42,597 nucleotides of DNA from Candidatus Woesearchaeota archaeon (GTDB lineage Archaea > Nanobdellota > Nanobdellia > Woesearchaeales > JAGVYF01). Positions 1-42,597 of the stretch are shown piece after piece. A program made the position numbers and the translations under genes. Numbering within the stretch: the stretch's first letter is position 1; each line of letters begins with the position of its first letter. A model generated the notes under the pieces. It was not told where the DNA came from, did not search any database, and saw nothing but the letters and a program-made list of their open reading frames with translations. The stretch is from positions 1 to 42,597 of the forward strand of contig JACQSS010000071.1 in assembly GCA_016211195.1 (NCBI GenBank), read 5' to 3'.

Positions 1-2
1 CG

Positions 3-863
3 TATTGCCAAAGCCTTGCACAGAAGCCGCATGAGCAAAAAAAAATCGAGCTCGTCAAACGCCTGTTAAAGAGGGATGGCAGTTGCATCATCGGTGACTA
101 CCTGACTGCACTTTCTAAAACGACGCGCCAGCAACTGGAGCAGTGGAGTCTAGGCCGCAAATCATCTACGGGCAAGGATATGTTCACTGCCCCCATAGGT
201 GAGTGGGTGGAAGGATACAGAGATTTCCTCATAATGCTTGCTAAACAAGAACTGAATATTTTCCTTCAGATGAAGCCCCGTACAGAAAAGGTAGATACAC
301 TGGAGACTGTCTTCAGAAAATATCACCCGGAAAACTATGACAAGGTCTTTAGCGGAGGCCCCTACACAATAGAGGCCACGCGCAATGGCCACCTCATCAA
401 GCAAGCTGCATTGGCCACACAGCAATCCTGCATCCGGCAGGAAGCATTGGAATTTTTTGAAGAGGATGCAGCCGATCCCGGAACACGATACCATATCGCC
501 AAAAGAAAGGGCAAATTGATGGGCTATGTGCGCACGTTTTTTATGCGGAACAATAAAGGGCAGCTGGTCACTGCCATCGACACAATGGAAGTGCCTCATA
601 AGGATTTTGAGAAGCACACAACATTGTTGTCAGCAATGGCATTGGGGACAATCCTCTTCAGTTTTGACAGCGGGGCAAGCTCCGTCATTGGCAAGGAGGG
701 CAGAATCAAATACGTGCGGGAAAGCTTCAGCAATGCCAGCAAGCATGTGTCCTTGACAAAGACAGGACGACTTGATGAGGTTTGGCATTATGAGTTCCAA
801 TGGTCCAGAGATGGCAATGTCTCGGCAGATGCGTATCTGCTTATGACAAACTGGAAAGTATGA
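3..863 (+). CDS. Hypothetical protein, 5'-truncated by window edge
   Basis: The frame of the listed ORF 180..863 stays open upstream to nt 3 (YCQSLAQKPHEQKKIELVKRLLKRDGSCIIGDYLTALSKTTRQQLEQWSLGRKSSTGKDMFTAPIGEWV...), so the ATG at 180 is probably internal. No family recognised. Confidence 0.6.
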   Translation, partial: YCQSLAQKPHEQKKIELVKRLLKRDGSCIIGDYLTALSKTTRQQLEQWSLGRKSSTGKDMFTAPIGEWVEGYRDFLIMLAKQELNIFLQMKPRTEKVDTLETVFRKYHPENYDKVFSGGPYTIEATRNGHLIKQAALATQQSCIRQEALEFFEEDAADPGTRYHIAKRKGKLMGYVRTFFMRNNKGQLVTAIDTMEVPHKDFEKHTTLLSAMALGTILFSFDSGASSVIGKEGRIKYVRESFSNASKHVSLTKTGRLDEVWHYEFQWSRDGNVSADAYLLMTNWKV

Positions 864-919
864 GCTGTAGAATCTTCTTCACCAAATAACTATATAGTGG
901 CCGCTGCTCTCCGGAGGCA

Positions 920-1450
920 ATGACCAAGCTGTATGTCCTCACCGGCGGCCCGGGAACAGGCAAGAGCAGCATTATTCTCGCTCTCGAGCAGCTTGGCGAA
1001 TACGTCATGCGCGAAGCTGCAGAGGATTACATCAAACTGCGACAAGCGCACGGTCAGAAAACGCCATGGACAGAGCCGGATTTTCAGGACAGAATCCTTG
1101 ATTTACAACTCCAGCGGGAAGCCCGCATCCCGAAAGATGCAAAGCGCGCGTTTCTTGACCGCGGCATCCACGATGGTCTCGCGTATGCACAGAAAGGAAC
1201 GCAGACATATGACAGGATACTGACCGAAGCGCAAAAAGCCAGGTATGATACGGTCTTTCTCATTGGAATGTTGGACAGCACTGAAACAACAGAAACGCGC
1301 AGGGAATGCCACGAAGAAGCTGCATTGCTTGGTCAGCAGCTTGCACACATCTACCAGGAGCATGGCTACGAGATGATTGCCCTCAAAGCAGGAACCCTGC
1401 AGGAACGGGTTGCGCGAATCCTGAAGCACGCCGCAAGATATAGTTACTAA
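920..1450 (+). CDS. AAA-type ATPase / NTPase (AAA_28-like)
   Basis: N-terminal Walker A LTGGPGTGKSSII; FLDRGIHDG Walker B-like segment; 176 aa. Confidence 0.7.
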   Translation: MTKLYVLTGGPGTGKSSIILALEQLGEYVMREAAEDYIKLRQAHGQKTPWTEPDFQDRILDLQLQREARIPKDAKRAFLDRGIHDGLAYAQKGTQTYDRILTEAQKARYDTVFLIGMLDSTETTETRRECHEEAALLGQQLAHIYQEHGYEMIALKAGTLQERVARILKHAARYSY

Positions 1451-1517
1451 TTGGTAGTTACAAAAAGAAAGATTTAAATAGAGCTTACCCACCCCACCAG
1501 TAAAAAGGGCGACGGCA

Positions 1518-2165
1518 ATGTATCTTGATCTTGGAAAGCTGAAAAAAGAGCAACTCAAGCTCGCAAAGAGTATTGTCACCCGTGACGATTTCGAAAGCTC
1601 GGATCTGCTGGGAGGCTGCGACTTCTCGTACTGGGACAAGACGATTGCATGCACAATCGTGGTTTATGACACAAAAGAGAAAAAAATTGTTGAGAGCCAG
1701 ACAGCATTAGGAGAGATCCCGTTTCCATACATTCCGGATTTGCTTTTCTATCGTGAAGGACCAATTGCCATTGAAACATACCATCAACTTCAGATAAGGC
1801 CATCGATTATGTTTGTTGCGGGGCAAGGCATCCTCCACCCACGGGGCATAGGCATTGCATCGCAATTGGGACTTGTTCTCGATATCCCGACAATAGGCAT
1901 TGCGCACAAGCCATTATTCGGCGAGATACGGGGAAATGACATCTATTGCAAGCAGGAAAAGGCAGGCGCAGCACTGGTCACACGGCAGTTCAGTAAACCC
2001 ATCATCATCTCCCCGGGCTACAAGGTCAGCCTGAAGACAGCCATTCAATTAATGAAAGATAACTGCATCATGCCCCACAAGCTGCCTGAGCCATTGCATC
2101 TCGCACACAAGTATGCAACAAAACGAAAGAAGGACGCGACAGGAAAAGACGACGATGATGCATAA
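1518..2165 (+). CDS. nfi: Endonuclease V
   Basis: GGCDFSYWD...GEIPFPYIPDLLFYREGP...GQGILHPRGIGIASQLGLVLDIPTIGIAHKPLFGE matches endonuclease V motifs; TATA-like tttaaatag upstream at about 1480. Confidence 0.93.
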   Translation: MYLDLGKLKKEQLKLAKSIVTRDDFESSDLLGGCDFSYWDKTIACTIVVYDTKEKKIVESQTALGEIPFPYIPDLLFYREGPIAIETYHQLQIRPSIMFVAGQGILHPRGIGIASQLGLVLDIPTIGIAHKPLFGEIRGNDIYCKQEKAGAALVTRQFSKPIIISPGYKVSLKTAIQLMKDNCIMPHKLPEPLHLAHKYATKRKKDATGKDDDDA

Positions 2166-2218
2166 ATCCCTAAACCTTTATAAACCGCTACCTTTTCCTT
2201 CCCGTCAGGTGGTCATTC

Positions 2219-2479
2219 ATGGAGCTTAAAGTCATTGAACAGACGGATAAAACATTCGTTTTCGAGATTGTTGGCGAGGATCACACGTTCTGCAATGCGC
2301 TCAAGGACGAGCTGGCACAGGACGAGGACGTCAAGTTCACATCGTACAAGATAGAGCACCCCCTCATCGGCATTCCAAAGTTTTTTGTTGAGATGAAGAA
2401 AGGGGATGCCAAAAAGGCGCTTGCAGGCGCAGCCAAACGGCTGAAGAAAAACCTCGAGAAGGTACAGGACCAGTTCTGA
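2219..2479 (+). CDS. rpoL: DNA-directed RNA polymerase subunit L (Rpb11-like)
   Basis: 86 aa with EDHTFCNALKDEL...SYKIEHPLIGIPKFFVEMKKG typical of archaeal RpoL; TATA-like cctttataaacc upstream. Confidence 0.93.
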   Translation: MELKVIEQTDKTFVFEIVGEDHTFCNALKDELAQDEDVKFTSYKIEHPLIGIPKFFVEMKKGDAKKALAGAAKRLKKNLEKVQDQF

Positions 2480-2838
2480 TGCCCTATATCCCACGGGAGG
2501 GCTATTCCCGGCAGATTCTCGAGACAATTGTGCTCGGCTCCAACATATTGGATGTGTGCAAAGAAAGTCTCCTTTTTTCGCTTCGTGGCTATGTAGCCTA
2601 TAAACTGACGCCAGTCAATGGCATCTTCCATATTGAGGATGGAGAAGGCAGACTCTTGTATAAGGGACGCCTGCAGGATTGGCAGGAGAATACGACGCTG
2701 CAAGACGAGCAACTCATTATTTCATATATCCTGCAAAAAGGGGAAGAATATTTCTTTGGCTATGATGCTAATAATGATCCTTCTTTAGCAGTTCAGCAAA
2801 AACGTAGACTGCGAAAGCAAAGAAAATCGCGCCGATGA
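2479..2838 (+). CDS. Conserved hypothetical protein coupled to rpoL
   Basis: The ATG overlaps the rpoL stop (TGATG); 119 aa with a very basic C-terminus; no family recognised. Confidence 0.6.
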   Translation: MPYIPREGYSRQILETIVLGSNILDVCKESLLFSLRGYVAYKLTPVNGIFHIEDGEGRLLYKGRLQDWQENTTLQDEQLIISYILQKGEEYFFGYDANNDPSLAVQQKRRLRKQRKSRR

Positions 2839-5236
2839 GTGCATAGATATGCATTGGTGAGACGGATGAGACAGTCGGTTCACCTTGTATCAGAGGTGCC
2901 ACCTGCATTTTCTTGACAAATGGCTGGTTCACGATGATGTGATCTACCCGCTCAGTATCCATTTCCTGCACATCAAGTCGAGTCTGTTCATCGCACGATG
3001 CAACAGCGAGGGAGACAGTCTGTTCATGCTCAAGTTTGTCTTTCCTGTAGATTCGTGCAGTGACGGGATAATCACCCGGTGCAAGCTCTGCATGGACATC
3101 AATGGAAGTACTGTAGAGGTATTCGCTGTCTTTTGATGCATCATCAGTCAGTTTCAGGTTATCTTCTGCAAAATCAAGCCCAAGCGCGCGGCTTGTCACC
3201 TCAACGCGGACATCTTCTTCATCATTCCTGCCGAGATTTTTGAAATGCACTTCGACAAGCGCATTCCCAGCACATGATTCCTGCCTGCTTATATCGACTT
3301 TGACAATGCGCAGATCATGCAAATCTTTTTCAATACTCAATGATATCGTCGCTTTCACGATATGCTGCTGGTTGAATTCATCCACACCCGTCGCCTCTAT
3401 CTCAAGCAGATAGGTCTTATCTTCGACATCGAGCGGGATGGTGAACAGCAGTGTCTTCCGGGAGGAAGTACCAGCAAGGAGCGACCCGATCTTTGCGCTC
3501 TCATCCACGTCATCACCGTCTGCTTCAAGCCCCTTAATGACTGCATCAAGCGTGATATCACTGATATCAAGATTCTCACTCCGCAGATAATCGTTCGAGA
3601 GCTCAAGCCCCAAAGACAGCATCGAGCCCGGATGTACCTTTGTCAGCACAGAGCCGTCAACAAGATGGCGTCTGCTCTCATCGTCAATCCGCGCAGTTAT
3701 ATCCGTGAAGATAAGCTTTGACTGCAAGGAGACAGTAAGAGGGATTGTCTTGTTTGCTATCTCATTGGCGGATATGTGTAATGTACCGAGCCGTACATTC
3801 CTGACGTCCTGGCCAGATGGCACAAACGTCGACAGAACAATAGTCCTGCTCTCTCCTGCTGCAAGCGTATATGGCCCAAGCTGCTTACCCGTTACGCCGG
3901 CAGATGTTATGTTGACATCATATCCTCCGTCAGGAAGCAATGCAAGACGCACATTGGTCAGCGATTCTGTGCCTGCATTGGCCAAAACAATGCTCTGTGT
4001 TGACTGTTCGCCTTTCCTGGCACTGATCAAAACGCTCGCCGGCGCTGTCAGTGAATAGACGCTTGCATAGTCGACAACCTTATATTGTGAGAAGGATGGA
4101 ACAGTGAATGTCACTGTTGATGCTGAGCGCCCGGTGATAATACAAGTAGTGCACGGGGTGGCTGGCGTGCCGGTGAATGATACACTGGTGACGATAAAGG
4201 GATTGGGAACAAGTGCTGCGAGCGTGATGGTTGCGTTCCGTGTAAGCTGAGGGAACAATGAGCCGTCTAGTGCAACACTATCAGCGGTGATGCGAACTCC
4301 GGCGTCAACATCAACGACATCACTCAAGTCAATTTCCTGTGCACCGAAGTCAATGCGGCTCGTACCACGGGAAAAGACCACGTCCCTCGCCCTATTTATG
4401 CCGTTGGAACTATTGTAGGTCAATGCCAAAGCAGCAGAGACAGGCACAGAACTAACAGTCAGGTTCCATGCTTTAGTGATAGTAAACTCGCTGTCAGACA
4501 CAATGACTGTAACCGTATGATTGCCCAGTGCATGCTGGGCTGCAGTAAAAGTGAAAGAGGATGATGTCCCAGCCAATGACCCGTCAACCTGCCATGCGAT
4601 GGCAGCATTATTCTGTGCATCAGTCACATTGACATTAAATGGTTGCGTTTTATCTTCACCAAGGATAATTATTGTCTTGTCTGGAGACGTGACGAGGCTT
4701 GGTGCTGAATTGAATGCGATGTTAATTGCACCGGGCGTTCCTCCCAATGGGCTTTGCCTGAACAGCGTATTGATCGTATTCGTCCGTTCAATGGTCTTGT
4801 TGTTATTATCTGCAAGTGAGGCAAAAGAAGTATAATCAACGGTGTCGACTACCACACCATTGCCATCGGTGAGCGTGACGGTTTTACCGCCATTAGTGAG
4901 CTCAAACTGCCCATCAACGGCTGCATAGCCGTCACTGCCATTCCACACACCATCGTGATTGCCATACTCTGTAGCGAAGCTCACATTTCCGAGAAGCTTG
5001 CGCGCAACAATGAGGTAGCCTCCAGCGGGAATAACTGCATCCTCAAAGTGATTGCCATCTATTTTGTATGCAGCAACATCAACAGTGGAAGTGCCATCAT
5101 TGACCAACTCCACCCATTCAAGGCTGTCATCATCACCAACAGGGCTATACATTATTTCATTAATGGCGACTTTCGCTTGCACTGCCGGGATGGAAAAGAA
5201 GAGCAGGGCAAAAATGGTCACGAGTGTTCGATTCAT
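2768..5236 (-). CDS. Secreted, C-terminally TM-anchored lamin-tail-domain / Ig-like surface protein
   Basis: Signal peptide MNRTLVTIFALLFFSIPAVQA, then an LTD-like VAINEIMYSPVGDDDSLEWVELVN...; beta-rich repeats; C-terminal TM IYALIGAIFFAFAVYVFAELLKK. Confidence 0.85.
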   Translation of the reverse strand: MNRTLVTIFALLFFSIPAVQAKVAINEIMYSPVGDDDSLEWVELVNDGTSTVDVAAYKIDGNHFEDAVIPAGGYLIVARKLLGNVSFATEYGNHDGVWNGSDGYAAVDGQFELTNGGKTVTLTDGNGVVVDTVDYTSFASLADNNNKTIERTNTINTLFRQSPLGGTPGAINIAFNSAPSLVTSPDKTIIILGEDKTQPFNVNVTDAQNNAAIAWQVDGSLAGTSSSFTFTAAQHALGNHTVTVIVSDSEFTITKAWNLTVSSVPVSAALALTYNSSNGINRARDVVFSRGTSRIDFGAQEIDLSDVVDVDAGVRITADSVALDGSLFPQLTRNATITLAALVPNPFIVTSVSFTGTPATPCTTCIITGRSASTVTFTVPSFSQYKVVDYASVYSLTAPASVLISARKGEQSTQSIVLANAGTESLTNVRLALLPDGGYDVNITSAGVTGKQLGPYTLAAGESRTIVLSTFVPSGQDVRNVRLGTLHISANEIANKTIPLTVSLQSKLIFTDITARIDDESRRHLVDGSVLTKVHPGSMLSLGLELSNDYLRSENLDISDITLDAVIKGLEADGDDVDESAKIGSLLAGTSSRKTLLFTIPLDVEDKTYLLEIEATGVDEFNQQHIVKATISLSIEKDLHDLRIVKVDISRQESCAGNALVEVHFKNLGRNDEEDVRVEVTSRALGLDFAEDNLKLTDDASKDSEYLYSTSIDVHAELAPGDYPVTARIYRKDKLEHEQTVSLAVASCDEQTRLDVQEMDTERVDHIIVNQPFVKKMQVAPLIQGEPTVSSVSPMHIYALIGAIFFAFAVYVFAELLKKDHY

Positions 5237-5278
5237 TTTGTTACTTGCCGGTGATTATGACTCATATATAAATGTTGC

Positions 5279-6904
5279 TCACTCTTTCAGCAAAATCCAG
5301 AACAGCAGGATGACTGTCCCCATTGCTGCAAGCATAGAGAGACCAAGCACAGGATACACCCACAGAGCAGTCTCCTGCTTTACCACCTCAACTGGCGCGA
5401 GCGGCACAAGATCAGACTCACTGGTCTCCACTGCTGGCTCTGTTTTTTCTTCCAGTTCCTGTCTGGTCTGTTCCACAACATCCTTTAGCTTGGCTGCACA
5501 GTCAGGGATATCAAGCACAAGTGCATCAGTTGCACTCACCTTGTCAGTATCATAAAATGCCTCTATCTGGATTGTTGCCTTGCCTGGCTTGAGTTGTAAG
5601 ACAAATTTCTCTTCCTGCGTATCATCGCGCGCAAGACGGAAGGGCATCTTCTTTTCAGCAAAGTCAAGTTCCTTGCTCTGCACATGGACACTGGCCTTTT
5701 CCTCATGGGAGTTACCCGTATTATGGAGCAGAACAGTGAGCGTTGCCTGCTTTGTGGTGCAGGCTGGCTTTTCCGGGCTCAGCGTGACCTTCTGGATACT
5801 GATCTCATTCGGTTTCCTGCTCACTTCAAGGACAAATGACATCTGTTCGCCATGAATGGCACCATTGTCATCCTGCCCAGTGACTTCCAAGGTAATTTTA
5901 TAGGTGCCGCCCTGCGCATCGTCTTCCACATGGAACGTGAGCGAGCCTGTTTCAATAGAATCAGCCCTGACATCGTTGATATCAAGCTTGTTGTCGATGT
6001 CAAATGTCTTCGTGTTGGTGTCTATGTTGACGACGACGTCATTCATGTCAAGGTCTTCATTCTCGCTTGACGAGTACAGGTTCTCAAGATCAACATCCAG
6101 CTGCACAATATCGCGGATCTTCAGATTCTCGACCCGATCACTTTCATCGACACTCTTTGTCCTTCCGCGGACAATGACAGTAACATCGCGTATGACTAAC
6201 ATATTGGCAGCCTGCATCTCAAGCGGCTGCTTTGTAGTAAGCGAGACATTATTGCTTCGTGCTGTCCCCGTCAATTCGCCCAAGAGGAGTCGCGGACTTG
6301 TTTTGTCTGGGAAAAAGGCATCGAGGTCTTCAGGGACCCGTGCTTTGACGGTAACCGTCGCTTCCACACCCGGATCAAGCGTTGACGGTACACCTGAGAA
6401 GGTAACATTAAACTTGCTTGCAGCGTTCGAGGAAAATGCGATAGTGGTGAGTGGGGTCGTTCCTGTGTTTTTGATGGTCATCTTTTCTTCGACATAAACA
6501 TTCTTGCGGGAATCATCAAAAGCTGCAGGATTGGAGCGGCGCTGCTTTGGCCCGCCAAGCAGAGGTGCTGAAAAGCTGAGTGCAGAGTTTTGCGTACTCT
6601 CAAGCGTGTAAGATTGAGTTACCTGCTGAGTCCCATTGCTGACTGAAATCGTGATATTATTGCTGCCAATCGCTGCAGGCAGGAAAGAGATAAAGCCGGA
6701 TGTTGTATTAATTGTCATTCCACTGGGTGCAGTGGACAAGGAATAGGTTAGATTTGCCACACCATCAAGACTGGTCGTGACCTGATAGGTATACTGAGTC
6801 CCCACAGTCGCCTGTGTCGGGGCTGTACTAGTAATAGTTAAGTTCGCTGCTGAAACCAAGGGCAGTAAGAGCAGGGCCACCAACAAGGACATCACAGATT
6901 TCAT
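5279..6904 (-). CDS. Secreted, C-terminally TM-anchored Ig-like (putative cadherin/Ig) surface protein
   Basis: Signal peptide MKSVMSLLVALLLLPLVSA, then an Ig-like LTITSTAPTQATVGTQYTYQVT...; C-terminal TM WVYPVLGLSMLAAMGTVILLFWILL. Confidence 0.85.
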   Translation of the reverse strand: MKSVMSLLVALLLLPLVSAANLTITSTAPTQATVGTQYTYQVTTSLDGVANLTYSLSTAPSGMTINTTSGFISFLPAAIGSNNITISVSNGTQQVTQSYTLESTQNSALSFSAPLLGGPKQRRSNPAAFDDSRKNVYVEEKMTIKNTGTTPLTTIAFSSNAASKFNVTFSGVPSTLDPGVEATVTVKARVPEDLDAFFPDKTSPRLLLGELTGTARSNNVSLTTKQPLEMQAANMLVIRDVTVIVRGRTKSVDESDRVENLKIRDIVQLDVDLENLYSSSENEDLDMNDVVVNIDTNTKTFDIDNKLDINDVRADSIETGSLTFHVEDDAQGGTYKITLEVTGQDDNGAIHGEQMSFVLEVSRKPNEISIQKVTLSPEKPACTTKQATLTVLLHNTGNSHEEKASVHVQSKELDFAEKKMPFRLARDDTQEEKFVLQLKPGKATIQIEAFYDTDKVSATDALVLDIPDCAAKLKDVVEQTRQELEEKTEPAVETSESDLVPLAPVEVVKQETALWVYPVLGLSMLAAMGTVILLFWILLKE

Positions 6905-6974
6905 CTTCTCTCCTCCAGTAGTTTTTACTGAATAGGGACGCTTTTTTTACAACCTATAAAAAGCTATCTATCGT

Positions 6975-8417
6975 TCAGCGGAGCAGCTGCATGGCAACCT
7001 GTTCAAGGCAATGCAGCAAGGCAATCATTCCCTCAGTATCTTGCTTGCAATACATCAGCAGAGCCTTCCTCAGAGAGGGGTTTTGTTTTCTCTCTTTGTA
7101 CGTCATCTGCAAGAACTCCCGTGCTGCCTGATCGCCTTTGCTGACTTCCAAATGATTATAGCTCTTCCCCGTCAGAGCAGGAAGCACTGCCTTGATAGAG
7201 CAGCTCCCGTGCTGTGCGGGATGGTAATACCAGAAATTCCTGAAAGGGATGAGGAGGTCATCGAGCCGTTCAATAACTGATGCAAGCCATTTTTCCTCAG
7301 GATAGGTGTCAAGCAAGTCACGCAGGATGCCTTGTTCAAACATTTTGTTGTAAGCCAACACTGTGCCCGTGCTTCTGATAGCACGGAGTGTGTCAACCAC
7401 AGCACGTCGGGGGTCTTCGGGACTATCTGCAAGGAATGCAACATGGTCCGGTGTGCTGCCTGGTTGCTGGATGATGTGCAATGAGAGCTGAAACGGAACC
7501 TGTTGGTATGGATGTGTGCCATCAAAGAGCGGCACTGCGGGATTCACTGCTTCAAAGTCAAGCAGATACAGAGGATAGTGCAACCCCGCAAGGAACTCCT
7601 TTATATGGGCGGGTTCTGTGTGCGCCTGGCCAGTTTGGATGCAATCACGCTGGATACGCTGTTTCTGATTTAATAGATGGTCCGGCAAGTCGGTAATGAG
7701 AGTAGTATTCTGGTTAAGAAATGCATACGCCCGTTTGCCGAACTGGTATAATTCAGTAACATTATGGTCCGGCAGGCCTGTCATACACACAGGACAATCT
7801 TTTGGGTCAATGCATTCGGTGCCGAGCTGGGGATGAGGCATGGGACCTTGGATGATGGCCATCAGATCATTGAGATTATTTTCGACAGATGGCAACAAGG
7901 ATGTCACTTGTTCAGTGACATCTTCGCACGAGAATAATTGCTGCGGATCAATATCTCCGTGTCGCACATACTCACTGTTGACATGCATGAGGTGGCATCG
8001 CCTGATGCGGATACCTGCACCCTCAAGGCAGTAACGCTGGAATGCAACATCATGCAGATGTTCTTCTGTGACCTGCGTTGAGCTTTTCACTTCTATCAGA
8101 TCCCAGTCCCCATCCACCGGTACCAGGATATCAACACGACAGTATGCATCTCCATGGATGAAGCTGGCTTCGAAGATAGTCTTGCGCTGTACAACCAATT
8201 CCTTCGTTCTAGTGAGCGTATGATTAAAACCCTTATCCCACTCTACTTCTATGCCAAGAGGATACAGCTTCTTGGCAAATGCACCCACTTCATGTCCCTG
8301 ATCGAACAATGCCTGCGTGGCGTCATCAACTGGTGGAATCATATCTGGCGCATTATACACGCACCAGAGCTGCCGGGGACAGTGCAAACCGATGAGGTAC
8401 TTTGATTTTGAGAGCAT
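6975..8417 (-). CDS. DUF2779-type protein: Cas4-like PD-(D/E)XK nuclease fused to a DEDD/RNase H-like exonuclease domain
   Basis: MLSKSKYLIGLHCPRQLW N-terminus; EASFIHGDAYCRVDILVPVDGDWDLIEVKSST (nuclease core); CIDPKDCPVC; YLLDFEAVNP and YCKQDTEGM. Start placed at 8417 because the longer ORF start (8468) lies inside the mobile element at 8461-8626. Confidence 0.82.
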   Translation of the reverse strand: MLSKSKYLIGLHCPRQLWCVYNAPDMIPPVDDATQALFDQGHEVGAFAKKLYPLGIEVEWDKGFNHTLTRTKELVVQRKTIFEASFIHGDAYCRVDILVPVDGDWDLIEVKSSTQVTEEHLHDVAFQRYCLEGAGIRIRRCHLMHVNSEYVRHGDIDPQQLFSCEDVTEQVTSLLPSVENNLNDLMAIIQGPMPHPQLGTECIDPKDCPVCMTGLPDHNVTELYQFGKRAYAFLNQNTTLITDLPDHLLNQKQRIQRDCIQTGQAHTEPAHIKEFLAGLHYPLYLLDFEAVNPAVPLFDGTHPYQQVPFQLSLHIIQQPGSTPDHVAFLADSPEDPRRAVVDTLRAIRSTGTVLAYNKMFEQGILRDLLDTYPEEKWLASVIERLDDLLIPFRNFWYYHPAQHGSCSIKAVLPALTGKSYNHLEVSKGDQAAREFLQMTYKERKQNPSLRKALLMYCKQDTEGMIALLHCLEQVAMQLLR

Positions 8418-8451
8418 CAGAAAGGGAAAGACGACAACCAATATAAAACAT

Positions 8452-8460
8452 ACGTGAAGC
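8452..8460. repeat. Left 9-bp target-site duplication ACGTGAAGC
   Basis: Identical to 8627-8635; flanks element A exactly. Confidence 0.85.
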
Positions 8461-8626
8461 GGCTTCATCCAAAAAATCCGCTTCGCTCTGGGTTGGCATC
8501 GGTTCGGCTCATCCTATAAACCACACAGAGTGGCACCTTCCCGTATGGAGCGACCCCTTCCGCTTGTCCATGGTACCCATTCTTTGACCTCACAAAAATG
8601 ATGCCAACCTATTTTTGGATGAAGCC
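8461..8626. mobile_element. MITE-like element, family 1 copy A (166 bp)
   Basis: Termini GGCTTCATCC...GGATGAAGCC; inner inverted blocks GGTTGGCATC (8491-8500) and GATGCCAACC (8600-8609); 9-bp TSD; homologous in inverted orientation to 16599-16810. Confidence 0.88.
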
Positions 8627-8635
8627 ACGTGAAGC
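8627..8635. repeat. Right 9-bp target-site duplication ACGTGAAGC
   Basis: Identical to 8452-8460. Confidence 0.85.
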
Positions 8636-8640
8636 ATCAC

Positions 8641-8650
8641 TTTTATAAGG
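8641..8650 (+). promoter_or_regulatory. Archaeal TATA box for manC
   Basis: ttttataagg centred about 28 nt upstream of the ATG at 8673. Confidence 0.6.
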
Positions 8651-8672
8651 AACTACTTTCTTCCGAGCCGTG

Positions 8673-9860
8673 ATGCTCAAGACAATCATTCTTGCCGGTG
8701 GATCAGGCAAGCGGCTCTGGCCACTCTCACGGGGGAACAGACCAAAACAATGCCTGTCACTCGTCTCAAGAAAAACGCTACTTGAAGATGCAGTTGAACG
8801 CATGGAATGGGTCACTGAACGGGAAAATATCACCATCGTCACAACCAAGGACCTTTATCCTCAATTACATGCACTTGCACCGGATATTACCTATATTATT
8901 GAACCCATGGGGCGGGGTACTGCAGCAAGCATCGGGTTAGCGCTCATTGCTGAGAAAGGAAATCCGACCGTCGTCATTGGAACAGCAGACCACGCAATAA
9001 CCAACCCGGAACAGTTTGCACAGAATGTCGAGCAGGCATCTGCGCTTGCTGAATCAGGTCACCTCGTCTTGTTCGGCATCCCCATCAACCGCCCGGAGAC
9101 GGGCTATGGTTATATCACTCGGGGGAAACAGCTTGCCACACGCATGATTGACGCATACGTTGTCGATGGCTTTAAAGAGAAACCAAATGTCCAGACCGCA
9201 GCAGCATATATGCAGAGTGGTTGCTATTTCTGGAACTCAGGTATGATGATTGCGAAGCGCAATGTGCTGCTTGACGGTTTCAGGCACCACATGCCTGCCT
9301 TGTGGGATGGGCTCCAGAATCTTGCGCAGAACCTGGCAACTGCAGAAGAGGTCTTTGCCGCATTGGAGACAGTCTCGATCGACGTTGGCGTCACAGAGAA
9401 GTCACATAATGTGGCAGTGGTCAGAGCAACATTTCTATGGGATGATGTCGGTGACTTCCTCGCATTTTCCAGACTTTATCCAAAAGACGAACAGGAAAAC
9501 GTGATTAGGGCAAAGTATCAGGGCAATGCCCGCGGGTCAATTATTGTTGGCAGTAGCCGCATCATCTATGCGCATCAGGTCAACAATCTCGTCATTGTTG
9601 ATACGGATGATACAGTGCTTGTCAGTGCCAAGGATAAGACACAGGATGTCGGAAAACTTGTGACCGCACTTGAGCAGCGGCCCGAGTTTGCACCCTATGC
9701 ACGCACAAAGGGGGATTATGCACCGGGAACATCATACTGCCATAATGGAAGCAATACTATTAATAACAAGGACTCCTCATTTGTCGCAACAGTCGGTGTC
9801 AGTGGACTGGATATTATTGTCAACTCTCAATCAGTCATTGTAAAAAATGGGCGTTGTTAA
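8673..9860 (+). CDS. manC: Mannose-1-phosphate guanylyltransferase
   Basis: LKTIILAGGSGKRLWPLSRGNRPKQCLSL; VVIGTADHAI; SGCYFWNSGM. GTG at 8670 or ATG at 8673 are both possible starts. Confidence 0.9.
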   Translation: MLKTIILAGGSGKRLWPLSRGNRPKQCLSLVSRKTLLEDAVERMEWVTERENITIVTTKDLYPQLHALAPDITYIIEPMGRGTAASIGLALIAEKGNPTVVIGTADHAITNPEQFAQNVEQASALAESGHLVLFGIPINRPETGYGYITRGKQLATRMIDAYVVDGFKEKPNVQTAAAYMQSGCYFWNSGMMIAKRNVLLDGFRHHMPALWDGLQNLAQNLATAEEVFAALETVSIDVGVTEKSHNVAVVRATFLWDDVGDFLAFSRLYPKDEQENVIRAKYQGNARGSIIVGSSRIIYAHQVNNLVIVDTDDTVLVSAKDKTQDVGKLVTALEQRPEFAPYARTKGDYAPGTSYCHNGSNTINNKDSSFVATVGVSGLDIIVNSQSVIVKNGRC

Positions 9861-11166
9861 AGCATATGACATCAGGGGAATTGTACCTCATGAGATAGAT
9901 CAATTTCTCACGCACAAGGTCGGGAAAGCCGTCGTGTCACTTTTACAGGCACGAAATGTCCTTGTTGCCCACGATATGAGGACGAGCAGTCCACAGATGG
10001 AGTATGCGCTCCGGTATGGAATCATTGGCCAGGGAGCTGACGCCCTCAAAGCAGGCCTCCGCTCAACACCAGAATTTTATCACCTGTTGGCGACCGGAGG
10101 CTATGATGCGGGCGTTATCGTCACAGCATCTCATAATCCCAAAGAATATAATGGTTTCAAGATCTGCAAAAAGAATGCGGTGGCGCTTAGCTATGAAACG
10201 GGTTTGGCGCAGCTCGAACAGATGCTCGCTGCGGATTCCTGGGCTACTACCGGAATTGGCAAGCTGCACACGGTGCAGGACATGCCGTATGCATCGTTCA
10301 TCGCAAAGCATATGTCTCTAACCTTGGGACACCGGCTCGTCTGTGATGCTGGCAACGGCATGGCCGGTCATACATTACCCACACTCCTCTCCCAATACCC
10401 CATGGTGGAAACGCAATGCCTCTTTTTCGACCTTGACGGCACGTTCCCGAACCATGAAGCAAATCCAATCAAGGAAGAAAATCTTACTGCACTGAAACAG
10501 GCAGTTCTCAATACCAAGGCAGAACTAGGACTTGCATTTGATGGCGACGCTGACCGTGTCGGTTTTGTGGACGAACTAGGGAAGGCAGTACCGGGTGACA
10601 TCATTCTGTGTCTTCTTGCAACACACATGCTCAAGGCAAATCCGGGTGCGGCAATTGTCTATGATACACGGAGCACGCGAGCCCTCCCAGAAGCCATTGC
10701 ACAAGCTGGTGGCACGCCTGTCATGTGGAAAGGCGGACACTCCCGCGTCAAGACCAAGATGCTTGAAGTCTCGGCACTGCTTGGCGGCGAAAAGTCTGGC
10801 CATTTCTTTTTCCGCGATTTCTTTTCTGCAGATTGCCCAGATATGGCATGGCTGCACGTCCTCAGAATAATGGAAGAGACCCGGCAACCATTATCTGCTT
10901 TAGTGGCACCGTTCCAAAAGTACTTTACGGGGGAAGAGATAAATTTCAGGGTACCCAGCGACCCGCAGGAAGTCCTGAAGATGGTCGAAAAACGATATAA
11001 AGGCAAAGCGACGTATCTTGATGGGCTTTCAATGGACATGGGGACATGGTGGTTTAATCTGCGCACATCCAACACAGAGCCGCTGCTGCGCCTGAATCTC
11101 GAGGCCATTGACAAGGATTTGTTTGAAGAGAAGAAACAGGAACTAACAGCGTTGCTGAACCAATAG
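9847..11166 (+). CDS. manB: Phosphomannomutase/phosphoglucomutase
   Basis: VKAYDIRGIVP; VIVTASHNPKEYNGFKI; AFDGDADRVGFVDE; GGEKSGHFFF. The start overlaps the manC 3' end by 14 nt. Confidence 0.93.
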   Translation: MGVVKAYDIRGIVPHEIDQFLTHKVGKAVVSLLQARNVLVAHDMRTSSPQMEYALRYGIIGQGADALKAGLRSTPEFYHLLATGGYDAGVIVTASHNPKEYNGFKICKKNAVALSYETGLAQLEQMLAADSWATTGIGKLHTVQDMPYASFIAKHMSLTLGHRLVCDAGNGMAGHTLPTLLSQYPMVETQCLFFDLDGTFPNHEANPIKEENLTALKQAVLNTKAELGLAFDGDADRVGFVDELGKAVPGDIILCLLATHMLKANPGAAIVYDTRSTRALPEAIAQAGGTPVMWKGGHSRVKTKMLEVSALLGGEKSGHFFFRDFFSADCPDMAWLHVLRIMEETRQPLSALVAPFQKYFTGEEINFRVPSDPQEVLKMVEKRYKGKATYLDGLSMDMGTWWFNLRTSNTEPLLRLNLEAIDKDLFEEKKQELTALLNQ

Positions 11167-11188
11167 ATTTTTATTCAAAGGGGGGCTG

Positions 11189-11611
11189 ATGTCTTTCATG
11201 AAGTTGTATCTTATCGTCTTTGCCTTGGTGTTACTCGGATGTGCGGTCGCACCACAAAAACCATTGACACCGGAGCAGCCAGAAACTCCATCGGCCGAAG
11301 AGCCGGTATTGCCGCCCCCACCACCAGTGGGGGAAATAGGACAACGTGAGCAGCCACAAGAGAAATCTGGTGAAACTCAACCAGAAAAGACACGACCCTC
11401 TGACGAACAACCATCAAGCCCAGCAAATGCCTGTTCTCGAGATGCCGACTGTAAATTACTCTACAGCAGCTGCAGTTGCATTGCTGTGCCAAAAACAGAC
11501 ACAAGGACATTTGACAACAGCGATCCACGCATCTGCGTCAGGAACAGTTGTGCGGGCTTACTAATTGCTGCCTGCAGTGAGGGAGCCTGCCAAACAAAAA
11601 TCCTTAAATAG
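11189..11611 (+). CDS. Putative lipoprotein with Pro-rich linker and Cys-rich C-terminus
   Basis: Signal/lipobox-like LYLIVFALVLLGCAV; linker EEPVLPPPPPVGE; CSRDADCKLLYSSCSC...CVRNSC...CSEGAC. Confidence 0.65.
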   Translation: MSFMKLYLIVFALVLLGCAVAPQKPLTPEQPETPSAEEPVLPPPPPVGEIGQREQPQEKSGETQPEKTRPSDEQPSSPANACSRDADCKLLYSSCSCIAVPKTDTRTFDNSDPRICVRNSCAGLLIAACSEGACQTKILK

Positions 11612-11642
11612 CACGAGACCTCTGAAAAGACTGGTGATAGAT

Positions 11643-11885
11643 ATGCCAAAGCAGACTGTAAAAGTGTATTCGACGCCGACATGCGTCTACTGTCAGAAAG
11701 CAAAGGCCTTCCTCAAAGAAAACAAGATTGATTATGAGGAGATTAATGTTGCCGAAGACGAGGAAGCGCGCGAGGCAATGATTGAGAAAACAGGACAGAT
11801 GGGTGTTCCAGTCATTGAAATTGGTGACACCATTATTGTTGGCTTTGACAAGGAAGCCATGAAAAAAGCCCTAAACCTTAAGTAA
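11643..11885 (+). CDS. Glutaredoxin-family protein
   Basis: MPKQTVKVYSTPTCVYCQKAKAFLKENKIDYEEINV...GQMGVPVIEIGD (CVYC, cis-Pro). Start trimmed from 11565 to 11643. Confidence 0.9.
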   Translation: MPKQTVKVYSTPTCVYCQKAKAFLKENKIDYEEINVAEDEEAREAMIEKTGQMGVPVIEIGDTIIVGFDKEAMKKALNLK

Positions 11886-11906
11886 TGCTTCTTTTTTTCT
11901 TCTATC

Positions 11907-12578
11907 ATGAAGGTATTAGTTGGCTGTCCTACGTATGATGGGAAATTGTATTGTCTTGAAAAATATGCAGACGGACTCAAAGCGCTGACTTACCCGGAGA
12001 AGGATATTCTCCTTGTGGACAATTCATCGTCCCCTTTTTTTGCAGAGCACTTGAAACAACGAGGCATTCCTGTCATCCATTATGGTTATGACCTTGCAAC
12101 ACCTCGTGACCGAATCATTCACTGCCGCAATCTCCTCCGCAAGAAAGTCATCGCTGGGTATGACTATTTTTTGAGCCTTGAAGCAGATGTCGTACCCCCT
12201 CCATCTGTTATTGAACACCTGCTGGCGCACAAGAAGGACATCGTGTCTGCAGTTGTTTGGTATTACGCAGATCATGATGGCAAGCGGGTCCCGGCGCCAT
12301 TGCTCTGGGACATTGACCCGCAAGGTGATGAGAATTACATGGTGTACATTGCAAAGGACGAGCTTGCAAAACCCCAACTCAAAGAAATAAAAGCATGCAG
12401 CTTAAGCTGTTGCCTGATGACGCGTGAGGTTCTTGAGAAAGTCGTCTTCCGCTATAAGGGAGAGAGCTATGATGATGTCATGTTCTGTCTGGATGCGCGT
12501 CAGAAAGGCTACCGGGTGTACGTTGATACACGTGTAGAATGCACCCACTATTATAAAAAGAGAAAAGAAAAAAACTAA
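11907..12578 (+). CDS. GT-A fold glycosyltransferase-like protein
   Basis: MKVLVGCPTYDGKLYCLEKYADGLKALTYPEKDILLVDNSS...YDYFLSLEADVVPPPSVI. Confidence 0.75.
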   Translation: MKVLVGCPTYDGKLYCLEKYADGLKALTYPEKDILLVDNSSSPFFAEHLKQRGIPVIHYGYDLATPRDRIIHCRNLLRKKVIAGYDYFLSLEADVVPPPSVIEHLLAHKKDIVSAVVWYYADHDGKRVPAPLLWDIDPQGDENYMVYIAKDELAKPQLKEIKACSLSCCLMTREVLEKVVFRYKGESYDDVMFCLDARQKGYRVYVDTRVECTHYYKKRKEKN

Positions 12579-13243
12579 AACATCTTCTTTAATTTCTTGA
12601 TTTGGGCAACTGCCTCATCTTTCAGAGCAAGACCGAAACCAAGCCCGAGTGCCAAGGCTGTGGCAAACACGATGCCTGCGAGCAGGATGAGGAACGTGTT
12701 CTCTGCTAATGACACAGCAACGCTCATCTGCGTCAATGCCATCAGACCTGCAAACACCAAAATACCGCCCCATGCAATGTCCGCAATCACATTCGCGCCT
12801 TTTGCCTTTGTTGCGACAATTTCCTTTGCTGCATACTCTGCACCCAGCCACCCAAGCAATGCCAGAATGACAGCAGTAATGAGGTTGGGAATCCATAGCG
12901 CCAGTCCCCGCAAGAGATCAGACAACCCACTCAGTTGCACCATGTCCGCTGCTGAAGGCAGGAACAGGATGAACACGTACCATTTGACAAGGGTCCCCAC
13001 AAAGGACGCAAGGTCAAACTTTCCTACAACTGGTTTAAGATTCGTTTTCTCAAACAGCCATTTATCAAGCTGACCTTTCACCACTAGCTTATGCACAGCA
13101 TATGCAACCAGCTTCGCGACCAGATAGCCGAAAAGCAGGATGACAATACCAGCCAGAAGACCAGGCAGCATATTGGTTGTGCTTTGCCAGATTGTGGTCA
13201 AAGGATCAACCAAAGCCTGACGTGTTTCTATTAATATACTCAT
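12575..13243 (-). CDS. Conserved TM-helix / MscS-related membrane protein
   Basis: ILLFGYLVAKLVAYAVHKLV and multiple hydrophobic helices, as in MscS N-terminal TM-helix repeat proteins. Confidence 0.7.
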   Translation of the reverse strand: MSILIETRQALVDPLTTIWQSTTNMLPGLLAGIVILLFGYLVAKLVAYAVHKLVVKGQLDKWLFEKTNLKPVVGKFDLASFVGTLVKWYVFILFLPSAADMVQLSGLSDLLRGLALWIPNLITAVILALLGWLGAEYAAKEIVATKAKGANVIADIAWGGILVFAGLMALTQMSVAVSLAENTFLILLAGIVFATALALGLGFGLALKDEAVAQIKKLKKMF

Positions 13244-13344
13244 CTCATACCACCTCTTTTTTTACAAAAAAACATTAATGTCTAGAGTATATATCCCATA
13301 GTATATAAACATTTATTACCATTCGAAAATGGTAATTGCATGCT

Positions 13345-13478
13345 CTTGAAAAGTCCCTTCCCACGGGTCATCGATCGGCATGGAGCTATCTCTAGTAATG
13401 ACCAAAACTCCATTGCAATTTCCTTTTTGCTTGCAAGAAAAAAAGTTGATGCTCACAGGAGTGATGAACTTTTCAGCG
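13345..13478. repeat. Palindromic repeat / MITE-like element, family 2 copy C (diverged)
   Basis: CTTGAAAAGTCCC...ACTTTTCAGCG ends; internal TCATCGATCGGCATGGAGC and tttttgcttgcaag segments shared with copies D and E. Confidence 0.6.
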
Positions 13479-13480
13479 AT

Positions 13481-15052
13481 TTACCCTGAAGAGACATAAT
13501 TATCAATAGAGTAGCGTGGCAGTTTCCATTGATGCTGCAGAATGGGCTCCTGGCCCAGCAGTCGTTTCAAGGCCAAGACATATCGTTCCGGGTACACAAT
13601 ATCCTGAAATGTCGGCGGTGCTGCAATGACATGGGACAGATGCTGTGCCCCTATTTCAGTTACCACATAATCAACAAAGATGTAACCAAGCGAATAATGA
13701 TGCGATTTTGACATGAGCAGGGACCAATCATCGCCACTCGCGAGATACTGGGCAATATCGGCCATGCAGAAAAGGCGATGCTGATGAATACGACCGAACA
13801 CGTTCTGCCGCTGCCGCAGTGCAGTGATTGCTAGGTATTCAGCGAGGCCTTCGTGAAACAGGCTTTGTTCGAGCGCCTGTTTCGAGAAGTGGCGGTCAGC
13901 AAGTTTAGGGTTAATCATATCAACATAGTGATGACCGAGTTCATGGAAGAGCACGTAGCGCTCTTCAGAGATGAGTCCAGAGCCGCGATAGTACGGCAGA
14001 AATGTAACCTGCTTTTGCTCAGGTGAATACATGCCTCTGTACCGGTCACAGAGACCCATCAACCCGCTGCCAAGATACGTGTACACCAGTGTTGCGTGGC
14101 GCAAGCCGGGTAGAGCGAGCACAGGCAGGTTTGCCTCAACAGCAGCCTGGGCTTCACTGGACAGTGCATAATGCAGGGCGCGATGACCCATTTTGATAAC
14201 AGGAAGATGACCATTTCCAAGATTATTCGCACGGTACAAGGTCTGCTGCAAACCAGTCACTTCCCGGGAAACAGCGGGTCCGAGCTGGCGACGTGCTGTG
14301 ACTAGATCACGATACCCAAACGTCGTTTCGAAAAAAAGAGCAGAGGACAGCAAGGTCGCAAGTAACCCCTTGACTGTCCCGGACAAGCATGAGATGGATT
14401 TCCGCATGAGTAATGACGAAGCACTGTCTTCAATAAGATGCCCATTCTGTCGGAGTCGCTCCCTAATAATAGCCCATTTGACACCGGACATCTGTTGCAT
14501 AGAAGCCAGTAATTCCTGTCCATCATGACATGAGGACAAGCGCACCTTTTCATCATGGTCCAGCCGGTCGCTTATATATGATCCATGAGACGGGAACTGG
14601 GTCTCGAGAAGTTGGTCCAATGGCACTGCTGCAATCGCATGACGCTCTCGTTCGTACTGAGCAAGCGCACGGCTGTTGATCACATAACGATAGGCATGGA
14701 CCCCCACCCGATTTGCCAAAAGCCCAAGGGGAACACCCATGCCAAAGCCGCAGAAGAGGAGATACTCTGCAGCTGCCACCGCAGGCAGCCAGAATGGCAA
14801 GTGGGCAAAGAACTTCTTTTCTTTTTCAACAGCGAGCATGAACCCATAACCAGCCTCGGGAGCTGGCTCCCGGAGAGGAGATGCATTATCACAGTCCTCC
14901 GGCGAGTAGCCCATTGTTTTCAGGTACGCGACAAAATCATCACGGGCAGCGACACGGCCGATTGCACGTTTCAGATATGCTCGTTCAGACTCATCCTTTG
15001 TCGGCACAATTCCAAGAGAATCATAGTAGAATAATTTCTCCAGTTGAGACAT
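13481..15052 (-). CDS. Putative membrane-associated zinc metallopeptidase
   Basis: HExxH in YVLFHELGHHYVDMI, downstream LFHEGLAEYLAITAL as candidate third ligand; hydrophobic segment LPFWLPAVAAAEYLLFCGFGMGVPLG. Confidence 0.65.
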   Translation of the reverse strand: MSQLEKLFYYDSLGIVPTKDESERAYLKRAIGRVAARDDFVAYLKTMGYSPEDCDNASPLREPAPEAGYGFMLAVEKEKKFFAHLPFWLPAVAAAEYLLFCGFGMGVPLGLLANRVGVHAYRYVINSRALAQYERERHAIAAVPLDQLLETQFPSHGSYISDRLDHDEKVRLSSCHDGQELLASMQQMSGVKWAIIRERLRQNGHLIEDSASSLLMRKSISCLSGTVKGLLATLLSSALFFETTFGYRDLVTARRQLGPAVSREVTGLQQTLYRANNLGNGHLPVIKMGHRALHYALSSEAQAAVEANLPVLALPGLRHATLVYTYLGSGLMGLCDRYRGMYSPEQKQVTFLPYYRGSGLISEERYVLFHELGHHYVDMINPKLADRHFSKQALEQSLFHEGLAEYLAITALRQRQNVFGRIHQHRLFCMADIAQYLASGDDWSLLMSKSHHYSLGYIFVDYVVTEIGAQHLSHVIAAPPTFQDIVYPERYVLALKRLLGQEPILQHQWKLPRYSIDNYVSSG

Positions 15053-15102
15053 CAGAGCATGGACTCAAGGGCAGCATTTAAATGAGACCCATATAGTATA
15101 TA

Positions 15103-15789
15103 TCACTCGTGGGTAACGTGCCGCGATGAACCACCCGTCTTGCATGCCCCCACAAGAACGCATGCCTCACAAAGAGGCTTTTTCCTGCATGACTGCTTGG
15201 CGTGCTCAACGAGTAATGCATGGTATTCGTTGAATAGTGCTGCATCTGCCGGGAGATTGTGATGAAAGAACTGTTGCCACTCATCGTATGAAGCGGATTC
15301 ATGCAGATAGCCCAATCGCGAAAAGATACGGCGGGTATAGGCATCAATGATAAAAGTAGGTTTATCGACCGCATAGAGCAGAATAGAATCTGCTGTCTCG
15401 GGACCAACCCCGTTCAATGCGAGCAGCATCTGGCGCAAGGTAGCGACATCATACAACAGGAGGTCTGTCTTAAGAAAGAAGCGTGCCATGGTTTTCAGCC
15501 GTGCTGCTTTCTGGTTGAAATACCCCGCAGGCCTGATGAGTTCGGGCAGGTTCTTCGCAGCCAATATTCTTCGTGGTCGAAGCATTTGCTTTCTGTTGAG
15601 TGCAATCAGCGCTTTCTCAACATTTGTCCATGCCGTATTCTGAGTCAGAATCGCACCAACAGCGATTTCAAACTGGTGCTCTGGTGAGCGACGCGCACCA
15701 TATTTTGGCGCCTCTTCACCCGCGGGCGTGACAGGCCACCAGCCTTGAGAGCCATAGGCGGATAGGAGACGATGATAAATGGAGAGCAT
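15103..15789 (-). CDS. Endonuclease III-like HhH-GPD DNA glycosylase
   Basis: GAILTQNTAWTNVEKAL; LNGVGPETADSILLYA; FIIDAYTRRIFSRLG; C-terminal Cys cluster CRKKPLCEACVLVGAC. Confidence 0.88.
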   Translation of the reverse strand: MLSIYHRLLSAYGSQGWWPVTPAGEEAPKYGARRSPEHQFEIAVGAILTQNTAWTNVEKALIALNRKQMLRPRRILAAKNLPELIRPAGYFNQKAARLKTMARFFLKTDLLLYDVATLRQMLLALNGVGPETADSILLYAVDKPTFIIDAYTRRIFSRLGYLHESASYDEWQQFFHHNLPADAALFNEYHALLVEHAKQSCRKKPLCEACVLVGACKTGGSSRHVTHE

Positions 15790-15827
15790 ACTCTTGGGAA
15801 GAGAACGCTGGTATAAATTACTGCGGC

Positions 15828-16553
15828 TTATTTCGCAATCTTCACAAGAGTAACTGGCTCATCACCGGGCGTGTAATAGACATTATCCCCTACAACGAGT
15901 TTTAGGGAATTTGTCAAATAGCGGAACTCGTCACCTGTTCTGCTGTTGCGCAGTGTGCCCCGCAAACCATCACGCGAAGAAATGACTGTCTTAACACGTG
16001 CCAGTTCTGTGCCTGCCGGCTGTGATGTATCTTCTGTTGCAGTCTCATTCTTCTGAAGGCGTGGATCGGCTTCCTTGGCAATAATCTTCGCTGCATCGTT
16101 GCTCAAAGTAAATGTTACTATGTCGCCGCGAATGATCTCAACAGAAGTCGTGAATGGATAATGTTTATACGTTTCCATGTCAGTCAGTTCGCCTGTGTAA
16201 ACGCCATTTTTTATAGGATTAAGAGTTGTGATGCGACCTTTGTAGACACGTGGGGGAGCTTCTTTGACTACTTGTTCCACACGTTGTACCGGCTCTGCCA
16301 CTTTTTCTTCAACAGGTTGCTTTTCTTCAACGGGAATTCCCTCTACGGGTTTTTCAGCAGGCTTCTCCTCTGGCGCGTCAATCACTTTCTCAGTCGGCAT
16401 CTCCAGTTTCTCCACAATCTTCTCAACCTGTTGCTCTTCAACAGGCTCCTGCACAACAACTTCCTCAATTTGAGTTTCCTCAGTGACGTCTTCAGCAGTG
16501 CAACCGACAAGGGCAACAAGCACAACAATGAATGAGAGAATGGATTTGTTCAT
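15828..16553 (-). CDS. Putative lipoprotein, acidic linker plus beta-rich C-terminal domain
   Basis: MNKSILSFIVVLVALVGCTAEDV lipobox-like start; long E/V/P-rich low-complexity linker. Confidence 0.65.
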   Translation of the reverse strand: MNKSILSFIVVLVALVGCTAEDVTEETQIEEVVVQEPVEEQQVEKIVEKLEMPTEKVIDAPEEKPAEKPVEGIPVEEKQPVEEKVAEPVQRVEQVVKEAPPRVYKGRITTLNPIKNGVYTGELTDMETYKHYPFTTSVEIIRGDIVTFTLSNDAAKIIAKEADPRLQKNETATEDTSQPAGTELARVKTVISSRDGLRGTLRNSRTGDEFRYLTNSLKLVVGDNVYYTPGDEPVTLVKIAK

Positions 16554-16574
16554 GCCCTTTTTTTAGGTTTTCAA

Positions 16575-16584
16575 CTATATAAAG
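16575..16584 (-). promoter_or_regulatory. TATA box for the lipoprotein gene
   Basis: ctatataaag (minus CTTTATATAG), about 26 nt from the start at 16553 and 5 nt from the TSD of element B. Confidence 0.55.
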
Positions 16585-16589
16585 CCATC

Positions 16590-16598
16590 TTTTTACAC
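16590..16598. repeat. Left 9-bp target-site duplication TTTTTACAC
   Basis: Identical to 16811-16819. Confidence 0.85.
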
Positions 16599-16810
16599 GG
16601 CTCCATCCTGAAGTAGGTTGGCATCTTTTTTGTGATGCTCTAAAAAGGAGGGAAACAAAGCGGAAGGGGATAGCTGTTAGCGAGCGCAGCGAAGCTAACC
16701 ACCGAAGACGCAGCCTGACTGTGCCTACGGGAGGGACCCGCTTCACGCAAACACAACAACGAGCCGAACCGATACCAACCCGAAGCGGAGCGGAGTTTTT
16801 GGATGGAGCC
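16599..16810. mobile_element. MITE-like element, family 1 copy B (212 bp), inverted relative to copy A
   Basis: Termini GGCTCCATCC...GGATGGAGCC; inner blocks GGTTGGCATC (16616-16625) and GATACCAACC (16771-16780); 9-bp TSD TTTTTACAC; homology to copy A over both arms. Confidence 0.88.
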
Positions 16811-16819
16811 TTTTTACAC
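16811..16819. repeat. Right 9-bp target-site duplication TTTTTACAC
   Basis: Identical to 16590-16598. Confidence 0.85.
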
Positions 16820-16882
16820 TTTATTCTCCAACAGCGGACGGTATTATTTATTGATTGGTTTTATTCCCGATTGAGTTTAATG

Positions 16883-16903
16883 CCCCGTAGCTCTGCTGCG
16901 GGG
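16883..16903. other. GC-rich stem-loop (9-bp stem, 3-nt loop)
   Basis: CCCCGTAGC-TCT-GCTGCGGGG; 9 bp including one G:U. Lies 4 nt past the stop of the minus-strand CDS at 16908. Confidence 0.7.
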
Positions 16904-16907
16904 TAGT

Positions 16908-18449
16908 TCACTGGTAGTCTTTCACAGGACGATAAACTGCCGGGACAGTAAGCGCATCAAAATTGTTGTGCAGCACGTCGTCATATATCTTTTGTCCATG
17001 CTCGTGTTCAGCAATCCGGAACACTGCAATCCCTTTAGCATGGCCGTCTGCAGCGAGCTGTTCATACATCGCTTTCGTCACTGCATCAACGTCGTGCTCC
17101 CCAAGGAGCGTTGCATCCGGAGCTACAGCATATTTCATGCACAGTGTGTAATAAACAGACTTAAGCTCCACAAGTTCCCGCTGGACAGGCCCACGCAGCC
17201 ATGCATCATCTTTTGTCTTATTGGCAAGATCTTGTGCGCACATACGTTCAATAGCACGGGCATGGCCCTCCTGCAGCAGACTATTCGTAGGCCAGTTCAT
17301 TCTGTCCTGATAGTAATGGGTGTTTTCATGAGCCAGTACAATGGCAAGGTCTTCCTTTGTCCGGCCAACATCAAGGATACTTGATGGTGTCACTCGTATC
17401 TGCTTTGTTATGGGATTATAAGAGTTGGATTGACCGACGACGAATTGCATGCCGACACTGAGACAGACCACGACACCAAGCAGATTTACCTGAGCCAGCA
17501 GGACATGTCCAAGGTATGCAGTGCCGTGATAGAGCGACCGGCAACCGCCTTCAACGCGTTCAACCAAGCCTACACGACGATGGTCGACTGCATCATAGAG
17601 ACTCCGACCCATATTGTAGAAGCTTATTCCCGCATACCGGAATCGCTTTTGCCAGCCGGCACCGAAGATGAGCATGCCGAGCCCGAGAAAACCCAGTACA
17701 TCAAAGAATATAGGTTCCTGGGCGATGCTCCCGTACCCAAACTGCGTTCGGGGCAGAGGCTCGCTTCTCTTAAGGATTGTGTCAAGCGTCGGCTTGACCT
17801 CCGCTTGATAGTAGTCAAGAAATTGAGACTCGACAACGTAGTCCTTCCCAGAGACTGAAGGAAGACGAGAGAGGAGGTCTTTATCATCCCGGATTCGCTG
17901 TGCGATGATGGGGATAGACTCTTTACGGTAGAGAAGCGGCTCGAACTCCTTATCCAGCACTTGCTGTTTTTGTATCCGGTCAAGCTCATGCTTATATTTC
18001 TCTTGAAATGCTTTGGCATCATAAGAAGCCTTGACATGCAGCGCACTGCCGAGGGCAATAAGGATGCTCCATTTGGCAACAAAGCGCCGGGTCCATGTAC
18101 GCCGGCGCTGAGCCCAAGTCGTTCCTTCCTCTGCAGTCATCATGGATCCAGCGATACTGCCCGGCGCTTGCCCACATGCATAAGGAAGCGCACGCAAGGC
18201 GGTTTCCGCCATACCGACCATAAAGCCAAGTTCTATTCCTTCAGGACCGAGAAAAAGACCCCCGATTGCACTGTACAGCAAGGGGTTGGTAACAAACGTC
18301 ACTACCGTCGCTGTGCGCGGGTTATAAGACACACCAAATCGCTTCACGAGATTGTCCTTGCAGCCCTCAGGAAAGTTCCCAGAAATAGGATAACTGGCTT
18401 TGGCAAGAGCATGACCCCATGCATTCCGTAGTCTGGATTCAAGACTCAC
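16908..18449 (-). CDS. Putative multi-TM membrane zinc metallopeptidase
   Basis: HExxH in EDLAIVLAHENTHYYQDRM, downstream LLQEGHARAIERM; several hydrophobic segments. Confidence 0.62.
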   Translation of the reverse strand: MSLESRLRNAWGHALAKASYPISGNFPEGCKDNLVKRFGVSYNPRTATVVTFVTNPLLYSAIGGLFLGPEGIELGFMVGMAETALRALPYACGQAPGSIAGSMMTAEEGTTWAQRRRTWTRRFVAKWSILIALGSALHVKASYDAKAFQEKYKHELDRIQKQQVLDKEFEPLLYRKESIPIIAQRIRDDKDLLSRLPSVSGKDYVVESQFLDYYQAEVKPTLDTILKRSEPLPRTQFGYGSIAQEPIFFDVLGFLGLGMLIFGAGWQKRFRYAGISFYNMGRSLYDAVDHRRVGLVERVEGGCRSLYHGTAYLGHVLLAQVNLLGVVVCLSVGMQFVVGQSNSYNPITKQIRVTPSSILDVGRTKEDLAIVLAHENTHYYQDRMNWPTNSLLQEGHARAIERMCAQDLANKTKDDAWLRGPVQRELVELKSVYYTLCMKYAVAPDATLLGEHDVDAVTKAMYEQLAADGHAKGIAVFRIAEHEHGQKIYDDVLHNNFDALTVPAVYRPVKDYQ

Positions 18450-18509
18450 GACCCGTGTTAGTCTTGCAGATTCTTAAATGTTTAGCAACTGCTGGCGCAG
18501 GCTCATGAC

Positions 18510-18665
18510 CCATTGAAAAGTTCCTTCGCTGTCGCTTCGTGGCCATCGGTTCGCATGGAACTTCCCATAGTAAAGGCAAAAATTCTTCTTGCAATCCCCT
18601 TTTTGCTTGCTCGAGTAACGAGCCAATGTTCACAGAATTGATGGCCAACGTGACCTTTTCAATGG
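18510..18665. repeat. Palindromic repeat / MITE-like element, family 2 copy D
   Basis: Terminal inverted repeat CCATTGAAAAG (18510-18520) / CTTTTCAATGG (18655-18665); inner inverted TGGCCATC/GATGGCCA; homologous to 42491-42597 (reverse) and 13345-13478. Confidence 0.75.
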
Positions 18666-18713
18666 CGCCCAGGCCCAGATATGTTTTTATAGTACGGAAT
18701 CATAAGTGAATCG

Positions 18714-19139
18714 ATGAAAAATAGCCTGGATACGCAGAAGTTGCTGCGCAGTTACCTATTGGTCACATTCTTCTATGGCCTGCTTGGGCTTCTTGATGCT
18801 GCGTTCTTTTCCCGGAATGGCGTCATCAGCGATATCAATACATACCACTATCTGGCCACTTTTATCTTTTTTTCATTTTTCTTCTTTAGCATAGTCGCAT
18901 TGATTTCATTTATCCAGTACAGTCTCCCCCGCATTGCACTGGTTTTGCCGGTTTACACCATTGTCAGTAAAATCACCATCATCATCGCTGCATTTGCTTG
19001 GGCAAGCACGCTTGCCAACGCCAATATAGATATCAGCACGCAGCCAGTGCCAGTCTGGCTTATCTATGGAGCAGTCTTCTTGTCTCTGTTTGAGTGCGTC
19101 TTTTCACTTTTTCTGCTGCGCCGATTCAATATGCTTTAG
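18714..19139 (+). CDS. Small multi-TM membrane protein
   Basis: 141 aa with about four hydrophobic helices; TATA-like tttttatag upstream near 18685. Confidence 0.6.
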   Translation: MKNSLDTQKLLRSYLLVTFFYGLLGLLDAAFFSRNGVISDINTYHYLATFIFFSFFFFSIVALISFIQYSLPRIALVLPVYTIVSKITIIIAAFAWASTLANANIDISTQPVPVWLIYGAVFLSLFECVFSLFLLRRFNML

Positions 19140-19995
19140 GCTTTAGCATCTTCCGTACCTCGCCAAGCATGGTATCCAGAACATTCTCTTTTTTCTTGGG
19201 TATCGGTGGAGGGGGCAAAAGCTCTTCTGGTGGCGCTTCACGGACAGCAAGCTCTGGTACTGGGGATGGAAGAGGTAACTCTTCTTCTTCAGTAACCACA
19301 AAGTCCGGAAGGTCAAGCGTCACGGCTTGCGCTTTGATATCCTCTGCAAGCTGTGCCATTTCTTCTTCGATGCGGCCGGCAGCTTCTTGTGCAGCGACGA
19401 CTTCTTCACGGGGAAGCTCCATCTGCGCAACATGCTCCCGTAGCTCTTCAGCAGCTTCCTCAATGGCTTCCTTTGCTTCGGGTACTTCCTTAGCAGTGAG
19501 GGTCTTATGCTTTTCCCGCAATGCTGCAATCTTCTGCCGCAGCGGAAAGAGTGCCTCATCACGATACCGCGTGGCTGCCTCTACCAATCGGGCTTCAAAT
19601 GCTGCAAGCTGCTCTTCGACAACCCGCAGGTGCCGTTCACGGGCTGAGAGCTTGGCAGTCTTCTCTTCCTCTTCGTAACTGGCAATTTTTTCCACGACAC
19701 TGCGAAGGTCGCTGACTGCTGCATGGATATTGTCAATCCTCGCATCGCGTTTGTCTATCTTCTCTGCGAGTTTTGCAAGATATTGCTGCAGGGCATCCAG
19801 CTGGTCATTACGTGTTTCGAACTCAGGTATAACTGGCTGTTTAAACTCATGAATCTCCTGTTCAATGGGCGTTTGCGGCTCATGTTGGCTTTCCATCCTT
19901 TCCAGCAAATCACGGTGTGCCAACCGCTTGCGCGAGGCATGCACCGTGCGCAGGAATGATTTCACCTTTCTGCGTGAAAACTTTGCATCGTGCAT
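19126..19995 (-). CDS. Coiled-coil protein with Pro-rich C-terminal linker
   Basis: Long heptad/charged segments; PPPPIPKKKENVLDTMLGEVRKMLKP tail. Confidence 0.65.
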   Translation of the reverse strand: MHDAKFSRRKVKSFLRTVHASRKRLAHRDLLERMESQHEPQTPIEQEIHEFKQPVIPEFETRNDQLDALQQYLAKLAEKIDKRDARIDNIHAAVSDLRSVVEKIASYEEEEKTAKLSARERHLRVVEEQLAAFEARLVEAATRYRDEALFPLRQKIAALREKHKTLTAKEVPEAKEAIEEAAEELREHVAQMELPREEVVAAQEAAGRIEEEMAQLAEDIKAQAVTLDLPDFVVTEEEELPLPSPVPELAVREAPPEELLPPPPIPKKKENVLDTMLGEVRKMLKPKAY

Positions 19996-19996
19996 C

Positions 19997-20467
19997 TTAG
20001 AAAAGTCCCTTTTTCGGCGGTGGAGGCGGTGCCATGGGCCTGGGGGCTACTGGCGGTGGCGGCCCGAGCGGTGTACTGAACAGTGACGATGACGGTGATT
20101 CCAATGGCGGCAATGTTGGCCGGACACGCAGAGAGGGCAATTCACGGTTCAGCATGTCCGCAATTGCAACAATGCCTTGCGCTATTTTCTGATTGTGATC
20201 AATCAGCTGATCAATTTTCTCATGAAGAGGCCGGAGTTCAGTAACGATCAATTCCTCTTCACGTTCTTCAATTTTCATCTCCTCAATAGCTGACTGGAAG
20301 AGTTCCATGAAATGATCCAAGGTCTCTGTAAGCTTGTCCATGGACTGCATAACATCCCGGGAATGAGGGTGCTCTGGCGTGCGTTCAGATTTCAAGCGCG
20401 AGAGCTCATTGCGTAGCGCCTCTATTTTGTCATGAGGCATAATCTCATAGTCACCTGGTTTTTTCAC
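19997..20467 (-). CDS. Coiled-coil protein with Pro-rich C-terminus
   Basis: Charged helical segments, tail PPPVAPRPMAPPPPPKKGLF; 1-nt spacing to the next gene (TAA G ATG). Confidence 0.6.
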   Translation of the reverse strand: MKKPGDYEIMPHDKIEALRNELSRLKSERTPEHPHSRDVMQSMDKLTETLDHFMELFQSAIEEMKIEEREEELIVTELRPLHEKIDQLIDHNQKIAQGIVAIADMLNRELPSLRVRPTLPPLESPSSSLFSTPLGPPPPVAPRPMAPPPPPKKGLF

Positions 20468-20613
20468 ATTGCATCACCGCCAGATACGAAAAAATGAGGG
20501 ATGAGTATATATAAATGTTTCGAGCATCGGTTCAGACGTCCATGACACCCAAAAACAAAGGAGCATCGCCTCGGCTCAAAAGCTATTTAAAGTTATGAAC
20601 CAACGGCGTCTCA

Positions 20614-21207
20614 ATGCCCGAAAAAGCTCCAGAGCCGATCCAGATTTTCAAGACAACGTTGAAGTTCAAGGATGTCTTTGATGCACAAGGACTGTATACG
20701 CTCATGCATGCATGGCTGACTGAGCGCGGCTGGGTCGACCCGGACACGAACAGCCCGGATAACCATGAGGTATCCTACCTCGAGAAAGTGACAAGTTCTG
20801 GTGCCAAGATACACATGATTGTCTGGCAGTTCCATAAGCTGCCGGAGAAAAGCAAGTTTTTCAAGTGGATTCTCAAGATGAATATCAATACGTCAGACCT
20901 TGCAACTGTGGAGATTATGCATCAAGGCAAAAAAATCAAGGCAAACAAAGGGGGCATTGACATCATCATCGATGCCAAGATGCAGATTGATTATATGGCA
21001 GTCTGGGCAAACCACCCATTTCTCGCGCTGTTCAGGATCTTTTTCGAGAAAAAAATCTATAAAGGAGAGATTGACCGTATGAAGAATGGCCTGTTTGGCG
21101 AGATGACGGAGCTGCAGGCACGCATAAAGCAATATCTTGAGCTGAAACAGTTTGTGTCAACAGCAGACATAAGGGGATTTGTGCCATCAGGTGTATACAG
21201 GGGATAA
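20614..21207 (+). CDS. Conserved hypothetical protein
   Basis: 197-aa ORF with TATA-like tatttaaag upstream. Confidence 0.6.
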   Translation: MPEKAPEPIQIFKTTLKFKDVFDAQGLYTLMHAWLTERGWVDPDTNSPDNHEVSYLEKVTSSGAKIHMIVWQFHKLPEKSKFFKWILKMNINTSDLATVEIMHQGKKIKANKGGIDIIIDAKMQIDYMAVWANHPFLALFRIFFEKKIYKGEIDRMKNGLFGEMTELQARIKQYLELKQFVSTADIRGFVPSGVYRG

Positions 21208-21209
21208 CT

Positions 21210-21458
21210 ATGGACGAAGATGAAAAAAAGAAGAAAGAACGCAGGGAATTTTATATGGGCCTTGGGCAGGCGTATGACCTATCATGGCGCATTGCCGCAG
21301 TTGGTGTCATTGTAGCCGGGGCTATTTATTTCATGGCGACGTCATGCGTCCCGCGAAGCGGATTGGAGAAGAAAGTAGAACAGCATTATGGGACAGAGCA
21401 GACCGGCCGTCCCATGAGTTATATCTCCCCGGCAGGAAGCGATGGTTACCTTCATTGA
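21210..21458 (+). CDS. Small single-TM hypothetical protein
   Basis: 82 aa; hydrophobic segment IAAVGVIVAGAIYFMAT; overlaps the rnhC start by 17 nt. Confidence 0.5.
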   Translation: MDEDEKKKKERREFYMGLGQAYDLSWRIAAVGVIVAGAIYFMATSCVPRSGLEKKVEQHYGTEQTGRPMSYISPAGSDGYLH

Positions 21459-22248
21459 TGTGAAAAAGGAAGCAGTGCAACCGCTTCTTCTGCAGGCAGG
21501 CCTCGCGCTTTGGGAGCTGAAGACGCCATGGGAACTCCTGCGGATGAAAGGGCCTGTTACAGCCGTACTTTTCAAATCAGGGAAACTCCTGCTACAGGGA
21601 CGCCCTGATGCGCTTGAAAAATACCATAAGCTCCTGTTGGCACATGGCTTCAGAGAAGAGAAAAAGCCGTCTTTTGTCAGGGAGTCCGGTATCATTATTG
21701 GCAGCGACGAAACACTTAAAGGTGATACCTTTGGCGGTCTTGTGGTGGCTGCAGTGATGGCAGATGACAAGGTACGGGAGGAACTCTTGTTGTTAGGCGT
21801 CCAGGACTCAAAGAAAATCAACGATCGTGACATTCCAGATCTTGCGCGTGAAATCGAAAAGCGAACAGACCACGTGGTCAAATCCATCTATCCAGAGGAA
21901 TACAACAGGCACAGCCAGACAGAGCTGCTCAATACCCTGCATCGGCAATGTGCAGAACAGCTCACACAAAAGGCAACCCACGTCGTGGACAAATATCCGG
22001 GCTGCACAGTGGGCGATATCCGGACAACGCATGCAGAAGACAAGTATCTGGAAGTGGCTGCAGCGTCAATTCTTGCACGCCATGCCGGACTCCAGCAGTT
22101 ACAGGTGCTTTCTGCACAGCTCGGTTATCCTGTGCCCAAGGGAAGCACTCATGTAAAGGACGCTCTTCTTTTCGTAAAAACGTCAGGAAAAGACCCCCTC
22201 CAGTTTGTAAAACTTCATTTCCGCAATGTAAAAGAGATACTGGGGTAA
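21442..22248 (+). CDS. rnhC: Ribonuclease HIII
   Basis: IIIGSDETLKGDTFGGLVVAAV; GVQDSKKINDRDI; THAEDKYLEVAAASILARH; N-terminal extension consistent with the RNase HIII substrate-binding domain. Confidence 0.85.
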   Translation: MVTFIDVKKEAVQPLLLQAGLALWELKTPWELLRMKGPVTAVLFKSGKLLLQGRPDALEKYHKLLLAHGFREEKKPSFVRESGIIIGSDETLKGDTFGGLVVAAVMADDKVREELLLLGVQDSKKINDRDIPDLAREIEKRTDHVVKSIYPEEYNRHSQTELLNTLHRQCAEQLTQKATHVVDKYPGCTVGDIRTTHAEDKYLEVAAASILARHAGLQQLQVLSAQLGYPVPKGSTHVKDALLFVKTSGKDPLQFVKLHFRNVKEILG

Positions 22249-22249
22249 C

Positions 22250-22504
22250 TCAAGCACTCTTGCCGCCTTTGCGACGCAATGGGCTCACTGATGCAGCAGT
22301 GATATCGATGGCAAAGCCTTCCTTGCTAACACGGAAAGAGACCTGATCTTCCTTTCCGAATCCCTTCTTGCGCCAGCGTTTCATGCCCTCTTCATTGATG
22401 TCATCGATGCCATAGGGAATGAATATCCCCCCATCGTCTGCCTTGATCTCCCCCAATTCATCCTGTGTCGCGACGCGTTTGACGCGACCTGTTCGATACG
22501 ACAT
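22250..22504 (-). CDS. Small OB/cold-shock-like protein (tentative)
   Basis: GRVKRVATQDELGEIKADDGGIFIPYG...DQVSFRVSKEGFAIDIT has a cold-shock-like pattern. Confidence 0.45.
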   Translation of the reverse strand: MSYRTGRVKRVATQDELGEIKADDGGIFIPYGIDDINEEGMKRWRKKGFGKEDQVSFRVSKEGFAIDITAASVSPLRRKGGKSA

Positions 22505-22515
22505 TGTTGACCCCC

Positions 22516-22842
22516 CTATTGTTTAAAATGATGCTGGACAACCAGTTCCACTTCCCGAAAGACTTTGTGCAGTGTCCGTGCAAAGTCCCAGTCTGCAGCA
22601 GAGGCTTCAAAAAGCTTGCTTGGTGCAATGGCACGGACATGGACACTGAATTTTGCGTGCTTTTTCTCCTTGCCTTCCCCACCAGCCTTGTCCTCATATT
22701 TCTTGACGTGAATGACAAGGGAAAACGTCTTGTTATGGACGCTTCGCTGAATCTTATCGTAGTACTCAGCTGAAAGTTTGTCAAGAACTACCCGCTGTTC
22801 ATCACTCACCAAATCAAGGCCCTTATACTGGATTGCTTCCAT
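22516..22842 (-). CDS. Conserved hypothetical protein (possibly HPF/RaiA-like fold)
   Basis: 108 aa, alternating beta/alpha pattern ending FREVELVVQHHFKQ; family assignment weak. Confidence 0.45.
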   Translation of the reverse strand: MEAIQYKGLDLVSDEQRVVLDKLSAEYYDKIQRSVHNKTFSLVIHVKKYEDKAGGEGKEKKHAKFSVHVRAIAPSKLFEASAADWDFARTLHKVFREVELVVQHHFKQ

Positions 22843-22955
22843 CCCTCCATTTCAGGGGGTGGCGATTATATAATGTTTCTTCTTCACTTGTAAGTAAAAA
22901 CGGGAGCAAGCGATAAAATATTTAAAAGCAGGCGTGATAAGCTTTACCTGTCTGC

Positions 22956-25900
22956 ATGACAAAGATCAATAAAATAGTAATGCATGGTTTCAAGAGCTTT
23001 GCAAAGAGGACAGAATTGTTGTTCGGCAACCAGTTCAATGTTATCCTTGGTCCGAACGGCTCAGGCAAGAGTAATGTGGGCGATGCTGTCTGCTTTGTCC
23101 TCGGCCGTGGCTCAAGCAAGGCGCTGCGCGTGGAGAAGTCAGCAAACCTCATTTACAATGGAGGCAAGCTTAAGACACCAGCCAAGCTCGCAGAAGTCAG
23201 CATTTTCTTTGACAACGAGAAAAAGACATTCCCTTTTGAAGAAAAAGAAGTGAAGCTGTCCCGCATCGTCAAGCAGAATGGGGCAAGCGTCTACCGCATC
23301 AACAACAAGAAGCACACACGGCAGGAGATTCTTGATATGCTCTCTCATGCGCGGATTGACCCGGATGGATTCAATCTTATCCTGCAGGGAGATATCGCAC
23401 ATTTCATTGAAATGCCCCCTGTCGAAAGGAGGAAAATCATTGAAGAGATTGCCGGCATCTCTGTCTATGAGGACAAGAAAGAGAAAGCAGTCAGGGAACT
23501 GACTGCTGTTGAGCAGAAGATAAATGACGCAGAGCTTATCCTCTCTGAGCGTAAGACACATCTGAACGAGCTCCGCAAGGAACGCGATCAGGCGCTCAAG
23601 TTCAAGGAGCTGCGCGACAAAGTGAATGAGAATAAGGCGACCTACCTCAAACTGCAGATAGATAAGAAACAGGAAGTCCATGATACATTACAGAAGAAAA
23701 TCGACCATGGCAAGGAGCAATTCGATGATGTCGAGCAAAACGTCAAGGGGCTCAAGACAAAAAATGAAGAGAAGCGGAAAGAAGTCGAGAAAATCACCAA
23801 GGAGATAGAGGACAAGGGAGAACGGGAGCAGGTACTCCTCCACAGGGAAGTCGAGCAGCTCAAGGTTGCATTGGCAACAAACAAGACACGCATCAGCAAT
23901 TGTCAGCAGGAAATAGCCAAAGTCAAGTCACGGAAAGAACAGCTCAAGGCAAACCTGACAGAGGTGGCGGACCGCATCAAGGCATTGGAAGCACGCAAGA
24001 AAGAGATAGGCAAGCTGCGGCAGGAGAAGCAGAAACAGCTTGAGCGGCTGGATGTTTCCCTTGCCCAGTTCAATGCAAAGCACGGTATTAATGATGCAAC
24101 AGCTATCGAGAAGGAAATCGGGGAACTTGACCAGCAGGCAGACGTGCTGGAAAAACAGATTCAGGAAATTCGTACACGGCAGCAGGACCTCCTCCGGCGC
24201 AAGGACCAGATTGACTATGAGCTCAAAACGATTGATGCGCGTCTTGACAAGGTGAAGCAGCTTGAGGCAGAGAACGCTGGTCAGATACAAGCGCTCAAGA
24301 TGAAGCGTGAGCTGTTCAAGAAAACCACGCTTGAACTGAACACACTCCTGTCTGAGGATTCCAGCCTTGCGGCACAGATGGCAAACGCCCGGTCACGATT
24401 CAGCGATGCCAATGAGCGCCTCGCAAAGGTGCAGGCAAAAACAATCAGCGTGCAAGAAAAGCTGGCAGGGGACCTTGCAGTCAAGAAGATACTAGAGCTG
24501 CGTCGGGAAAAACATGGCATCCATGGCATGGTCTCTGAATTGGGCGAAGTCAACAGCAAATATGCCACAGCACTCGAAGTTGCTGCCGGGAATAAAATCA
24601 CCAGTATCGTTGTCGAAAATGACAAAGTGGCGGCGGACTGTATCGCCTACCTCAAAGAGAACCGGCTGGGTATTGCAACATTTTTGCCGCTGAACAAAAT
24701 AAAGCCCATCAGGATAGATGATGAGACAAAGGATTGTGTCAAAGCAAAAGGGACTCACGGCCTTGCGCTGGACCTTGTCTCTTATGACCCCAAATTCAAG
24801 AACGTCTTTTCTTATGTCTTTGGCGGAAGCGTTGTCGTGGATGACATCGAAACTGCGCGCCGCATCGGAGTGGGCAGAGCAAAGATGGTCACGCTCGATG
24901 GAGACCTTGCAGACATTTCCGGCGCCATGAAAGGCGGCTTCCGGACAAAAGGGAAAACTGGCCTCGGTTTCCAGCAGAAAGAGCTTATGAAAGAATTGCA
25001 TGAGCTTGAAAAGGCTGTCGCAGATAGCCAGCAGCTCATGGATGCGCTTGACCGCAAACGGCATGAAAACGAAGAGCGCATTGTATCGCTGCGCAAGGCA
25101 AAGGCAGAGATGGAAGCAGAAATCATCACACTTGAGAAATCACTGCATCTTGAATCGAGTGACCTTGAGACAACGAAACGGGGGCGTGAAGGGCTTCTGG
25201 ACGAAATGAAAGCAGTGGACAAGGAACTGGAGCAGGTCATTGGCCGCATCAGTACCGTCAACCGTGACCTTGCTGCAATCAAAATAAAGAGACAGGAATT
25301 GCGCACCCGGATTTCCCAGCTCCATAACCCGTCGCTTGTCGCAGAGCTCAAGTCATTCGAGGAAATGCGCACCGCAGTACGAGAGGAAATGATCAAGCTC
25401 GATGCAGAAGTGACGAATGCAGATGCGCAGATTGCGCTTGCTGTGCCGGAGCATGAAAAGACGATCAGCATTCTCAAGCAGCACGATAAAGAAATTGAGG
25501 ATTTTGACCATGAAAGCAAGAATCTTAGTGAGAAAGTAAAACAAGACGAGGCACTGCTGGCAGAACGGGAACGGCAGACGCAGGAGTTCTACCAGAAGTA
25601 CAAGGAATTGTTTGCAAAGCGACAGGCGATCAATGATGAGATAGCTAGGAACGACCGTCAGGCAGACGAGTTACGGGAGCGTCAACGGAAGATTGAGATC
25701 GAGATGAATACCCATTCGCTGGAGACTGCGCACATCAAAGGGGAACTGGCTGCGCTGCTGACAGAATTCGAACAGTACAAGGGTACCACGATCAATGATA
25801 AGACAGAAGGTGTGCTCCGTCAGGAAATCGAGCGATACGAAAAGATGGTCCAGAACCTCGGTGCCGTGAATATGCGCGCCCTTGACGTGTACGAAGCAAT

Positions 25901-26447
25901 TGAGAAAGAATATAATGCACTGCTGGAAAAGAAAGAAAAGCTCAAAGTGGAAAAAGGAGATGTGCTGGCACTGATCAATGAGATCGAGACAAAGAAGAAA
26001 GATATCTTCATGAAGTCATTCGACGTGGTCAATGAGCACTTCAAGAGCATCTTCCTGACTCTGTCCACCAAGGGAGAGGCATTCCTTGAGTTGGAAAATC
26101 CCGAGACGATTTTTGATGAGGGTGTGCTGATAAAGGTCAGATTGATCGGCACCAAGTTCCTTGATATCCGGTCATTGTCCGGCGGAGAAAAGGCCATGAC
26201 TGCGCTCGCGTTCATTTTCGCTATACAGGATTACCAGCCACACTCATTCTACATCTTCGATGAAGTGGATGCAGCGTTGGACAAGCACAATTCCGAGAAG
26301 CTTGCCAAGCTCATCAGGCAATATTCTGACAAGGCCCAGTACATTGTCGTCTCGCATAATGATGCCATCATCTCAGAAGGCGACTATCTCTATGGCGTCT
26401 CCATGGACGAACATAATGTTTCGAATGTGACGAGCTTGAAGCTGTAG
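22956..26447 (+). CDS. smc: Chromosome segregation ATPase SMC
   Basis: HGFKSFAKRTELLFGNQFNVILGPNGSGKSNVGDAV; coiled coil and hinge; C-terminal LSGGEKAMTALAFIFAI and FYIFDEVDAALD. Confidence 0.97.
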   Translation: MTKINKIVMHGFKSFAKRTELLFGNQFNVILGPNGSGKSNVGDAVCFVLGRGSSKALRVEKSANLIYNGGKLKTPAKLAEVSIFFDNEKKTFPFEEKEVKLSRIVKQNGASVYRINNKKHTRQEILDMLSHARIDPDGFNLILQGDIAHFIEMPPVERRKIIEEIAGISVYEDKKEKAVRELTAVEQKINDAELILSERKTHLNELRKERDQALKFKELRDKVNENKATYLKLQIDKKQEVHDTLQKKIDHGKEQFDDVEQNVKGLKTKNEEKRKEVEKITKEIEDKGEREQVLLHREVEQLKVALATNKTRISNCQQEIAKVKSRKEQLKANLTEVADRIKALEARKKEIGKLRQEKQKQLERLDVSLAQFNAKHGINDATAIEKEIGELDQQADVLEKQIQEIRTRQQDLLRRKDQIDYELKTIDARLDKVKQLEAENAGQIQALKMKRELFKKTTLELNTLLSEDSSLAAQMANARSRFSDANERLAKVQAKTISVQEKLAGDLAVKKILELRREKHGIHGMVSELGEVNSKYATALEVAAGNKITSIVVENDKVAADCIAYLKENRLGIATFLPLNKIKPIRIDDETKDCVKAKGTHGLALDLVSYDPKFKNVFSYVFGGSVVVDDIETARRIGVGRAKMVTLDGDLADISGAMKGGFRTKGKTGLGFQQKELMKELHELEKAVADSQQLMDALDRKRHENEERIVSLRKAKAEMEAEIITLEKSLHLESSDLETTKRGREGLLDEMKAVDKELEQVIGRISTVNRDLAAIKIKRQELRTRISQLHNPSLVAELKSFEEMRTAVREEMIKLDAEVTNADAQIALAVPEHEKTISILKQHDKEIEDFDHESKNLSEKVKQDEALLAERERQTQEFYQKYKELFAKRQAINDEIARNDRQADELRERQRKIEIEMNTHSLETAHIKGELAALLTEFEQYKGTTINDKTEGVLRQEIERYEKMVQNLGAVNMRALDVYEAIEKEYNALLEKKEKLKVEKGDVLALINEIETKKKDIFMKSFDVVNEHFKSIFLTLSTKGEAFLELENPETIFDEGVLIKVRLIGTKFLDIRSLSGGEKAMTALAFIFAIQDYQPHSFYIFDEVDAALDKHNSEKLAKLIRQYSDKAQYIVVSHNDAIISEGDYLYGVSMDEHNVSNVTSLKL

Positions 26448-26530
26448 CACGTGGTGGTTCCAAAAAAGTTCATGTGGGTTCTTATGTTACCACGTGGTAA
26501 CCAAAAAACTTATATAGTAACGTAAGTTAC
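26448..26530 (+). promoter_or_regulatory. Operator-like array and TATA box of the MNT/HEPN operon
   Basis: Perfect 16-bp palindrome GTTACCACGTGGTAAC (26486-26501); imperfect direct repeat cacgtggtggttccaaaaaagtt (26448-26470) / cacgtggtaaccaaaaaactt (26491-26511); TATA acttatata; inverted GTAAC-gtaa-GTTAC (26517-26530). Confidence 0.75.
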
Positions 26531-26540
26531 CATAGAAATA

Positions 26541-27146
26541 ATGACCAGAGAACCAAAGACGAAAAAAATACTCTCAAGGGTAGAGTTATTTGAATTGAAC
26601 GAAGCGTATCAAAAAGCAGTCTACTGGTTCTTTTCATTTCCAGCCATACCAATCGGTCTCAATGATTTGTCTTCTGCACTGGACATATCAAAAACAACGA
26701 CAAAGAAGATTATAGCGAGCCTTGAAAAGGAAGGATTTGTGACAAAAAACATCTACGGCAAGACCTGGATAATCACATGCAATAAGAACCACCATTTCAA
26801 TTTCACGAAGAAGATAGCCTTTAATCTTGCCATGGTTTTTGAGGCGTATGAATCGGGGCTGAGAGACCAGATTCTCCCCCTTGTGGGAAATGCTCAGGCA
26901 GTCATCCTTTTTGGCAGTTATCGGAAAGGAGATGATACTGAAAAAAGCGACATCGATATCGCGGTTGAGGTAACCGGCAATGCTGACTTAAGGATAATCC
27001 AGCTCGGAAGAATCTCACAATTTGGATATCGAATGGATGTGCCCGTCAACGTGCACATTTTTTCAAGGGACAGGATTGATATCAACCTGTTCTCAAATAT
27101 TGCAAATGGGATTGTATTGGAAGGGTTTCTTGAAGTGAGAATATGA
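26541..27146 (+). CDS. wHTH + MNT-type nucleotidyltransferase (antitoxin of MNT/HEPN pair)
   Basis: N-terminal HTH-like LSSALDISKTTTKKIIASLEKEGFV; intact GSx10DxD motif FGSYRKGDDTEKSDIDIAVE. Confidence 0.85.
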   Translation: MTREPKTKKILSRVELFELNEAYQKAVYWFFSFPAIPIGLNDLSSALDISKTTTKKIIASLEKEGFVTKNIYGKTWIITCNKNHHFNFTKKIAFNLAMVFEAYESGLRDQILPLVGNAQAVILFGSYRKGDDTEKSDIDIAVEVTGNADLRIIQLGRISQFGYRMDVPVNVHIFSRDRIDINLFSNIANGIVLEGFLEVRI

Positions 27147-27550
27147 GATATAAGCGCCCAGACAGGAAAAATGCCATGAGTATTCTTGAAGCTGCTCAAC
27201 GGGACATGAAGTATACGGACTCACTTGAAGTCTCTGAATACTCCGGGCCGACAATTATAAGGAATATCTATGAATGTTTCAGGATGATGGGTGACTCAAT
27301 ATTGGTTGCCGAAGGAATAGAATCCGAAGACCACATAACTCCAATTAACGAACTCATGAAATTGAAGGTAACAACAGATAGGCCTGTTAATCTTCTTGAT
27401 AATCTACGTCGATTACGGCATAACATCAATTATTACGGATACAAACCATCTCCTGAGGACGTAAGGGAAGTCAAGGCCATAGCAAAAAGCCTTTTTGAAC
27501 CAATCAGGAATGAAGTCCTAAGAAAGATTACGAAGAATATGGACGGATAA
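27143..27550 (+). CDS. HEPN-domain protein (toxin of MNT/HEPN pair)
   Basis: 4-nt ATGA overlap with the MNT gene; all-helical; LLDNLRRLRHNINYYGYKP C-terminal motif. Confidence 0.75.
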   Translation: MRYKRPDRKNAMSILEAAQRDMKYTDSLEVSEYSGPTIIRNIYECFRMMGDSILVAEGIESEDHITPINELMKLKVTTDRPVNLLDNLRRLRHNINYYGYKPSPEDVREVKAIAKSLFEPIRNEVLRKITKNMDG

Positions 27551-27612
27551 CCGTTAAAGAGAAAACTATTTATAGAAGCCACACGAAGGCATTGGTGCAT
27601 GGGGTGGTGTAC

Positions 27613-28323
27613 ATGAATCTACGATTTGTTGTGGAAGGAACGCTCGTGGCAGGTCTTGGCCTTGCGGCAGGGCTCTTGATTGGAACGGCAGATGCAACAA
27701 GAAAATATGAGCAAGGCATTATACAATACATGGTGCAACAGAAGGGAGATGCGCAAGCGCGCGAAGCAAAACAGCAGGAAGCGCAGCAACATGACCTCGC
27801 GTATATGTTGTCCCAAGGCAAAGATATCCTTGCACCAATCGGATTACCAAAAGGGTATCAGTACGGAGTAATTTCATTTGGACCGGCTAACAATTCAGCA
27901 TCTTTCCAAGGGCCGGCAAGTGCTCAAGTGGGAAGTTTCTCTGTTGCTAACAGGGATATGCTCATCACGCTGAGGAACGCCTATGGTGGATTCCTCTGCA
28001 CGAGCACGTTACAAGAAGAACCAAGCATCGTTGTTCTTGCGGGAACCGGCAATCTGTCACGAGCGGCAGTCAATGACCTTTCTAGGGAATTTCAAGCTGG
28101 TTTGGGAGGCGCAATCCTCAAGAAGGGAGATTGTTACGTTGCTGTTCTCAATGTGCCAGATAGGGGCGCACGGCGTGAATATAAGGAGAATAGTAGTAAC
28201 GCCCATGGTAGACCTGAATTCACTGACACTTTAACACCACAGGATACCCAAGATAGAGATGTGTGCATTGAATTGACGGATAAACTCCAGAAGCAGTATG
28301 GATTGGAAATTATACTGAAGTAA
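27613..28323 (+). CDS. N-terminally TM-anchored hypothetical protein
   Basis: LRFVVEGTLVAGLGLAAGLLIGTA hydrophobic N-terminus; start chosen at the second ATG (27613), upstream ATG at 27592. Confidence 0.55.
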   Translation: MNLRFVVEGTLVAGLGLAAGLLIGTADATRKYEQGIIQYMVQQKGDAQAREAKQQEAQQHDLAYMLSQGKDILAPIGLPKGYQYGVISFGPANNSASFQGPASAQVGSFSVANRDMLITLRNAYGGFLCTSTLQEEPSIVVLAGTGNLSRAAVNDLSREFQAGLGGAILKKGDCYVAVLNVPDRGARREYKENSSNAHGRPEFTDTLTPQDTQDRDVCIELTDKLQKQYGLEIILK

Positions 28324-28332
28324 AATTTTTTC

Positions 28333-28938
28333 TTATTTTTTATGATTGTTCTCCAGCCACTTCTCCAACTCCGTCCTGTACCTCGGATATGCATAGCAAT
28401 GCATCATCAGACGGCCTTCTTTCTGGAAGAAGCAAGGGTCTTCCAGATCGACATGATCCCACGGACGCTCAACAAGGTGGGAAGGCAATGGCACTGGCAG
28501 AAAAAACTGGCCGCGCTTGAGATTGGAGAGCCAGTTCCGCAGGAAGATAAAAGCGCCCCAGCGTCGCCAGACAGATCTATTGAAAGAAGAGTCAAAGATG
28601 CCCATCTGTGCCAGAATGCGCAGTGATGCATTAGTGAAATCGAGACAGGGAAACCGCCACCCGGCCATCATCATCCCGTACCGTAAAAAAGCGGCCCTCG
28701 TTTTCCCAATAAGCAGTTTCTGCCGGGCAGACGACAGCAGCGCAAAGTTCTCATGGTGAAACCCATGACCACCAACAGTATGGTATTTCGCAATAAAACG
28801 GCATTTCACCGGATATTTCTCGACAAGATAGCCACAGATGTAGAACTCGCCATGAAGGCCATGTTTCCTCAACAGGTTAGCACAATCCACTGCAGCAGCA
28901 ACGTCCTGCTCCACATCCATGGTAAAGATTTGTTTCAT
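28333..28938 (-). CDS. Polysaccharide deacetylase family protein
   Basis: MKQIFTMDVEQDVAAAVDCANLLRKHGLHGEFYICGYLVEKYP...HTVGGHGFHHENF; start trimmed to 28938, immediately after the asnB stop. Confidence 0.78.
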   Translation of the reverse strand: MKQIFTMDVEQDVAAAVDCANLLRKHGLHGEFYICGYLVEKYPVKCRFIAKYHTVGGHGFHHENFALLSSARQKLLIGKTRAAFLRYGMMMAGWRFPCLDFTNASLRILAQMGIFDSSFNRSVWRRWGAFIFLRNWLSNLKRGQFFLPVPLPSHLVERPWDHVDLEDPCFFQKEGRLMMHCYAYPRYRTELEKWLENNHKK

Positions 28939-28939
28939 G

Positions 28940-30748
28940 TCACACCAGATACTGCTTCGCCCATTCGCCCAGTAACGCCAGGGGAAAGACACGATTGCCG
29001 TGTTCTGGATTTTGCGGTTCCAGCAATCGGGCAACCTGTTGATGCGTGATGCCGATAGCGTTGCAAACGTGCTTGTCACCGAACAAGTCATTGCAATGAC
29101 CTTTTAGCACCGTTTCACTCCACTTCTTCACGGGCGGCGTGAACCCATACTTGCTGCGTGACAAGATTTCTTTTGGCAACGTGTCTTTCAGGGCATAGCG
29201 TACCAGATACTTTCCTGTCAAACCATTGACTTTGTACTGAACGGGAAGATGTGCTGCAAACTCGAGCATCAGATTATCAAGATACGGGACCCGCGATTCG
29301 ACTGCATGGGCCATATTCACCTTGTCATCCACCATGAGATAATTCTCAGCAAGCATGAATCGCATATCGAGCCTGATGACCTGATTAACAGCCTTGTCCT
29401 GTGTCGCAAAAAATGGGGCAAGCCGTTCATGTGCAGACTGATGAGGGAATCCTAGGTCGTTAATGACCATGTCCGGGAACGATTTGTAAATGAGTTTTGC
29501 ATAGGCCTGCGCAGGCTCCCGGGCAAGTGGCGCCAGCTCTGCCCCGAACTGCGCATAGCGTGCCCATTTACCCGACAGGAATGATGTTGACGCATGAAGC
29601 AGCTTACCGAGCGGAGCAGGCATCCGCTGTATATGCGCGATGACTTTGTGCTGCCGGTACCCACCAAAGAGTTCATCCCCCCCATTGCCCGTCAGCACAA
29701 CAGTCACTTTCTTTTTTGCCTGCTTTGCCATATGGTACAAAGGGATTGACGCTGCATTGGCAATGGGTTCGTCCAGCTGATGCGCCAGTATCGGCAAGGT
29801 ACCAAGGACCTGCTCACTGGTAACAATAATTGCCTGATGGTCGGTCGAGAACTGTTCAGCAACGAGGGACGCATATTTGGTTTCATCCACAACATCGGGT
29901 GAGTCAAACCCCACTGAGAAAGTGCGCACGGGTTGCTTTGACAGGGATGCCATGGAAGCAACCACAGAACTGCTGTCCAATCCGCCGGAGAGATACGCAC
30001 CATACGGGACATCGGACATCAGCTGCTGCTTGACGCACTGCTTAAGCAGTGCACGGAAGCCGAGTGCATAATATTCCCTGCTCCCACCGCCTTCTGCAAA
30101 AGTGATATCCCAATACTTCTTCAGCTCAAGCTGGCCATCCTTTAGCACAGCATAATGGCCGGGCGGAAGCTTATGGATATCTTCCCACATGGTTGACGGA
30201 CTGGGTACAAAACCGTACTGGAGCATATCGCCCACACTCTCCTTACGCAATGTCCGCGGAATATCTGCTGCGAGCAACGCTTTGATCTCCGACGCAAAAA
30301 GAAGCTTTCCGTTTTTCCAGTAATAATAAAGCGGCTTGATGCCGACCCGATCCCGACCGAGCAGAAGGAGCTTCTTCTGGTCATCATACAGCGCAAATGC
30401 GAACATCCCATTTAATTTTGATATGAAACCAACGCCCCATTCCTCATAACCATGGACAAGCACTTCTGTATCGGCATTGCTCGTGAAACGATGACGGATA
30501 AGCTCATTGCGTAATTGCTGATGATTGTAGATTTCCCCATTGAGGATGACACAGATGGTTCCATCTTCATTGTACATGGGCTGCCGTCCTTTTTCACTCA
30601 CATCAACGATACTCAGACGTTGATGGCCAAGACTTATTCCCTGAGAAAGATGAGAGCCATGCTGATCCGGTCCTCTGTGGGCGACGGCCTTCATCATGCG
30701 CTGCAGCTGGTTTTTTTCCTCCCAATTCATGCCGACAATGCCGCACAT
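28940..30748 (-). CDS. asnB: Asparagine synthase (glutamine-hydrolysing) family
   Basis: N-terminal Cys MCGIVGM; RGPDQHGS; YLSGGLDSSSVVASMA; LTGNGGDELFGGY. Confidence 0.93.
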   Translation of the reverse strand: MCGIVGMNWEEKNQLQRMMKAVAHRGPDQHGSHLSQGISLGHQRLSIVDVSEKGRQPMYNEDGTICVILNGEIYNHQQLRNELIRHRFTSNADTEVLVHGYEEWGVGFISKLNGMFAFALYDDQKKLLLLGRDRVGIKPLYYYWKNGKLLFASEIKALLAADIPRTLRKESVGDMLQYGFVPSPSTMWEDIHKLPPGHYAVLKDGQLELKKYWDITFAEGGGSREYYALGFRALLKQCVKQQLMSDVPYGAYLSGGLDSSSVVASMASLSKQPVRTFSVGFDSPDVVDETKYASLVAEQFSTDHQAIIVTSEQVLGTLPILAHQLDEPIANAASIPLYHMAKQAKKKVTVVLTGNGGDELFGGYRQHKVIAHIQRMPAPLGKLLHASTSFLSGKWARYAQFGAELAPLAREPAQAYAKLIYKSFPDMVINDLGFPHQSAHERLAPFFATQDKAVNQVIRLDMRFMLAENYLMVDDKVNMAHAVESRVPYLDNLMLEFAAHLPVQYKVNGLTGKYLVRYALKDTLPKEILSRSKYGFTPPVKKWSETVLKGHCNDLFGDKHVCNAIGITHQQVARLLEPQNPEHGNRVFPLALLGEWAKQYLV

Positions 30749-30750
30749 CG

Positions 30751-31614
30751 TTATGCTCCTCCTTGCGTTACGTACTTCTCAAGAACTGCACAATACTTCT
30801 TCGCCTGTTCCATCCACGTGCCCGAAGTCTGTTGGAACCATTCGCGTGCTGCTGCACCGAGAGCAGCAGCTTCTTTCGGGTGCTGGATAAGATGCTTAAT
30901 GCCTGACGCAAGGTCTGACGTATAGTATGCAGGATAGCCCACAAGCTCGGCAAGATTCGGTTTTATGGCAACCACGGGCTTTGCCATTGCAGCATAATCA
31001 TACATCTTGATGCTCGAATCCCATGAGATGGGATAAACACAGACTCGCGCTTTGGCAATGTATTGCGGAACCTCCTCATTGGGAATATCCGTCACAATCT
31101 TCAGGGAAATGCCTGCTTTTTTGCAGGCGTCTATCAACGCTGGAATATTGTAAATAGGGACAACCTGCCCGACATAACAAGCATCATACTCCTGCTTTTC
31201 TTTGCGAGGAACAAAATCAGAACCATTGGGAATCAGGTCATCACCGTCATAGGTAACAAGGTTATACCTTGTCGGGGCAGTGACATAATCATGATGTCGC
31301 CTGAAGAAACGAATGCGTTTCTCAGAAGGATACAGCGCAAAGTGGTCCGTCAGGTCATGCACAAAAACAGCATGCCTTTTTCCGGGCAGCAGATGGTGGA
31401 ATCCGGTAATCAGACCAGCCACTTTACCTACGGAGATCACAACATCCGGTTTGAACCGCCAATATGTCCAGAGATAATGCCACCAGTCCTGCTTGTAGAT
31501 ATAGGTCACCTGATGCCCTAATTGCTGGAAGAGATACGGGAACCGCGTCCAGCGCATTTTTGCCTTATGCGCATGATACGGCTGCGTATCGTGTGTGATG
31601 ACGAGGATTTTCAT
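30751..31614 (-). CDS. Glycosyltransferase (GT-B, family 4-like)
   Basis: MKILVITHDTQPYHAHKAKMR...DVVISVGKVAGLITGF...VYPISWDSSIKMYDYAAMAKPVVAIKPNLAEL. Confidence 0.75.
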   Translation of the reverse strand: MKILVITHDTQPYHAHKAKMRWTRFPYLFQQLGHQVTYIYKQDWWHYLWTYWRFKPDVVISVGKVAGLITGFHHLLPGKRHAVFVHDLTDHFALYPSEKRIRFFRRHHDYVTAPTRYNLVTYDGDDLIPNGSDFVPRKEKQEYDACYVGQVVPIYNIPALIDACKKAGISLKIVTDIPNEEVPQYIAKARVCVYPISWDSSIKMYDYAAMAKPVVAIKPNLAELVGYPAYYTSDLASGIKHLIQHPKEAAALGAAAREWFQQTSGTWMEQAKKYCAVLEKYVTQGGA

Positions 31615-31657
31615 ACGACGACTGATGGCAGTTTATTTTTAAATGTAGCGTAAATTC

Positions 31658-32677
31658 TCACAGAGCCTTATATTGCTGCTCGTACCATTGTTTGAACGCG
31701 CCTGTCGTGATGGGCTCCCACCAGGTCCTGTTCTGCCTGTACCACTCAATGGTCTTCTCCAGCCCAAGCAGCAACGGTGTCTTTGGCTCCCAACCGGTCT
31801 GTTCAGTCAATTTCTTGTAGCTGAGACTATATCTCCGATCATGATGCGCCCTGTCGCCAACATGGGTTATCAGTCTCCTGTCCTTGTGCAGATGGTCCAC
31901 AATGCGTTCAGCGACTTCTTTATTGGTATAATCACGGAAGACGTACCCTCCCACATTGTAGATTTCACCGGGTTTTCCTTTTTCCAGCGCAGCAAGGATG
32001 GCTTCGCAATTGTCTTCGACATAAAGCCAATCACGGACCTGGAGGCCATCACCATAGACAGGAATAGGTTTATCATCAAGGGCATTCGTGATAGCAAGCG
32101 GGATGAATTTCTCCGGATATTGGAAGGGGCCAAAGTTATTGGATGGCCTGATGATAGTGACCGGGACATGGTATGGATGCAACCAATAGGACTGCGCCAA
32201 TTTGTCTCCCGCTTCCTTTGTAATGGCATAGGGATTACCAACGGTAGCACGCAATGGGTCTATCTCAGCACTTGCTCCAACCCGGTTGGCACCATATACT
32301 TCATCCGTGCTTATATGGACAAAGCGTTCCAGCCGCACCCGACGGGCACATTCCAGAAGAGAGACAGTACCAGTAATATTTGTGCGCGTAAAGTCCTCTG
32401 CAGCAACGAGAGACCGGTCAACATGAGTCTCTGCAGCGAAATGGATGACAGCATCAATTGATGGTGTCAATAAATCACTAACTAATTTCGTGTCGCAAAT
32501 ATCCCCATGCACAAACTGATACCGTCGGTCTGTTTCCAAACCAGTATGATTCGCTGGATTGCCGCAATAGGTCATTTTATCGAGATTGGTCACACGCCAC
32601 GCAGGGCGCTTTTCGAGCACATACCTGATGAAGTTTGTACCGATGAAACCTAATCCCCCAGTCACAAGAATGTTCAT
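31658..32677 (-). CDS. rmlB: dTDP-glucose 4,6-dehydratase
   Basis: MNILVTGGLGFIGTNFIRYVL; FAAETHVDRSL; ISTDEVYG; YAITKEAGD; start trimmed to 32677. Confidence 0.93.
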   Translation of the reverse strand: MNILVTGGLGFIGTNFIRYVLEKRPAWRVTNLDKMTYCGNPANHTGLETDRRYQFVHGDICDTKLVSDLLTPSIDAVIHFAAETHVDRSLVAAEDFTRTNITGTVSLLECARRVRLERFVHISTDEVYGANRVGASAEIDPLRATVGNPYAITKEAGDKLAQSYWLHPYHVPVTIIRPSNNFGPFQYPEKFIPLAITNALDDKPIPVYGDGLQVRDWLYVEDNCEAILAALEKGKPGEIYNVGGYVFRDYTNKEVAERIVDHLHKDRRLITHVGDRAHHDRRYSLSYKKLTEQTGWEPKTPLLLGLEKTIEWYRQNRTWWEPITTGAFKQWYEQQYKAL

Positions 32678-32699
32678 GGCGACCGTCATGAGGCAAGAT

Positions 32700-32707
32700 T
32701 TTATAAA
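32700..32707. promoter_or_regulatory. Palindromic TATA box TTTATAAA centred between divergent rmlB and rmlA-like genes
   Basis: Centre 32703.5; 26.5 nt to the minus start (32677) and 28.5 nt to the plus start (32732). Confidence 0.65.
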
Positions 32708-32731
32708 TGTTGTCACACCAACCCACGAAGC

Positions 32732-33481
32732 ATGGCAATCGAAGATAGACTCAAGGGAATCATCCTTGCAGGCGGTACTGGGTCGAGGTTGAAACAGAAC
32801 ACAGAGGTGCAAAACAAGCATCTTGTCCGTGTAGGAAAGTATCCCATGATTGAGTACCCATTGGCCACTTTAGCGAAATTGGGAGTCAATGACATCACCG
32901 TCGTGACCGGTGCGGAGCATGCCGGTTCCATCATGAATTATCTCACACGCAGGCACCCCGAAATCGATTTCACATATAAGGTCCAAAAGGAAGCAGGCGG
33001 CATTGCACAGGCACTGGCGCTTACAAGAAATGTTGTGGAAGGGCATAAGATTGCAGTGATTCTCGGAGATAATATTTATGAGGAAGATTTCCGGCTCTAT
33101 GCTTCTGGGTTCCTGCAAAAGAATGAAGGTTGCCAACTCTTCCTCAAGAGGGTACCAGATCCTCACCGATTCGGCGTTGCAGAAGTACGTGATGGCCGCG
33201 TTTTCTCTATTGAAGAGAAACCAACACACCCAAAATCAAACCTGGCAGTCACTGGCCTGTATTTCTTTGATGCCAGCGTCTTTGACAAGATAGGGCAGCT
33301 CAAGCCATCTGCACGGGGGGAATATGAGATAACCGACGTCAACAATATGTATGTCCATGAAGACCGTGCATGTGTCGCACTGGTGGATGGATTCTGGTCA
33401 GACGCCGGTACACTGCCCAGTCTTGACCATTGCGAGGAATGGCTCAGGGAGTCTGGGTATGACCCATTGCGTGCGAAATAG
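32732..33481 (+). CDS. rmlA: Glucose-1-phosphate thymidylyltransferase-like nucleotidyltransferase
   Basis: LKGIILAGGTGSRLKQNTEVQNKHLVRVGKYPMIEYPLATL; ILGDNIYEEDF; VAEVRDGRVFSIEEKP; ARGEYEITDVN. Confidence 0.85.
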   Translation: MAIEDRLKGIILAGGTGSRLKQNTEVQNKHLVRVGKYPMIEYPLATLAKLGVNDITVVTGAEHAGSIMNYLTRRHPEIDFTYKVQKEAGGIAQALALTRNVVEGHKIAVILGDNIYEEDFRLYASGFLQKNEGCQLFLKRVPDPHRFGVAEVRDGRVFSIEEKPTHPKSNLAVTGLYFFDASVFDKIGQLKPSARGEYEITDVNNMYVHEDRACVALVDGFWSDAGTLPSLDHCEEWLRESGYDPLRAK

Positions 33482-33484
33482 CCC

Positions 33485-34426
33485 ATGGAGAAACTCGTCG
33501 TCTGCATTGTTAACTGGAATACAAAAGACTTATTGACGACTTGCTTGCAGTCCCTCACTAGCCAAAAAACAAAAATCCCATTTTCTATCCGCATCATTGA
33601 TAACGCTTCAACTGATGGCAGCCAGAATGTCGTCAGGAAATTCCCAACGGCACGGCTCATCAGGAATGCTATTAATACGGGCATGGCTGCCGGATTGAAC
33701 CAGATCATGCAGGCATCTCCTGCGGAATACTACCTGTTCCTCCATCCGGATACGGAGCTGGCTCCGGACGTGATAGAAAAGATGGTACCCTATCTTGACA
33801 ACCATCCCGAAATAGCAATGGCAGGTCCCCACCTGCGTTACCCAAATGGGGATGATTTTGCATCCAAACACAGATTTCCCACGATAAGGGCCATCGCTTT
33901 CGAACTTCTGCCCGTCCCTCTGGCACAACGCCTGTCATTGCATGGTGTCTACCTGCGCAGCACTGACTACCGGAAGGAAGCTGACGTGGACATCATCGCA
34001 AGTGCGTGCTGTTTTGTGCGGAAGAAAGCATTGGATGAAATCGGTTTGCTTGATGAGCGTTTTACCAACTGGATGGCTGAATGGGACTTGTGCGCACGAC
34101 TCAAGGCAAAGGGATGGGTAATCCGCTACGCACCGCTTGTGACCGTTGTCCATTACGAAGGACAGGCAACAGTTACCGGAGACACGATGACGTACAAGAG
34201 ATACGCATATGTCATTGCGGAGAAGATGCTGAATTCATTGTTCCTCTTTTACCGAAAACATTATTCCCGAGGGGCACTTCTTGGATTAAAGATGGCGGTT
34301 ATCTGTGGCTTGCTCGGCAGAACAGCCATCATCACTCCAAAAGTAATATTCCCTTCAACAACAGAGGATGCACGCGCGCGTATGAATCATTACCTGCACG
34401 CAGTGCTGCATACCATTACTCACTAG
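33485..34426 (+). CDS. Glycosyltransferase family 2
   Basis: LVVCIVNWNTKDLLTTCLQSL...IDNASTDGSQNVV...YYLFLHPDTELAPDVIEKM; WDLCARLKAKGW. Confidence 0.88.
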   Translation: MEKLVVCIVNWNTKDLLTTCLQSLTSQKTKIPFSIRIIDNASTDGSQNVVRKFPTARLIRNAINTGMAAGLNQIMQASPAEYYLFLHPDTELAPDVIEKMVPYLDNHPEIAMAGPHLRYPNGDDFASKHRFPTIRAIAFELLPVPLAQRLSLHGVYLRSTDYRKEADVDIIASACCFVRKKALDEIGLLDERFTNWMAEWDLCARLKAKGWVIRYAPLVTVVHYEGQATVTGDTMTYKRYAYVIAEKMLNSLFLFYRKHYSRGALLGLKMAVICGLLGRTAIITPKVIFPSTTEDARARMNHYLHAVLHTITH

Positions 34427-35516
34427 TGCGTGCGACCGTCCGGGCATGTTTTTCAAACTCATCCAGAAACCGCTTCCAGGAATAGTTCGCGATAACATGC
34501 TTTCGTCCGACCCGACCCATTTTCTCAACGAGCGATGGGTTATTGGTGAGCAGTTCCATTTTCTCTGCCATTTCCTGCACGCTGTTGACCAGATAGCCCG
34601 TGGTACCATCAATAATTGATTCACGCGGACCGCCTTCATTGACGCTGATAATGGGCTTCTGGCTTGCCATGGCCTCAAGAGGCACTATCCCGAAATCTTC
34701 ATTGATACCGGAAAAAAGAACTGCGTAGCAGCGCGCATACAACTGGCGGAACTGCGCTTCAGGTACATCAATCATGATACATGAGTGGAGTTTCCTCATC
34801 TGCTCAAGGTATGCACGGTCTTTTTCCTGTAAACCACCAGCAATGACGAGCTTGAATGGAGACGAGGGATTACGTTGCATAAAGAGGCGGTACGCTGCAA
34901 TGACATATTCAAGCCGCTTGCTCGGGGTGATGCGTCCCGGATAGAAGAAATAACGGTCATAGCACTCGTTCACAAACTGTTGCGGATCAACTGCGGGATT
35001 GAGTACAGTTGATTCCTTGTTGAGATACTGCTGCAATTGGTACTGGACATTCCGTGAATTAGCAAGGACGCATTCAATCTGTGATACAACCTCTGCATTG
35101 AGATGACGATACAATTTGGTGAAAATGTAGTGGCCGACTTTGACAGGGGGTGAGTATTCCCGCATACGCACCTGATAGAGGTCATAAGCTGCCCTGCCGG
35201 GAGAATGGCAATACCAGAGCACGCGCGGATTCCGATGACGGATGAACTGTGACGGGGGGAAATGGGCATTGATGATATCATAATCATCTTTCACCTTCAT
35301 CTGATAGTACCCCAAGCCTGTCCGCATCATGAAAAGCGAATCCATCCGCAGCGGTTTCACCACGCGCACGTCACATTCTTTCAGCTGCTCCCAGCTATTC
35401 TCCTTGTGCCAGGCATAGGTATAAATGACCGGATTGAACCGCTCAGCTATCTTTGTGATGACAAGCTCTGCGCCGCCTTTCAGGACAAAATTGGGATGCA
35501 CAACGACGAGATCCAT
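34416..35516 (-). CDS. Glycosyltransferase family 4
   Basis: MDLVVVHPNFVLKGGAELVITKIAERF; FFYPGRITPSKRLEYVIAAY; EDFGIVPLEAMASQKPIISVNEGGPRESI; start trimmed to 35516. Confidence 0.87.
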   Translation of the reverse strand: MDLVVVHPNFVLKGGAELVITKIAERFNPVIYTYAWHKENSWEQLKECDVRVVKPLRMDSLFMMRTGLGYYQMKVKDDYDIINAHFPPSQFIRHRNPRVLWYCHSPGRAAYDLYQVRMREYSPPVKVGHYIFTKLYRHLNAEVVSQIECVLANSRNVQYQLQQYLNKESTVLNPAVDPQQFVNECYDRYFFYPGRITPSKRLEYVIAAYRLFMQRNPSSPFKLVIAGGLQEKDRAYLEQMRKLHSCIMIDVPEAQFRQLYARCYAVLFSGINEDFGIVPLEAMASQKPIISVNEGGPRESIIDGTTGYLVNSVQEMAEKMELLTNNPSLVEKMGRVGRKHVIANYSWKRFLDEFEKHARTVARTSE

Positions 35517-35530
35517 AGGACTATGGCTTT

Positions 35531-35554
35531 GGGAAACTTTTAAATAGCTTTCCC
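35531..35554. promoter_or_regulatory. Near-symmetric bidirectional promoter GGGAAACTTTTAAATAGCTTTCCC
   Basis: Inverted GGGAAA/TTTCCC around TTTAAA (35539-35544); TATA centre is 25.5 nt from the minus start (35516) and 27.5 nt from the plus start (35569). Confidence 0.65.
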
Positions 35555-35568
35555 TTTTCGGCACAAGG

Positions 35569-37026
35569 ATGATAAGGGTCTCCAAGTGGACTGTGCTCTT
35601 CCTGCTGGTGCTCGGGATAGCAGCATTCTTCCGGGCGCAATATCTCTTCGCAGAAAGCATATGGGTTGATGAAACAGTCTACGCGTGGCAAGGATACCGC
35701 CTGCTACATACCCCTTCGTTGATGGCAACGTCGGATTATTATGGCAACACACCATTCCCGCTCCTGTTCATTGCCTTCTTCAATATGTTCACCTCAGACA
35801 GGTTTATTGCAGCACGGCTTACTGCGTACTTTTTTTCCCTCGTCGGCATTATCCTCGCATATCTCATGGGCAGGGAATTGAAGGACGAGATGGTTGGACT
35901 GCTGGCTGCCTTGCTTGTTACCTTCAACCCATTGCACTGGTTCATTGGTTCCCGCACCCTGATGGACCTGCCTGAGGCGACGATGGTCAGCCTCTCTGTC
36001 TATCTCCTCCTGCGATACGAGAAGCATCGTACTGCCAGGGGCTTTCTGGTCCTTACAGGTGCAATTATCGCAACAGTGCTCACAAAACTACCAGCCCTTC
36101 TTGTCGTACCGGGCATCATTTTGTACTATGTCATGGTCGCCTGTTCACGACCTACCGAGACCATCACATACATAAAGGGACTGACCTCCAAACAAAAGTT
36201 CGGCGGTGCTCTCTTGGGGATTGGATTCAGCGGTCTTGTCGTAACAAAAATTAATTTTTTGTGGGGTTTGTTGCAGACAATGACACCACGCTGGGATTTT
36301 ATCCAGCATCTCCCATTCATGTTCACATCAAGCATCCTGCTCTTCCTTGCTATCGGTATCGTCCTTGGTTTGTATTACCGGAACTGGAACGCTCTTGCGC
36401 TCGTCTGCGTTATGATTTCTTTTTTGCTTGCGTTTTCCATTTTTCCCGCTGAGCCAGACCCACGGCACATTGCACCCATCATCCCGTTGGGAATCGTCAT
36501 TGCAGCATTCGGCTATTTCGAGCTTGCTGCGATGGTGAAACTCCTTTTGCAAGTGCCTCACCTTGAGTGGGGATTCCTTCTGCTGGGATCATTGATAACC
36601 ATCCCCCTATTTTCCTTAGGGGTTGCTCTTAACGTCGACAAATCGTACGCATTCACTGGCTACAATGAAGCCGGCCAATGGTTTGCAGACAACCTGCCCC
36701 CAGACACGTTGGCATATGTCAGTTCGCAAGGGCCAATCCGGCTGTTCTCCGGACTCGGTTACATAACCGAAAGGGGTCCCATTCGGCAAATTCAGGCATT
36801 TGGCGATGGATCCATTCCGGACTTCTCCAAAGCAACATTGCCGATTTACCTGCACATTGATATCTGGGAGCGCGGACCGGAATGGAGCTATCCGTTGACT
36901 GACCAGAAATTGCAATACCTGACGCAGCAGGGATTCCGCGTCGCCAAAGTCGTCCAACGGAAGTTTCCGACCACGAACGGAATACAGGATGTGCCGGCCC
37001 ACCTCATTTTGGTAAAAGAGAAGTAA
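35569..37026 (+). CDS. GT-C type membrane glycosyltransferase (PMT/ArnT-like)
   Basis: N-terminal TM then WVDETVYAWQGYRLL; many TM helices; RTLMDLPEATMVSLSVYLLLRY. Confidence 0.75.
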   Translation: MIRVSKWTVLFLLVLGIAAFFRAQYLFAESIWVDETVYAWQGYRLLHTPSLMATSDYYGNTPFPLLFIAFFNMFTSDRFIAARLTAYFFSLVGIILAYLMGRELKDEMVGLLAALLVTFNPLHWFIGSRTLMDLPEATMVSLSVYLLLRYEKHRTARGFLVLTGAIIATVLTKLPALLVVPGIILYYVMVACSRPTETITYIKGLTSKQKFGGALLGIGFSGLVVTKINFLWGLLQTMTPRWDFIQHLPFMFTSSILLFLAIGIVLGLYYRNWNALALVCVMISFLLAFSIFPAEPDPRHIAPIIPLGIVIAAFGYFELAAMVKLLLQVPHLEWGFLLLGSLITIPLFSLGVALNVDKSYAFTGYNEAGQWFADNLPPDTLAYVSSQGPIRLFSGLGYITERGPIRQIQAFGDGSIPDFSKATLPIYLHIDIWERGPEWSYPLTDQKLQYLTQQGFRVAKVVQRKFPTTNGIQDVPAHLILVKEK

Positions 37027-37057
37027 TTTTATAAACACTACCTAGTTATAGGTATCT

Positions 37058-38485
37058 ATGAGAGTCCTCCTCATTTATCCGAATATCATTGAAAGCCCGA
37101 AGGAGATATCTGCCGGGCTCGCATCAGTAGGGGCCATACTCAAGGAGGACGGGCACACCGTGCGTCTTATTGACACGACCTTTGGCGGACGCAGCGACAA
37201 AGAAATCATGGAGCGGGTGAATGCGTTCAAGCCTGAAATGGTCTGCATCACGGTCGCTACAAATGATTTCAAATTCGGTATGCACCTCCTTGATATTATC
37301 CGGGAACAATATCCCCATGTGCCTACTATCGTCGGCGGCATCCACCCCACCGTTGCTCCTGAAGAAACACTGATGCAGAAGAATGTGGACATGATTTGCG
37401 TCGGAGAAGGGGATTTGCCCATACGTGACGTGGCACGGATGCTGCAGAAAGGCGAGAAGAGGACCGATATTCATAACATCTGGTTCAAGAAAAATGGGAA
37501 AGCCATTCCAAATCCACAACGGCAATTACCCAATCTTGACGATCTCCCCATCCCGGACAGAGGCCTTTTCGACTTTCAACGGTATATCGATTGGCACGGA
37601 GGAACAGCGACAGTCATTTCCACCCGTGGCTGCCCATATCCATGCACCTACTGTGTCAATAGAAAACAGAAAGAGATCTACAAAGGCAACGGGCTTTTCG
37701 TCCGGTACAAATCAGTAGACAAGCTCCTTGCCGAAATAAAAGAGATGAAAGAGAAGTATCGGCTCAAAGAGGTATTGTTTAATGATGATACGTTTACATT
37801 GGATCCGCGACGCATCAAAGAGTTCTGTGAAAAATATCCCACAATCATTGGGACGTTGCCTTTCACGATCAATGGCCGGGTGAACACGGTGACGCGCGAG
37901 ATGCTCATGATGCTCGGGAAAGCCGGCTGCACACGCATCAACATGGGTGTTGAATGTGGTAATCCTCATATCAGGAACACCATTCTGGAACGCGACATGA
38001 CTGATCAGCAGATTATTGACACATTCCGCTGGGCGCGGGAAGCAGGCATCAAAACGTATGCGTTCAACATGATTGGTATTCCCCATGAGACCAGAGAGAA
38101 CATTCAGGAAACCATCGAGCTCAACCGGAAAATCAATCCTGATTTTGTCGGGGTTTCAATTTTCACTGCATTTCCTGGCACACCCTTGTATGACTTATGC
38201 AAGAAGAATGGTTGGCTTGAAGAGGAATACTCGTCATCCTATTTTCAGGACACAAATGTCAGGCACCCGAATTTTACCATTGATGAGCTAAAGAAAATAC
38301 GGGACTCATTCGGCTTTGAAGTCTACAGGAAGACAAAGCCCCTCCGCGCCTATGTCGACCTCATTGACAAGAAATTCACCAAATATCACACATATATGCG
38401 GGTGCGCAGCATGCTCATTGCTGCAGGATTCAAGAAAGTGCTCGCACGGTTAGATAAAGACAATTTCTTTGACGTGCCGGCATAA
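37058..38485 (+). CDS. B12-binding-domain radical SAM protein
   Basis: N-terminal B12-domain pattern (TIVGGIHPTVAPEETL); CxxxCxxC in STRGCPYPCTYCVNR. Confidence 0.92.
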   Translation: MRVLLIYPNIIESPKEISAGLASVGAILKEDGHTVRLIDTTFGGRSDKEIMERVNAFKPEMVCITVATNDFKFGMHLLDIIREQYPHVPTIVGGIHPTVAPEETLMQKNVDMICVGEGDLPIRDVARMLQKGEKRTDIHNIWFKKNGKAIPNPQRQLPNLDDLPIPDRGLFDFQRYIDWHGGTATVISTRGCPYPCTYCVNRKQKEIYKGNGLFVRYKSVDKLLAEIKEMKEKYRLKEVLFNDDTFTLDPRRIKEFCEKYPTIIGTLPFTINGRVNTVTREMLMMLGKAGCTRINMGVECGNPHIRNTILERDMTDQQIIDTFRWAREAGIKTYAFNMIGIPHETRENIQETIELNRKINPDFVGVSIFTAFPGTPLYDLCKKNGWLEEEYSSSYFQDTNVRHPNFTIDELKKIRDSFGFEVYRKTKPLRAYVDLIDKKFTKYHTYMRVRSMLIAAGFKKVLARLDKDNFFDVPA

Positions 38486-38537
38486 CGGCAAAAATGGGGA
38501 GTAATCTTCTTAAAGGGATGCCGGCTGCCCCACCAGC

Positions 38538-40295
38538 ATGATAAAACCCGGACTTGAAACCATAAAGAATGCACTTTTTTACACATTGTATGGCGGCGGC
38601 GGCTTGGTGCTTGCGCATGAAGCTGCAAAGATTCCGGCAGTCGAAGCGACAGCACGCACATTAGAACAACTTGCTGTCTCTGTGGGTAGTACTGTCATGA
38701 ATCCGCACATGGCTGCTGCACTGACCAATCTGGGCGAATTCTCTGCTGGAGCAGCAATCCTGTATGGAGCAAACCATTGCATCAAGAAGGCAACAAAGAA
38801 AAATGACCTTGAACGCCTCGTGGGTCCTGAGAGGAAACAGGCGAGCGTGACACATCGGACATTCGCCGCGACCATGAGTACAATTCCTGCTGTGCTGGGA
38901 GGAGCACTTCTGCTCGGCTCGTATGCCTTTGTTCCTGAGGCAATGCACACGCTTGCCGCAACAGTCGAACAAGGCATGCAGCAGCTTTCACTGGGAGTTG
39001 GCCAGTTTTACACGCAATATTTTGGCTCTAGTGCTTCTCTGGTGATGAGCGCAGTAACAAGAAGTATCGCTGCACTTGGCATCATGGCAACTGGTGCTGC
39101 ATTGCATGCCCGATGGGCCAGCCGGAAGCATGGACCAATCCTCGTCCGATACAAGATTGATGGCTATACCAAACCGTATGAGAAATTTTTCTCGCTGCAG
39201 AACCTCGGTGTCTGGATCAATGCAAAATTTGGCAATATGTTCAAGTCTGCCAGCTATGTCCGATTGGCGGATGACACTAGTCTTGCTGCTGCTGTTGAAA
39301 AATATGATTACCGCACAGGCCAGCATGAGGCTGGCTATGCAATAGGATACAATACAGATCTTGAGCCGACGCGGACAAAACGAATGTCCATGGATGTCTT
39401 CAAACAAATGAGGGATACGTTACTTGACGGACGAAAACCGCTGCTCGGGAAAGATGTTGCTGCACGTGCCAAAGAGCCGGCCGTCCAGCAGGCCATTGCT
39501 GGATTCGGCCATGCACGGGAAGATGTCCGCGCTGCATTGCATGCCCTCGCTGCAGTTCCTGATGAAGATCTCGCGGCAATTGCTGACCATGATCTCGTCA
39601 AGAGGTATGAATACATGGGAGAACGCACTGCGGAACGCAAGTTCAGACGCGTATTCTATGAGTATGATAACACCGTCCCGGAGCAAAGTGTCATCCTCAC
39701 CGAAGATATCGCAGCGACGAAGCGGGAATCACGACGAGGCTATGGAGATGATTTTGTCCGCAGACATGAGCTTCTTCCCGTCCTGACATACCGGGTGATG
39801 AAAGGGTCGACAGAAGATGTTGTCGAGCACCCGGATGATACCCACACCGATGATGAACATGATGCGCATGCCACTGATGCCCAGCTGAACGTCATCAAGG
39901 CATGGAAAAAGGGGCTTAATCAATTGCTCTACCTTGGACTCGGCGACTCGTATACGCTTGACTTCCTCAAGAAGAACTACCATTATGAAGAGAGCTGGCT
40001 CCGCTCATTTCCGATAGGAATCGGCAAGAGGCTGAGCAGAATCGGGTACCTCTCTGACTCGAAGGGAGATATTGTTGCAAAAATCGAAGAAACAAGCTCT
40101 TTCAGCAAGGCACTGGGAAATTATGATGCCATTGTCGACATTTATGACAGAGAACTGGCAAACAATCCGGCATTTGGGCAGCTGCTCTGTCTCTTTTCGC
40201 AGTTCCTCACACACAAAAAGAAATACATGGATTATCGGCTGACAAACATTCTCGTGAGAGATCAAGGGCTCTATGGGACGTTAGGTGACCGCTGA
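38538..40295 (+). CDS. Membrane protein of unknown function, first gene of coupled cassette
   Basis: 585 aa with N-terminal TM segments; C-terminal KYMDYRLTNILVRDQGLYGTLGDR; stop overlaps next start (TGATG). Confidence 0.65.
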   Translation: MIKPGLETIKNALFYTLYGGGGLVLAHEAAKIPAVEATARTLEQLAVSVGSTVMNPHMAAALTNLGEFSAGAAILYGANHCIKKATKKNDLERLVGPERKQASVTHRTFAATMSTIPAVLGGALLLGSYAFVPEAMHTLAATVEQGMQQLSLGVGQFYTQYFGSSASLVMSAVTRSIAALGIMATGAALHARWASRKHGPILVRYKIDGYTKPYEKFFSLQNLGVWINAKFGNMFKSASYVRLADDTSLAAAVEKYDYRTGQHEAGYAIGYNTDLEPTRTKRMSMDVFKQMRDTLLDGRKPLLGKDVAARAKEPAVQQAIAGFGHAREDVRAALHALAAVPDEDLAAIADHDLVKRYEYMGERTAERKFRRVFYEYDNTVPEQSVILTEDIAATKRESRRGYGDDFVRRHELLPVLTYRVMKGSTEDVVEHPDDTHTDDEHDAHATDAQLNVIKAWKKGLNQLLYLGLGDSYTLDFLKKNYHYEESWLRSFPIGIGKRLSRIGYLSDSKGDIVAKIEETSSFSKALGNYDAIVDIYDRELANNPAFGQLLCLFSQFLTHKKKYMDYRLTNILVRDQGLYGTLGDR

Positions 40296-40948
40296 TGCCA
40301 ACCTATCGTGGTATTCAGCAGGTGCATGTGAAAAATTCAAAAGTAGATATAGAGCTGCCAAAACGACAATTCTGGGCAGAGAGAACAGCGACCCTTGAAG
40401 ACATAGCACGGCAGGAAGCGACAGCACTTTTTGTTGAAAATTATAGAGGAAAAATCCTGCTCGGTGCACGGACTGACTTGTATGTGACTGACCACTCCAG
40501 TATTACTGGGATGCATCCCGGTGGCAATCTAAAGATAGATGCCACAAGCGATGCGGACTTGAAACAACCACGACAGCTGCATCCAGCCATGGAATACGTA
40601 GCAGGATATCTCGGCGATGCCGGCAGGATGGCAGCCCTCATGTTGCCCGCTGCAGCACTTGCTGCTGCAGGAGAGACCATTCTGGGAATCAACGCCATGC
40701 AGCATCTGGAATGGATTCCGTTAATGGCAGCAGGCATGTATCTCGGGACGAATGGAGGTGTCCCCCGCGCCGCTTCTGCAAGTATTGCTGTCTATCTCGC
40801 CATCACTTTTGGTCCAGACCTCGTGCATATCACACAGGCTGGTCTCCAGCACTTCGGATGGCACACCCTGCTCAAGACTGGTGGCTATCTTGGCTCCAAC
40901 CTGCTTGGATATGGAATCAGGAAGTGGCATGAAAGCATCACCGAATGA
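40295..40948 (+). CDS. Membrane protein of unknown function, second gene of coupled cassette
   Basis: 217 aa; C-terminal half with several hydrophobic segments; start and stop overlap neighbours. Confidence 0.6.
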   Translation: MPTYRGIQQVHVKNSKVDIELPKRQFWAERTATLEDIARQEATALFVENYRGKILLGARTDLYVTDHSSITGMHPGGNLKIDATSDADLKQPRQLHPAMEYVAGYLGDAGRMAALMLPAAALAAAGETILGINAMQHLEWIPLMAAGMYLGTNGGVPRAASASIAVYLAITFGPDLVHITQAGLQHFGWHTLLKTGGYLGSNLLGYGIRKWHESITE

Positions 40949-42507
40949 CACTAACAGCGAAAGTTGCAGAGTTGTACACAGATATCAGCGGCCTTGTCTA
41001 TTTTCCTGAGTTCCTCATGAAGGTGAGCGATGTCCTTATCAATCGCTCGTTCCGGAGAACAACAGCATTCGCCACACTTTTTTTTGGCGCAGCTTTTTTT
41101 GGAGATGTCAGCAATAAGGAATGGATAACCTACAAACAAGCTGCCGGATACACCATTGCGGTTCTCGCCGGGTCTTTAGGACTGGGTTATCTCTCAAAGT
41201 TTCTAGCCGGATACAAAGTAATGGGAAATCTCCAGACTGCGGAAGCCAATGCATTTGAACTGCTGGAAGAGAAAAAAAAATCACGGGCTATCGCTCATCT
41301 CGATGAACTTTGGGAACGTGTCTATAGTTATGACGCAGAGATGAAATACACAGAGAAGGAGCAACTTGAGGAAAAGGTCCTCATCAAAGAAAAATGGCCC
41401 CTCCTGCAAGCCCAGACAAGTTGCCTCACTGGGATTTTGCTGCCTGACGATGCATCTACTACAGAGGTTATCCGGAATCTGGGAAGAACGAAAGACGGAT
41501 TCGTCATTTCCATGCTCTATGGCTTACAGCAGAATATCCCTCTCGTGGAAAAAAAAGAGCTAATAGGTTTTGAAATTGGGAAACTAGTTGGATGGTATAA
41601 CAGCTCGTACTTTGATACACGCAACAATGCAATCAGCGACCACTATCGGGCATCGCGGACAATTTTGAAAATCAAACGCAGCATTGGCTGGAAAAACAAG
41701 CACCAGGAGATTGTCGCTTCCTACATACGGGATTTCTGGCTACGGCGCATTGCCCACACACTTGCTATCAGAGTCGGAGCAGGAATCACAACATTGGAAG
41801 CACAGCATGGCCGCCAGTACCTCAATGCGCAGCATTTCCTCTGGCCGACAAAAAAGACAGATGAGCTGCTGGTTCAGGAATTCGGTGTCGAGAAGCTCAA
41901 ACAGCTTGACGAGTATCGTAGATCAATGCTTTTGCAGATGTTCCACAGCGAGAGGATAGCAGAAAGAATTTTGAGCAGGGCATATGGTCCCAATGTTGAA
42001 CTGACAACACTTCTGCGGGCAGATTATGATCATGAATATATCTTGCAGGAACTACGACAGACTCCCCAGGGAGACTATGCACGGGCTGGACTTGCCTTTC
42101 CGGCGAAAATAAAGCAAAGACAGGAACAAGCTGCAGCGGACAAAAGAGTACTCGATGAATTCATCACAGAATATTGGCCAGCTGCACAGCAGGACAAAGA
42201 AGCTTACCGGGCAGTGCGCATCGCATACCATGTCAATATCGACGGAGTGGGACGCTCGATCAAGCGCCGACGCTGGAAACGTGATCACCACCAGATTCTT
42301 TCGGCCCTTGCCAACGTCGCACAAGAGAAAAAGCAGTATACAGAAAGAATTATCAATCTACGTAAACATCATACGCTGGCGCTCATTGAATTATTGGACT
42401 GCGGGCAGGAAATCAATGGCCTGATGACGTACCGGTCACCATTGTATGAGGAAACTAATGCGCCAGTCTCACTCCCCAGGTGCCCGGTCTCATTGAAAAG
42501 TTCATGA
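40945..42507 (+). CDS. Membrane protein of unknown function, third gene of coupled cassette
   Basis: 520 aa; two N-terminal TM segments then a large helical domain; ATGA overlap with upstream gene; stop lies inside family 2 repeat. Confidence 0.62.
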   Translation: MTLTAKVAELYTDISGLVYFPEFLMKVSDVLINRSFRRTTAFATLFFGAAFFGDVSNKEWITYKQAAGYTIAVLAGSLGLGYLSKFLAGYKVMGNLQTAEANAFELLEEKKKSRAIAHLDELWERVYSYDAEMKYTEKEQLEEKVLIKEKWPLLQAQTSCLTGILLPDDASTTEVIRNLGRTKDGFVISMLYGLQQNIPLVEKKELIGFEIGKLVGWYNSSYFDTRNNAISDHYRASRTILKIKRSIGWKNKHQEIVASYIRDFWLRRIAHTLAIRVGAGITTLEAQHGRQYLNAQHFLWPTKKTDELLVQEFGVEKLKQLDEYRRSMLLQMFHSERIAERILSRAYGPNVELTTLLRADYDHEYILQELRQTPQGDYARAGLAFPAKIKQRQEQAAADKRVLDEFITEYWPAAQQDKEAYRAVRIAYHVNIDGVGRSIKRRRWKRDHHQILSALANVAQEKKQYTERIINLRKHHTLALIELLDCGQEINGLMTYRSPLYEETNAPVSLPRCPVSLKSS

Positions 42508-42597
42508 TGGCCATCAATTATGTGAGCATTGGCTTCCTTCTCTTGCAAGCAAAAAGGGGATTCCAAGAGGAATTTTTGCCATTAACAGGCAAAAGCA
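42491..42597. repeat. Palindromic repeat / MITE-like element, family 2 copy E (truncated by window end)
   Basis: CATTGAAAAGTTCATGATGGCCATCAATTATGTGAGCATTGGC...CAAGCAAAAAGGGGATTCCAAGAGGAATTTTTGCC closely matches the reverse complement of 18510-18665. Confidence 0.75.

Follow-up and report, generated by a model that had tools for sequence, protein, structure and literature searches.

A woesearchaeal MITE family with IS5-type ends and a predicted hairpin scaffold recurring across its order

Two short elements, A1 and A2, in a 42,597-bp contig of a Candidatus Woesearchaeota archaeon (hereafter the window; contig C60 of a 1.11-Mb host assembly in 76 contigs) are very probably MITEs that are moved in trans by an IS5-family transposase and whose interior is a predicted hairpin scaffold with a lower part conserved across the host's order. 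They belong to a multicopy family with target site duplications (TSDs), they end like an intact insertion sequence (IS) of a sister species, and their fold, in which compensatory changes are evident, is common to elements of other genera. In the mechanism that we propose, an IS5-family DDE transposase would act in trans on the A elements, recognising the outer terminal repeat GGCTYCATCCAAAAA and making 9-bp staggered cuts. The interior would lead from a helix formed by the inner block, through a short helix that contains a tandem G-A mismatch, to an apical part. It may persist in the form of a DNA hairpin or cruciform, which would probably serve as a site for a host factor or for the enhancement of transposition, and may have been re-ended at intervals by different IS5-type elements.

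Two related element families in the host genome

Both elements lie between perfect 9-bp repeats, in opposite orientations and at the coordinates that a first-pass annotation had given. A1 (166 bp, 8461–8626, minus strand with the short arm first) stands between two copies of ACGTGAAGC (8452–8460 and 8627–8635), and A2 (212 bp, 16599–16810, plus strand with the short arm first) between two copies of TTTTTACAC (16590–16598 and 16811–16819), the duplications being unstranded. The long arm of A1 consists of an outer block (8461–8470), a 20-nt gap and the inner block GGTTGGCATC (8491–8500, plus strand); its short arm has the inner block (8600–8609, minus strand), a 7-nt gap and the outer block (8617–8626). 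In A2, the spacings are 7 nt and then 20 nt, with inner blocks at 16616–16625 (GGTTGGCATC, plus strand) and 16771–16780 (minus strand). The annotation had described both blocks as 10-mers; both are present, but the outer one extends beyond 10 nt. It forms the terminal inverted repeat of family A at both ends, which in A1 is GGCTTCATCCAAAAA at 8461–8475 (long arm, plus strand) and its counterpart at 8612–8626 (short arm, minus strand). Neither A1 nor A2 contains a transposase gene and, as noted before, the window as a whole has none.

Family A occupies about 60 loci in the host genome, whose size fits a small-genome archaeon. The profile search suggested in the annotation gave 26 matches to the short-arm pattern and 23 to the long-arm pattern in 1.11 Mb, and none to a reversed control pattern, which excludes chance. 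The copy set comprises 25 distinct copies of two subfamilies, with 20 in the 166-bp form (A1) and six in the 212-bp form (A2); a 165-bp copy with A2-like ends on contig C17 is counted in both lists. The arm spacings that had been seen in the two window copies hold genome-wide, the gap being 7 nt in all 25 short arms and 20 nt in 24 of 25 long arms. By contrast, the statement that arms are conserved and centres are not is true of the two window copies but fails within the 166-bp subfamily, in which conservation is 96% in the centre and 96–97% in the arms. For 23 copies both flanks are available, and the 9-bp duplication is perfect in 10 of them and has one mismatch in a further six; this frequency (16/23 at ≤1 mismatch) compares with 0.2% in a control of mismatched left and right flank pairs, and the 7-, 8- and 10-bp frames yielded no duplication at ≤1 mismatch in the 23 copies. 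Because duplications are frequent at 9 bp and absent from the 8- and 10-bp frames, A is a MITE family. At ≤1 mismatch, the A pattern was not found in 381 other genomes of the phylum, as the inner block differs elsewhere. Nine matches of the A-end pattern in contigs of GTDB species were all attributed to chance, none having a second arm, and neither the A nor the B end pattern was found in viral contigs.

Self-comparison of the host genome exposed family B, a repeat of ~164 bp with the ends GGTCSCATTGAAAAGTTC, of which there are 27 full-length and many partial copies. Its TSD is 8 bp long (perfect in 7/27 copies, one mismatch in 9/27), with none at 9 bp. The annotation had missed this second MITE family in the same window, where a B element related to A and with the scaffold is located at 18506–18669 (minus strand, short arm first), a decayed B scaffold at 13365–13472 (minus strand) and a copy truncated by the contig end at 42482–42597 (plus strand). 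An alignment over the full length is possible for A1, A2 and B and places the arm asymmetry at the same position in all three. Of the 60 A loci, eight have a B end no more than 60 bp away (expected fraction ~0.006), and for five of these the distance is 9, which equals the length of the A duplication. At least 51 of the 152 contig ends of the host assembly fall inside A or B, which indicates that these repeats broke the assembly.

A predicted hairpin scaffold across the order

When the B consensus was searched at the DNA level against 246 genomes of the order, 11 had matches, which were often strongest in the interior, while the outer ends differed; two of the weakest matches (L180, L183) resemble chance. 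In an alignment of 16 elements from eight genomes that was made without reference to structure, 95.3% of the cells of 25 pairs do pair, and 19 of the 25 pairs show double changes, a number that was reached by 0 of 500 shuffles. A slide by one column lowers pairing to 41–43%, a control favoured by the structure having been read from the same sequences; more weight is to be given to the double changes. The covariance model built from this alignment, which included no A member, matches 84 places in the host genome, many A copies among them (E-values of 5e-6 to 4e-2). The two window A elements are matched at 8490–8612 (minus strand) and 16613–16781 (plus strand), with E-values of 2e-4 and 0.04. 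In the phylum, 28 of 382 genomes have matches; these represent 22 genera, all in the host's order.

The scaffold is a nested imperfect palindrome in which one arm alone has ~13 additional nt. Family A shares with it helix 1 (GGTTGGCATC and its complement), and the inner block is thus the first helix of a scaffold common to A and B, its two strands being contributed in A1 by the inner blocks of the long and the short arm. Beyond helix 1, A also shares the G-C, the U-A, the GA/GA mismatch and the pairs that follow. The apical core of A is unlike that of B, and conservation at the level of the order is that of the lower scaffold, which persists while its sequence and the outer ends vary. Elsewhere in the order, the scaffold is flanked by the outer repeat GGCTCTGTCCCGAA with the perfect 9-bp duplications TGGGGGAGC and CCTTTTATC (G178), or by one outer repeat with one perfect 9-bp duplication each, namely GGCGCTGTAGAAAATC with CTATTTTCA (G146), GGCTCTGTCCTAAAT with ATTTCTTCC (G080), GGGTCTGTCCGGAAT with CCAGAATGC (G132) and GGCTCTGTAGAAAATC with CCTGTGTAG (G043); in G236, it has the A end GGCTTCATCCAAAAA and an imperfect duplication. 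The duplications in these genomes were read by eye.

It is possible, and we propose it tentatively, that the selected unit is this order-wide DNA hairpin scaffold, which would persist by acquiring the terminal repeats of successive IS5-type transposases and would be bound as a hairpin or cruciform by a host or transposon protein. The scaffold under selection would comprise the inner helix, the tandem GA mismatch, the one-sided arm stretch and an apical stem with a one-sided bulge. Alternatively, the symmetry of the arms could have arisen as a side effect of palindrome correction templated by hairpins during replication, with a scaffold that merely carries the MITE ends. Such correction would leave near-perfect Watson-Crick symmetry without G-U pairs, as is seen: helices 1–3 have 322 Watson-Crick, 6 G-U and 6 A-C cells among 336 in the unfitted alignment, and 733, 6 and 3 among 750 in a larger alignment of 37 elements, which was fitted to the model and hence leans towards it, and in which 23 of 25 pairs show double changes. 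Correction should, however, erase the tandem GA mismatch, which is kept in 36/37 and 35/37 elements, as well as the additional stretch in one arm and the bulge on one side, both of which are retained across genera. For this reason, we favour selection on a DNA hairpin with moderate confidence and consider palindrome correction rather unlikely. Part of the symmetry of the scaffold could be accounted for by such correction.

A transcribed structured RNA carried by the MITE, i.e., a regulatory RNA or mRNA element, would fit the conserved fold with its compensatory changes and the tandem GA mismatch, and the folding energy of the scaffold is below that of shuffled sequences (z of -3.9, -2.5 and -5.3). 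RNA helices normally tolerate G-U pairs and a transcribed strand should favour them, yet G-U is nearly absent here and not above A-C (6 versus 3 cells fitted, 6 versus 6 unfitted), and Rfam at gathering score had no match in the window. We regard an RNA as unlikely. The rarity of G-U points to an inverted repeat at the DNA level, which could act as a hairpin or cruciform or could present symmetric protein sites.

Terminal repeats, probable partner transposase and insertion sites

A search of the same-genus genome G001 with NF033579 gave eight matches. The locus L273:1307–2489 of this genome is a 1183-bp IS5-family element with an unbroken 317-aa frame, whose transposase matches NF033579 (3.1e-25, below the curated cut-off) and PF01609 (5.8e-17, above the cut-off). 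The ends of this IS are GGCTCCATCCAAAAATAG and GGCTCCATCCAGAAAATG, and the perfect 9-bp TSD TACAGCTTT flanks it on both sides. Its first 18 nt are identical to the short arm of A1 except for one C/T, the long-arm terminal repeat of A1 equals the IS end likewise except for one C/T, and the end match between the IS and family A is 13/14. The inner block is absent from the IS ends, and short G001 elements combine the outer block of A with a different inner block, which implies that the transposon end is formed by the outer block and that the inner block is of another nature. The earlier proposal of a non-autonomous family served by a transposase encoded elsewhere is therefore upheld by the terminal inverted repeats, the 9-bp TSDs and the IS ends, but the outer block is all that the two have in common. 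The suggested search for transposase-bearing relatives likewise led to the G001 element, though without the inner block and with no match in the host assembly.

The first-pass annotation had assigned two transposase-binding sites to each end. A single transposase that binds outer and inner blocks and reads their unequal spacing as a left/right end code would fit the fixation of both blocks and both spacings in nearly all host copies. But the autonomous IS carries the same outer block alone, the short G001 elements pair this block with another inner block, and in other genomes a similar inner helix recurs, changed in sequence, as scaffold helix 1 under many unrelated outer ends. Bipartite ends are thus very improbable, and the inner block is better read as part of the scaffold.

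Searches of the host assembly with PF01609, PF13610, PF12762 and NF033579 found no transposase, and the L273 protein had no match there. The PF01609 result is explained by IS copies being cut by contig ends: tblastn detected 19–29 residues of an IS5-type transposase C-terminus at the ends of contigs C73, C43 and C40, adjoining on the inner side the end GGCTCTGTAGAAAGTC. The shortest host contigs measure at least 2369 bp, so that collapsed IS copies would probably be missing from the assembly. We infer that an IS5-type partner transposase exists in the host species itself, and such a transposase would have moved the A copies in this species. An IS6 or IS1595 origin, prompted by the end sequence and the 8-bp TSDs, was rejected, as PF13610 and PF12762, respectively, had no match in the host assembly, an incomplete draft. 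The lack of an A-type transposase in the host assembly and the difference between the apical cores of A and B speak against the overall explanation.

Regarding insertion sites, 24/25 A copies and 22/27 B copies are not mainly within ORF calls, and 3 of 40 placed elements lie in convergent intervals, compared with 186 convergent pairs among 957. The suggested comparison with empty sites, for which contigs covering ~45% of the G001 genome were used, was informative in part: the G001 intervals corresponding to C31:21616 (B), C17:23444 (A) and C13:7977 (A2) are without the element, but diverged intergenic DNA obscures the single 9-mer, and the interval at C13:11639 holds a different A-ended element. 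No orthologous locus that keeps both 9-mers without the element was seen. An immobile intergenic palindrome (a terminator or REP-like unit) with flanking repeats by chance would suit the palindromic form and the location of A copies outside ORF calls, but is hardly credible in view of duplications that are sharply set at 9 bp in A and 8 bp in B and absent at adjacent lengths, the matching IS ends that bear their own TSD, and the sister-genome intervals empty of the element.

Relation to known elements and significance

Within the IS5 family, IS903-like elements have 9-bp and ISH1-like elements 8-bp TSDs. Families A and B resemble this family in the partner transposase with its NF033579 and PF01609 matches, in ends that start with GG and in TSDs that measure 9 bp in A and 8 bp in B, but the window elements lack a transposase gene and their interior is a conserved scaffold rather than the remnant of an IS gene. 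ERIC is an imperfect intergenic palindrome that occurs in several genera. The elements described here are likewise imperfect palindromes of ~100–200 bp in the intergenic DNA of several genera; unlike ERIC and other small palindromic repeats, they belong to another domain of life, have ends and a TSD length of their own, and combine a single scaffold with several kinds of transposon end. Small mobile repeats have been reviewed (PMC2229807). Prokaryotic MITEs have been described as mutated derivatives of a transposon (PMC10969869), and the present elements agree with them in a length of <500 bp, terminal inverted repeats, TSDs, multiple copies, intergenic location and predicted stem-loops. They differ in an interior that is common across genera under different ends, and in a partner IS that is known only from a sister genome. 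Among the papers searched, none dealt with MITEs in Woesearchaeota. A MITE family with an identified IS type is of a known kind; what is new is the order-wide, apparently re-ended scaffold.

The A and B repeats explain much of the fragmentation of the host draft genome. The usual view of MITEs is that they derive by deletion from a single insertion sequence, within one species, and do not last long. In the present case, the non-coding interior appears to outlive its ends, as the scaffold occurs in 22 genera, under several outer repeats and with compensatory changes. This makes two questions amenable to test, namely whether one MITE can live on as a parasite of many transposases and whether the DNA structure formed by its hairpin is functional. 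For experiments, G001 provides an intact transposase together with its pair of ends.

Additional repeat families of the host genome

The host contigs carry another repeat family of about 219 bp with termini GTAGGTATTTAGTC, copies of which lie at C31:12193-12411, C24:1554-1773 and C64:11247-11466 as well as at several contig ends. Judged by eye, its copies are flanked by 8-bp duplications (GTCTGCTC, GGAAGCAA), and the core of some copies holds an additional double hairpin of about 51 bp that is absent from others. Further small host families have related interiors and different ends (C1:17203-17412, C56:13781-13986, C17:33930-34140, C76:45630-45802, C3:11181 and C10:7065); here, 9-bp duplications were recognized by eye for the C76 copy (GTGAATTAA) and the C1 copy (CACTGAGCA).

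Elements in other genomes

In the same-genus sister genome G001, a B-like element (L190:1323-1896), in which tandem short hairpins interrupt the long arm, adjoins a different MITE, which has GGCTCTGTAGAAAGTC termini and a duplication of GTTTCGATG. Another genome, G105, yielded 29 matches to IS5-type transposase (L268-L292); most of these are C-terminal stubs located at contig ends, and the matches comprise at least two sequence types. G105 thus has a heavy IS load that was lost in assembly.

Insertion context of the A and B elements

The reverse-strand window ORF 6975-8468 (DUF2779, with a Cas4-like match) has its ATG within the interval 8461-8472 of the first A element's terminal repeat, which places the insertion at the start of the gene. 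Going by crude ORF calls on the host contigs, few A and B elements lie in convergent gene intervals: 3 of 40 placed elements, whereas convergent pairs make up 186 of 957 among all neighbouring gene pairs. On host contigs C13, C17, C39, C52 and C53, A elements lie at a distance of 9 from B-element ends, which puts the duplication of A directly against the terminus of B and may reflect a target preference.
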